In this document: in pieces, positions 1 through 40,254 of the stretch
Layout: the number at the start of each line of letters is the position of its first letter
How positions within the stretch are numbered: the stretch's first letter is position 1
From: Methanobacteriota archaeon
GTDB taxonomy: Archaea > Thermoplasmatota > Poseidoniia > Poseidoniales > Poseidoniaceae
Direction: 5' to 3'
Length of the DNA stretch: 40,254 nt
NCBI GenBank assembly: GCA_018667575.1
Contig: JABIUA010000089.1
Location: 1-40,254, forward strand
The notes under the pieces: model-generated
Told to the model about the DNA's origin: nothing
What the model saw: only the letters and a program-made list of their open reading frames with translations
Database searches by the model: none
Translations under genes and position numbers: made by a program

Positions 1-2
1 CT

Positions 3-773
3 CTGATTTCACTACTTGAAAATCCCGAAACACCTACATTTACCGCCCCGCCATCATATAATGAGCAGAAATGGACCTTAGAGACCACTAGTGGCCAATT
101 AAAACTCACAATAACTTCTGATTCATACTGGGGTTTTGGACTTTTCAATTCCGGTTATTTGAACACAATTACACTTGAAGGACCGATAAATCTGAGAAGT
201 CGAATCATCTATGATTTGACATCTGCGCTGGCGTATAAGCCATGGGAATTCAAACACTTGAGTTCTGCTCGCAAATGGGTTAAGAGAAAATTTCCAGGAC
301 TGGATGAAAAGAAGAATCAAAATAACTGGTTAGAACTGATAGAATATTCTAATCAAAGATTCCAAGAAATAATTCAAGTAATGAAAGAAGCAAGAGAAAA
401 AGTATCTCAAAAGGTGAAAATTACTGAATCAACCGAATACTGGAATAAACAAAAGGCTGATGTTTCACTCGCTGCAGCAGATTTCGATTTGGAGTTAGCA
501 AAAGGAGCATTGGCAGATAATAATGCGCCGGCTGTTGAAAGAGCAATTGCAAGAATTGAAGCATCGTTAATTGAAGCAGACCCGGAGACTGGAGTTCATG
601 ACAATGAACAAAAGGAAGATTTAGAAAAACAACGAATTATCATTTCTGAAATAACCATGGATGATGGAAATCATTCTGAAGTTAATGTCGATTCAATTAA
701 CCAAATTAATTCTGTATCCTTCGAAGAAGACATTCCATTCGTCGATTTAACCATCGATTCAGAACAAGAATGA
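3..773 (+). CDS. Hypothetical protein, C-terminal part (cut by window edge)
   Basis: The reading frame is open from the first bases of the window, so the gene starts upstream and only its last ~256 residues are seen. A first Met-like codon (TTG at 159) is not a convincing start because the frame continues leftwards without a stop. The visible part has a Trp/Thr-rich stretch (probably beta strands), then a charged helical region of about 120 residues rich in Glu, Lys and Ala that could form a coiled coil, and an acidic tail. No transmembrane segment, catalytic motif or known family was recognised. It is followed by the Sec61-beta gene on the same strand after about 70 bp. That it is a real gene is well supported; its function is unknown. 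Confidence 0.75.
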   Translation: MISLLENPETPTFTAPPSYNEQKWTLETTSGQLKLTITSDSYWGFGLFNSGYLNTITLEGPINLRSRIIYDLTSALAYKPWEFKHLSSARKWVKRKFPGLDEKKNQNNWLELIEYSNQRFQEIIQVMKEAREKVSQKVKITESTEYWNKQKADVSLAAADFDLELAKGALADNNAPAVERAIARIEASLIEADPETGVHDNEQKEDLEKQRIIISEITMDDGNHSEVNVDSINQINSVSFEEDIPFVDLTIDSEQE

Positions 774-842
774 GTGATTTCAATATTCTACTAAGCCGCG
801 TCGCGTTGATAAAGGGGGGGCTACTCGGAAGGAATGGTCCAA

Positions 843-1034
843 ATGGCATCTAAGAAGAAATCCGACGGAAGTGGAATCCAGCAGGCTGCTGGTTTGATTA
901 GATATTTCGATGAAGAATCAGAAGATGCTTGGAAGATTACACCTTTCCAAGTATACGCTGCATGTATCTTCATTGGAACCTTCTTTTACCTTGTGAATCA
1001 AGGTGTTGTAAGTGCAATTTGGAATCTATTTTGA
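843..1034 (+). CDS. secG: Preprotein translocase subunit Sec61-beta (archaeal SecG)
   Basis: Small tail-anchored subunit of the SecYE-beta protein-conducting channel in the cytoplasmic membrane. The protein has the family layout: a Lys/Ser/Gly-rich disordered start, the conserved stretch SGIQQAAGLIRYFDEE, then KITPFQVYAACIFIGTFF, which opens a single C-terminal membrane helix. Length (63-66 residues) is normal for archaeal Sec61-beta. Two in-frame ATGs exist, at 834 and 843. The second is preferred because the purine-rich GGAAGG at 827-832 lies about 10 nt before it but only 1 nt before the first. It is monocistronic as far as can be seen, and its 3' end faces the convergent gene at 1044. Confidence 0.9.
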   Translation: MASKKKSDGSGIQQAAGLIRYFDEESEDAWKITPFQVYAACIFIGTFFYLVNQGVVSAIWNLF

Positions 1035-1048
1035 TTGAATAAATCAAA
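1030..1048. terminator. Inverted repeat between convergent genes
   Basis: TTTGATT (1030-1036) and AATCAAA (1042-1048) form a perfect 7-bp stem with a 5-nt loop. It spans the stop codon of the Sec61-beta gene and the end of the convergent gene. The position suits a bidirectional transcription end, but archaeal termination depends mainly on T-tracts, so the role is inferred. Confidence 0.3.
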
Positions 1049-1433
1049 GTGGCTTGATCATAATAATTTTATTTTCTTTTGTAGCCATGCGCTTAGCAAC
1101 TTGCATTGCTGTCTTCAGGTCAATAGTAGCACCAAGTGTCTTTTCACCTTCAGAGTCATGGACTATCAATCTATGAGTTAGATTTTGTAAAACGCCATCT
1201 TCTATTCTCTCAAATACCCAATGTTCATTTTCAATTCTTATCATTGCTGGGACATCGACTAATGGGCCCATCTGGTTACCAGTAACTGTTGTTCGTGCTT
1301 TCAATCCTCTCAAATCTCTGATTGGATTCCAAGTTCTCATGCGAACTGGGGCTCTTACTTTTCTTTTATTTTCTACTCCGTCTCTAAACGCTCTAGTCAT
1401 TAGGGTCCCATCCCTTGAAGTCATTGACTTCAA
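1044..1433 (-). CDS. Conserved hypothetical basic protein
   Basis: A 129-residue soluble protein of unrecognised family. The first ~50 residues are strongly basic (many Arg/Lys), and the rest looks like a compact alpha/beta domain with a Trp-Val-Phe-Glu core and a final helix (TAMQVAKRMATKENK). There is no signal peptide or membrane helix. Several in-frame Met codons near the start (residues 4 and 12) make the exact start uncertain. It lies 61 bp downstream of the polytopic membrane protein gene on the same strand and may be co-transcribed with it. The basic N-terminus would fit nucleic-acid or ribosome binding, but nothing seen proves this. Confidence 0.6.
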   Translation of the reverse strand: MKSMTSRDGTLMTRAFRDGVENKRKVRAPVRMRTWNPIRDLRGLKARTTVTGNQMGPLVDVPAMIRIENEHWVFERIEDGVLQNLTHRLIVHDSEGEKTLGATIDLKTAMQVAKRMATKENKIIMIKPL

Positions 1434-1494
1434 ACACAGGTTTGCCTATTCACTAATAAGAAGCGCGACAGAATCAAGGTTTAAAATACCGATT

Positions 1495-2892
1495 TCAAAC
1501 CATTTCGGCAGATTTCAATCGCTTGATGTGAAACTCAATACTCTTGCTGGCGAATAAACCTAACATCCAACCTGTAGCCAAGAAGCTCATCAAGGGCCAA
1601 TCGGTAGAGTAAGAGACAATTAGGATTGCTAAAGTCAAACACAATAATGGAATAATTGTGTAAAGTAAAGATGGTGATTGAACATCTGTTTCAATGAACC
1701 ACGGTTGAATCACACTAATAGCAAGCAATATCCAACTTGCTGGAAGTAAGAATAATGCGTATGGAGTAATCATGAATAGAATACTTGGAGTAAATATCAG
1801 CGACATCCTCAACCACCATATCTCCGGCCGAGATGCACCATCAAAGCCAAAATTCGGCAATATTAGAGAAATCGCCATGAAAATAACCATGCCAATCACC
1901 AACCAAATAGACTGTAAAATATATCCATTCCCTTGGTCAAATGGCTCACTATTTCTGAGGTAATTTGCTGTTATTAAAAATAGAAGAAGGCAATTAATTA
2001 CCAACTGGAAAGTCAACGAATTACTTCGACCCTCTCCATGTTGTAAATTTGCTTCAATCGATTTACTTGGTACTGTGATAAATGTCAAACCGATGGAATT
2101 GGATAAGAAAAATAGTAACATGGCAAAAGAACCGTCTTGGGAAATATTAGTCCACCAGGAATTAGTTGATTGGAGCGAATTTGATAACAAAAATATCATT
2201 ATTGGTAAGATTACATACATCTTCCATTTCGTTCTCTTTGAAAGGGTGTTTAGTCCTTGATCTGTTTGAGGAATCGTGGTGACTGCGAATAATTCACTAC
2301 TGACTAGAATCATGGCCCCTGTAGCGATTACTAGAATTGGTGAATAGATGCCAGTGGATGAATTAATAGTTTGTAAGGGCAGAGAATCTGGAGAATAATA
2401 AGAAGACTCCGGAAATAAGACCCAATACGAAACTAATGCACAAAAAGAAATGTATGTCATTATTCTATATTGAACCAGTTTTCTAATTTCTGCACTTGAT
2501 ATTGAAATACTCGGCAATTTATGACTCAAGAGGGCAAAACAAAGCAGGCCAAAAAGAATCATTTCTGAAGCGCCATCACCTGTAATCAGTAATTTCAAAT
2601 CTAAAAATTCAAAGTCGCCTGGCCCAAGTCTTTGGGCGATTTCTAAATATGACATGTCACGCTGTACAATGGTTCTTATACGGTTTAAAATCATAATTCC
2701 AACTACTATCAAAGGTCCAAATCGATGAATATTTAGGATTGACTTACCCACTGGTTGTGAGAATTTTTGACTATAAGATTCAATTTTTGAAGGAAGAAAC
2801 CATCCGACTAAAAGAAGTAGTAAAATTGGGAAGAGTAACGGTGCAGCATCCCCCAGCATATTCGAATCTAGGGGGCGAAAGCCCTTGAGCAT
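1495..2892 (-). CDS. Polytopic integral membrane protein, unknown function
   Basis: A 465-residue protein made almost entirely of hydrophobic segments. About 12 membrane helices can be counted, beginning with APLLFPILLLLLVGWFL near residues 16-32 and ending with a helix before the C-terminal FHIKRLKSAEM. No transporter, glycosyltransferase or respiratory-subunit motif was recognised. The loops contain few charged residues apart from an acidic stretch around residue 90. An alternative start at Met12 (position 2859) would leave more room for a promoter next to the divergent methyltransferase gene at 2931. Possible roles include a transporter or lipid/polymer-processing protein; none can be chosen from the sequence. 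Confidence 0.65.
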   Translation of the reverse strand: MLKGFRPLDSNMLGDAAPLLFPILLLLLVGWFLPSKIESYSQKFSQPVGKSILNIHRFGPLIVVGIMILNRIRTIVQRDMSYLEIAQRLGPGDFEFLDLKLLITGDGASEMILFGLLCFALLSHKLPSISISSAEIRKLVQYRIMTYISFCALVSYWVLFPESSYYSPDSLPLQTINSSTGIYSPILVIATGAMILVSSELFAVTTIPQTDQGLNTLSKRTKWKMYVILPIMIFLLSNSLQSTNSWWTNISQDGSFAMLLFFLSNSIGLTFITVPSKSIEANLQHGEGRSNSLTFQLVINCLLLFLITANYLRNSEPFDQGNGYILQSIWLVIGMVIFMAISLILPNFGFDGASRPEIWWLRMSLIFTPSILFMITPYALFLLPASWILLAISVIQPWFIETDVQSPSLLYTIIPLLCLTLAILIVSYSTDWPLMSFLATGWMLGLFASKSIEFHIKRLKSAEMV

Positions 2893-2930
2893 GGCGGAAG
2901 CAAGATAGAGAAGATAGCAAACCGACAGTC

Positions 2931-4709
2931 ATGGCCAATGCTGGTTGGGTGGAGGAAGACCTCGATGAAATCTCGAGGGCGTCTTGTTTAACCAAACTGG
3001 CTTTAGAACTTGGAATGGACCTTGAATCTTGGATAAATACTACTACGTCGCCTCTTCCTGAAACACTTAGAGTCACAAAATCTCGTAAAGATAGAGAATG
3101 GACTATTTTGGAATTAGAAAAAATGGGAGCGAAACCAATCTCTTGGATGCCAGATAATAGCGCTTGGCAAATGCCATTTTCTCGAGGCAAGGTTCCAGAA
3201 GGCTACAGTAAGAGAATTTTGACAATACTACATGATTCAGGAAGAATCACTCGTCAAGAGGCTGCAAGTATGTTACCTGTAGAATTACTCAATCCAAAAG
3301 ACGGAGAGATGATCTTAGATCTATGTGCAGCCCCTGGTTCAAAAACCACTCAGTTAGCGGAAAAAATATTTCCTGAAGGTTTTGTAGTAGCAAATGAACC
3401 GGTGTCGGGAAGAGCAAATATGCTAATCTCAAATAGAGCTAGGCTCGCATTGCCAAATATTCTGATAAATCAGCAAGATGGCAGACATATTGGTAGAATC
3501 CCCCCTCCAGGGTTTGACGCAGTTCTTACCGATGTGCCGTGTACGGGAACTGCAACTACCCGTAAGAATCGTAAGATTTGGAAGAAGTGGACACCTAAAT
3601 CAAGCCGTGGATTATTCGAACTTCAAGTTTCAATAGTTTCAAGAGGCGCTAAACTGTTGAGACCTGATGGTAAACTAGTTTACTCGACATGTAGCATAGA
3701 TCCATGTGAAAATGAAGCAGTTGTCGCTGAAATTCTTCGTCAATGCCCATGGCTTGAATTGACTGATATCGATGAATCACTCGTTGATGGATTAGTCATG
3801 AAACCTGGCCTAAGTAAATGGAATATTCTTGATGAAAGTGGAGATAGAGTAGAACTAGGCGAAGAGTTGCCAAGACTACCTAATTTGAAACTCAAACATT
3901 TGTGTTCAGAAGATAGAGTCAAATTCGACCTCGAGTTTAATAACGAACTGGAAACTAAAATTTCTCAGGACCTAGTGAAATGTCGTAGACTACATCACAC
4001 CGATAATGATACTGGGGGCTTTTTTGTAGCAATATTTAGACATAAGCCCGAATCTACTCCTGAAGGAATTGCAAAGGCCTACATTCCAAAGCGGAAGCCT
4101 ATCGAAGGTTCTACTTGGGAACCGAAACTCATGGAACGCCCCAAGGCAAATCGGCATTCAGTATTCCTTGCTGATGAAGAAACGGTAAACCAAATATCTG
4201 AAGGATACCAAATCGATGCCAATAAATGGTCTTGGTGGAGCAGAGGAAAGAGATTAAACATAGCACCAAAATCTGTTGTCGATAGATTGTACAATCGCGT
4301 ATGTCCAAACAAAAGAGGAGATTTATGGCCTGCGGGTACATTCCATCCACTAAAGTTAATTCATGTAGGAATGCCAACTTTTGTTCAAAATAAAGGAACT
4401 TGGAGAACTAGGCAAGAAGCAATTCCTGCCCTAGAGTATGATTTAGGAAAAACTTGTATTGAGGTTGAAAAAGAAATTGCTATTCAAATGTTAGAAGGCT
4501 GGGTACCAACTGTTGAAGAATTTCAAGAAAAACTGGAGTTAGATGAATTGAGTGAAGGCCCGCTGCTACTGACTTGCCAACTTAGTGGGTCGGACTCCCT
4601 AATTTCTGCCTGGGCGGGAGTTAGAGTTAGTTTGATGATAAATACTCTTGAAAGAGATATACTCAGAGCAAAACTTGGAATTGAGTTTGAAAGTAAGAAT
4701 GGTGACTAA
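2931..4709 (+). CDS. NOL1/NOP2/Sun-family RNA (cytosine-5) methyltransferase
   Basis: SAM-dependent enzyme that methylates C5 of cytosines in tRNA or rRNA. The Rossmann SAM site is visible as LDLCAAPGSKTTQ (residues ~129-141). The two family cysteines are in DVPC (Cys204, motif IV) and YSTCS (Cys254, motif VI nucleophile). The N-terminal ~100 residues include the usual helical region leading to the GYSKR/DSGRITRQEAASMLP segment. At 592 residues it is much longer than typical archaeal Trm4 proteins (~310-450). The C-terminal ~300 residues, with several Trp-rich strands around 410-500, resemble the layout of eukaryotic Trm4/NSUN2, where a PUA-like domain follows the catalytic domain. It begins a plus-strand run; the next ORF starts 1 nt after its stop. 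The target base cannot be told. Confidence 0.85.
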   Translation: MANAGWVEEDLDEISRASCLTKLALELGMDLESWINTTTSPLPETLRVTKSRKDREWTILELEKMGAKPISWMPDNSAWQMPFSRGKVPEGYSKRILTILHDSGRITRQEAASMLPVELLNPKDGEMILDLCAAPGSKTTQLAEKIFPEGFVVANEPVSGRANMLISNRARLALPNILINQQDGRHIGRIPPPGFDAVLTDVPCTGTATTRKNRKIWKKWTPKSSRGLFELQVSIVSRGAKLLRPDGKLVYSTCSIDPCENEAVVAEILRQCPWLELTDIDESLVDGLVMKPGLSKWNILDESGDRVELGEELPRLPNLKLKHLCSEDRVKFDLEFNNELETKISQDLVKCRRLHHTDNDTGGFFVAIFRHKPESTPEGIAKAYIPKRKPIEGSTWEPKLMERPKANRHSVFLADEETVNQISEGYQIDANKWSWWSRGKRLNIAPKSVVDRLYNRVCPNKRGDLWPAGTFHPLKLIHVGMPTFVQNKGTWRTRQEAIPALEYDLGKTCIEVEKEIAIQMLEGWVPTVEEFQEKLELDELSEGPLLLTCQLSGSDSLISAWAGVRVSLMINTLERDILRAKLGIEFESKNGD

Positions 4710-4710
4710 T

Positions 4711-5874
4711 ATGAAAAAAATAGCCATATTGCTAGTAATCGCAATAATGGTAATTCCATCTATTAGTGCCGAAGATGAAAATTATACTGCTCATGCAAGA
4801 ATCACTATACCAAGTGCTGAACCAGTATCGACTATACTCTATGAGTGCTTCGTAGAAATAGATACTTCAGACACCAACTGTAATCAAGACCAGGATGAAA
4901 TTTCACTGTCATGGTGGACTTGGAGTGACCAAACAAATTCAGATTGGCCTGATGATGATGCTAAATCTCGTGCTAGTATTTACGACCTTGATTTGAATGA
5001 ATCATTTGACTCAATTTCCTACTCTAATCAACACTCTATGGAAATTGATGCTACCAATAACTCATCTAAAATCGTCGACTTAATGCCCATTATTGACTTG
5101 ACTGGAGAAGTCATTATTGCAGAAGGTGATAATGAAATATGGTACATTAGAATGCCTATTGAAATGACTCCTTTGTTCAATTTAACCGATGACACGTTAT
5201 TGTATATTTTCTTGAGTCAAAAGAATGCTGTCGACCAGCACGGCAGAGAAATAAATAACCTGATCTATGATATGAAACCTGAAGTCGGCTTTGGAATTAA
5301 AGCCGGAAATACAACAACTGTTGAGTGGATAATAAGTTCGGAGCACCTTGAGGCAGCAGGTGTAGACCTAGAGCAAAACCCATATGGATGGCAGTTAACT
5401 ATGGCATTCTTTGGTGCGATTGAAAGTGATAATAGTTCAGAACAATTACTCTCTTTGCATCAACTAGATCTACCAATTAAGTCACAAACAGTAGATTCTA
5501 CCTCATTCTATATCCCCACATTAATCGGTGTAGTGCTGGTTATAGTCTGTTATGCATTAGTATCCCTATCCTACAAAGCTGAAAGAGGCATGCCTAAGAT
5601 TTCATCGACTTGGAAAAATCCTACTACTCTTAATGTCGAGATTCAATCATTCTCTCAACGTATTGAAGTCAAATCGGTGAAAGTGGATTCACCTTGGAAG
5701 ATGAAAAATAATCCAAAGAGCAGATTTATTGAGCCTGAGCAAATTGTCAATATGGAATTACGTTTCAAAAATCATGAGCCAACTGGATGCCAGATTGGAA
5801 TTCAATTAGAAGTCGAAGAACTCGGAGCATGGACACAATATCTAATGATGGACAGTTCAAAATTAGATGAGTAG
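4711..5874 (+). CDS. Exported protein with signal peptide and C-terminal membrane anchor
   Basis: The start is placed at 4711, where MKKIAILLVIAIMVIPSISA gives a textbook signal peptide. Longer starts upstream would run into the methyltransferase gene, which ends at 4709. The mature part (~250 residues) is acidic, rich in Asp, Ser, Thr and N-x-S/T sequons, and looks like a beta-rich external domain. A hydrophobic helix, FYIPTLIGVVLVIVCYALV, lies near residues 270-290, and about 95 residues follow with a beta-rich, more basic composition. This predicts a type I membrane protein with a cytoplasmic domain. No family was recognised. Its last 8 bp overlap the Lrp/AsnC gene, so the two are translated from one message and may be functionally linked. 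Confidence 0.7.
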   Translation: MKKIAILLVIAIMVIPSISAEDENYTAHARITIPSAEPVSTILYECFVEIDTSDTNCNQDQDEISLSWWTWSDQTNSDWPDDDAKSRASIYDLDLNESFDSISYSNQHSMEIDATNNSSKIVDLMPIIDLTGEVIIAEGDNEIWYIRMPIEMTPLFNLTDDTLLYIFLSQKNAVDQHGREINNLIYDMKPEVGFGIKAGNTTTVEWIISSEHLEAAGVDLEQNPYGWQLTMAFFGAIESDNSSEQLLSLHQLDLPIKSQTVDSTSFYIPTLIGVVLVIVCYALVSLSYKAERGMPKISSTWKNPTTLNVEIQSFSQRIEVKSVKVDSPWKMKNNPKSRFIEPEQIVNMELRFKNHEPTGCQIGIQLEVEELGAWTQYLMMDSSKLDE

Positions 5875-6394
5875 TAGTCGAAGTGTTGAAGAATTAGAAG
5901 AGTTACCGAATGATGGTGCTGATATGGAACTGGATAATACCGACCGAGCAATTCTTCAAGCCCTCTTGAAAGACTCAAGAGCGAGTCAGAGGGAATTATC
6001 CCGAATCGTTGGGGTGGCACAAGGCACCATTACTAATCGTCTCAAAAGATTGGAAAATAATGGAGTTATCAGTGGATATAGTGTTGTACTTGATCCTGAA
6101 AGTGTTGGATGGACTATGACTATTATGGCGGGCTTATGTATTGCTAAAGGAAAAATGATTGATGTTCAACAAAAAATTGCGGCCGACTCAAGAGTATTCT
6201 CGGTATATGACGTAACAGGTGACTGGGACTCGATGGTACTGGCTAGAGTAAGAGATAGAGCCGACCTTGACGACTTAACAAAGACTGTTTTCACATTAGA
6301 AGGAGTGACTCGCTCGTTCACTCACGTCGTTCTAAACACTGTGAAGGAAGATGGCTTTGCTAAGCCTGCTCCAGATAAGAGCATGAATGAATAA
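5867..6394 (+). CDS. Lrp/AsnC-family transcriptional regulator
   Basis: DNA-binding regulator of the feast/famine family. Residues ~20-70 form the helix-turn-helix: LDNTDRAILQALLKDSRA followed by SQRELSRIVGVAQGTITNRL and the wing KRLENNGVISGY. Residues ~80-155 form the RAM ligand-binding/oligomerisation domain, including VFSVYDVTGDWDSMVLARVRD and the final strand before HVVLNTVKEDG. A short acidic N-terminal extension of about 20 residues precedes the HTH; a start at Met20 is an alternative. The gene overlaps the upstream membrane-protein gene by 8 bp and is 31 bp upstream of the subtilase gene, so these three may form one transcription unit. The effector (often an amino acid) is not deducible. 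Confidence 0.9.
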   Translation: MSSSRSVEELEELPNDGADMELDNTDRAILQALLKDSRASQRELSRIVGVAQGTITNRLKRLENNGVISGYSVVLDPESVGWTMTIMAGLCIAKGKMIDVQQKIAADSRVFSVYDVTGDWDSMVLARVRDRADLDDLTKTVFTLEGVTRSFTHVVLNTVKEDGFAKPAPDKSMNE

Positions 6395-6425
6395 GCCCTT
6401 TGAATGATGGGTTCTAGCCCCAATC

Positions 6426-8948
6426 ATGTCTTCTAGACTTAACCTGACATTTTTCGCGGCCTTAGCTATTCAAATGTTGATGATCGGGGCTACCGCTGCT
6501 CCACTCGCTGACGGCCTAAATCCGATGGGTGATTATGAAAAAATGGATAAATCTCTTAGAAATTCTTTGAGTTCCTCGTCAGAAGAAGAAATAATTCCTG
6601 TCATTTTCCAACTCAATTCCGAAGTGACCGCAGAAGATTTGGAAACACTGGAGAGTTTTGGTGCCTCAATACTTGGAGAAGCACCCTTAGTCGATGGCGG
6701 ACTGTTAGAAGCTTCAATTAGAGATATTAGAATCATTTCTAATTGGGAACGAGTCGAATATCTAGAACTGGATAGAATCCTAGATTTCTTCTATTTGCCT
6801 TCTGAGTGGGGCGGAGACCCAATCACTGAACCTGGAATATTGATGCATGAAACCACACACGTAGTCAAAGCAACCGATACTTGGGATAGAGTAATTATAT
6901 CGCCTTCTGGAGATATTGAGTATGATTCAGACCTAGCGTTCAGCGAGTGGGATGGCGATGGAACTGCAATAGTCGACCTCGATACCGGAGTTGATGCTGG
7001 ACATCCTGATTTCGATTATCTAGAACCTTGGACCGGTGAGAAAGTCATCTACTCAGCAAAATGGGATGGTATCTGGACAGAAACTCGTAATTCAGATACT
7101 TCATCAGGACACGGCACTCACGTTGGTGGTACAATTGCTGGAAACGGAGACGCTTCGGCTGGTAGAAGGGCAGGGGTTGCCAAAGGAGCACAAATGGTCG
7201 CCCTTGGCACTGGTGATGGCGCATCTATCTTTGCAGCAGAACAAGGACTAGAGTGGACATATTCTCATTCTATGCCAAGTCAAAATCAATATCACATTAG
7301 AGTTGTATCCAACTCTTGGGGAACGGATGGCGATTATGACCCGAATGGAGTTATTGCTCAAATGACTGATATGCTAACTTATGATAACGGCGTAGCAGTA
7401 ATATTTGCTGCATCGAACTCAGGTGGTAATGGAGGGGAGTGTTCAGGAGGACTCAAAACCAATGTGTACGCTAATACTCCTTCTGCAATATCTGTAGCAG
7501 CACTAACTCATGATGGTACGGCTGTGACCTCATTCTCATCACGTGGATGTATGAATCAACAGCACACATGGCCGGATGTTGGCGCACCTGGCAGAGATAT
7601 TTGGGCAACAGCACCAAGAGGTACAGCAATCGATGCAAGTACCAAACTGCAAGGAGATTTGTACTATATGGCAATCTCTGGAACTTCAATGGCGACACCG
7701 CATGTAGGAGGAATGGCTGGACTTATTATCGATATTGCACCGTCTTTAGGTGTTGCAGATTACCACAGAGACGACCATGATTTTGGAAATAGTTTAGTCG
7801 GCGGTGAAGGGACTGCTGCATATGGTCAATATGAGAATTGGAACGAAGAAAACTTCACCAGAGTACACGAACTGGAACTCATATTGGAATTGACAGCGAA
7901 CTATGAAGGAATGGCTAACTCCTGTGAAGATGGAAATGATGATGATGCATGCTCTGACATTCCTGAACAGTGTTATATCAGTGAAACTGGACAATGTCAC
8001 GATTGGCGTATCGGTCATGGATTAACAAATGTTGATGCTGCAGTTGCACTTGCTAGAACATTACAATTAATGAGAGATCAAGATGGAAATGGAATCGTAG
8101 ACCACCCTGAATATACTGTATGGGATGCTTGGGAAATCTATGAGGCTATGCTTGATGAACAAACTATCGAATTAGATACTGATAGAGTAAAACATTCCTG
8201 GAAAGGAGATTGGAATCATTTCAACAATGGAGACTCAGGCTCATTGTATTACACCGATGATTCTCATTATGTTTGGATTCCTAATGGTACAGATAGACTA
8301 GAAGCAATGTTTACTGCTACTGAATTTGAACTTGACTCATTACAAGTAGGTTCAATCCAGCTGGAAATTGATTTGGGCGATGATGGCAGTAATGACCAAG
8401 GACAAGGAAATCGAATTGCTGACACATGGTATTATGACTTAGACGTTGAACCTTCTCAATGGGGCAAGTGGGCGAGTTTTGATGTGTCTGGGCAAGCGAT
8501 GACATTCTTAGGAATCGTAGATGACCAAGAATTCTTTGAATCCAGAATCCCCTATACTGTCGACGTTATATTGACTCTAGAACTTGATTCAGTAATAGAT
8601 ATCGCATTTGAACAAAGATTGGACTTCTATTCAGATTTAGACCCTGCTACACCTTCAGATGACTACGATAGTTCAATGGATGGAATGCTGGTTTTTACTC
8701 GCAATGTCTACAACCAACAAGCCGTGGTCAAACTAATAACTCCAAAGGGTTCCACTGATGAATCTAGTACAGAAGGATTCTTTTCATCTCTGGGTGATAT
8801 GTTTGCTGAGCATGGCTTATTGATGGTCCTGTTTAGTCTATTCATCTTACTACCTGCAATCGGATTAGGATACATGATTCGCTCTTGGGAAAATCCTGAA
8901 GATGAAAAATCGTATTTGTTAGAAGCGGAATTAATCGATGAAGATTGA
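6426..8948 (+). CDS. Secreted, membrane-anchored subtilisin-like serine protease (S8)
   Basis: Extracellular endopeptidase, probably used to degrade protein at the cell surface. Residues 1-25 form a signal peptide. Residues ~55-115 resemble an inhibitor-I9-type propeptide. The catalytic triad is present: Asp186 in VDLDTGVDAGHPDF, His229 in SGHGTHVGG, and Ser421 in SGTSMATPH. An oxyanion-type Asn lies in the VIFAASNSGG segment. After the catalytic domain come ~350 residues with a Cys pair region (CEDGNDDDACSDIPEQC), a DxDxNG-like calcium-binding segment (DQDGNGIVDHPE) and a beta-rich domain. A C-terminal helix (GLLMVLFSLFILLPAIGLGYM) and an acidic tail anchor it. Its stop codon directly abuts the stop of the convergent gene at 8949. 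Confidence 0.92.
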   Translation: MSSRLNLTFFAALAIQMLMIGATAAPLADGLNPMGDYEKMDKSLRNSLSSSSEEEIIPVIFQLNSEVTAEDLETLESFGASILGEAPLVDGGLLEASIRDIRIISNWERVEYLELDRILDFFYLPSEWGGDPITEPGILMHETTHVVKATDTWDRVIISPSGDIEYDSDLAFSEWDGDGTAIVDLDTGVDAGHPDFDYLEPWTGEKVIYSAKWDGIWTETRNSDTSSGHGTHVGGTIAGNGDASAGRRAGVAKGAQMVALGTGDGASIFAAEQGLEWTYSHSMPSQNQYHIRVVSNSWGTDGDYDPNGVIAQMTDMLTYDNGVAVIFAASNSGGNGGECSGGLKTNVYANTPSAISVAALTHDGTAVTSFSSRGCMNQQHTWPDVGAPGRDIWATAPRGTAIDASTKLQGDLYYMAISGTSMATPHVGGMAGLIIDIAPSLGVADYHRDDHDFGNSLVGGEGTAAYGQYENWNEENFTRVHELELILELTANYEGMANSCEDGNDDDACSDIPEQCYISETGQCHDWRIGHGLTNVDAAVALARTLQLMRDQDGNGIVDHPEYTVWDAWEIYEAMLDEQTIELDTDRVKHSWKGDWNHFNNGDSGSLYYTDDSHYVWIPNGTDRLEAMFTATEFELDSLQVGSIQLEIDLGDDGSNDQGQGNRIADTWYYDLDVEPSQWGKWASFDVSGQAMTFLGIVDDQEFFESRIPYTVDVILTLELDSVIDIAFEQRLDFYSDLDPATPSDDYDSSMDGMLVFTRNVYNQQAVVKLITPKGSTDESSTEGFFSSLGDMFAEHGLLMVLFSLFILLPAIGLGYMIRSWENPEDEKSYLLEAELIDED

Positions 8949-9158
8949 TTACTCCTCTTCTTGTAAAGTAAGTGCTTGGAGATATTTACCACTTCCATAG
9001 GATACTCCGCCTTGTAGTACCCATCCCTCACAAATTAATTTCGATACTTGCGCAATAAGTCCTGACTTCTTATCCAAGAATTTCATATTCAAAGTACCGA
9101 ACTCTTTTGGTTCCAAAGTTTCATCTGAAATCACAGTATATTTCATGACAGTATGCAT
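8949..9158 (-). CDS. Small DUF1737-like protein
   Basis: A ~69-residue protein that starts at 9158 (MHTVMKYTV) or 9146 (MKYTV). A longer frame would run back into the methyltransferase gene, which ends at 9181. The pattern LIAQVSKLICEGWVLQGGVSYGSG followed by YLQALTL matches what I recall of DUF1737: a helix of the form E/QVxxLIxEGWxxxGG, then an F/Y-x-QA strand. The family is found in bacteria and has no assigned function. It is the last gene of the aceE-cutA-methyltransferase run on the minus strand and may be co-transcribed with the methyltransferase, 22 bp upstream. The family call is by pattern memory only. Confidence 0.6.
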   Translation of the reverse strand: MHTVMKYTVISDETLEPKEFGTLNMKFLDKKSGLIAQVSKLICEGWVLQGGVSYGSGKYLQALTLQEEE

Positions 9159-9180
9159 ATTCCACACTGTATAAAGAAAA

Positions 9181-10119
9181 TTATTCTTCCAACTGGTCAA
9201 TTCTCTGTCCAGCGAGTTCAATGTATTCTTGACTGATATCATAGCCGATATAACTTCGACCAGTACTCTTGGCTGCACATGCGGTGGAACCTGAACCAAT
9301 GAATGGATCTAAAACTACATCCCCTTTGAAAGTATAAAATTCGATACATCTGCGTGGCAATTCATTCGGGAAAGGGGCAGGGTGTCCGATTCTTTTAGCA
9401 GATGCTGTTGGAAAACGCCAGATAGATTTTGTTAAATCGATGAACTCTTGTTTCTCAATAGTGTCATCTCTACCTTCTGCTCTCTCTTGTTTTGTTCTAT
9501 CGAGTTTGAAAGAACCTTTTGAATATATCAAAATATATTCATGTACGTCTCTAAGGCATGGATTTGAAGCTGATTTGAATGAACCCCAAGCGGTACTCGA
9601 ACCTGCAGATGCGGATTTATCCCAAATTACTTCGCCGCGCATCAAAAAACCGAGTTCAAGCATTATCATATTGACGTAACTCGTTAGAGGAATGTATGGT
9701 TTTCTTCCGACATTTGCAATGTTGATTACTGCTCTTCCACCAGGCGCTAATACTCGGTAAGTTTCGCTAAAAACGCCTCTTAACATGTTTAGATATTCTT
9801 GAAGACTGAGATCTTCATCATACTCCTTGGTCACATTGTATGGAGGTGAAGTGACCATCAGTTGTACACTATTTGGTGGAATCATACTCATATCTCTTGA
9901 ATCACCACAAATTAGGCTATCTCTGAGAAATTCAGGGAATTCTTGAGGGTCTCCTACATCGCTTTCTCTCGGTATTCCTTGATACATTTTAGTATCATAA
10001 TACTTTGAAGAATCATGCCCTTCACGTTTGGAAACACCAAAACTCGAAGTCTGACTAGAGGACGCCTTTTTTGTCCCCTTTTTTCTTGTCATAGAAACAT
10101 CTGCGTCGCGCGGCTTCAT
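9181..10119 (-). CDS. Site-specific DNA methyltransferase (N4-cytosine/N6-adenine, beta class)
   Basis: SAM-dependent amino-methyltransferase acting on DNA. The catalytic motif IV is TSPPY (residues 90-94). The SAM-binding motif I, VVLDPFIGSGSTACAA, lies near the C-terminus followed by GRSYIGYDIS, so the motif order IV-then-I is that of the beta class. TSPPY is commoner in N4-cytosine enzymes, but N6-adenine enzymes of this class also exist. The first ~55 residues are a Lys/Ser-rich, probably disordered extension. The region between the motifs (WGSFKSASNPCLRDVHEYILIYSKG) is typical of the family. No restriction endonuclease lies beside it, so it is probably an orphan (regulatory or replication-related) methylase. 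The recognition sequence cannot be read from the protein. Confidence 0.9.
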   Translation of the reverse strand: MKPRDADVSMTRKKGTKKASSSQTSSFGVSKREGHDSSKYYDTKMYQGIPRESDVGDPQEFPEFLRDSLICGDSRDMSMIPPNSVQLMVTSPPYNVTKEYDEDLSLQEYLNMLRGVFSETYRVLAPGGRAVINIANVGRKPYIPLTSYVNMIMLELGFLMRGEVIWDKSASAGSSTAWGSFKSASNPCLRDVHEYILIYSKGSFKLDRTKQERAEGRDDTIEKQEFIDLTKSIWRFPTASAKRIGHPAPFPNELPRRCIEFYTFKGDVVLDPFIGSGSTACAAKSTGRSYIGYDISQEYIELAGQRIDQLEE

Positions 10120-10181
10120 AATTCAATCGGATAACAAGTAGTACTAGACGCGCGTTTAAGCACCCTAAAGAAAATCCCAAA

Positions 10182-10490
10182 TCAAGATATTATACTATCA
10201 ATCCAATTTTGATAATCTTGGTTTGCTGATGCATTTATCTTCAAAATTGCTGGTATCTCATAAGGATGATTTTTCGAAATATATTGTTCTAAACGCTCAA
10301 TCTTATGTTGACTGGTTTTGAATAGTACTAACATTTCATCATCTTCATTTTCTTGACCATCCCAAATATATGAAGAATTGACTTTACTACGTAGTATACA
10401 TGCTGCAAGTTTTTGTTGCAACACTTTTGCAATAATTGATTTAGCAGAATCATCGTTAGGGAAAGTCACCATAACAAGTACTAGGGTCAT
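10182..10490 (-). CDS. cutA: CutA1-family divalent-ion tolerance protein
   Basis: Small (102 residues) trimeric ferredoxin-like-fold protein linked in bacteria to copper/divalent-cation tolerance; its molecular role in archaea is unclear. The family pattern is complete: VTFPNDDSAKSIIAKVLQQKLAACI at the start, then YIWDGQENEDDEMLVLFKT, and the HPYEIPAIL strand near the end. Length is normal. A GGAG lies about 5 nt before the ATG. The gene is 40 bp downstream of aceE and 62 bp upstream of the DNA methyltransferase, all on the minus strand. Confidence 0.92.
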   Translation of the reverse strand: MTLVLVMVTFPNDDSAKSIIAKVLQQKLAACILRSKVNSSYIWDGQENEDDEMLVLFKTSQHKIERLEQYISKNHPYEIPAILKINASANQDYQNWIDSIIS

Positions 10491-10530
10491 AGACTCCGTA
10501 GAGGATTCTGATTATTGAATCGTTGCTGGA

Positions 10531-13203
10531 TTAAATCTCTGTGATATCGTTACGTTGTGAACTAACTTTGAATTTCTTTACTGCTTTATCGTAAACCTTA
10601 CTGTCAATGATATTATTGCGTACAAGTCTAGAGATAGCTGCTAGGGTGATTGATTCACCGTCAATTTCGAAAAATCTTCTCAATGCTTCTCTGGTATCTG
10701 AACGCCCAAAACCATCGGTCCCTAGAACTGTGAAATCATTAGGCATCCATTGTCTTACCATATCTGGGACTGCTGCCATATTATCTGATACTGCAATAAT
10801 CGGATCTTTAGTTGAGCCAAGCATTTGTTGAACCCAAGATTGTTTCTCTGGTTCACTTGGATTTAGACGATTCCAACGCTCACATTCGAGCCCGTCTCTT
10901 CTTAATTCGCCATATGATGTAGCCGACCATATTTCGCTTCGAATACCGAATTCTTCCAACTTCTCTACAGCATCAAGAACCTGTAACATAATTGGACCTG
11001 AGCCAAGTAAACGAACGATTGGCCCGTCGCCCTTTGGTGCACCTCTCAACTTATACAATCCTCTGATAATCCCCTCATCAACGTTTTTTGGTTTAGCAGG
11101 CATTGGATAATTTTCATTGTACACGGCGATGTAATACATGACATCTATGTCTTGCTCAAACATTTCCTTGATACCATGTTGGATGATAGTTGCAAGTTCG
11201 TATGCAAATGCAGGGTCCCATGCCCTAACTGATGGATTGGTATGAGCCATCAAAAGTGAATGGCCATCCTGATGTTGAAGCCCTTCACCATTCAATGTAG
11301 TTCGGCCCGATGTTGCGCCCATCAAGAATCCTCTAGCACGTTGGTCTGCTGCAGACCAAATCAAATCGGCAACTCTCTGAAAACCAAACATAGAATAGAA
11401 GATATAGAAAGGAATAGTAGGGCAACTGTGTGTCGAATAAGATGTTGCAGATGCAATAAATGTTGATGTTGCCCCAGCTTCGTTTATCCCTTCTTCGAAT
11501 AGTTGACCAGCTTCGGATTCTTTGTATTTCATGATAACCTTGTGGTCAACTGGAGTGTAAAGTTGCCCCTCTGGATGGTAAATACCAAACTCAGAAAATA
11601 ACGGGTCCATACCAAATGTTCTAGCCTCATCTGGAATTATAGGCACTATAGTAGGACCTAATTCTTTAGATTTCATCAAACCTCTAAGCAACCGTACAAA
11701 TGCCATTGTGGTCGATACTTGCATCTTCCCTTTGGTTCCATCATCAAAATCCGAGTAAACATCGCTACTAGGCATTGTGAGGTTGGATTTAGGTGAACGG
11801 CGCTCTGGAACATATCCATGTAGTACTTCTCGCCTTGACTTAGCATACTCTACTAATTCCGGAACATCTTCTGGGTTGATGAAAGGATAAGTCTCTAAAT
11901 CTTCATCGCTGAATGATAAGTTCATATCATCCCGCATGAATTTCATACTCTCAATATCTGCTTTTTTCTTCTGATGCGTGGTATTCTTACCAGCAAAAGC
12001 AGGACCAAGCCCATAGCCTTTGATTGTCCTAATGATGACTGCAGTTGGTTGCCCTTTGTGCGCGGTTGCCTGCGCATATGCGGCGTGAAGTTTTACAAAA
12101 TCATGACCGCCAACATCTTCGCATAGTTTTTCTAAATCTTCATCGGTATATTGTGATACCATTTCAGATAACTCTGGGGTATTGAATAAGTCTTTACGGA
12201 TAATTGATCCCCCTGCAGTCATAATTCGTTGCTCATCACCATCGACAAGTGAGTTTAGCCTTGCTGCAAGAATTCCTTGGCTATCTCTTGAAAATAAATC
12301 ATCCCAACTACTTCCCCATAGAACTTTGATTACGTTCCATCCAGCACCTCTAAACCTACCTTCTAATTCTTGAACAATCTTTGAGTTTCCTCTAACTGGG
12401 CCATCGAGTCTCTGTAAATTACAGTTCATTGTCATAATGATATTGTCCAAGCCCTCTCTTGCTGCAAGCGATAATTGTGAGAGAGATTCGGGTTCATCTG
12501 ATTCACCATCACCCATTGTATACCAGACTCTAGAACCTGTAGTGTTGCATAATCCTCTAGATTCTAAGTATCGATTAAATCTGGCTTGATGAATCGCCGT
12601 CATTCCGCCAAGGCCCATACTGACACTGGGGAACTCCCAAAAATTTGGCATGAGTCTTGGGTGAGGATATGATGAGAGGCCTTTGCCACCGGTTTCTTGG
12701 CGGAACATCTCTATCTCGTCTTTGGATAGTCTTCCTTCGAGCCAAGCTCTTGCATAAACTCCAGGTGAAGCGTGTCCTTGCCAGTAAACATGGTCGCCTG
12801 AGCCATCTCCATCTTTACCTCTAAAGAAGTGATTAAATCCTGTTTCCCATGCGTGCGATGTGGATGCATAGGTTGAGATGTGCCCGCCAATTCCTTCGAA
12901 ATACTTGTTCGCTCGAGTGACTATCATCATTGCATTCCAGCGGATTACTTCGTGTAATCGCTTTTCCATTTCGAGATTTCCAGGATATGACCCTTGGTTA
13001 GTCGGCGAAATAGTGTTGAGATAAGGAGTGTTGATCGCATCGATATCGACTCCTGCTGATTTGGCAGCAGCTATAGTTGCTAAGAGTAAGCGTCTTGCTT
13101 CCTCATTACCTTGTTGGCCTTGAACTGCCAAAATTGAATCAATCCACTCCCTTGTCGAAATAGGATCAGGGTCAGGTAAAACGCTGTCAGACTCAAAGCC
13201 CAC
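10531..13203 (-). CDS. aceE: Pyruvate dehydrogenase E1, homodimeric type (AceE)
   Basis: Thiamine-diphosphate enzyme that decarboxylates pyruvate and passes the acetyl group to the lipoyl E2 in the pyruvate dehydrogenase complex. The protein (890 residues) matches the length of bacterial AceE (~887). It shows the ThDP motif GDGESDEPESLSQ continuing to NCNLQRLDGPVRGN, an HHxTS-like early segment around residue 110 (STYASTSHAWETGFNHFF), and the C-terminal transketolase-like half ending before LGTDGFGRSDTREALRRFFE. The start is GTG at 13203, with GGGAG about 7 nt upstream. Most archaea use ferredoxin-dependent pyruvate oxidoreductase or the alpha2-beta2 E1, so this bacterial-type enzyme is unusual. 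No E2 or E3 gene is nearby. It is the first gene of a minus-strand run. Confidence 0.95.
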   Translation of the reverse strand: MGFESDSVLPDPDPISTREWIDSILAVQGQQGNEEARRLLLATIAAAKSAGVDIDAINTPYLNTISPTNQGSYPGNLEMEKRLHEVIRWNAMMIVTRANKYFEGIGGHISTYASTSHAWETGFNHFFRGKDGDGSGDHVYWQGHASPGVYARAWLEGRLSKDEIEMFRQETGGKGLSSYPHPRLMPNFWEFPSVSMGLGGMTAIHQARFNRYLESRGLCNTTGSRVWYTMGDGESDEPESLSQLSLAAREGLDNIIMTMNCNLQRLDGPVRGNSKIVQELEGRFRGAGWNVIKVLWGSSWDDLFSRDSQGILAARLNSLVDGDEQRIMTAGGSIIRKDLFNTPELSEMVSQYTDEDLEKLCEDVGGHDFVKLHAAYAQATAHKGQPTAVIIRTIKGYGLGPAFAGKNTTHQKKKADIESMKFMRDDMNLSFSDEDLETYPFINPEDVPELVEYAKSRREVLHGYVPERRSPKSNLTMPSSDVYSDFDDGTKGKMQVSTTMAFVRLLRGLMKSKELGPTIVPIIPDEARTFGMDPLFSEFGIYHPEGQLYTPVDHKVIMKYKESEAGQLFEEGINEAGATSTFIASATSYSTHSCPTIPFYIFYSMFGFQRVADLIWSAADQRARGFLMGATSGRTTLNGEGLQHQDGHSLLMAHTNPSVRAWDPAFAYELATIIQHGIKEMFEQDIDVMYYIAVYNENYPMPAKPKNVDEGIIRGLYKLRGAPKGDGPIVRLLGSGPIMLQVLDAVEKLEEFGIRSEIWSATSYGELRRDGLECERWNRLNPSEPEKQSWVQQMLGSTKDPIIAVSDNMAAVPDMVRQWMPNDFTVLGTDGFGRSDTREALRRFFEIDGESITLAAISRLVRNNIIDSKVYDKAVKKFKVSSQRNDITEI

Positions 13204-13278
13204 AATACTCCCTCATGTTACCCCTAATGCGCTCGGCTTTCAAACCCTTCTAGAAATGGTACTGGCGGAAAAACTAAA

Positions 13279-13350
13279 ATTTCACAATGAAATCTTGGTT
13301 TTTGAATCAAAAAAGCCATACTGAAGGCTATTCAAAGGATATCCGTGAAT
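13279..13350. promoter_or_regulatory. Three inverted repeats in the aceE / Hc1-like divergent intergenic region
   Basis: The 195-bp region between the divergent aceE and Hc1-like genes holds ATTTCA-CAA-TGAAAT (13279-13293), TTTTTGA-A-TCAAAAA (13299-13313) and ATTCA..GGATATCC..TGAAT (13330-13350, with a perfect GGATATCC core). They are AT-rich, closely spaced and lie outside coding sequence, which suits operators for dimeric regulators. Which regulator binds them, and which gene they control, is inferred only from position. Confidence 0.4.
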
Positions 13351-13398
13351 AACCATGTCGGCAAAACACATAAAGACCGTTTTCACTGGGGGGGCTTT

Positions 13399-13578
13399 AT
13401 GTCTGTCGAGGCCATGGTACAAAATATGATTGAAGAATTGAACTCCGCTCTAGTTGATGCTGTAAAGCACGACAAGGGTAACTCCGCTGCTGGTACACGT
13501 GTACGCAAGGCTATGCAAGACTGCAAAGCTACTGCTCAAGCAATACGCGTTCAAGTTCAAAACGACAAGAACAACTGA
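13399..13578 (+). CDS. Histone H1-like (Hc1-family) DNA-binding protein
   Basis: A 59-residue helical protein. Its core, KGNSAAGTRVRKAMQDCKATAQAIRVQ, closely matches the KGNxAAGTRxRKxxQxxKxxAQxxR pattern that I associate with the N-terminal helical domain of chlamydial Hc1 and related bacterial histone H1-like proteins. These condense or coat DNA. The Lys/Ala/Pro-rich tail of chlamydial Hc1 is absent, so only the helical domain is present. The start at 13399 (MSVEAMVQNM) is preferred over 13345 because the extra 18 residues look unlike the family and a run of seven G (13388-13394) lies just upstream. It is divergent from aceE. Function as a nucleoid protein is inferred from the family. Confidence 0.75.
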   Translation: MSVEAMVQNMIEELNSALVDAVKHDKGNSAAGTRVRKAMQDCKATAQAIRVQVQNDKNN

Positions 13579-13695
13579 ATCCGGACTTAGTTCCTGATTT
13601 CCTTAAGCCATCAGCGAAAGCAAGGCTTAGAGAAACTCGGCTATTACCGTTTGATTATGAATAACGCTCAAAGGTAAGTGCGGTGACAACTTGCT

Positions 13696-15114
13696 ATGCA
13701 AGAGAGGCGGATTTGGTTTTCAATTCTCGCTTTAGGGGTTTTACTTCAAATTCTTGCAGCTGTTTTCATGCCACTGGGCCTTGATGCTCATGTTCATTCA
13801 ACCTATGTTAGCGATAAAATCGCCGATGGAGATTCCACCCTTGACTGGGGGCACCTAAGAATCGATGGTTCAAATCAATCTATTGCTGAAGAGATTCCTG
13901 CTGATGATAAGTGGTTCGTTTGGCATGAGATCATTGAAGTATGGTTCCAGATATTTGGTATCTCTTTGATGAGTTTGCATATTCTTAGTCTAGTTTTGTC
14001 ATTTTCAGCTTTAGGCGTTGTCTATTACTGTACTAGGAAACTATGGGGTGAGCAAAACGCTATCGCTCTTACCGCAATATTATCGATATATTCCCCGTTG
14101 GTTAGGTCGACTGGAAGATTGTATCAAGAAAGCATAGTAATCTTATGTGCAACCATCATCTTGTATTCTATTGTCAAAATATTGCGTAAAGAGAATCATA
14201 AATTTTGGCATTTTACTTGTTTGATTTTCCTCGCATCTATTCTCTCAATCAAAGGGCTACCTGCCAAATATGCACTTTACCTATATCTTCCAATCCTATC
14301 TTTGGAAATATACCGCCCGAAGTACAGGCCGGTTAGTAAACCTACTTTGCTAGCGATTATTGCCATAATAACTAGTGTTCTTGTCTGGATAAGGTTGGAT
14401 AAAATTCCATCAGACTTGCTTGTAATTCTACCGATTACAGTATTTGTATCTGGAATAATATACCTTTACATCGGAGTTCTTTTGTTTAGTACAAACTCTA
14501 AGGAAAGAAACTTAGAATCTGATTATCTCTCGCTACTATCTCAACTAGTTTTTGCAGGATTATGTGGCTATATCACAATGCTATTCTTGGTAGAAATGAA
14601 TACATTAGAGGCTACAAGAGAAGTAGTTCAAGACCGTTTTCGTTACATATATCGATACGTCACTGTACTTGCCGTACCACTTTGGTGGTCCCAGATGGCT
14701 AAACAAAAGAAGCCTGCTCTCAAGTTAGAGGGAAATAAAAATAGAAGTGTTATGTCGATAATGATAGCATTAATGATAATCATAAATTCATACATCTTGA
14801 CTTTGGACCGTGGGATTGAAGAATTAGGTGAGGAATTATATGAAGAAATTGAAGATGGCGAGAACATCCTGTACATTGCAGACCCCCCATTAGCAATGCA
14901 CCGTTTGTATACTCTTCAGATAACTACTGACCCAGGGCATGATAGAAACATCACCGCTTACTGGGCTGATGAAGATATAGACTGGAGTTCAATATTGGTA
15001 GAAAATCAAATCTCATGGGTCATCATGACTGATGATACAGCTAATTATCTCGACGATAAATGGACTATTTTCGAAACACAGACCTCTCATGAAGTATATC
15101 ACTTAACAGAATGA
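13696..15114 (+). CDS. Polytopic membrane protein, dolichyl-phosphate-mannose/ArnT-like glycosyltransferase-type
   Basis: A 472-residue protein with about 9-10 membrane helices followed by a ~100-residue external C-terminal domain. An acidic first loop after helix 1 (PLGLDAHVHSTYVSDKIADG) is reminiscent of the Asp-bearing first external loop of GT-C glycosyltransferases (GT39/GT83, PMT/ArnT). The early RRIWFSILALGVLLQILAAV helix and the SLHILSLVLSF / ENAIALTAILS-type helices have the same general look. Such enzymes move sugars from polyprenyl-phosphate carriers to proteins or lipids on the outer face of the membrane. The assignment rests on topology and loop character, not on a complete motif set. 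It lies 117 bp after the Hc1-like gene and 37 bp before the CoA-transferase start. Confidence 0.55.
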   Translation: MQERRIWFSILALGVLLQILAAVFMPLGLDAHVHSTYVSDKIADGDSTLDWGHLRIDGSNQSIAEEIPADDKWFVWHEIIEVWFQIFGISLMSLHILSLVLSFSALGVVYYCTRKLWGEQNAIALTAILSIYSPLVRSTGRLYQESIVILCATIILYSIVKILRKENHKFWHFTCLIFLASILSIKGLPAKYALYLYLPILSLEIYRPKYRPVSKPTLLAIIAIITSVLVWIRLDKIPSDLLVILPITVFVSGIIYLYIGVLLFSTNSKERNLESDYLSLLSQLVFAGLCGYITMLFLVEMNTLEATREVVQDRFRYIYRYVTVLAVPLWWSQMAKQKKPALKLEGNKNRSVMSIMIALMIIINSYILTLDRGIEELGEELYEEIEDGENILYIADPPLAMHRLYTLQITTDPGHDRNITAYWADEDIDWSSILVENQISWVIMTDDTANYLDDKWTIFETQTSHEVYHLTE

Positions 15115-15151
15115 TGGATTAGTTCAACACATGGGACTCTGTGCCACACAC

Positions 15152-16177
15152 ATGAGCGGAATACTTGATGGTGTGAAAATTGTTGACCTTTCAAGAGTGT
15201 TAGCAGGGCCTTATGCTACTCAGATGTTATCTGATATGGGTGCTGAAGTAATCAAAATAGAGGCTCCATGGGGCGATGATACAAGAAAATGGGGGCCTCC
15301 TTTTACCACAGGTTTTGATGGGAAACAAGTGGCAGCATACTTTCTATCTTGTAATAGAGGTAAGGAAATTATTAATCTAAATCTCAAAAACCAAGCAGAT
15401 GAAGTGAAAAAAATGATTCAAGATGCTGATGTTCTGGTTGAAAATTTCCGACCGGGTACACTGGAAAGATTACTCGGCAAATTACCAAAGGAACTGATCG
15501 TTTGTTCAATTTCTGCTTATGGTTCAACGGGCCCACGAAGAGATGAACCGGGATATGATATCGCCCTGCAAGCACGCTCTGGAATTATGAGTATCACTGG
15601 TGAGGCTGAAGGACAACCTGCCAAAGTAGGAGTTGCATGGATAGATGTCATCACAGGATTAAATGCATCTAATGCCATATTAGCAGCATTATTTCATAAG
15701 ATGAAAACTGGAGAAGCAAAAAGAATCGATATCTCACTTTGGGATTGCGCAATTGCTGCTCTTGTCAACCAAGCCCATAATGTTCTAGCAAGTGGAAAAA
15801 ACCCAACTCGAATGGGCTCAGCGCACCCTAATTTAGTCCCCTATAGAGCTTTTGAAGTTGAAGATGGATGGTTTGTTATCGGAGTCGGCTCAGACCCGCA
15901 ATGGGAAAATTTAGTTCAACTTCTTGGTATAGAGTCAAAAGAGGAATGGGCGGAAAATACTGGGCGAATCGCAGCAAGAAGCGATGTCGAGGCGTGTATT
16001 GCTAATAAAATCAAACATAGGTCAAGAAAAGATTTAGAAGATTTATTGCAAGGAATTCCTTGTTCTCCTGTCAATACAATAAGCGAGGCGCTAAATGACC
16101 CACAATCTATCGCTAGAGGTTTAGTTTCCAGTTACAACAACGTTCAGGTGCTGGCTAGTCCCTTGAGATTTAAGTAA
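15152..16177 (+). CDS. CaiB/BaiF-family (class III) CoA-transferase, short C-terminus
   Basis: Transfers coenzyme A between carboxylic acids, for example in carnitine, bile-acid or branched/dicarboxylic acid metabolism. The start at 15152 (MSGILDGVKIVDLSRVLAGP) gives the standard N-terminus; an ATG at 15131 would add seven atypical residues. Family landmarks are GPYATQMLSDMGAEVIKIE, the ADVLVENFRPG segment, SISAYGSTGP and the VAWIDVITGLNASNAILAAL helix with its conserved Asp. Members normally run 380-400 residues and end with a Pro-rich PxxLGxHT segment. Here the protein (341 residues) stops at QVLASPLRFK, 2 bp before the convergent FEN1 gene ends, so the final ~40 residues are missing. The substrate is unknown. 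Confidence 0.87.
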   Translation: MSGILDGVKIVDLSRVLAGPYATQMLSDMGAEVIKIEAPWGDDTRKWGPPFTTGFDGKQVAAYFLSCNRGKEIINLNLKNQADEVKKMIQDADVLVENFRPGTLERLLGKLPKELIVCSISAYGSTGPRRDEPGYDIALQARSGIMSITGEAEGQPAKVGVAWIDVITGLNASNAILAALFHKMKTGEAKRIDISLWDCAIAALVNQAHNVLASGKNPTRMGSAHPNLVPYRAFEVEDGWFVIGVGSDPQWENLVQLLGIESKEEWAENTGRIAARSDVEACIANKIKHRSRKDLEDLLQGIPCSPVNTISEALNDPQSIARGLVSSYNNVQVLASPLRFK

Positions 16178-16179
16178 CC

Positions 16180-17208
16180 TTAGAAAGAAAATAATGAGGT
16201 CTGTCCGCCTTCTCTGATAAGACCTGCATCTCTCAATTTATCTAGTGCATTATCCATTCTACGTTGACTGAATTGTCTTTCAACTTGTAGGAACTGTTTC
16301 AGTCCTGCAAGGTCAATAGTTCCTAACTCTAGGCTCTTGGTATCTACCTCATTAGAAGGGTGATTATGGAATATTTCTCGAATTTCGTCAAGTCTTTCTG
16401 GAACTTCTTTATCCTTTACAGAACATATTTCCTCAATTGTGCCATGAAGTTTGATTAATTTCAAACCAGTTTTAGGTCCAATTCCGCGTATCCCCGGATG
16501 AAAATCAGTTCCTATCATTATTGCTAAGTCTATCAATTGTGATTTACTTAATTCATGCTCTTGTAATAGTTCTTCAAGATTTATTTTCTGAGCGTGAACT
16601 AGTCTACCGTGTTGTTTGGTGCCATCTGTCATCATGTTTCGAATTAAAATTGGTGTTCCGTAAAGCAGGGCGTCCCAATCTTGTGTTGCAACTGCATCCA
16701 ACTGACCTAGAGCAGCCATTACCGCTGCTTGACCCTCTCCTTCGGCTTTAGCATCAACCCATGGCACCCCGAGCAAGTCGAGTAATTGCTTGGTTTCTTG
16801 CACCATCTCTGGAGAATAATGCATTATTCTTTGAGCCATCTTTTGAGCTAATGCAAAATCTCCAGCTGCTAATGCTTCTTCATGAATTTTTCTCGACTCC
16901 TCTCTACGAGCTCTACGGGTTGCTAATTCATCTGCTTTCAGATCCGGAGATTTTCCGTCAAAGATGAAAACTGGCTTGATTCCTTTTGATAATAGCATAG
17001 TAGTCCTGTTTAGAAATCCCATTAAGTGCGAGACTACTTTACCGTTTTCAGCCTTCAGTGGACCGCCATCACCCTGAGGAGACCTGTCTCTAATAGTCGT
17101 CAAAAATTGGAAGGCTGTTAGAAAAGCATCGACTCCTACTCTTTTTCCAGCGAGTGAATCGAGTTCGATATTCTGTGGCGACGCTAGGTCGCGAAGATTA
17201 CAGCCCAT
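16180..17208 (-). CDS. fen: Flap structure-specific endonuclease FEN1
   Basis: Removes 5' flaps during Okazaki-fragment maturation and repair. The N-terminal XPG region starts MGCNLRDL and includes GVDAFLTAFQFL (first metal-binding Asp) and FIFDGKSPDLK (second Asp). The internal XPG region has AEGEGQAAVMAALGQLDAVA followed by TQDWDALLYG, with the acidic active-site cluster. A helix-hairpin-helix (GTDFHPGIRGIGPKTGLKLI) follows. The last seven residues, QTSLFSF, fit a PCNA-interacting (PIP-box) tail. Length (342) is normal for archaeal FEN1. It is convergent with the CoA-transferase gene and divergent from the tRNA methyltransferase gene 86 bp away. Confidence 0.95.
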   Translation of the reverse strand: MGCNLRDLASPQNIELDSLAGKRVGVDAFLTAFQFLTTIRDRSPQGDGGPLKAENGKVVSHLMGFLNRTTMLLSKGIKPVFIFDGKSPDLKADELATRRARREESRKIHEEALAAGDFALAQKMAQRIMHYSPEMVQETKQLLDLLGVPWVDAKAEGEGQAAVMAALGQLDAVATQDWDALLYGTPILIRNMMTDGTKQHGRLVHAQKINLEELLQEHELSKSQLIDLAIMIGTDFHPGIRGIGPKTGLKLIKLHGTIEEICSVKDKEVPERLDEIREIFHNHPSNEVDTKSLELGTIDLAGLKQFLQVERQFSQRRMDNALDKLRDAGLIREGGQTSLFSF

Positions 17209-17294
17209 GTCTTACACTAAAGGTGACAGTATGTGTATATTCGCATTAACAAGAAAGCCGAATTTGTCAAGAAGGGGGAGGTTGAGCCGGTAAT

Positions 17295-18458
17295 ATGGCG
17301 GGTAATATTGCGTGTTTGCGCGGTTGGCATCCTGCTCTAGCCAAAGCAGAATTATCTGCGCTCTTTCCAAATAATGAAATGATATCTCTAGATTCCCAAA
17401 GATTAGTAGAAATTTCTGGTAAGTTAGATATTGAAAAGGTCACTGATATAATTCAGTATAGTAGCGGAACTCAAGCGGTATTACTTGACTGTGTAGTGAT
17501 GAGTTGGAATGAAGAGAGTTCGTTAGATGAATTCATCTCTCAAGTCTCCAATAAAATCGAAAATTCGGATAAGGCCGGTACTTTTGGTGTTGTCCACTGG
17601 CGTCAGGAAGGAAAGATCAAAGATTTGAGCGGTAGTAAACTTGCAGGTATGATTGGTGGAATTGCTGGAAAAAAGGGCTTCACGATTGATTTAGATAAGC
17701 CTGACAATAAACTCGGTTTAGTATTGGATGGTTCGTCCAATCAGGTGGTTTGTGGATGGTTAATTGATTATGAGTCAATAGAAGGCAACTCGAATACTAG
17801 GCGGGCGACTGAAAGGCCCTTTTTCAAACCGATAAGCCTAGACCCAAAACTTGCAAGATTGGCTGTCAATCTAGCCGGTGGTCCACTAGATGAGTATGCA
17901 GTACTAGACCCGATGACTGGAACTGGTGGTTTTGTTATTGAAGCGGCATTGATTGGAAGAAATGCTATCGCACTCGATTTAGAACAAGAAATGGTCAATG
18001 GGGCTATGAAAAATGTACTTTGGGCGTTGGGCAGCGAAGAAATTACAACTGCAGAACATATTCAAATTATTCGAGGTGATGCTACTGACCTAGCCAATTC
18101 GATACCCCGAAAATGGCATCAGAAAATATCTGGTTTAGTTCTAGATCCGCCTTATGGTAGGAATTCTCACGGCTCTCTCTCTCATTTTGATTTAATTAGA
18201 AACACTCTCATTAGTTACCGTGATGTTGCAAGTGAGGATGCCACAATTGTACTAATTCTACCTATTAAACCACCACAGGTGAAGAAACTTGAATTACAAT
18301 CAGATGGTGATGAAATTATCTTACTGCATGGTGAATGGGATGGCTTCAAACAATTATTGTCTGAATGTAATTGGAGAATAGAGGGTTTGTGGGTCGAACA
18401 TGTTCATTCAAGTCTTGGGCGACTCATTCTCCACGCATCAAACGTTCCTCTAAATTGA
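17295..18458 (+). CDS. THUMP/Rossmann tRNA (guanine-N2) methyltransferase, TrmG10/Trm11 type
   Basis: Methylates the exocyclic N2 of guanosine (G10 in archaeal tRNA) using SAM. The first ~150 residues look like the ferredoxin-like/THUMP tRNA-binding part. The SAM site is DPMTGTGGFVIEAALIGRNAIALDLE (near residues 205-230) and the catalytic motif is LDPPYGRNSHGS (near 283-293), both typical of this subfamily. Length (387) is within range. GGGGGAGG lies upstream, but about 13 nt from the ATG. The last 35 bp overlap, tail to tail, the convergent cysteine-cluster gene. The exact target position (G10 versus another G) is inferred from the archaeal family. Confidence 0.88.
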   Translation: MAGNIACLRGWHPALAKAELSALFPNNEMISLDSQRLVEISGKLDIEKVTDIIQYSSGTQAVLLDCVVMSWNEESSLDEFISQVSNKIENSDKAGTFGVVHWRQEGKIKDLSGSKLAGMIGGIAGKKGFTIDLDKPDNKLGLVLDGSSNQVVCGWLIDYESIEGNSNTRRATERPFFKPISLDPKLARLAVNLAGGPLDEYAVLDPMTGTGGFVIEAALIGRNAIALDLEQEMVNGAMKNVLWALGSEEITTAEHIQIIRGDATDLANSIPRKWHQKISGLVLDPPYGRNSHGSLSHFDLIRNTLISYRDVASEDATIVLILPIKPPQVKKLELQSDGDEIILLHGEWDGFKQLLSECNWRIEGLWVEHVHSSLGRLILHASNVPLN

Positions 18459-18828
18459 GAAGAGTCATAGCATCGTCTTCTGTTGGTTGAGGAAAACTTT
18501 CCTTGAAAGGACAACCCAAATCTAGTATCACTTGGTCGTTTTTATCCAAAACATATGGATAGGTTGTACAACCCTTGGGTCTGATGTCATAAACTGAGCA
18601 AAGGCCCTCTGCATCTTTATTTGAAGAGTCTGTCAATAGAAAAACACAAGCCTTGGTATTTTCATTATTTAGTAAAGTTAGAATCCCATTATTGGACCAA
18701 GTGAACTGCTCTAATGTCATACCTGTCCTTCTAGCAAGACGTGAAGCCTCTGATTTAGTAATCGGCATCGTAGTTTCTCTACAACACGCGGAACAGCTCT
18801 GCGGAATACATGGCAGAGAGCGACCCAT
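18424..18828 (-). CDS. YkgJ-type cysteine-cluster (putative Zn/Fe-binding) protein
   Basis: A 134-residue soluble protein with the family signature of clustered cysteines: CIPQSCSACCRE (Cys7, 12, 15, 16) near the start, then GLCSVYDIRPKGCTTYPYV, and a final LGCPF. These residues are thought to bind zinc or an iron-sulfur cluster; the biological role of the family is unknown. Length is normal. The 3' end overlaps the convergent tRNA methyltransferase gene by 35 bp. It lies just upstream of the tRNA-Arg gene on the opposite strand. Confidence 0.85.
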   Translation of the reverse strand: MGRSLPCIPQSCSACCRETTMPITKSEASRLARRTGMTLEQFTWSNNGILTLLNNENTKACVFLLTDSSNKDAEGLCSVYDIRPKGCTTYPYVLDKNDQVILDLGCPFKESFPQPTEDDAMTLLNLEERLMRGE

Positions 18829-18940
18829 GAACCCGCTAAAAGGTATTACTTATTCAATAAAAGGGTAGAATAGAAAAGAATCATTCGATTTCTAAATCAT
18901 CCAACTTATTCAAGAAGGGTAGGCATGTGGGAAGACCATC

Positions 18941-19017
18941 GGGCGATTAGGGTAGTCTGGATATCCTTCCGGCCTTCGGAGCCGGAGACGTGGGTTCGAA
19001 TCCTGCATCGCCCGCCA
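18941..19017 (+). tRNA. tRNA-Arg (anticodon TCG), CCA encoded
   Basis: The acceptor stem GGGCGAT / ATCGCCC pairs perfectly, with discriminator G at 19014 and an encoded CCA at 19015-19017. The anticodon stem CCGGC/GCCGG encloses the 7-nt loop CTTCGGA, which puts TCG at positions 34-36 (reads CGN arginine codons). The T arm is GTGGG-TTCGAAT-CCTGC. The D stem is short (GGG/CCT with a G-U pair), as in other archaeal tRNAs. Confidence 0.92.
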
Positions 19018-19056
19018 TAACATGAGATACTAGGTTGTTAGATTTATATTTGAGAT

Positions 19057-19500
19057 TCAAGAAATAAATTGAGTGATTTCATCTATCGACATAACTCCAG
19101 AACCCCTTGCTAAGATGCTTTTTGTAGGCGTGTTAACAATGAACCAGTGAATTTCTTCTTCATTTTTTATTCCTAGTTTTTGCTTGAATTCTTCTTTGTC
19201 AGTATATACTGTAACTGTTCGCTCCCGTATTGTATAATCTCTTATCCCAACCCGCATAATGGCGTCTAAGCGCATTCTTCTGAGCAGTGAAAGTTGTGAA
19301 ACAACAGGAACTTCAATTATGTAATGAGTATCATTGACATTGAGTTGTTCAAGGTTACTAATCATATTGTCTACTAATTCTTGATGCCATCTTTGAAATG
19401 CAGTAATTACAACTAGATTTTTATCAGTGTAATCATCTGGAATAGATTTCTTTTGTTTATTGAGGTTCTTACCACAAATAGTAGGGAATAACTCAACCAT
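19057..19500 (-). CDS. Hypothetical protein, possibly thioredoxin-like fold
   Basis: A ~147-residue soluble protein. The start at 19500 (MVELFPTICGKN) lies 23 bp after the end of ribD; a longer frame back to 19566 would overlap ribD and is less likely. The order of elements, LVVITAFQRWHQELVDNMI (strand-helix), IIEVPVVS (strand), DKEEFKQKLGI (helix) and IHWFIVNTPTKSILARGSGVMS (two strands), resembles thioredoxin-superfamily proteins. There is no CxxC active site, so redox activity through a Cys pair is unlikely. No family was firmly recognised. It is probably co-transcribed with ribD, but nothing links it to riboflavin synthesis beyond position. Confidence 0.6.
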   Translation of the reverse strand: MVELFPTICGKNLNKQKKSIPDDYTDKNLVVITAFQRWHQELVDNMISNLEQLNVNDTHYIIEVPVVSQLSLLRRMRLDAIMRVGIRDYTIRERTVTVYTDKEEFKQKLGIKNEEEIHWFIVNTPTKSILARGSGVMSIDEITQFIS

Positions 19501-19523
19501 GGTAGCACCTAAACCAGTCAAAA

Positions 19524-20543
19524 CTATTCTTTTCGATTCCACACTGAAACAGTTTCTTCGCCCCATTGTTCGTTGGAAACATGAATTAGGCCAGAATCAA
19601 GGAGACGCTTTGAATCGATATTCGATGGTACTGGTTCGACATGGGTTTGTGGACTTTGAACCAAATAAAATTCATCAACTAGCCCTTGGTCAAGAAAATG
19701 ACCGATTGTTGTAGGTCCACCTTCAACCATCAAACGTTGAACCTCTTTATCGCCAAGTAAATTTAGCAAGGCAGGAAGAGTACGAAACTCTTCATCCATA
19801 ACCAATGTCTCTAAACCGTCATTAAGCAGTTTAGATGATTTAGGAATTCTATGATTGGGGTCAATTACAATTCGTAGAGGTTGCCTATTACTTTCCACTC
19901 TTCTCACAGTGAGAGAAGGGTTGTCTCTAATTACGGTGTCTACTCCGACTAAAATCGCATCACATTCCCGCCTCAAATAGTGCACTTTGTCTAAACAACC
20001 CTCAGAAGTAAATCGGCCTGCATCTTCACTTCTATCATCTACAGAACCATTAGAGTCAACTGCTAATTTGACGCAAACCAAGGGTTTTCTATTTTTGCAC
20101 CAATGTAAGAACGGGTGCATTTGTGATGCCGCTTGTGATTCTAAGAGCCCGTGATTAACGGTGATTCCTGCATCTTTCAAAGCCTGGATTCCAGCGCCTC
20201 TAACTGTTGGATTTGGGTCTTTATGAGCAATAATTACTTCTTTAATACCTGCCCACATCAAGGCTTCTGTACAGGGCGGAGTTCTACCAAAATGGTTGCA
20301 TGGCTCTAATGTAACATATGCAACTGCTCCATTTGGCGAGTGCCCATTAGTCTCTGCGTCATGAATTGCCATTTGTTCGGCATGCAATCCTCCTAAATGG
20401 TCATGCCAACCTTCAGCAATCACTTTTCCATCCTTGACAAGTACGCATCCAACAAGTGGATTTGGTGAAACCTTACCTCGACCGCGGTCGGCTACTTCTA
20501 GAGCCCTAGTCATAAATTCAACTTGCGATTTTGACCAATCCAT
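19524..20543 (-). CDS. ribD: Riboflavin biosynthesis deaminase/reductase RibD
   Basis: Bifunctional enzyme of riboflavin synthesis. The N-terminal deaminase domain has the zinc site HAE (residues 54-56), PCNHFGRTPPC (Cys82 and Cys91) and the start MTRALEVADRGRGKVSPNPLVGCVL. The C-terminal reductase domain begins near PLVCVKLAVDSNG and includes ILVGVDTVIRDNPSLTVR and a late VEGGPTTIGHFL. Both domains are complete, and the length (339) is slightly short of bacterial RibD (~365). Many archaea use separate enzymes (RIB2/RIB7 type), so the fused form suggests bacterial ancestry. It is divergent from the lipid kinase gene across 101 bp. No other rib gene is in the window. Confidence 0.93.
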   Translation of the reverse strand: MDWSKSQVEFMTRALEVADRGRGKVSPNPLVGCVLVKDGKVIAEGWHDHLGGLHAEQMAIHDAETNGHSPNGAVAYVTLEPCNHFGRTPPCTEALMWAGIKEVIIAHKDPNPTVRGAGIQALKDAGITVNHGLLESQAASQMHPFLHWCKNRKPLVCVKLAVDSNGSVDDRSEDAGRFTSEGCLDKVHYLRRECDAILVGVDTVIRDNPSLTVRRVESNRQPLRIVIDPNHRIPKSSKLLNDGLETLVMDEEFRTLPALLNLLGDKEVQRLMVEGGPTTIGHFLDQGLVDEFYLVQSPQTHVEPVPSNIDSKRLLDSGLIHVSNEQWGEETVSVWNRKE

Positions 20544-20644
20544 GAAGACCCTCTAATATAGCCCAGAAGCCATCTATTGATGAGTTCTTGGTTTAATCCG
20601 TAAAATGGGGAAGAGTTCATGCGGGTGAGTAATGGTCGCCAAAC

Positions 20645-21715
20645 ATGGCCTCTGCTGATGACGGCACTTCTAAAGATTCAAAGTCGCCTCTAGAGATTGA
20701 TTTCCAACCCGATAAAGATAGTAAAAAACGCAAAGGTATCCATAAGCCAATACCTGCAAAAATATTTACACAACAGGTTATTCAAGGTGATAAACCATCT
20801 AAAGTATTTCTACTCGTCAATCCTTATTCTGGGAAAAAGAAGGGACTGAATATTGCGAAAGATGCAAAGCACTTACTAGAACAGTCTGATATTGAAGTAG
20901 AAACCCATGTCTCAGAGCACTCTGGGCATTTGATTGAGATTACCAAATCTCTGATAGTCAAACCTGAAGAAGCCATTGTAGTGGTGGGGGGAGATGGAAG
21001 TCTTTCAGAGACAATTAGTGGTTGGATGATGAAATCCGAAGATAATTCTAAAATTCGATTTGGACTAGTTCCGGCTGGAACAGGTAATTCACAGGCTAAT
21101 GATCTAGGGATTAGTAGTACAGAAGATGCTGTGTCGAGGATTACTAACGGCAATAGTCAGTGTATTGATTTGGCTAGAGTTGAACTGACAGAAGGACTTC
21201 CTGGGGAAACAAAGGGCAGTATTACTAGATTCAGTCATAACTTGGTAACATGGGGGCTTGGTGTAGATTCCACTATCAAAGCAGAAAAAATGCGTTGGAT
21301 GGGAAGTATTCGGTATGACATAGGGATTTTAATGGCGATTATGGCTAATAATCGAAGGCATGCAAGCCTATACTTAGACGGCCATAAGATGGAAGATGAT
21401 TATACACTATTTTTAGTTCAAAATAGTCAGACTGGTGGGTCGCTGCTACCTTTGGCACCGGGTGCGTCTTTAGATGATGGTTTAATGGATATTGGAATTC
21501 TGAAAAAGATGACACGACGAGGTATTTTGAAGGCTTTTGGTTTGCTTAAGAAAGAAGGTAGACACGTTTTTCACCCAAGGGTAGCATATCATAGATTCAA
21601 GCAATTGAGAATCGAAACACCTGAGCCTACTGCAATAAATATTGATGGCGAAAATATTGGTTCGACGCCACTAACAATGGAAGTTCTACCTTCGGAAATA
21701 AAAATATTTCACTGA
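20645..21715 (+). CDS. Diacylglycerol/lipid kinase family protein (YegS/LCB5 type)
   Basis: ATP-dependent kinase family acting on lipid hydroxyls such as diacylglycerol or sphingoid bases. The catalytic domain begins at VFLLVNPYSGKKKG (near residue 58). The nucleotide-binding motif is VVVGGDGSLSETI, and PAGTGNSQANDLGI follows (the GTGNDxA-type motif). The C-terminal beta-sandwich includes PLAPGASLDDGLMDIGIL and ends with AINIDGENIGSTPLTMEVLPSEI. The first ~55 residues are a charged, Lys/Asp-rich extension absent from typical members. In archaea the substrate might be an archaeol precursor, but this cannot be determined from the sequence. Its 3' end is 1 bp from the convergent lipoprotein gene. 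Confidence 0.88.
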   Translation: MASADDGTSKDSKSPLEIDFQPDKDSKKRKGIHKPIPAKIFTQQVIQGDKPSKVFLLVNPYSGKKKGLNIAKDAKHLLEQSDIEVETHVSEHSGHLIEITKSLIVKPEEAIVVVGGDGSLSETISGWMMKSEDNSKIRFGLVPAGTGNSQANDLGISSTEDAVSRITNGNSQCIDLARVELTEGLPGETKGSITRFSHNLVTWGLGVDSTIKAEKMRWMGSIRYDIGILMAIMANNRRHASLYLDGHKMEDDYTLFLVQNSQTGGSLLPLAPGASLDDGLMDIGILKKMTRRGILKAFGLLKKEGRHVFHPRVAYHRFKQLRIETPEPTAINIDGENIGSTPLTMEVLPSEIKIFH

Positions 21716-21716
21716 T

Positions 21717-23294
21717 TCACATTGAGAAGTCGGAGAAATTATCCTCTTCGTCAAAACTACTTTTCTTTGGCTCTTGCTCGGGAACTGGCTCAGGAGTGGC
21801 ACTCTTGACACTCTTACGCTTTCTCACCGTTTTCTTTTTCTTAATAACTGGATTAATATCGCCAGATATTGCACTGTCTTGAATATTATATGTTATATTC
21901 TGTACAATTGTCTTACTTTTGGCAACACTAGAGAAATGCTCTCTCTTAGGCTTGACTGGCTCACTACTAACCACATTGCTAGAACGTTGCTCCATGCGAG
22001 GTTCTCTCTTTGGAGGCTGCCAAGCAGGCTTCTCTTCTTCTTGGTAAGAGTAATCTCGAGATTCACTATTTCCTGATTCCTGCTGGTCATCTATTTTTAT
22101 TGATTCTGATGTTGCTACGACTGAAGAACCACTACCTCCAAATTCGGATGTTTTTCCTTGGGATGGAGAAGAAGAAAGTACGCTATCTAAATCAAAACCT
22201 GCAATTGTACTTTCTTGTTTTTTAGAAGGTTTACTAGATTTTTGCTCGGCTTTGTTTTCTTCTTTGGCTTGTCTATCGAGTTGTTTTGTTCTCTCTTTAG
22301 GAGATATCATTCCCGACGCTTTGGACCTACGCAAATCAGAGGCGACTTTCTTTATTTTATCCATCCCTTCTTTCCCAAGTAAAGTCTTCATTGTTGACCT
22401 GGCGCCATGTAAAACAAATAATTGTGACAGAATGAAAAGGCCAAATCCTCCGCCTAAACCAACGACTAAGAAGAATATGATGTACCCTGCTCTACCAAAA
22501 AATGGAACATCGCCGTAAGTCCACTCATCTTTAGATTCTCCATCATCACTAACAACTGCACCATCAAGAATTATTCTATCGACTAGAACATATACACTCT
22601 GTCTGTGTGGTTCACCAATTACAAGATTACAGTTAGAGTCAACTTTGTGGCTAGAAGATGAATTTCCTGACTTAAAATATCCATTTGACGTCACATTTTC
22701 GATTGGATTGACTAAGTACCCTTCTATGGTAACAGGTTGATGCCACTCATCTAATGAGCGCATTCCATCATGTATGTTTTCAGTGGTTGGAATTAAAGCT
22801 AGTACATACCAGTAGTCATCACTTTCACTATCTACTTCATCTAAATCGAAAGGTGTTGCTCCTGTTTGCGGGTCTAAAGGTCTATACCACTCTTTGAGGT
22901 CAACCCTAGGACTCTGGCCCTCGAGAACATTACTGGCTTTATCAAAAGACATTGATTGAATTGCTACTGAGGTAGTCACTGCTAATTCAAGGTCATTAGC
23001 GCCGTTAATTTCGTCGTGAGACTCATAGAAATAACTCGATGAAAGTAAACCGGTAAAGGAGATAGTTGAAGATGAATCTGTTGTAAGATAATTGGTAGTT
23101 CCTTCTTCACAACCCACGGGTAAAACATTTTCATATTCAATGGAAGAAGCGCCAAGATCTGAATCGATTTTTGTTCCTTCTTGGGAGAAGTCAACCTCTA
23201 CTCCGTCAGAACCCCAAGAAGCAGTTTCAGGGCCAAGACAGCCAGCCAAGGTCATCAGTGCAAGGAGATAAACCGCCAACACTACTCTTCGCAT
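21717..23294 (-). CDS. Membrane lipoprotein with transmembrane helix and disordered tail carrying a shared 15-residue motif
   Basis: The N-terminus MRRVVLAVYLLALMTLAGCLG is a lipoprotein-type signal with an LAGC lipobox (Cys19). About 250 residues follow as an external, Ser/Asp-rich domain with a Cys pair. A helix (AGYIIFFLVVGLGGGFGLFIL) lies near residues 270-290, and then ~230 charged, low-complexity residues probably sit in the cytoplasm. Near the end is QNITYNIQDSAISGD, found exactly in the DUF4190 protein at 32017-32607; it is followed by a run of Lys/Arg and an acidic tail. No enzyme motif is visible. Converges with the lipid kinase gene, 1 bp apart. Confidence 0.7.
   Translation of the reverse strand: MRRVVLAVYLLALMTLAGCLGPETASWGSDGVEVDFSQEGTKIDSDLGASSIEYENVLPVGCEEGTTNYLTTDSSSTISFTGLLSSSYFYESHDEINGANDLELAVTTSVAIQSMSFDKASNVLEGQSPRVDLKEWYRPLDPQTGATPFDLDEVDSESDDYWYVLALIPTTENIHDGMRSLDEWHQPVTIEGYLVNPIENVTSNGYFKSGNSSSSHKVDSNCNLVIGEPHRQSVYVLVDRIILDGAVVSDDGESKDEWTYGDVPFFGRAGYIIFFLVVGLGGGFGLFILSQLFVLHGARSTMKTLLGKEGMDKIKKVASDLRRSKASGMISPKERTKQLDRQAKEENKAEQKSSKPSKKQESTIAGFDLDSVLSSSPSQGKTSEFGGSGSSVVATSESIKIDDQQESGNSESRDYSYQEEEKPAWQPPKREPRMEQRSSNVVSSEPVKPKREHFSSVAKSKTIVQNITYNIQDSAISGDINPVIKKKKTVRKRKSVKSATPEPVPEQEPKKSSFDEEDNFSDFSM
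21858..21902 (-). repeat. Segment encoding QNITYNIQDSAISGD, copy A
   Basis: This 45-nt segment differs from the copy at 32503-32547 at only four positions, all third codon positions and all synonymous. The 15 encoded residues are identical. The flanking sequences of the two genes are not similar. Confidence 0.85.
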
Positions 23295-23367
23295 AGTAAA
23301 GCAAGAGAGGCTTTAGTTTGATAACCCTTCTATCAAATATACTCATCAATCAACAAATGAAAGATTT

Positions 23368-23453
23368 TGGCGCAGAGAGAGGGATTCGAACCCCCGAGTC
23401 TGAAAGACAGTGGATTTCAAGTCCACCGCACTACCGAGCTATGCGATCTCTGC
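23368..23453 (-). tRNA. tRNA-Ser (anticodon TGA), CCA encoded
   Basis: On the minus strand the acceptor stem GCAGAGA / TCTCTGC pairs perfectly, with discriminator G. CCA is encoded at 23370-23368. The anticodon stem GTGGA/TCCAC holds the loop CTTGAAA, giving TGA (reads UCN serine codons). A long variable arm (GTCT-TTC-AGAC hairpin) marks it as a class II tRNA. The T arm is GGGGG-TTCGAAT-CCCTC. Confidence 0.95.
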
Positions 23454-23505
23454 ACTAAACCATCCGAGAAGTTCCTATATGATTTGTTTTCCCCTCGACA
23501 GGATT

Positions 23506-25074
23506 CTAATTTTCTTCTTCATTCGACGTGCTGCGGACATTTATTGCAATTGCAGCAGTACCTAAAGCAATGAACGCCATGGCAAAGGTAAGACCAGGAA
23601 TTCCTTCGCTTGAATCGTCGATTAAACCTTCAATTTCGGCTAAGGTTTCTATGTCCTCTATAAATTCCGAAGGATCCCAATTATCTCCGGTCCAAGCTAC
23701 TCTTGGTTTACGCTCTCTATCTAGGATGAAAGTTGTCGTTGAGTGTCCAACCGAATATTCTTCTTCCGCCTCTACTGCCACACATGACAACATTGTTCCT
23801 TCAGGCCACTCATAACCTCCATCACACATGCAATGCTTTCCAGAACCTGAACCCATTTCCCAACCGTGGCCATCACAAACTTGGCTAGATTGTTGGTCAA
23901 TCATACTTTGAACTGCCCCCGGAATTGGGATATCAGAATCTGCAGTCGTATTTCGTGCCCATGCTATATACTGAGGTTCTTTTATCGAATCAACACCGAG
24001 TTGGGAGTATTCCCAAGACATATCGGATTCATTCCATGTGTGTAGTTCCCAGTACCAAGACCAATTATCCAAAGCAGGATCCTCATCATTGAAAGAAGAG
24101 AAAAAATGACCGAATTGAGAATGTTTTGAAGAGGAATAGTTCAAATCTGCTCCATCAAATGCCCCAACTGTCAAGTGCCAAGCGGTCAAATCACTTTCAT
24201 CAAAGGTATAACTCTCAGAAATATTTTCTGGATAAACAATCGACATACCATACGTATCATCGGTAGGAGTTTGAAGTAAGTTTTCATCGGCATTTGATGC
24301 GATATAAGCGATGTTTGGATATTCTTCAACATCTACGAAATCAACTCCAACATTCGATTCTTGCCAAGCGCTAGAAGTTTCATTATAGGTCATAAATCGC
24401 CAGTACCAAGACCAATCCGCAGGAGACTCTGTACCATTAATACCAGAAATCATATGTCCATATTCTGGATGCTTGGAATAGTTCAGTGAAATATTGTTTT
24501 GGTCGACCACCGCATTAGTCAAAGACCATGCTGTTGGCAAAAACATCAATTCTGATGAATTACCCTCGCCATCGACAAATGTAACCGTTGAATCATTAGA
24601 CTGATGTCCATTTCCATCAGCAATATGTGCTTCGATTACATTCTTTTGTACTACAAGTCCAAAACTGTTCCAGACTTCTTCCATCACTTCTAATTCGCCT
24701 GTCAAGTGAGACCAATTTGCATCGTGTAATTCACTGAAATCTTTCAGTCTCTCAGGAGTATCATATTCAGGGTCAACTGATATTGAAATAAAACCCACAT
24801 CATCGCTATATTCGGAGGAAAGTCCATCTTGAACTGACCTCAATGATTGAGTGATTACTGGGCATACATCAGTACATCGAGTAAATATGAAAGCAACAAC
24901 AAGAATTTCACCATTTGTGAGACTCAAAGTTACGTTATTCTCATCTTGGTCGATCAAAGTAAAATCGGTAACTGAACCTCGAGATAACTGATATCCTTTG
25001 TATGCCGAAGTAGTTGGCACAAGGGAGACCAATAGTATACTAATCAAGAAAAATGCTACTACTCGTACTTTCAT
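23506..25074 (-). CDS. Sco1/SenC-like copper chaperone with large internal insertion
   Basis: Probable assembly factor delivering copper to the CuA site of the adjacent oxidase. After a signal peptide (residues 1-24) a thioredoxin-like Sco domain carries the Cys pair in FTRCTDVCP (near residue 70) and ISVDPEYDTPERL. The conserved Sco His appears only in YSVGHSTTTFILDRE, near residue 440. In normal Sco proteins (~200 residues) this distance is about 90-100. The insertion holds two related Trp-rich repeats (HPEYGHMISGING with DWSWYWRF; HSQFGHFFSSFND with NWSWYWEL), resembling DUF4430, and a Cys-rich EGF-like piece (GKHCMCDGGYEWPEG). A C-terminal helix anchors it. GGAGG precedes the ATG by 8 nt. 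Last gene of the cox operon. Confidence 0.85.
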   Translation of the reverse strand: MKVRVVAFFLISILLVSLVPTTSAYKGYQLSRGSVTDFTLIDQDENNVTLSLTNGEILVVAFIFTRCTDVCPVITQSLRSVQDGLSSEYSDDVGFISISVDPEYDTPERLKDFSELHDANWSHLTGELEVMEEVWNSFGLVVQKNVIEAHIADGNGHQSNDSTVTFVDGEGNSSELMFLPTAWSLTNAVVDQNNISLNYSKHPEYGHMISGINGTESPADWSWYWRFMTYNETSSAWQESNVGVDFVDVEEYPNIAYIASNADENLLQTPTDDTYGMSIVYPENISESYTFDESDLTAWHLTVGAFDGADLNYSSSKHSQFGHFFSSFNDEDPALDNWSWYWELHTWNESDMSWEYSQLGVDSIKEPQYIAWARNTTADSDIPIPGAVQSMIDQQSSQVCDGHGWEMGSGSGKHCMCDGGYEWPEGTMLSCVAVEAEEEYSVGHSTTTFILDRERKPRVAWTGDNWDPSEFIEDIETLAEIEGLIDDSSEGIPGLTFAMAFIALGTAAIAINVRSTSNEEEN

Positions 25075-25113
25075 GTATTAGCCTCCAGTGGGCCATATAT
25101 TACACATTGTGTA

Positions 25114-25500
25114 TCAGCGGGTAGCATAATCCCAATCCGGAGTACACCATGATGGTAATTCAGTCACTGCTTCTGGATTGGAAAGTCCAATTCCCCAAAG
25201 CATCAATAATACAAATAATACTGGAAATAATGCAGTTCTAGTATAAATTCGTGGATCGCCGCGTAAGTGCATAAAGTAAGCAGCAATTCCGTAACCCTTT
25301 ATGATTCCAACGCCAATAAGGACGCCCCATACCATCAGTCTTGTAATCTCTATTTCAGTACCTGGTATTTTCTCGAAGAATACCGCGCCTACTTCAAAAA
25401 GAGTGAAGAACATCAAGACTAAAAAGTTCCAGAAGTAGATGTCTTTACCAGTTTTATCCAAAAGCCATTTTTCGATTCCTGTTGTTGCATGTTCACCCAT
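25114..25500 (-). CDS. Cytochrome c oxidase subunit IV (prokaryotic COX4-type)
   Basis: Small accessory membrane subunit of the terminal oxidase. It has three membrane helices: FWNFLVLMFFTLFEVGAVFF (residues ~22-41), RLMVWGVLIGVGIIKGYGIAAYFMHL (~54-79) and ALFPVLFVLLMLWGIGL (~90-106). The AAYFMHL sequence on the second helix is the family hallmark. Length (128) is typical. GAGGTG lies about 5-8 nt before the ATG. It follows the subunit III gene by 9 bp and precedes the Sco-like gene by about 39 bp in the same operon. Confidence 0.88.
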   Translation of the reverse strand: MGEHATTGIEKWLLDKTGKDIYFWNFLVLMFFTLFEVGAVFFEKIPGTEIEITRLMVWGVLIGVGIIKGYGIAAYFMHLRGDPRIYTRTALFPVLFVLLMLWGIGLSNPEAVTELPSWCTPDWDYATR

Positions 25501-25509
25501 TTAATCACC

Positions 25510-26793
25510 TCAATACAAATAAAATGCTGGGAAAATTACCACCCACGCCAAATCTACAAAGTGCCAATAAAGACCGAAATATTCGATTCCTTGGCCATTG
25601 TCTTCATCAAATCCAACTGTATCGGATTTGAAGATTAAGTAAAGCATTACTAGAAGACCAACGAAAACGTGAAGTCCGTGAGCACCAGTAGCAACATAGA
25701 AGATAGAACCTTGAGGGCTACCTATATCGAAGCCTTCTGCGACAAGGTGGCTCCATTCTACAAGTTTCAGAACAATGAACAGAGAGCCGAGTAGAAGAGT
25801 TGCTATCAAATAATTTCTAATTGCTCTCTTCTTATCAGGTAGAACAAAGCGCATAAAATTTGTAGGTGCTTCCCAATTCTTATTCTTGGCTGTCTTCAAT
25901 GCTAATACAATGGTGTATGATGAAACAATTAGCGCAAAGGTGTTTATTGCTCCTGGCATTAAAGTAGCAACATCATATCTTAACAGATCTGAAGCGGTTG
26001 TGACATTTCCTTCTGCAACTCCATAACACTTATCGCCGCTCTCTGATGCACGGATTGCCCAATCAGTACACCATTCCGTTCTGACACGAAGATATGAGGA
26101 GAAGAAAGTTGCGAAAACCATAATCTCAGACATAATGAATACCCAAATACCTGCTTTTCTGATGTGTTCACCTTCGAAAGGTGCAGAAGTAGCGATTTGC
26201 TCACCATGCCCAATGAATGGTAAATCTTCTTTCCACCAATTTGCTATACCAAGCATAACGAAATTCAAACCAATGAGGCTTAGAAGAATATCTCCGAATG
26301 CAAATGTACCGCCTTGAGACATAAGTGCTTTACAGGCAACTACGAAACTTGGGAAGCCCATCAAGAATAACATTATTCCTAAACTGAAAACAATAGGAGA
26401 TGCTGACCCATGATGCTCTTCATGCCCGTGGTCATCATGTCCATGGTCATCATCTGATTGTAAAGCATTTACAAACCCACCAATTCCAAGGAATATGGCA
26501 TAGATGCTGAACATCACCAAGATAGTTACTCCTGCTACACGATAAGTCAAGAAAGATAGATGTGCTTCTTCTTCAGCATGATAAAGGTGGTCCAGTTCTT
26601 CACTTGTGGTCAAAGGATCTTCTTTGGCATCATGATAGGCATGCTTTGCATCATCATAGACGTCATGCTTCTGATTTGCAACTCCTATTCCAAGAGCGGC
26701 GAAAGCAATTATTCCAATGACTGCAAAAATTCCAGCCATCATTACGGCATGCATCCATGTCGAGTTTTCAACATGGTTGTTGTGTGAACTCAT
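25510..26793 (-). CDS. coxC: Cytochrome c oxidase subunit III, N-terminally extended, His-rich loop
   Basis: Core membrane subunit of the haem-copper oxidase. The C-terminal two thirds match COX3: KAGIWVFIMSEIMVFATFFSSYL, PGAINTFALIVSSYTIVLAL, YVATGAHGLHVFVGLLVMLYL and the ending YWHFVDLAWVVIFPAFYLY. At 427 residues it is about twice the length of ordinary bacterial subunit III. The extra N-terminus contains two membrane helices (near residues 14-36 and 70-92) separated by a charged helical segment rich in His, Asp and Glu. A His/Asp-rich loop (DDDHGHDDHGHEEHHGS, near 115-131) follows and could bind metal. The ATG overlaps the coxA stop by 4 bp (ATGA). Confidence 0.92.
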   Translation of the reverse strand: MSSHNNHVENSTWMHAVMMAGIFAVIGIIAFAALGIGVANQKHDVYDDAKHAYHDAKEDPLTTSEELDHLYHAEEEAHLSFLTYRVAGVTILVMFSIYAIFLGIGGFVNALQSDDDHGHDDHGHEEHHGSASPIVFSLGIMLFLMGFPSFVVACKALMSQGGTFAFGDILLSLIGLNFVMLGIANWWKEDLPFIGHGEQIATSAPFEGEHIRKAGIWVFIMSEIMVFATFFSSYLRVRTEWCTDWAIRASESGDKCYGVAEGNVTTASDLLRYDVATLMPGAINTFALIVSSYTIVLALKTAKNKNWEAPTNFMRFVLPDKKRAIRNYLIATLLLGSLFIVLKLVEWSHLVAEGFDIGSPQGSIFYVATGAHGLHVFVGLLVMLYLIFKSDTVGFDEDNGQGIEYFGLYWHFVDLAWVVIFPAFYLY

Positions 26794-29108
26794 TCTTCAG
26801 CCCCCTTTGCTTTACCTTTCCATAATTTATCTGAAAGCGAATCCTTGTCAGAATGATGCCCGTACAACTCATTCATATCTCCCTGTGTAGGAATATCATG
26901 GAATGATGGAGTTGGTGGTGGCGAGGTAGTAGACCATTCAAGCGACCATCCGCCCCATGGGTCTTTGCCAACAGGCTCTCCAGACCTTCTGGAATGGAAT
27001 ATATTCCAAGCTAGCAGAAGTTGACTTAGACCGAAAATGAATGCAAATATGCTGACTGCAAGGTTATACTCGGCAAATCCAGTTTCCTCTAGATAAGAAT
27101 GAGTTCTTCTTGGCATACCCATAATCCCTAGTTTGTGCATTGGCCAGAAAGCGGCATTGTAAGAAGAAAATCCAATCAAGAAATGCCACAGCCCTAGTTT
27201 TTCGTTCAACTTACGGCCTGTCACCTTGGGATACCAGTAGTAAACCCCAGAGAATAATGCGAAGACAGTACCGCCAATGAATACGTAGTGGAAGTGAGCC
27301 ACAACGAAGTATGAATCGTGGAAGTGAATATCAAGTCCTGCAACAGGGAAGAACATTCCAGAAATTCCACCAAGTGTGAACGTAACTAAGAATCCAAGAG
27401 ACCAGAGAGTGTGAGTCTTCATTACTAGACTTCCACCCCATAGAGTTGCCAACCAATTGAATATTTTAGCACCGGTAGGAATTGCTACTGCCATTGTGGT
27501 TACCATGAAAGCTGCACGCCAGAAAGCGTCCATACCCGATGTTAACATGTGGTGGCCCCAAACAATGAATCCTACAACACCGATTCCAGCCATTGCTAGA
27601 ACCATTGACTTGTATCCAAAGATAGATCTGCGCGCACTTGTAGCAAGTACTTCAGAAACTATTCCGAATGCAGGAACAATCACCACGTATACCTCTGGAT
27701 GTCCGAAGAACCAGAACAGGTGCTGGAATAGTAATCCATCACCACCACTAGTGAAGAAAACCGTTCCAATCGTGTGGTCAAAGAGCAGGAATACCAATCC
27801 TATGACCAATGCTGGAAGCGACATATATAGCATGAATACGCTAACGAATACTGACCAAGAGAACAATGGCATCTTCATCCAAGTAACACCAGGAGCGCGC
27901 ATTGTAAACACTGTAGTGATGAAATTTACACCACTGAGTGTAGATGATGCACCAAGCATCAACATTCCCGAAAGAAAGGCTGTTGTTCCAAGGTTAGAAC
28001 CATATTGAGCCATTCCTTCGCCAAGGTTAGCTTCGGTTAATGAAGAATAAGGCGGGTACATAACCCATGTAATATCTGCTGCCTCTCCTGACCAAATTCC
28101 AGTGTAAATCAAAGGACTGGAGAACACAAGTAGCCAAAGACCCATTGCATTGATTCTAGGGAATGCTAAGTCTTTAGCACCAATCTGTAGTGGTAATACA
28201 TAGTTCATGAATCCAGCAATCATTGGCATTGCTGCTAGGAAAATCATTGTAGTACCGTGAAGGGTAAAGAAAGAGTTGTATTCTGTCTCGGTCAAGAAAG
28301 TATTCTCTGGAATCGCCAGTTGTATTCTAAACAATAACGCAAGGAAACCACCAACGAGGAAGAAAATGAATCCATATAAGAAATACATGACACCGACTTC
28401 TTTGTGGTCAGTTGTAGTTAACCACGGTTTGAGGTAAGCCCAGAAATTACCCAGTGTGAATGTATCAGGAGAACGGGAATAGTAAACCCACAAAATTCCA
28501 AGTAAAACCAGTCCCAAAGCAAGCCCTATAGCAGTTAAAAGTAATACAAGTGCTCTAACACTTGGCGCTAAATCTCCAGCGTTAATTCCTGATACAGTTG
28601 TTTGGTACGAGTTCCACATGTCTCCTTGAGAGCCAGAACCTCCATTTACTGCATTAGCATTGATAGTGAATTCTGTAAACACTGTATCATCTGCTGGAGC
28701 AACCCATTCGAAGTCCCATGTTCGGAATTTATTACCTTCATCAGTATGAGTTAAGCCACCCTCTTTCTCTTGACTTAAGGTCGGGTCAACTGAAGTCACA
28801 GTACCTTTTGAAGCAAGTATTCTAAATCCACCAGCACGAGTATTCCAGCCATCTTCTTCAATACCATCGGCCCACAGAGTCATAGCGTCATTGGTGACAG
28901 TGACAGTGAATGGGTAGGTTTCGCTCGCATTGAATTGTTCAGGTAATCCAGTAACAGTAACTGTGGTATCTGCTGAAGGACTTCCGTGACAAGAACATCC
29001 GTTATCTCCAATGTTGCCAATTCCTCCCGGGGCTGCAGTAAATTGAGGGATTGCAAACATTGATAATAATATCAATCCCAAAATTCCAATTGCAAGTTTA
29101 CGCATCAA
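26790..29108 (-). CDS. coxA: Cytochrome c oxidase subunit I (A1 type) with exported N-terminal domain
   Basis: Catalytic subunit that reduces O2 and pumps protons. From about residue 220 the 12-helix core is complete. It includes the low-spin haem ligand region FFTLHGTTMIF, GHPEVYVVIVPAFG (CuB His, cross-linked Tyr and the D-channel Glu that defines type A1), WGHHMLTSGMD (CuB histidines) and HFHDSYFVVAHFHYVFIGG (haem ligands). Before it lies a signal peptide (residues ~1-26) and a ~150-residue external domain beginning DNGCSCHGSPSADTTVTV, then a helix around 183-205. This front domain resembles Reeler/'choice-of-anchor' domains of bacterial surface proteins and is not part of ordinary subunit I (~550 residues). 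GGAGG lies 9 nt before the ATG, which overlaps the coxB stop by 4 bp. Confidence 0.95.
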   Translation of the reverse strand: MMRKLAIGILGLILLSMFAIPQFTAAPGGIGNIGDNGCSCHGSPSADTTVTVTGLPEQFNASETYPFTVTVTNDAMTLWADGIEEDGWNTRAGGFRILASKGTVTSVDPTLSQEKEGGLTHTDEGNKFRTWDFEWVAPADDTVFTEFTINANAVNGGSGSQGDMWNSYQTTVSGINAGDLAPSVRALVLLLTAIGLALGLVLLGILWVYYSRSPDTFTLGNFWAYLKPWLTTTDHKEVGVMYFLYGFIFFLVGGFLALLFRIQLAIPENTFLTETEYNSFFTLHGTTMIFLAAMPMIAGFMNYVLPLQIGAKDLAFPRINAMGLWLLVFSSPLIYTGIWSGEAADITWVMYPPYSSLTEANLGEGMAQYGSNLGTTAFLSGMLMLGASSTLSGVNFITTVFTMRAPGVTWMKMPLFSWSVFVSVFMLYMSLPALVIGLVFLLFDHTIGTVFFTSGGDGLLFQHLFWFFGHPEVYVVIVPAFGIVSEVLATSARRSIFGYKSMVLAMAGIGVVGFIVWGHHMLTSGMDAFWRAAFMVTTMAVAIPTGAKIFNWLATLWGGSLVMKTHTLWSLGFLVTFTLGGISGMFFPVAGLDIHFHDSYFVVAHFHYVFIGGTVFALFSGVYYWYPKVTGRKLNEKLGLWHFLIGFSSYNAAFWPMHKLGIMGMPRRTHSYLEETGFAEYNLAVSIFAFIFGLSQLLLAWNIFHSRRSGEPVGKDPWGGWSLEWSTTSPPPTPSFHDIPTQGDMNELYGHHSDKDSLSDKLWKGKAKGAEE

Positions 29109-30085
29109 TTACCGCCTCCTTCTTTTGGAATGCCGGAATCTTCATCGCAATTTGTGTAAACTCCGTCAATGAATGGCGATACAACATCTACCTTTCCAAT
29201 CATCTTCGAATGGTCCATTCCGCAGTATTCAGCGCAACGTATGTCATATGTTCCTGGGTCATCAGGGAGGAACCACATCATTGTCCCGCCTTCTAGACCA
29301 GGGACTAGGTCTTCTTTAACGCCCCATTCTGGTAACCAGAATGAGTGTTGAACGCCCCAGTAGGTGCTGTTTAATTCGCTGTAATCACTTGTTAAAGAGA
29401 ACAGTGAAAGTACTACTTCATCATCGCATGGCACGATCATATGTTCGCCCAGTGCAGTAGATAATTGATGATTGATTGGAATATGATTCCAAGTATGCAA
29501 TACATTTCCTTCCAAATCGGTCACCTCAACTGTGGAATGACTGAAATTATCGAAACTAGATGAGATTGTCTTTACGCCTAACTGTGAGTCTAGCGAATAA
29601 TCCAAAACAACTGTTCCAATGGTGATTGTCATATTGGTGGCATCAGGATTACTCGAGAACTGAACTACTAAGTCTTGCCCCCAGTTAACATCTATACCTG
29701 TGACACGTGGGTCATCTTGCCAGGTCAGCTCTTCGTTGTAATTAAACTCCCAAAACCACTGCTTTCCAATGACTTCCATATTGAAAGATTCATCTTCATC
29801 TGGTATTACCCACACTTGCGTATTGGACGATAAGGACAAGACCACTAGCCAAACAACTAAGATTGTAGGGACAACATAGAATAAAACTTCTAATCTGGTA
29901 TTATGTCGCTCCACAGGGAAAGAACCGACAACGATATGGTCTAAATCAGTGGTGTCCGGGACAATGTTTTGCCGGTACCTTGCCATAGCATAAAACATCC
30001 ACGCAAAGGTTAGAATTCCAACTAAAATTCCCCAAAACAGGAACTTCTCGTAAAGCACAGAAAAAACGGTGTCGTCTGCTGGCAT
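29105..30085 (-). CDS. coxB: Cytochrome c oxidase subunit II with CuA site
   Basis: Receives electrons from cytochrome c or a blue copper protein through CuA. Two N-terminal helices (FLFWGILVGILTFAWMFYAM; VLFYVVPTILVVWLVVLSL) anchor a C-terminal cupredoxin domain. The CuA ligands are visible: His in WGVQHSFWLPE, then CAEYCGMDHSKM (Cys-x3-Cys-x3-His-x2-Met). The aromatic patch WFWEFNY is present. The external domain is larger than usual: about 100 extra residues, with a Cys and many sequons, lie between the aromatic patch and the first CuA His. There is no cleavable signal peptide. First gene of the coxB-coxA-coxC-IV-sco operon, transcribed from the 30086-30263 intergenic region. Confidence 0.93.
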   Translation of the reverse strand: MPADDTVFSVLYEKFLFWGILVGILTFAWMFYAMARYRQNIVPDTTDLDHIVVGSFPVERHNTRLEVLFYVVPTILVVWLVVLSLSSNTQVWVIPDEDESFNMEVIGKQWFWEFNYNEELTWQDDPRVTGIDVNWGQDLVVQFSSNPDATNMTITIGTVVLDYSLDSQLGVKTISSSFDNFSHSTVEVTDLEGNVLHTWNHIPINHQLSTALGEHMIVPCDDEVVLSLFSLTSDYSELNSTYWGVQHSFWLPEWGVKEDLVPGLEGGTMMWFLPDDPGTYDIRCAEYCGMDHSKMIGKVDVVSPFIDGVYTNCDEDSGIPKEGGGN

Positions 30086-30189
30086 GGTGTTGACCTATTG
30101 TGCCGCCCGAGTTGTACCCCTTAAGGATTTGTTGAAAAATAGACAAGGCTAAATGTATTACTACACCTGTGAGTACTTAGCAGTACATC

Positions 30190-30204
30190 ACTTTACGTGA
30201 AAGT
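30190..30204. promoter_or_regulatory. Inverted repeat in cox/yggU divergent promoter region
   Basis: ACTTT (30190-30194) and AAAGT (30200-30204) flank a 5-nt centre. The site lies about 105 bp upstream of coxB and 60 bp upstream of the divergent YggU-family gene. A second stem, ACACGC-GCCGA-GCGTGT (30231-30247), lies nearer the YggU start. Operator function is inferred from position only. Confidence 0.25.
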
Positions 30205-30263
30205 ATATGAACCTTAGTTTTTCCTTTACAACACGCGCCGAGCGTGTAAAATAAGGCTACTTT

Positions 30264-30617
30264 ATGGAAGTAATATCGAACCCCCTAAATGGTGAAATTA
30301 TGGATATTTCTTCTTGCATACAAAATACTCTTGATGGAGATTTTTTGATTGATATTGAAGTTCAACCCGAATCGAAACGCTCTGGAATCACTGGATTTAA
30401 TGAATGGAGAAGTCGATTAAGCGTAGCTGTAACTGCGCAAGCCAAAGATGGGAAGGCAAATCAGGCTGTAATGCATATTTTATCGAAAGTATTTGCACTC
30501 GAAAAATCCTCAATTACGATAGTTGGCGGGCATACTTCTCGTATGAAAAAGGTCAAAATAGTAGGCAAAGATGTGAAACAAATCATTGATTCTATCATCA
30601 CAGAGATAGGTGAATGA
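30264..30617 (+). CDS. DUF167/YggU-family protein
   Basis: A ~105-117-residue protein of the widespread UPF0235/YggU family, whose function is not established. The family pattern is clear: IDIEVQPESKRSGITGF, then LSVAVTAQAKDGKANQAVMHILSKVF, KSSITIVGGHTSRMKKVKI and a final helix. Two ATGs are possible: 30264, used here, and 30300 (MDISSCIQN), which has GGTGA 5 nt upstream and gives a length closer to the family norm. The gene is divergent from coxB and directly followed by the Toprim gene, with which it is probably co-transcribed. Confidence 0.85.
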   Translation: MEVISNPLNGEIMDISSCIQNTLDGDFLIDIEVQPESKRSGITGFNEWRSRLSVAVTAQAKDGKANQAVMHILSKVFALEKSSITIVGGHTSRMKKVKIVGKDVKQIIDSIITEIGE

Positions 30618-30618
30618 A

Positions 30619-31095
30619 ATGCATTCCAAAGGTCGTGCAAATGGTTCTAATGACCCGAATAAAAGGTTCATGCTCGCCGGTCAGTCAATCGGAGATGAAA
30701 GGAGGCGTAATCGTGAACTTAATTGCCCGATACTAGTGGAAGGAAAAAGAGATAAAATCGCTCTTGAAAGTTTAGGTTTTACAGGAACTATAGAGGTATT
30801 AAACAGAGGATGGAATATTGAAAGAGTAGTGACACTCCTTTTCGAAGTCTATGGAACTAGAAATAAAATTGATGGAGGGGCAGTGATATCTGTTTTGATG
30901 GATTGGGACCGAACCGGTGGGCGACTACAAAGGAGGATTGTTGATTTGTTTGAGAGTTTTGATATGAAAGTAAGTCAAGAAACACGCACTGTTCTAATGA
31001 AAGCGCTGAAACCAGAAACTAGAGTTGTTGAAAGTTTGAAGGGACTCGGTTACGCTCTACTACCATACATCGAGGATTATGATTCAGAAATTTAA
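30619..31095 (+). CDS. Small stand-alone Toprim-domain protein
   Basis: Toprim domains bind Mg2+ and support nuclease, primase or topoisomerase chemistry. Here a single domain is seen: CPILVEGKRDKIALESLGFTG (conserved Glu), a linking helix region and VISVLMDWDRTGGRLQRR (the DxD-type acidic motif). About 30 basic, probably disordered residues precede it. Size and motif spacing resemble the archaeal RNase M5/primase-like small Toprim proteins. The ATG at 30619 has AGGTGA about 7 nt upstream; a GTG at 30610 would overlap the YggU gene. Its stop codon overlaps the stop of the convergent GGCT-type gene by about 4 bp. Substrate unknown. Confidence 0.83.
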   Translation: MHSKGRANGSNDPNKRFMLAGQSIGDERRRNRELNCPILVEGKRDKIALESLGFTGTIEVLNRGWNIERVVTLLFEVYGTRNKIDGGAVISVLMDWDRTGGRLQRRIVDLFESFDMKVSQETRTVLMKALKPETRVVESLKGLGYALLPYIEDYDSEI

Positions 31096-31967
31096 TTCCT
31101 TTGACGCCAACTTCCAGATGGTATTTCTTCTCCACTTTCGCCGTTGAATAAATAGGTCCAAGCCCAAACAAATTTCCCTTTCACCTCGATTTTGGAAATT
31201 ATTCTAAAAAATAATGAATCATTAAAACCATATCCATAAAAGCCCTCTATCCGGTCAAGTTCCAAAAGAGTTTGAGATATTGCTTTGCATCGATATAATT
31301 CGCCGAGTACCTTGGAATTGTAATCACATATCAGACCCGGGAAATCCGAAATGTGTAATAATTTACCTTTAGATGATGCCTCTTCAAGGTATTTTATATT
31401 CGGGTTTTCGATAAAATGATGGCGGGATTCTCCTTTCATCAAAGTTCCATAGACAAAAATTTCATTCAGCTCCCTAGGAGCAATATTAGAATCTATTGCT
31501 GCTTCAAGAAACAAGGTTGGTAGCCCGCGCTTTTCAAGTCCGTTTCGGATTAATTCGGAGTAATGCAGCGTTGGCTCTACGAATCTATTTTCAATACGTT
31601 CTTGACAAACTACGTATGTTAATACCTCGACTACTCGGCCTTCTAAAGTGAGAACATGGACATGTTTGCGTTGGTATGATTCACTCTTCACGCCTTCTTT
31701 ACGGTCCATGAGACCGAGTGTGTAATCATCCATTTCAAATAGAACTCCGGGTACAACATTTCCTGAACCAGCCTCAACGATATCAGCAGCCCCTCCTTCT
31801 CTGCCACCAGAGTAATAGTGAAATTTCAAACTGTATCCAGGGAGAAAAGCGGATTCAACTTCGATTAAACCAGAAGGGTTTTCTTTCCTTTCATGACACC
31901 ACTCTGTCCAATCTTGTAAATCAAGATTTGAGCCGTAGGCAAAGTAAAGTGTTTTTTCAGAAGTCAT
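31092..31967 (-). CDS. Tandem gamma-glutamylcyclotransferase-fold (AIG2-like) protein
   Basis: Contains two GGCT-fold domains in one chain. Domain 1 (residues ~1-150) starts TLYFAYGSNLDLQDW, the substrate-binding YGSN loop, and has the catalytic-type acidic segment LGLMDRKEGV. Domain 2 (~168-285) starts EIFVYGTLMKGESRHHF, the YGTLxxG loop of gamma-glutamylamine-cyclotransferase-like proteins, and has LLELDRIEGFYGYGF with the matching acidic residue. Proteins of these families release 5-oxoproline from gamma-glutamyl compounds. Each half normally occurs alone, so the tandem form is a fusion. Both loops and both acidic residues are kept, so both domains may be active. Substrates are inferred from the fold only. 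Confidence 0.8.
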   Translation of the reverse strand: MTSEKTLYFAYGSNLDLQDWTEWCHERKENPSGLIEVESAFLPGYSLKFHYYSGGREGGAADIVEAGSGNVVPGVLFEMDDYTLGLMDRKEGVKSESYQRKHVHVLTLEGRVVEVLTYVVCQERIENRFVEPTLHYSELIRNGLEKRGLPTLFLEAAIDSNIAPRELNEIFVYGTLMKGESRHHFIENPNIKYLEEASSKGKLLHISDFPGLICDYNSKVLGELYRCKAISQTLLELDRIEGFYGYGFNDSLFFRIISKIEVKGKFVWAWTYLFNGESGEEIPSGSWRQRN

Positions 31968-32016
31968 AAAATCAACGTTGAATAAACGTTTCGAGATTAT
32001 TTAAACAATTACGGCA

Positions 32017-32607
32017 TCAACCGCCAAAAGAAACGGCTAGCATTAAGAATGCTATCCAAAAGAAGATGCCTACTGCAAACAACCCGATATTTATCCAACC
32101 GAGAATGAGTGCTGCCTTAGCAGTGCCTGCATCTGGATGGTTTGGATTTTGATCGGTTATTTCTAGTGCACCTTTCGCCACAATTACTGCTGGAATTGCA
32201 GTTATAATTCCGCACATAACATACGAAAGTGCAGCGAGGACAATCGCTGTAACTGCTGAAGTCTGCGGGTAATAGCCTACTGCAAAGCCTTGAGAAATAG
32301 GAATCGTTGATGGTTGTCCGTGTATTTGATTGGGCATTCCTTGTTGTTGGTTGGAGTAATACTGTTGTGTCGGGGAAGATTGAGTTGGCATACCTTGCTG
32401 ATTATTGTCATATTGCGGTTGTGAAAGTTCTTGATTGATATTCATTTGTGCTGGAGGAGGACTTTGTTGAGTTTCAACATCTGGCTTAGCTGCGCCATTC
32501 AAATCTCCAGATATTGCACTATCTTGAATATTATAAGTTATATTTTGAATAATATTTTGACCTTTGCCCTCGGTCTGACTCCAAAAGGTATCATTTTCAT
32601 CAGTCAT
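32017..32607 (-). CDS. DUF4190-type membrane protein with Gln/Pro-rich N-terminus and shared 15-residue motif
   Basis: The C-terminal ~90 residues carry the DUF4190 pattern: two membrane helices (SAVTAIVLAALSYVMCGIIT-type and AALILGWINIGLFAVGIFFWI) around VIVAKGALEITDQNPNHPDAGTAKAALILG-like polar sequence. Residues ~30-110 are rich in Gln, Pro, Asn and Ser and likely disordered. Near the N-terminus (residues ~20-34) is QNITYNIQDSAISGD, identical to a segment in the lipoprotein at 21717-23294. No enzymatic role is suggested. The start codon lies 1 nt after the stop of the interrupted ribbon-helix-helix gene, so the two were probably one operon. Confidence 0.8.
   Translation of the reverse strand: MTDENDTFWSQTEGKGQNIIQNITYNIQDSAISGDLNGAAKPDVETQQSPPPAQMNINQELSQPQYDNNQQGMPTQSSPTQQYYSNQQQGMPNQIHGQPSTIPISQGFAVGYYPQTSAVTAIVLAALSYVMCGIITAIPAVIVAKGALEITDQNPNHPDAGTAKAALILGWINIGLFAVGIFFWIAFLMLAVSFGG
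32503..32547 (-). repeat. Segment encoding QNITYNIQDSAISGD, copy B
   Basis: Second copy of the 45-nt segment at 21858-21902: 41 of 45 bases match, all four differences are synonymous third positions, and the peptide is identical. It lies near the N-terminus here and near the C-terminus in the other protein. Confidence 0.85.
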
Positions 32608-32608
32608 C

Positions 32609-32752
32609 TTAATATCGCCTATTGATTGCTACAGCCTTTTTTAATAAAAACTCTATCTGTGCATTGATAGAACGGAAGTCATCATCTGCCTATTTTCTTA
32701 ACTCATCATGGAGTTTGGGGTCGATTCTAAGAAGTAACTTCTTTTTTGTCAT
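32609..32752 (-). pseudogene. Arc-like ribbon-helix-helix protein interrupted by an in-frame TAG
   Basis: Reading the minus strand from ATG at 32752 gives MTKKKLLLRIDPKLHDELRK, then TAG at 32692-32690, then ADDDFRSINAQIEFLLKKAV and AINRRY before TAA at 32611-32609. The two halves in the same frame make one complete ~48-residue Arc-type ribbon-helix-helix DNA-binding domain (beta strand LLLRID, helix, RSINAQIEFLL helix). Relatives, as I recall them, have Trp at the position of the stop (RKWADDEFRS-like), so TGG has probably changed to TAG. The gene is directly upstream of the DUF4190 gene. It may be a recent pseudogene, a strain polymorphism or a read error. Confidence 0.72.
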
Positions 32753-32777
32753 TTTTACTCTCCCCGAATTATGACAA

Positions 32778-32966
32778 TCATCGGTTATAATAAGTATACA
32801 ATCTAAATATAATGCTAGCCAATGAAAGTAAAGAAATGAAAATCATTATTCCAAGAGTGAAATAGTATGATTTAGGGTAATCTTTCTTACTCTTCCAACC
32901 AATTCCCCTAATATGAGTTCCTTGTTTAAGAAACGTGTATACAGCATAACCTCCACAAAATGCCAT
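32778..32966 (-). CDS. Small two-helix membrane protein, possibly truncated at its 5' end
   Basis: A 62-residue hydrophobic protein with one helix near the start (MAFCGGYAVYTFL) and a second near the C-terminus (FTLGIMIFISLLSLASIIFRLY), joined by a basic loop. No family was recognised. The first helix looks cut short at the ATG: the same frame continues upstream with SLFGNLIG, which would complete a membrane helix, as far as a TGA at 32993-32991. Beyond that TGA the frame reads VIFNLDSGVF from a possible GTG at 33023. The gene may therefore be a nonsense-interrupted version of an ~80-residue protein, or may simply start at this ATG. Confidence 0.45.
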   Translation of the reverse strand: MAFCGGYAVYTFLKQGTHIRGIGWKSKKDYPKSYYFTLGIMIFISLLSLASIIFRLYTYYNR

Positions 32967-33051
32967 CCCAATTAAATTACCAAAAAGCGATCAAAACACA
33001 CCTGAATCTAAATTAAAAATCACTCAAATATCCACTCCTCATAGATCAAAC

Positions 33052-33666
33052 CTAATTCTGAGGCGGTGAATATGACCATAGTTTGGTTGTGATTAAAGCC
33101 ATAACTACAATCTTGGCAAAGTCCCAAATCAAGAATGGTTCAACACCCCACTCAAATGCTTGAGCCATGTCAACACCATAGGATTCCGCTAACCATATTG
33201 TGCCGATTATGTAAACTGGGATCATTGCTAATATCCAGCAGGTTATTTGCGCTTTGAAGTCGGCAATACCTGCGCTTCTTGAACGATCTAATCCTTCAGC
33301 AACTAGTGCAGAAGCAATTGGGAAAGAAATCAAATATCCGCCACTAGCAATCAATTTACCACTATCAAATAGCATATCTCCACTTTCAGCAAATACTGGA
33401 GCGCCTATCGCACCGACCAATAGATACAGGCAACCCGACAAGAAAGCATCATTTCTCCTCAAGTATACCCCAGTTGCTAAGACTGCAAATGTTTGGAAAG
33501 TATAGGGCACTGGAGTCCAAGGGACTGCAAATGCAATTTGCGCACACAATGCTGTTAAACCAGCAAAAAATGTAATCGATATTGCTCGCTCTAGATAATT
33601 CAGTTTATCAGAACTTAACCCTTGATGCCATAGAGTTGGTTTATCCCATGCTACTTCATTGAACAT
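33052..33666 (-). CDS. bioY: BioY-family biotin transporter
   Basis: Substrate-binding membrane component (S unit) of an ECF-type biotin uptake system. The family signature is clear: FFAGLTALCAQIAFAVPWTPVPYTFQTFAVLATGVYLRR, with the PWTPVPYTFQT segment, and YLLVGAIGAPVFAESG. About six membrane helices are seen, and the length (204) is normal. No EcfA/EcfT energising genes lie nearby; BioY can also act alone in some organisms. The last residues YSPPQN are a short tail. It ends a minus-strand run that begins at 36384 (46 bp after the deacetylase gene). A biotin need of the host is inferred. Confidence 0.9.
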   Translation of the reverse strand: MFNEVAWDKPTLWHQGLSSDKLNYLERAISITFFAGLTALCAQIAFAVPWTPVPYTFQTFAVLATGVYLRRNDAFLSGCLYLLVGAIGAPVFAESGDMLFDSGKLIASGGYLISFPIASALVAEGLDRSRSAGIADFKAQITCWILAMIPVYIIGTIWLAESYGVDMAQAFEWGVEPFLIWDFAKIVVMALITTKLWSYSPPQN

Positions 33667-33712
33667 GAGTAGTGCTTTAATTGGCGGTTTTTAGTGATTC
33701 AGTATTAGTTTA

Positions 33713-34537
33713 CTAATTATCAAGAGAAAGTATATGCTTTGAAATCGGGGGTCTCCAGTTACCATTTTTCCTACTATGGTCAAGAATATGCCAATATACT
33801 GTAGTAATGTTGAAAGACGGGTTTTCAGGCGATTCCAGGGCTTCTTTTACCGATAAAATCTGCGGTATTTTTCTCCAAGCCAATTTCGATAAAACAGAGA
33901 GAGGAAACATCGATAGTGCAGGCCCATTTACCGGTAGGCTCCACTTGTTCAACCATTCTCGTTCAATAACTCCACTTTCCTCAATTGACTGCCTAACTTT
34001 ATTCCAGTTATTCCCCTTACCCGATTTTTTCTTCACCAGCCATGATGGATTGATGGAAGTGTCTACTGTAAAGCCCGTTTCTGCTATCACTTTAGCCATC
34101 CATGGAGCAATATAGCCGCCTGGCGCTCTAAACCAGGGACGCCAATTATCCCCAACATTTTGTTGGATAATCTCCGATGCCTGAGTCAATGCTGTCGAAA
34201 AACCAGAGATATCTTCTGGCCATGCAGACCATGAGCGATGAGTTAATCCGTGACAGCCAACTGTAATTCTATTCCCAAACTTAGTAATAATCGAGTCAAT
34301 CCATTCTGAAAAAACCTTTGATTCAAACATGTCTGCAATGATAAATAATGTAATGGGAGATTGATGAGCGTCCATCCATTTGTCAAAACCGAGCATTCCG
34401 CTTCTAAATTGTTGAGATAACTGTTCTTTACGACCCTCTGTTTTCGAATTACTTCTAGTTGGGTGACCTTGGTTTATTGGTACATGCCTAATATCGTCGC
34501 AGTCTATTGTTAACCACGTACGGTGCAATTGATTCAC
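33713..34537 (-). CDS. Polysaccharide deacetylase (NodB-homology) family protein
   Basis: Carbohydrate esterase 4-like fold that removes acetyl groups from glycans. Motifs in order: WLTIDCDD (catalytic Asp and metal Asp, near residue 9-15), TLFIIADMFE, VGCHGLTHRSW (metal-binding His-x3-His) and WFRAPGGYIAPWM (R-x-P-x-G motif). There is no signal peptide, so it probably acts in the cytoplasm or on a lipid-linked precursor. The C-terminal ~100 residues (YWHILDHSRKNGNWRPP) complete the barrel. Its start overlaps the GNAT gene stop by 4 bp (ATGA), which suggests coupled translation. Confidence 0.85.
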   Translation of the reverse strand: MNQLHRTWLTIDCDDIRHVPINQGHPTRSNSKTEGRKEQLSQQFRSGMLGFDKWMDAHQSPITLFIIADMFESKVFSEWIDSIITKFGNRITVGCHGLTHRSWSAWPEDISGFSTALTQASEIIQQNVGDNWRPWFRAPGGYIAPWMAKVIAETGFTVDTSINPSWLVKKKSGKGNNWNKVRQSIEESGVIEREWLNKWSLPVNGPALSMFPLSVLSKLAWRKIPQILSVKEALESPENPSFNITTVYWHILDHSRKNGNWRPPISKHILSLDN

Positions 34538-35100
34538 TCCTGCTTGATATCAATGATATGGATGCGGTGCGGGACTGTTCTATTGCCGATTTCTATTCCA
34601 ATGAATTCGTCAACTAATTCACCTTGCCACTTTTTGCAAATAGACTGTGCTGTGGCTAGGCCTGCTTGATTATGAGGATGTACTGTGATTTCAATTCGGA
34701 AAAATTCATTTCGTGATTTCAGCCATGATAAAATCTCATCAACACACTTGATGGCTATATTTTGACGGCGAAAACCTAATCGAACCCAATACCCTAGATT
34801 ATAATTTGAATGTAATAATTGCAATTCATCTCCAAGTCCAATCAAACCCGCAAATTCTTGTTTTGGTCCCACAATAATACTCCAAAAATGTAGCTGGTCT
34901 CCATCGGCTTGAGATTCGACATCAAATAGCATATCTCGTAATTGTGTGCGGATATCTAGATGGCTATTGAGCCACGGAAGAGCCACTAATGCAGATTCTG
35001 GGTCTTCATTATACGCCTCAAGAAGTGATGAAAGAACTGATTTACTAACTGGAATCAATGATAATTCCTCGTCAATATTCAGCGTAGGAGTTAGTGACAT
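34534..35100 (-). CDS. GNAT-family N-acetyltransferase (RimJ/RimL-like)
   Basis: Transfers an acetyl group from acetyl-CoA to an amine. The fold order is visible: FAGLIGLGDELQLLHSNYNLGYWVRLGFRRQNIAIKCVDEIL, where GFRRQNIA corresponds to the acetyl-CoA pyrophosphate-binding R/Q-x-x-G/A-x-G/A region. It is followed by FRIEITVHPHNQAGLATAQSICKKWQGELVDE, the strand-helix typical of RimJ/RimL proteins acting on small molecules or N-termini. Length (188) is typical. It lies 9 bp after the zinc-ribbon gene and overlaps the deacetylase gene. Pairing with a deacetylase suggests both act on amino-sugars, but this is only inferred from order. Confidence 0.85.
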   Translation of the reverse strand: MSLTPTLNIDEELSLIPVSKSVLSSLLEAYNEDPESALVALPWLNSHLDIRTQLRDMLFDVESQADGDQLHFWSIIVGPKQEFAGLIGLGDELQLLHSNYNLGYWVRLGFRRQNIAIKCVDEILSWLKSRNEFFRIEITVHPHNQAGLATAQSICKKWQGELVDEFIGIEIGNRTVPHRIHIIDIKQE

Positions 35101-35109
35101 TATATCCCT

Positions 35110-36384
35110 CTAGTTAGACAAGTGAGCAATTGCTGAAGTGACCCTCTCGTCGTTAGGATATACAGTTTGCGCCATTTTTAACATCCATTGTAGATGCTCT
35201 TCTCTTCCTAAATAACGCATTACTGTTCCTATGTGGATCAACATCTCCAAATTTATGCTTAGATGGGGACCTAGATTATCTAAAGTCTGAGCAGTTTGAA
35301 CTAGTTTTCCCGATTTGACCGACTCAAGCATCGACACGACTTCCCTGTAAACTTGTCTTTCGTCCCAAGGCTGCTTTGCAGGCCATGGCCAAATTCTACC
35401 ATTATGTTGTGGCGTTGGGGCTATAGCTTGCTTTGGTTGCTCATCTGTAACTGTTTTAACAACCTCTTTTTCAGGAACATCTGGGATTTCTGGAGTTGAA
35501 GTGACTTCAGGTACTTCTGGCACATCTGGGATTTCTGGAGTCGAAGTGGCTTCAGGTACTTCTGGAACATCTGGGATTTCTGGAGTTGAAGTGACTTCAG
35601 GTACTTCTGGCATATCTGGCACATCTGGGACGCTAGGCGTTGTGACTTGAGGCGGAGTAGTAGAGACTGTTTGTGCATGCTCTGAAATCTCTGGTACAAT
35701 CGGTGTTGAAACAATAGAAGGAGAATCTGGTATTTCGGGTATGTCAGGCGTATCCATTTTTGTAACAGCAGCATTAGAAGTTAAATCGGCATCGGACTCT
35801 TCGTTCATCTCATTGATTACTTGTGGCTCCATATTTGTCTTCCCCGGCTCACCGATAGCCGAGTTCTGAACTTCTTCCATACTGAAGTCAGATTCGGATG
35901 AAACCGAAAATAGTGAACCCTGTCCAGTATGAACTGGCTCAGCAACCTCTTCCAGAGGATTCGAATCGGGAACAACGAAATCGATATCTTTAGTCGGCGC
36001 ATCAGACTTTTCCAGTTGGACATCTTTGGGTGCTTGGTAATCTTTAGTTTCTGATAAAGTCGGACCCGAACTATCAATAAATTGAAAATCTTCCTCCTCG
36101 TCACTTGAAAGTTCAAATTGGTCTACTTCAACAGTGACGTCATCTAAAGTCAAAACTGCTTCTACAGCATCTTCTTCTTCAAATTCATCGAAGCCTTCAC
36201 TGAGCAATGTTGACATTATTTCTGAGTCTGTTGAGGAAGGAGGAGCCATTGGTTGGTCTCTGGCTGAACGTTTCAATTCATAATAGCACAAAGAGCATTG
36301 TTCCGCCCCTGGGGGATTTGGTGAATTACAATATGGACATAGGTTTTCTTCACTAGAAGCGTCCTTCTTACGCCACCCGAACAC
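35110..36384 (-). CDS. Zinc-ribbon protein with acidic linker and Pro/Glu/Val repeats
   Basis: N-terminal double-Cys zinc ribbon (CPYCNSPNPPGAEQCSLCYYEL, residues ~17-38). A long acidic, disordered region of ~200 residues follows, then a Pro-rich repeat block (PEIPDVPEVPEVTST units, three 15-residue copies plus degenerate ones) encoded at ~35476-35640. The last ~100 residues form a helical domain (WPWPAKQPWDERQVYREVVSMLE) with no recognised family. Such zinc-ribbon plus linker plus domain proteins are common adaptors in archaea; the partner is unknown. First gene of the zinc ribbon-GNAT-deacetylase run, divergent from the helicase gene across 113 bp. Confidence 0.75.
   Translation of the reverse strand: MFGWRKKDASSEENLCPYCNSPNPPGAEQCSLCYYELKRSARDQPMAPPSSTDSEIMSTLLSEGFDEFEEEDAVEAVLTLDDVTVEVDQFELSSDEEEDFQFIDSSGPTLSETKDYQAPKDVQLEKSDAPTKDIDFVVPDSNPLEEVAEPVHTGQGSLFSVSSESDFSMEEVQNSAIGEPGKTNMEPQVINEMNEESDADLTSNAAVTKMDTPDIPEIPDSPSIVSTPIVPEISEHAQTVSTTPPQVTTPSVPDVPDMPEVPEVTSTPEIPDVPEVPEATSTPEIPDVPEVPEVTSTPEIPDVPEKEVVKTVTDEQPKQAIAPTPQHNGRIWPWPAKQPWDERQVYREVVSMLESVKSGKLVQTAQTLDNLGPHLSINLEMLIHIGTVMRYLGREEHLQWMLKMAQTVYPNDERVTSAIAHLSN
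35476..35610 (-). repeat. Three tandem 45-bp repeats inside the zinc-ribbon protein gene
   Basis: Three consecutive 45-nt units (35476-35520, 35521-35565, 35566-35610) differ at only a few positions and keep the reading frame, each encoding a 15-residue Pro/Glu/Val-rich unit. Shorter, more diverged copies continue to about 35640. Their near-identity at the DNA level suggests recent slippage or unequal recombination. Confidence 0.9.
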
Positions 36385-36497
36385 CTAACCCACCAAATAA
36401 CGGGCCTTGCAAAGAGGGTTTAAGTGATAGGGTCTCGCGGACAATATATACTTCAATTGGTGAGTTATATCATGAAGCGTCGCGGTGGAGATTAGAA

Positions 36498-38513
36498 ATG
36501 GGGAAAAGGGGCTCTATCAGGCGAATGAATAGCGCTCAAGATTTGATCCCCGAGCAAAAAGTTTCTCTGGATGATGAAATGCCTCATATTTGGAAAAGAG
36601 GCCAAGACCATTTTTCTAGATTTACCAAATTGATTAAAATTGAGCTAGATGATGAAACAGCAATGGTCGAAGAAAGATGGAAAAAATGGAATAAACAAAG
36701 GCTACTTGCTGCTGGATTAACTTTATTTGAACTTGATGCAAGGACTCAGGGACGATTCTTTGGCGACCCAATCGTCGTATTTGAGCAACCAGATAGGTCT
36801 AGGATGCCTTCCCATAGGTTTGGCCATGGCGATATCGTTTTGATCTCAAGAACCAAGCCTTGGGGTGAAAAAATATACGAGGGCATTGTATTAGACCGCG
36901 GCCCTACAAGAATAAGAGTTGTAGTAAATGAGAAACCAAAGGACCTCAAAAAAGGAAGATGGAGAATAGACCGTGGTGCCAATCGGGTCGCACATGATAG
37001 AATGCATGATGCTCTTATTTCATTTCATTCAAGTGAAGGTGAAGGAGGAACACCGCTCAGAGATTTACTTCTCGGCTCTCTACATGATTGTGCTTCCTCG
37101 GCTGAACGCCCCCCGGAAATAAAGGGTAAAAAGAAAATATATAATCTCAAGAAAATTGATTCTCTCAATGATTCACAACAGCATGCAGTGGAAGTCGCAA
37201 TGCAGAGGAGACTTACTCTGATACAAGGCCCACCCGGCACCGGTAAAACTCATACTGCAGTTCATTTATTGAAACAATTGGCGGACAAAGGACAGGGCTC
37301 TATTTTGGCTAGTGCTGAATCAAATGTAGCTGTAGATAATCTGCTAGAAGGTTTACTTGATTTAGGTGTGAAAGCAGTAAGAATTGGACGTCCTGTAAAG
37401 GTAAGAGAGAATCTACGCGATGCTACTCTAGACGCTCTGCTGGAAAACCATCCGCTTCAAGATGAACTGAATTTTATCAGGGATGAAAATGATGAATTAA
37501 GAAGAGGTTTATCGAAACTAAAAGGTAGGGAAAAAGGCCTAGCACACAAAGATATCAAACAGAATTTCCAAGAGATGAGGCGCCTTGAGAGTGAAATGAC
37601 CGCTTCGGTTTTAGATGAAGCTGAAGTTGTTTGCGCAACAACAATTGGTTCAGGCCATCAAATCTTAGGCAATCGAAAATTCCCGATAGTATTGATTGAT
37701 GAGGCGACGCAAGCAAGTGAACCAAGTGCCTTGGTACCGATTAACAGAGGATGTAGGCAGTTGATACTTGTCGGAGACCACAAACAACTCCCCCCGACTG
37801 TAATCAGCGATACCGCTGAAAATGGAGGTCTTGGTCAATCGCTATTCGAGAGGCTTCACAAGTGTGAGATACCTGCTCAAATGCTGACAACTCAATATAG
37901 GATGCATCCCTCTATTCGAGAATTTCCCAGCGCTAGATTCTATGAAAATCAACTCGAGGATGGTTGTACTAAGGAGCAAAGGCCTGCTCCTGCTGGGTTG
38001 TTATGGCCAGATTGGGACCATCCTGTGGCTTTTATCCCTGTAGAGGGGGCAGAAGAATTAGATGAAGAAGGAAGTAGTAGGTCTAACTTTTCTGAGGCAG
38101 CCAAGGTTCTTTCTATCGTAGATGGATTACTTCAAATGGGAGATATTCAAACCAATGATATCGGAATAATCACGCCATATAACGGACAAGTGAGGGTATT
38201 AAGTGACCTTTTTGAACAAGCCGGTGGACGAGAAGTTGGTGAAAAATATAGCGGATTAGAGATAAAAAGTGTTGATGGTTACCAAGGAAGAGAAAAAGAG
38301 GTAATCGTATTCTCTACAGTCAGAGCCAACGAAAATGGGCAGGTTGGATTCCTTAAGGATAAGCGCCGTCTAAATGTAGCACTAACTCGAGCCAAGCGCG
38401 GATTGATCGTCATAGGCCACCTAGCAACATTAAGGCAAGAACCCACATGGAAATCTTGGCTTGATTGGGTTGAAGAAAGCGGTTGCTTAGCATGGCATCT
38501 CTCAAATGATTAA
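36498..38513 (+). CDS. Superfamily 1 DNA/RNA helicase, Upf1/IGHMBP2 (Dna2)-like
   Basis: ATP-driven helicase of the Upf1-like SF1B group, acting 5'-3' on RNA or DNA. After an N-terminal regulatory/OB-like region (residues ~1-215, including VLDRGPTRIRVVVNEKP) come the motifs: LNDSQQHAV (Q motif), LIQGPPGTGKTHTAVHLL (Walker A, near 243), SAESNVAVDNLL (Ia), LIDEATQASEP (DEAA-type Walker B, near 400), LVGDHKQLPPTV (III), LTTQYRMHPSI (IV), SVDGYQGREKEVIVFSTVRAN (V) and LNVALTRAKRGLIVIG (VI). The set is complete. Length (671) is normal for IGHMBP2-type helicases. It is divergent from the zinc-ribbon gene, and the RDD gene follows 38 bp later. Confidence 0.95.
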   Translation: MGKRGSIRRMNSAQDLIPEQKVSLDDEMPHIWKRGQDHFSRFTKLIKIELDDETAMVEERWKKWNKQRLLAAGLTLFELDARTQGRFFGDPIVVFEQPDRSRMPSHRFGHGDIVLISRTKPWGEKIYEGIVLDRGPTRIRVVVNEKPKDLKKGRWRIDRGANRVAHDRMHDALISFHSSEGEGGTPLRDLLLGSLHDCASSAERPPEIKGKKKIYNLKKIDSLNDSQQHAVEVAMQRRLTLIQGPPGTGKTHTAVHLLKQLADKGQGSILASAESNVAVDNLLEGLLDLGVKAVRIGRPVKVRENLRDATLDALLENHPLQDELNFIRDENDELRRGLSKLKGREKGLAHKDIKQNFQEMRRLESEMTASVLDEAEVVCATTIGSGHQILGNRKFPIVLIDEATQASEPSALVPINRGCRQLILVGDHKQLPPTVISDTAENGGLGQSLFERLHKCEIPAQMLTTQYRMHPSIREFPSARFYENQLEDGCTKEQRPAPAGLLWPDWDHPVAFIPVEGAEELDEEGSSRSNFSEAAKVLSIVDGLLQMGDIQTNDIGIITPYNGQVRVLSDLFEQAGGREVGEKYSGLEIKSVDGYQGREKEVIVFSTVRANENGQVGFLKDKRRLNVALTRAKRGLIVIGHLATLRQEPTWKSWLDWVEESGCLAWHLSND

Positions 38514-38551
38514 ATGCGTATATTGACAAACTATCCACCCCACCCCTAATC

Positions 38552-39118
38552 ATGGCCGATGACATAGTAGAGGTTTACCAAGGAGGAGGAACCTTGGCTC
38601 AAGCAGTTCTTGGAAGTGCGCCTGAAGGCATGCTAATCGCCCCGGTTTGGAAAAGAATCTGTGCTTTTATGCTCGATGTTGTGATGGTCACCTTGGTACT
38701 AGAGGTTATTACAAGGTTCAAATTCCTAAGTGTTCTAATCAGTTGGAATTATCTTACAGAAACGGTCGACTATATGTTTCCCTTCTTGGTTACGTGGTTC
38801 ATCTTTTTCATGTCATTCTATCTTTATTGGAAATATTCTGGAAGAAGCCTTGGGCGTTCTTTTGGCCAGAGAGCCTTTAGAATCGCAATCGTCCACGATA
38901 ATGGAACTGTACTAGAATTACATCACTGGGGACCTAGGGCATTTGGAAAGTTACTGTACTTATTACCCATAATCGGGCCGCTTATGTTTGGACTTCGTGA
39001 TATATTAGCAGCACGCTCTCAAAATCAAGAACATAGAACTTCGCTGGATAAGAAAAATCACACCGTCGCCGCAGTAGACTGGTCTTTACCACTCGAAGCA
39101 AGGCAAAAATTGCGCTGA
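38552..39118 (+). CDS. RDD-family membrane protein
   Basis: A 188-residue protein with about three to four membrane helices. The RDD signature Arg and Asp residues are in VWKRICAFMLDVVMVTLVLEV and in the second half the GRSLGRSFGQRAFRIAIVHDNGT segment, which is the typical end of an RDD domain. The family is widespread in bacterial and archaeal membranes; some members affect ion transport, but most have no assigned function. The first ~30 residues (VEVYQGGGTLAQAVLGSAPEG) form a soluble lead. It lies 38 bp after the helicase gene and 64 bp before the repeat protein. Confidence 0.8.
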   Translation: MADDIVEVYQGGGTLAQAVLGSAPEGMLIAPVWKRICAFMLDVVMVTLVLEVITRFKFLSVLISWNYLTETVDYMFPFLVTWFIFFMSFYLYWKYSGRSLGRSFGQRAFRIAIVHDNGTVLELHHWGPRAFGKLLYLLPIIGPLMFGLRDILAARSQNQEHRTSLDKKNHTVAAVDWSLPLEARQKLR

Positions 39119-39182
39119 GTTTTAATTCAAGAAAACATGTATTTCAAGTACAACTGCCTCCAGTGGTGGTTAGGCGGGATAC

Positions 39183-40254
39183 ATGTCAGATGAGTATATT
39201 CAACGAGTTGCGCCTCTAGAATGTCGTCTGTTACTATCAAAGATGGAAATAGATGATGATGACCAAGATGTTGTATTTGCGTCGGTAGAAATATCAAATG
39301 AAGCATCAATTCCTGTTGGTGGATTAGATATTTTTATTCAAACCAGCGACAAGAGGAAGGTAGAATCAGATGAAGGCATTTCGTCAATCGGGCCAGGTTT
39401 AACAAGAAAATTCACTTTTGAATTCCCCCTAGAAAATGGTGATTGGACTTTTATGGTCCGTTCAAATAATATTACCTTAGACTTGGGTCCTTATGACTTT
39501 GACTTTACGTTTGAAGCAGACAAAGATAGAGTGACTAAAAACTCAATTGGTGCAGGTATGTTCTCCAACGCTTTCGTATCTGACCTAGATGACTTTGGTA
39601 ATGTCGAAGAGCGTGGAATCATCGACGCCACCGAAATCAAAATGACAGACTACTTCGGGGAAAATTCGGCTGGTGGAGCAACTGCTATCTCTGTAGGAAA
39701 AGCACCTGAAGATACTGAAGACGAGGAGGATTCAGCTAGAGTCCCCCCCTGGCAATCAAAAGATCCGTTACTTTCTACCCCCATCCCTACTACTAGCCTA
39801 GAGCCTGCCTCAACGGCAGCCCCAGAAGTCCAAGCAAAGATAGAATCTGAACAAAGTCAATCTAATTCGAGCGACTTGCTGGCATTCTCCAAATCACTTG
39901 ATGAAGAACCTAGCGAGCCTACTCAAGAAGATACGTCTTCTGTTTTGACTGCTGCTTCCCCTCCGCCATTGCCTCCTACTTCCTCCAAGAAGGAAGAAGA
40001 CCCTCTATTGAAACAACCCCTTCCAGAGATTGAACCAATTACAGTTCCTCCTGCTCCTCCTGTTGAAGCTGAAGATTCTGCACTCAAATCTAGCCCACCT
40101 TCTGGCCCTCCGTCAGGTCCGCCTTCTGGTCCACCTTCTGGTCCACCTTCTGGCCCTCCATCCGGTCCACCTTCTGGTCCTCCGTCCGGTCCACCTTCTG
40201 GTCCTCCGTCCGGTCCACCTTCTGGTCCTCCGTCCGGTCCACCTTCGGGTCCGC
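39183..40254 (+). CDS. Beta-sandwich plus Pro/Ser/Gly-repeat protein, C-terminus cut by window edge
   Basis: An open frame from ATG at 39183 (MSDEYIQRVAPLECRLLLS) runs off the right edge of the window, at least 357 residues. Residues ~1-115 look like an immunoglobulin/CARDB-type beta-sandwich (VVFASVEISNEASIPVGGLDI, then FTFEFPLENGDWTFMVRSNN). Residues ~140-300 are acidic, Pro- and Ser-rich and probably disordered. From 40095 to the end the sequence is a run of PPSG units (12-nt period). There is no signal peptide, so the protein may stay in the cytoplasm with the beta-domain as a binding module. No family was recognised. Confidence 0.85.
   Translation, partial: MSDEYIQRVAPLECRLLLSKMEIDDDDQDVVFASVEISNEASIPVGGLDIFIQTSDKRKVESDEGISSIGPGLTRKFTFEFPLENGDWTFMVRSNNITLDLGPYDFDFTFEADKDRVTKNSIGAGMFSNAFVSDLDDFGNVEERGIIDATEIKMTDYFGENSAGGATAISVGKAPEDTEDEEDSARVPPWQSKDPLLSTPIPTTSLEPASTAAPEVQAKIESEQSQSNSSDLLAFSKSLDEEPSEPTQEDTSSVLTAASPPPLPPTSSKKEEDPLLKQPLPEIEPITVPPAPPVEAEDSALKSSPPSGPPSGPPSGPPSGPPSGPPSGPPSGPPSGPPSGPPSGPPSGPPSGPPSGP
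40095..40254 (+). repeat. PPSG-encoding 12-bp tandem repeat array, running off the edge
   Basis: About 13 copies of a 12-nt unit encoding Pro-Pro-Ser-Gly, in frame with the CDS at 39183. Codon variants (CCTTCTGG, CCGTCCGG) alternate in a near-24-bp higher-order pattern, which suggests expansion by slippage or unequal exchange. The array continues beyond the window. Confidence 0.95.

Follow-up and report, generated by a model that had tools for sequence, protein, structure and literature searches.

In eukaryotes, portable interaction tags carried by many unrelated membrane proteins are familiar; in archaea, they have rarely been documented. Encapsulins and microcompartments rely on cargo-loading peptides, which are short, portable, and terminal, and which select unrelated proteins (mostly soluble enzymes) for one assembly with a known shell. 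Many archaeal surface proteins have in common the PGF-CTERM/archaeosortase signals, short C-terminal signals that consist of a transmembrane (TM) helix and a basic tail at the extreme C-terminus, and that are cut. The amyloid signaling motifs of bacteria and fungi (BASS1-10, HET-s, PP/RHIM, and sigma) are also short (~20–40 aa) and terminal, rich in N, Q, T, G, and I, and portable across unrelated proteins. Here, we describe a peptide tag of Poseidoniales, archaea that are abundant in the surface ocean and still uncultured (PMC6864105).

By analogy, the tag appears to resemble amyloid signaling motifs in kind, not in membership, and amyloid formation itself is untested (PMC7889193, PMC8086366, PMC12261475). 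It shares their shortness, composition, terminal position, and portability, and the same short motif is indeed found at the termini of different proteins (~20 carrier families). Unlike the amyloid motifs, it resides mostly in surface-protein tails and only in Poseidoniales. No pairing with NLRs or cell-death proteins (an NLR receptor with an adjacent effector gene) was found for 30 carriers scanned at E ≤ 0.001, and none of 35 tag stretches matched a described motif family, or any other Pfam family, at E ≤ 1. In contrast to encapsulin and microcompartment cargos, the carriers are mostly membrane proteins, with no known shell or scaffold. Neither does the tag fit the archaeosortase pattern of a hydrophobic TM segment and basic cluster at the extreme C-terminus, as it is polar, lies in the cytoplasmic tail after the TM segment or N-terminally, and is also carried by soluble proteins. 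No family in Pfam, NCBIfam, or the PDB matches it, and the openly licensed literature yielded no description of the motif letters or of tags in Poseidoniales.

The tag came to light in two genes of the window (the whole stretch of 40,254 nucleotides that was analyzed), with the following features:

21717..23294, minus strand: carrier gene 1, a 525-aa lipoprotein (ORF)
21855..21908, minus strand: tag copy 1, full unit IVQNITYNIQDSAISGDI (sequence; profile E = 1.3e-14 in its own genome)
22452..22508, minus strand: predicted TM segment of the lipoprotein, residues 263-281, dividing the ectodomain from the tagged tail (hydropathy)
32017..32607, minus strand: carrier gene 2, a 196-aa DUF4190 protein (ORF; Pfam PF13828, E = 7.2e-9)
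32500..32553, minus strand: tag copy 2, full unit IIQNITYNIQDSAISGDL (sequence; profile E = 5.0e-13)

A preliminary description of this DNA had reported an identical 15-residue segment in two otherwise unrelated membrane proteins, and both halves of that statement hold. The segment QNITYNIQDSAISGD is present in the lipoprotein tail (21858-21902) and in the DUF4190 protein (32503-32547), on the minus strand and in open frames, with 15/15 residues and 41/45 bases identical; the four base differences are all synonymous and all at third positions. The DNA similarity of the two genes is limited to 48 bp (89.6%, E = 2e-12), so they share no other homology, and recent paralogy of the two can be ruled out because homology ends beyond these 48 bp. 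The 15 residues are exact as an identity; as the extent of the conserved unit they fall short, as this spans ~18 residues, one to three longer on each side.

The lipoprotein has an N-terminal lipobox (LAGC), a single mid-protein TM segment followed by a K/R-rich stretch (positive-inside), and a long, disordered, charged cytoplasmic tail that bears the tag ~50 aa before the C-terminus; it has no significant Pfam or NCBIfam family match. The DUF4190 protein consists of a disordered, Q/N/P-rich N-terminal region, which bears the tag, and a C-terminal, two-helix DUF4190 membrane domain that passes the Pfam PF13828 gathering score (35.7 bits versus a cut-off of 35) and does not include the tag. Its AlphaFold2 model has a pLDDT below 50 at residues 11-115 and helices at 118-153 and 158-195. 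For the lipoprotein tail, the probable cytoplasmic location proposed earlier for both copies has good support from the lipobox, the single TM, and the positive charges that follow this TM; for the DUF4190 N-terminus, it is not established. The two copies lie 10.6 kb apart, and their genes stand on either side of a cytochrome c oxidase cluster that includes an SCO1-like protein (window 23506-30085). The ~10-kb spacing of the carrier genes is kept in five other genomes (G131, G158, G179, G113, and G227), tagged or not.

Genome searches define the conserved unit as [IV][VIT]QNIT[YV]NIxDS[AV][IV]xG[DN][IVLF]. A strict DNA pattern for NIQDS[AV][IVM]xGD gave 22 matches in 20 genomes among the 293 Poseidoniales genomes searched, all 22 of them in frame within ORFs, while a reversed-pattern control on the same 293 genomes gave none, ruling out a chance origin. 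At E ≤ 0.01, a profile was positive in 67 genomes, compared with about three expected by chance. Copies per genome reach seven (G051), many genomes show only one, and G002, whose genome is a single contig, has one looser motif only; most genomes searched are incomplete MAGs. The window genome (1.94 Mb, 88% complete) contains, according to profile and pattern searches, two strict tags and a third, looser one, NMQDSVVGGDVV, on a soluble Tudor/EF-hand protein (C41:20833), which makes the preliminary description's "several proteins of this cell" only modestly true. Its wider expectation, that genome searches would find the segment on diverse membrane proteins, was met with matches in at least 20 unrelated families and in both Poseidoniales families; the outcome that would have refuted it (no further copies, or recent paralogues alone) did not occur.

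Among the genomes searched, the tag is restricted to Poseidoniales (Marine Group II). Of 293 genomes sampled across the phylum, 40 were positive, and 40/40 positives fell within the order. A scan of 84,980 species for NITYNIxDS[AV] returned 40 stretches, 38 of which come from records labeled Poseidoniales, Poseidonia, Marine Group II, or unspecified Euryarchaeota; for the last of these labels, assignment to the order is likely, not proven. The two remaining matches are unrelated Bacteroidota proteins, which rules out the tag in other prokaryotes at this sampling. Viral carriage was ruled out as well, since the viral contigs scanned held one chance match, in an unrelated 1126-aa frame.

An alignment of 39 copies reveals how the tag has been maintained. 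Codon positions 1 and 2 are invariant in most core codons, whereas position 3 differs in 36–70% of pairs, and conservation drops sharply beyond ~18 residues. Certain positions were fixed by the patterns used to find some of the copies, so that invariance there is partly by construction; the free third positions and the sharp edges were not imposed by the search expression. Frozen first and second positions together with free third bases argue that the peptide is under selection, and we consider it well supported, with little room for doubt, that the tag is a real, selected, and portable peptide. The core serine adds information on its origin. It is encoded by AGY in 48/51 strict copies, compared with 25% AGY in window genes, and in 12/32 copies of the looser motif. 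As AGY and TCN codons are two base changes apart, this bias indicates that most strict copies share an ancestor; the 51 include orthologues, which do not count as independent, and one extra strict match in an unrelated Bacteroidota protein (L153) was left out of this count.

The strict tag is carried by ~20 unrelated protein families, as judged by blastp clustering and by eye. A typical carrier has a signal peptide, an ectodomain, one TM segment, and a disordered cytoplasmic tail with the tag. The carriers include giant surface proteins of 1200–1860 aa, proteins with beta-helix/Ig, WD40, or thrombospondin-type-3 ectodomains, the lipoprotein, DUF4190 proteins, several polytopic proteins (2–5 predicted TMs), and proteins in which no TM is predicted (L024, L037, and L091), the latter set including a Cys/His-rich pair. 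A looser core, [IVM]QDS[AV][VI]xG[DN], is also found on TM2, TctA, EF-hand polytopic, TPR-like, and Tudor/EF-hand proteins, on an NfeD-type protein (with the NfeD match below its cut-off), and on a protein without a predicted TM (L048); NITYNIVQNVQDSVIQGN is the version seen in a protein with a subtilase ectodomain. Tags are found behind the last TM in the tail, close to the C-terminus (5–65 aa from it), or at the N-terminus. In full-length proteins with a signal peptide and one TM, the tag without exception comes after that TM, as called from hydropathy only, and is thus predicted to be cytoplasmic. Coiled-coil-like stretches, identified by eye, often precede C-terminal tags (L034, L035, L040, and L149), and one protein (L112) contains two motif copies in tandem.

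The tag has repeatedly been gained and lost in otherwise conserved genes, as comparisons of orthologues show. Relatives of the lipoprotein occur in 59/63 genomes of the genus, 142/156 of the family, and 11/11 genera, and, among relatives cross-referenced with the tag search, only those of the window genome and of G078 (another genus, in the equivalent place) are tagged. The tag is absent from all 29 same-genus lipoprotein orthologues aligned; relative to a 73%-identical orthologue in G179, it is a net insertion of 17 aa. DUF4190 relatives have kept the tag in G179 and G158 and lack it in G131 and G520. At the DNA level, the lipoprotein tag is closest to DUF4190 copies, both that of its own genome (41/45) and those of the sister species G158 and G179 (40/45). 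This suggests that the tag may have been copied between the two genes, although 45 bp cannot prove copying or its direction. A further case was found in G006, where a 219-bp segment is 99.5% identical between two unrelated membrane protein genes (L034:1369-1587 and L045:1444-1662) and spans the coiled coil, the tag, the stop codon, and the 3′ flank, evidence for recent 3′-end swapping or duplication. The insertion, loss, and copying of the tag can be traced at the DNA level within one genus, providing a natural experiment on the spread of linear motifs.

How the tag acts can only be inferred; this holds for the binding, sorting, and self-assembly roles suggested in the preliminary description. 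Our favored reading, which we hold with somewhat less than even confidence, is that the tag is an interaction module that would draw its carriers into a common cytoplasmic assembly. On assembly, it may fold into a beta-arc, in which the strands VQNITYNI, AI, and I are linked in this order by the turns QDS and GD, and stack with copies on other proteins, often aided by the adjacent coiled coil. As a result, surface proteins would be clustered, or soluble tagged adaptors recruited to them. We favor such homotypic co-assembly because of the sequence pattern (alternating I/T/Y/N/I with Asn/Gln/Thr/Ser and G-D turns), the tagged soluble partners, the adjoining coiled coils, and the tandem pair in L112. 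The beta-arc is without structural support from the AlphaFold2 monomer model, which for a 40-aa tag stretch gave a mean pLDDT of 82 at residues 11-20 and no secondary structure. Two near-invariant Asp residues also speak against stacking: in parallel and in register, they would repel each other if neither exposed nor neutralized. The many single-copy genomes, and G002 with its one looser motif, are likewise not what a network of tagged partners would lead one to expect. More broadly, Poseidoniales could have a cytoplasmic assembly system that has not been described before, built on a mobile beta-stacking tag of 18 residues that spreads by copying between genes and clusters unrelated surface proteins, transporters, and soluble adaptors, a self-assembling "molecular Velcro"; we rate this proposal as less likely than not, though a real possibility. 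If the tag does assemble proteins, it would represent an unknown organizing principle on the inner membrane face of highly abundant surface-ocean archaea.

Nearly as likely as homotypic assembly is a dedicated receptor: the tag may be the ligand of one conserved Poseidoniales protein that binds it by adding it as a beta-strand to a folded domain, and that anchors, sorts, or positions the carriers at a site in the cell or on a scaffold. Single-copy genomes are accommodated by such heterotypic docking, as is the free position of the tag in C-terminal tails, N-terminal tails, and loops, like that of an internal linear motif, and the strict side-chain conservation (two Asp and a YNI core) suits recognition in a pocket. 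No candidate receptor has been identified, however, and a pure client model has no need of TM-less proteins with the same tag. Amyloid signaling proper, in which the tagged membrane proteins would be sensors or effectors of death or defense that undergo templated conversion as in HET-s and BASS, could account for the similar length, N/Q/T/G/I composition, terminal position, and repeated shuffling (PMC7889193, PMC12261475). We regard it as unlikely: NACHT/NB-ARC, TIR, CHAT, and cell-death domains were found in 0/30 carriers scanned (E ≤ 0.001), the tag has no Pfam match, and the window copies are placed around cytochrome oxidase genes, not as an NLR–effector pair.

Two further explanations were weighed. 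The tag could be a signal for processing, degradation, or modification, such as a protease degron or a site of N-glycosylation, given that NIT is a sequon and that nearly all strict copies contain an N-x-T sequon. This is improbable, as the tag of the single-pass carriers is predicted to be cytoplasmic, out of reach of glycosylation, as 18 conserved residues are far more than a sequon, and as surface proteins and transporters would be odd degron clients. Least credible is a selfish short DNA element that is tolerated in genes and encodes a functionless peptide, like the in-frame palindromic elements of some bacteria. Short insertions in disordered tails, sporadic presence, and recent copying are what such an element would produce; the in-frame placement of every strict match and a peptide that stays frozen while third positions vary are not, and we disfavor it strongly.

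Besides the tag, several carriers contain other recurrent sequences. A second C-terminal motif, approximately GLPxGWTxxQWxxYGxxWL, terminates many of the large tagged surface proteins and is found a few dozen residues past the tag in L063, L066, L068, L071, L086, L087, and L095. An N-terminal module, SPDGKxMWSGxEWIPAPP, lies upstream of a looser QDSVxxGDV in Tudor/EF-hand and TPR-like proteins (L048, L107, L108, L109, L112, L212-L218, L223, L225, and L226). Lastly, the N-terminal form of the motif in TM2-type proteins (L198-L203, L207, L210, L219, L221, and L222) is extended by HTGNVIHNHYH and shows a periodicity of nearly five residues that is reminiscent of a beta-helix rung.
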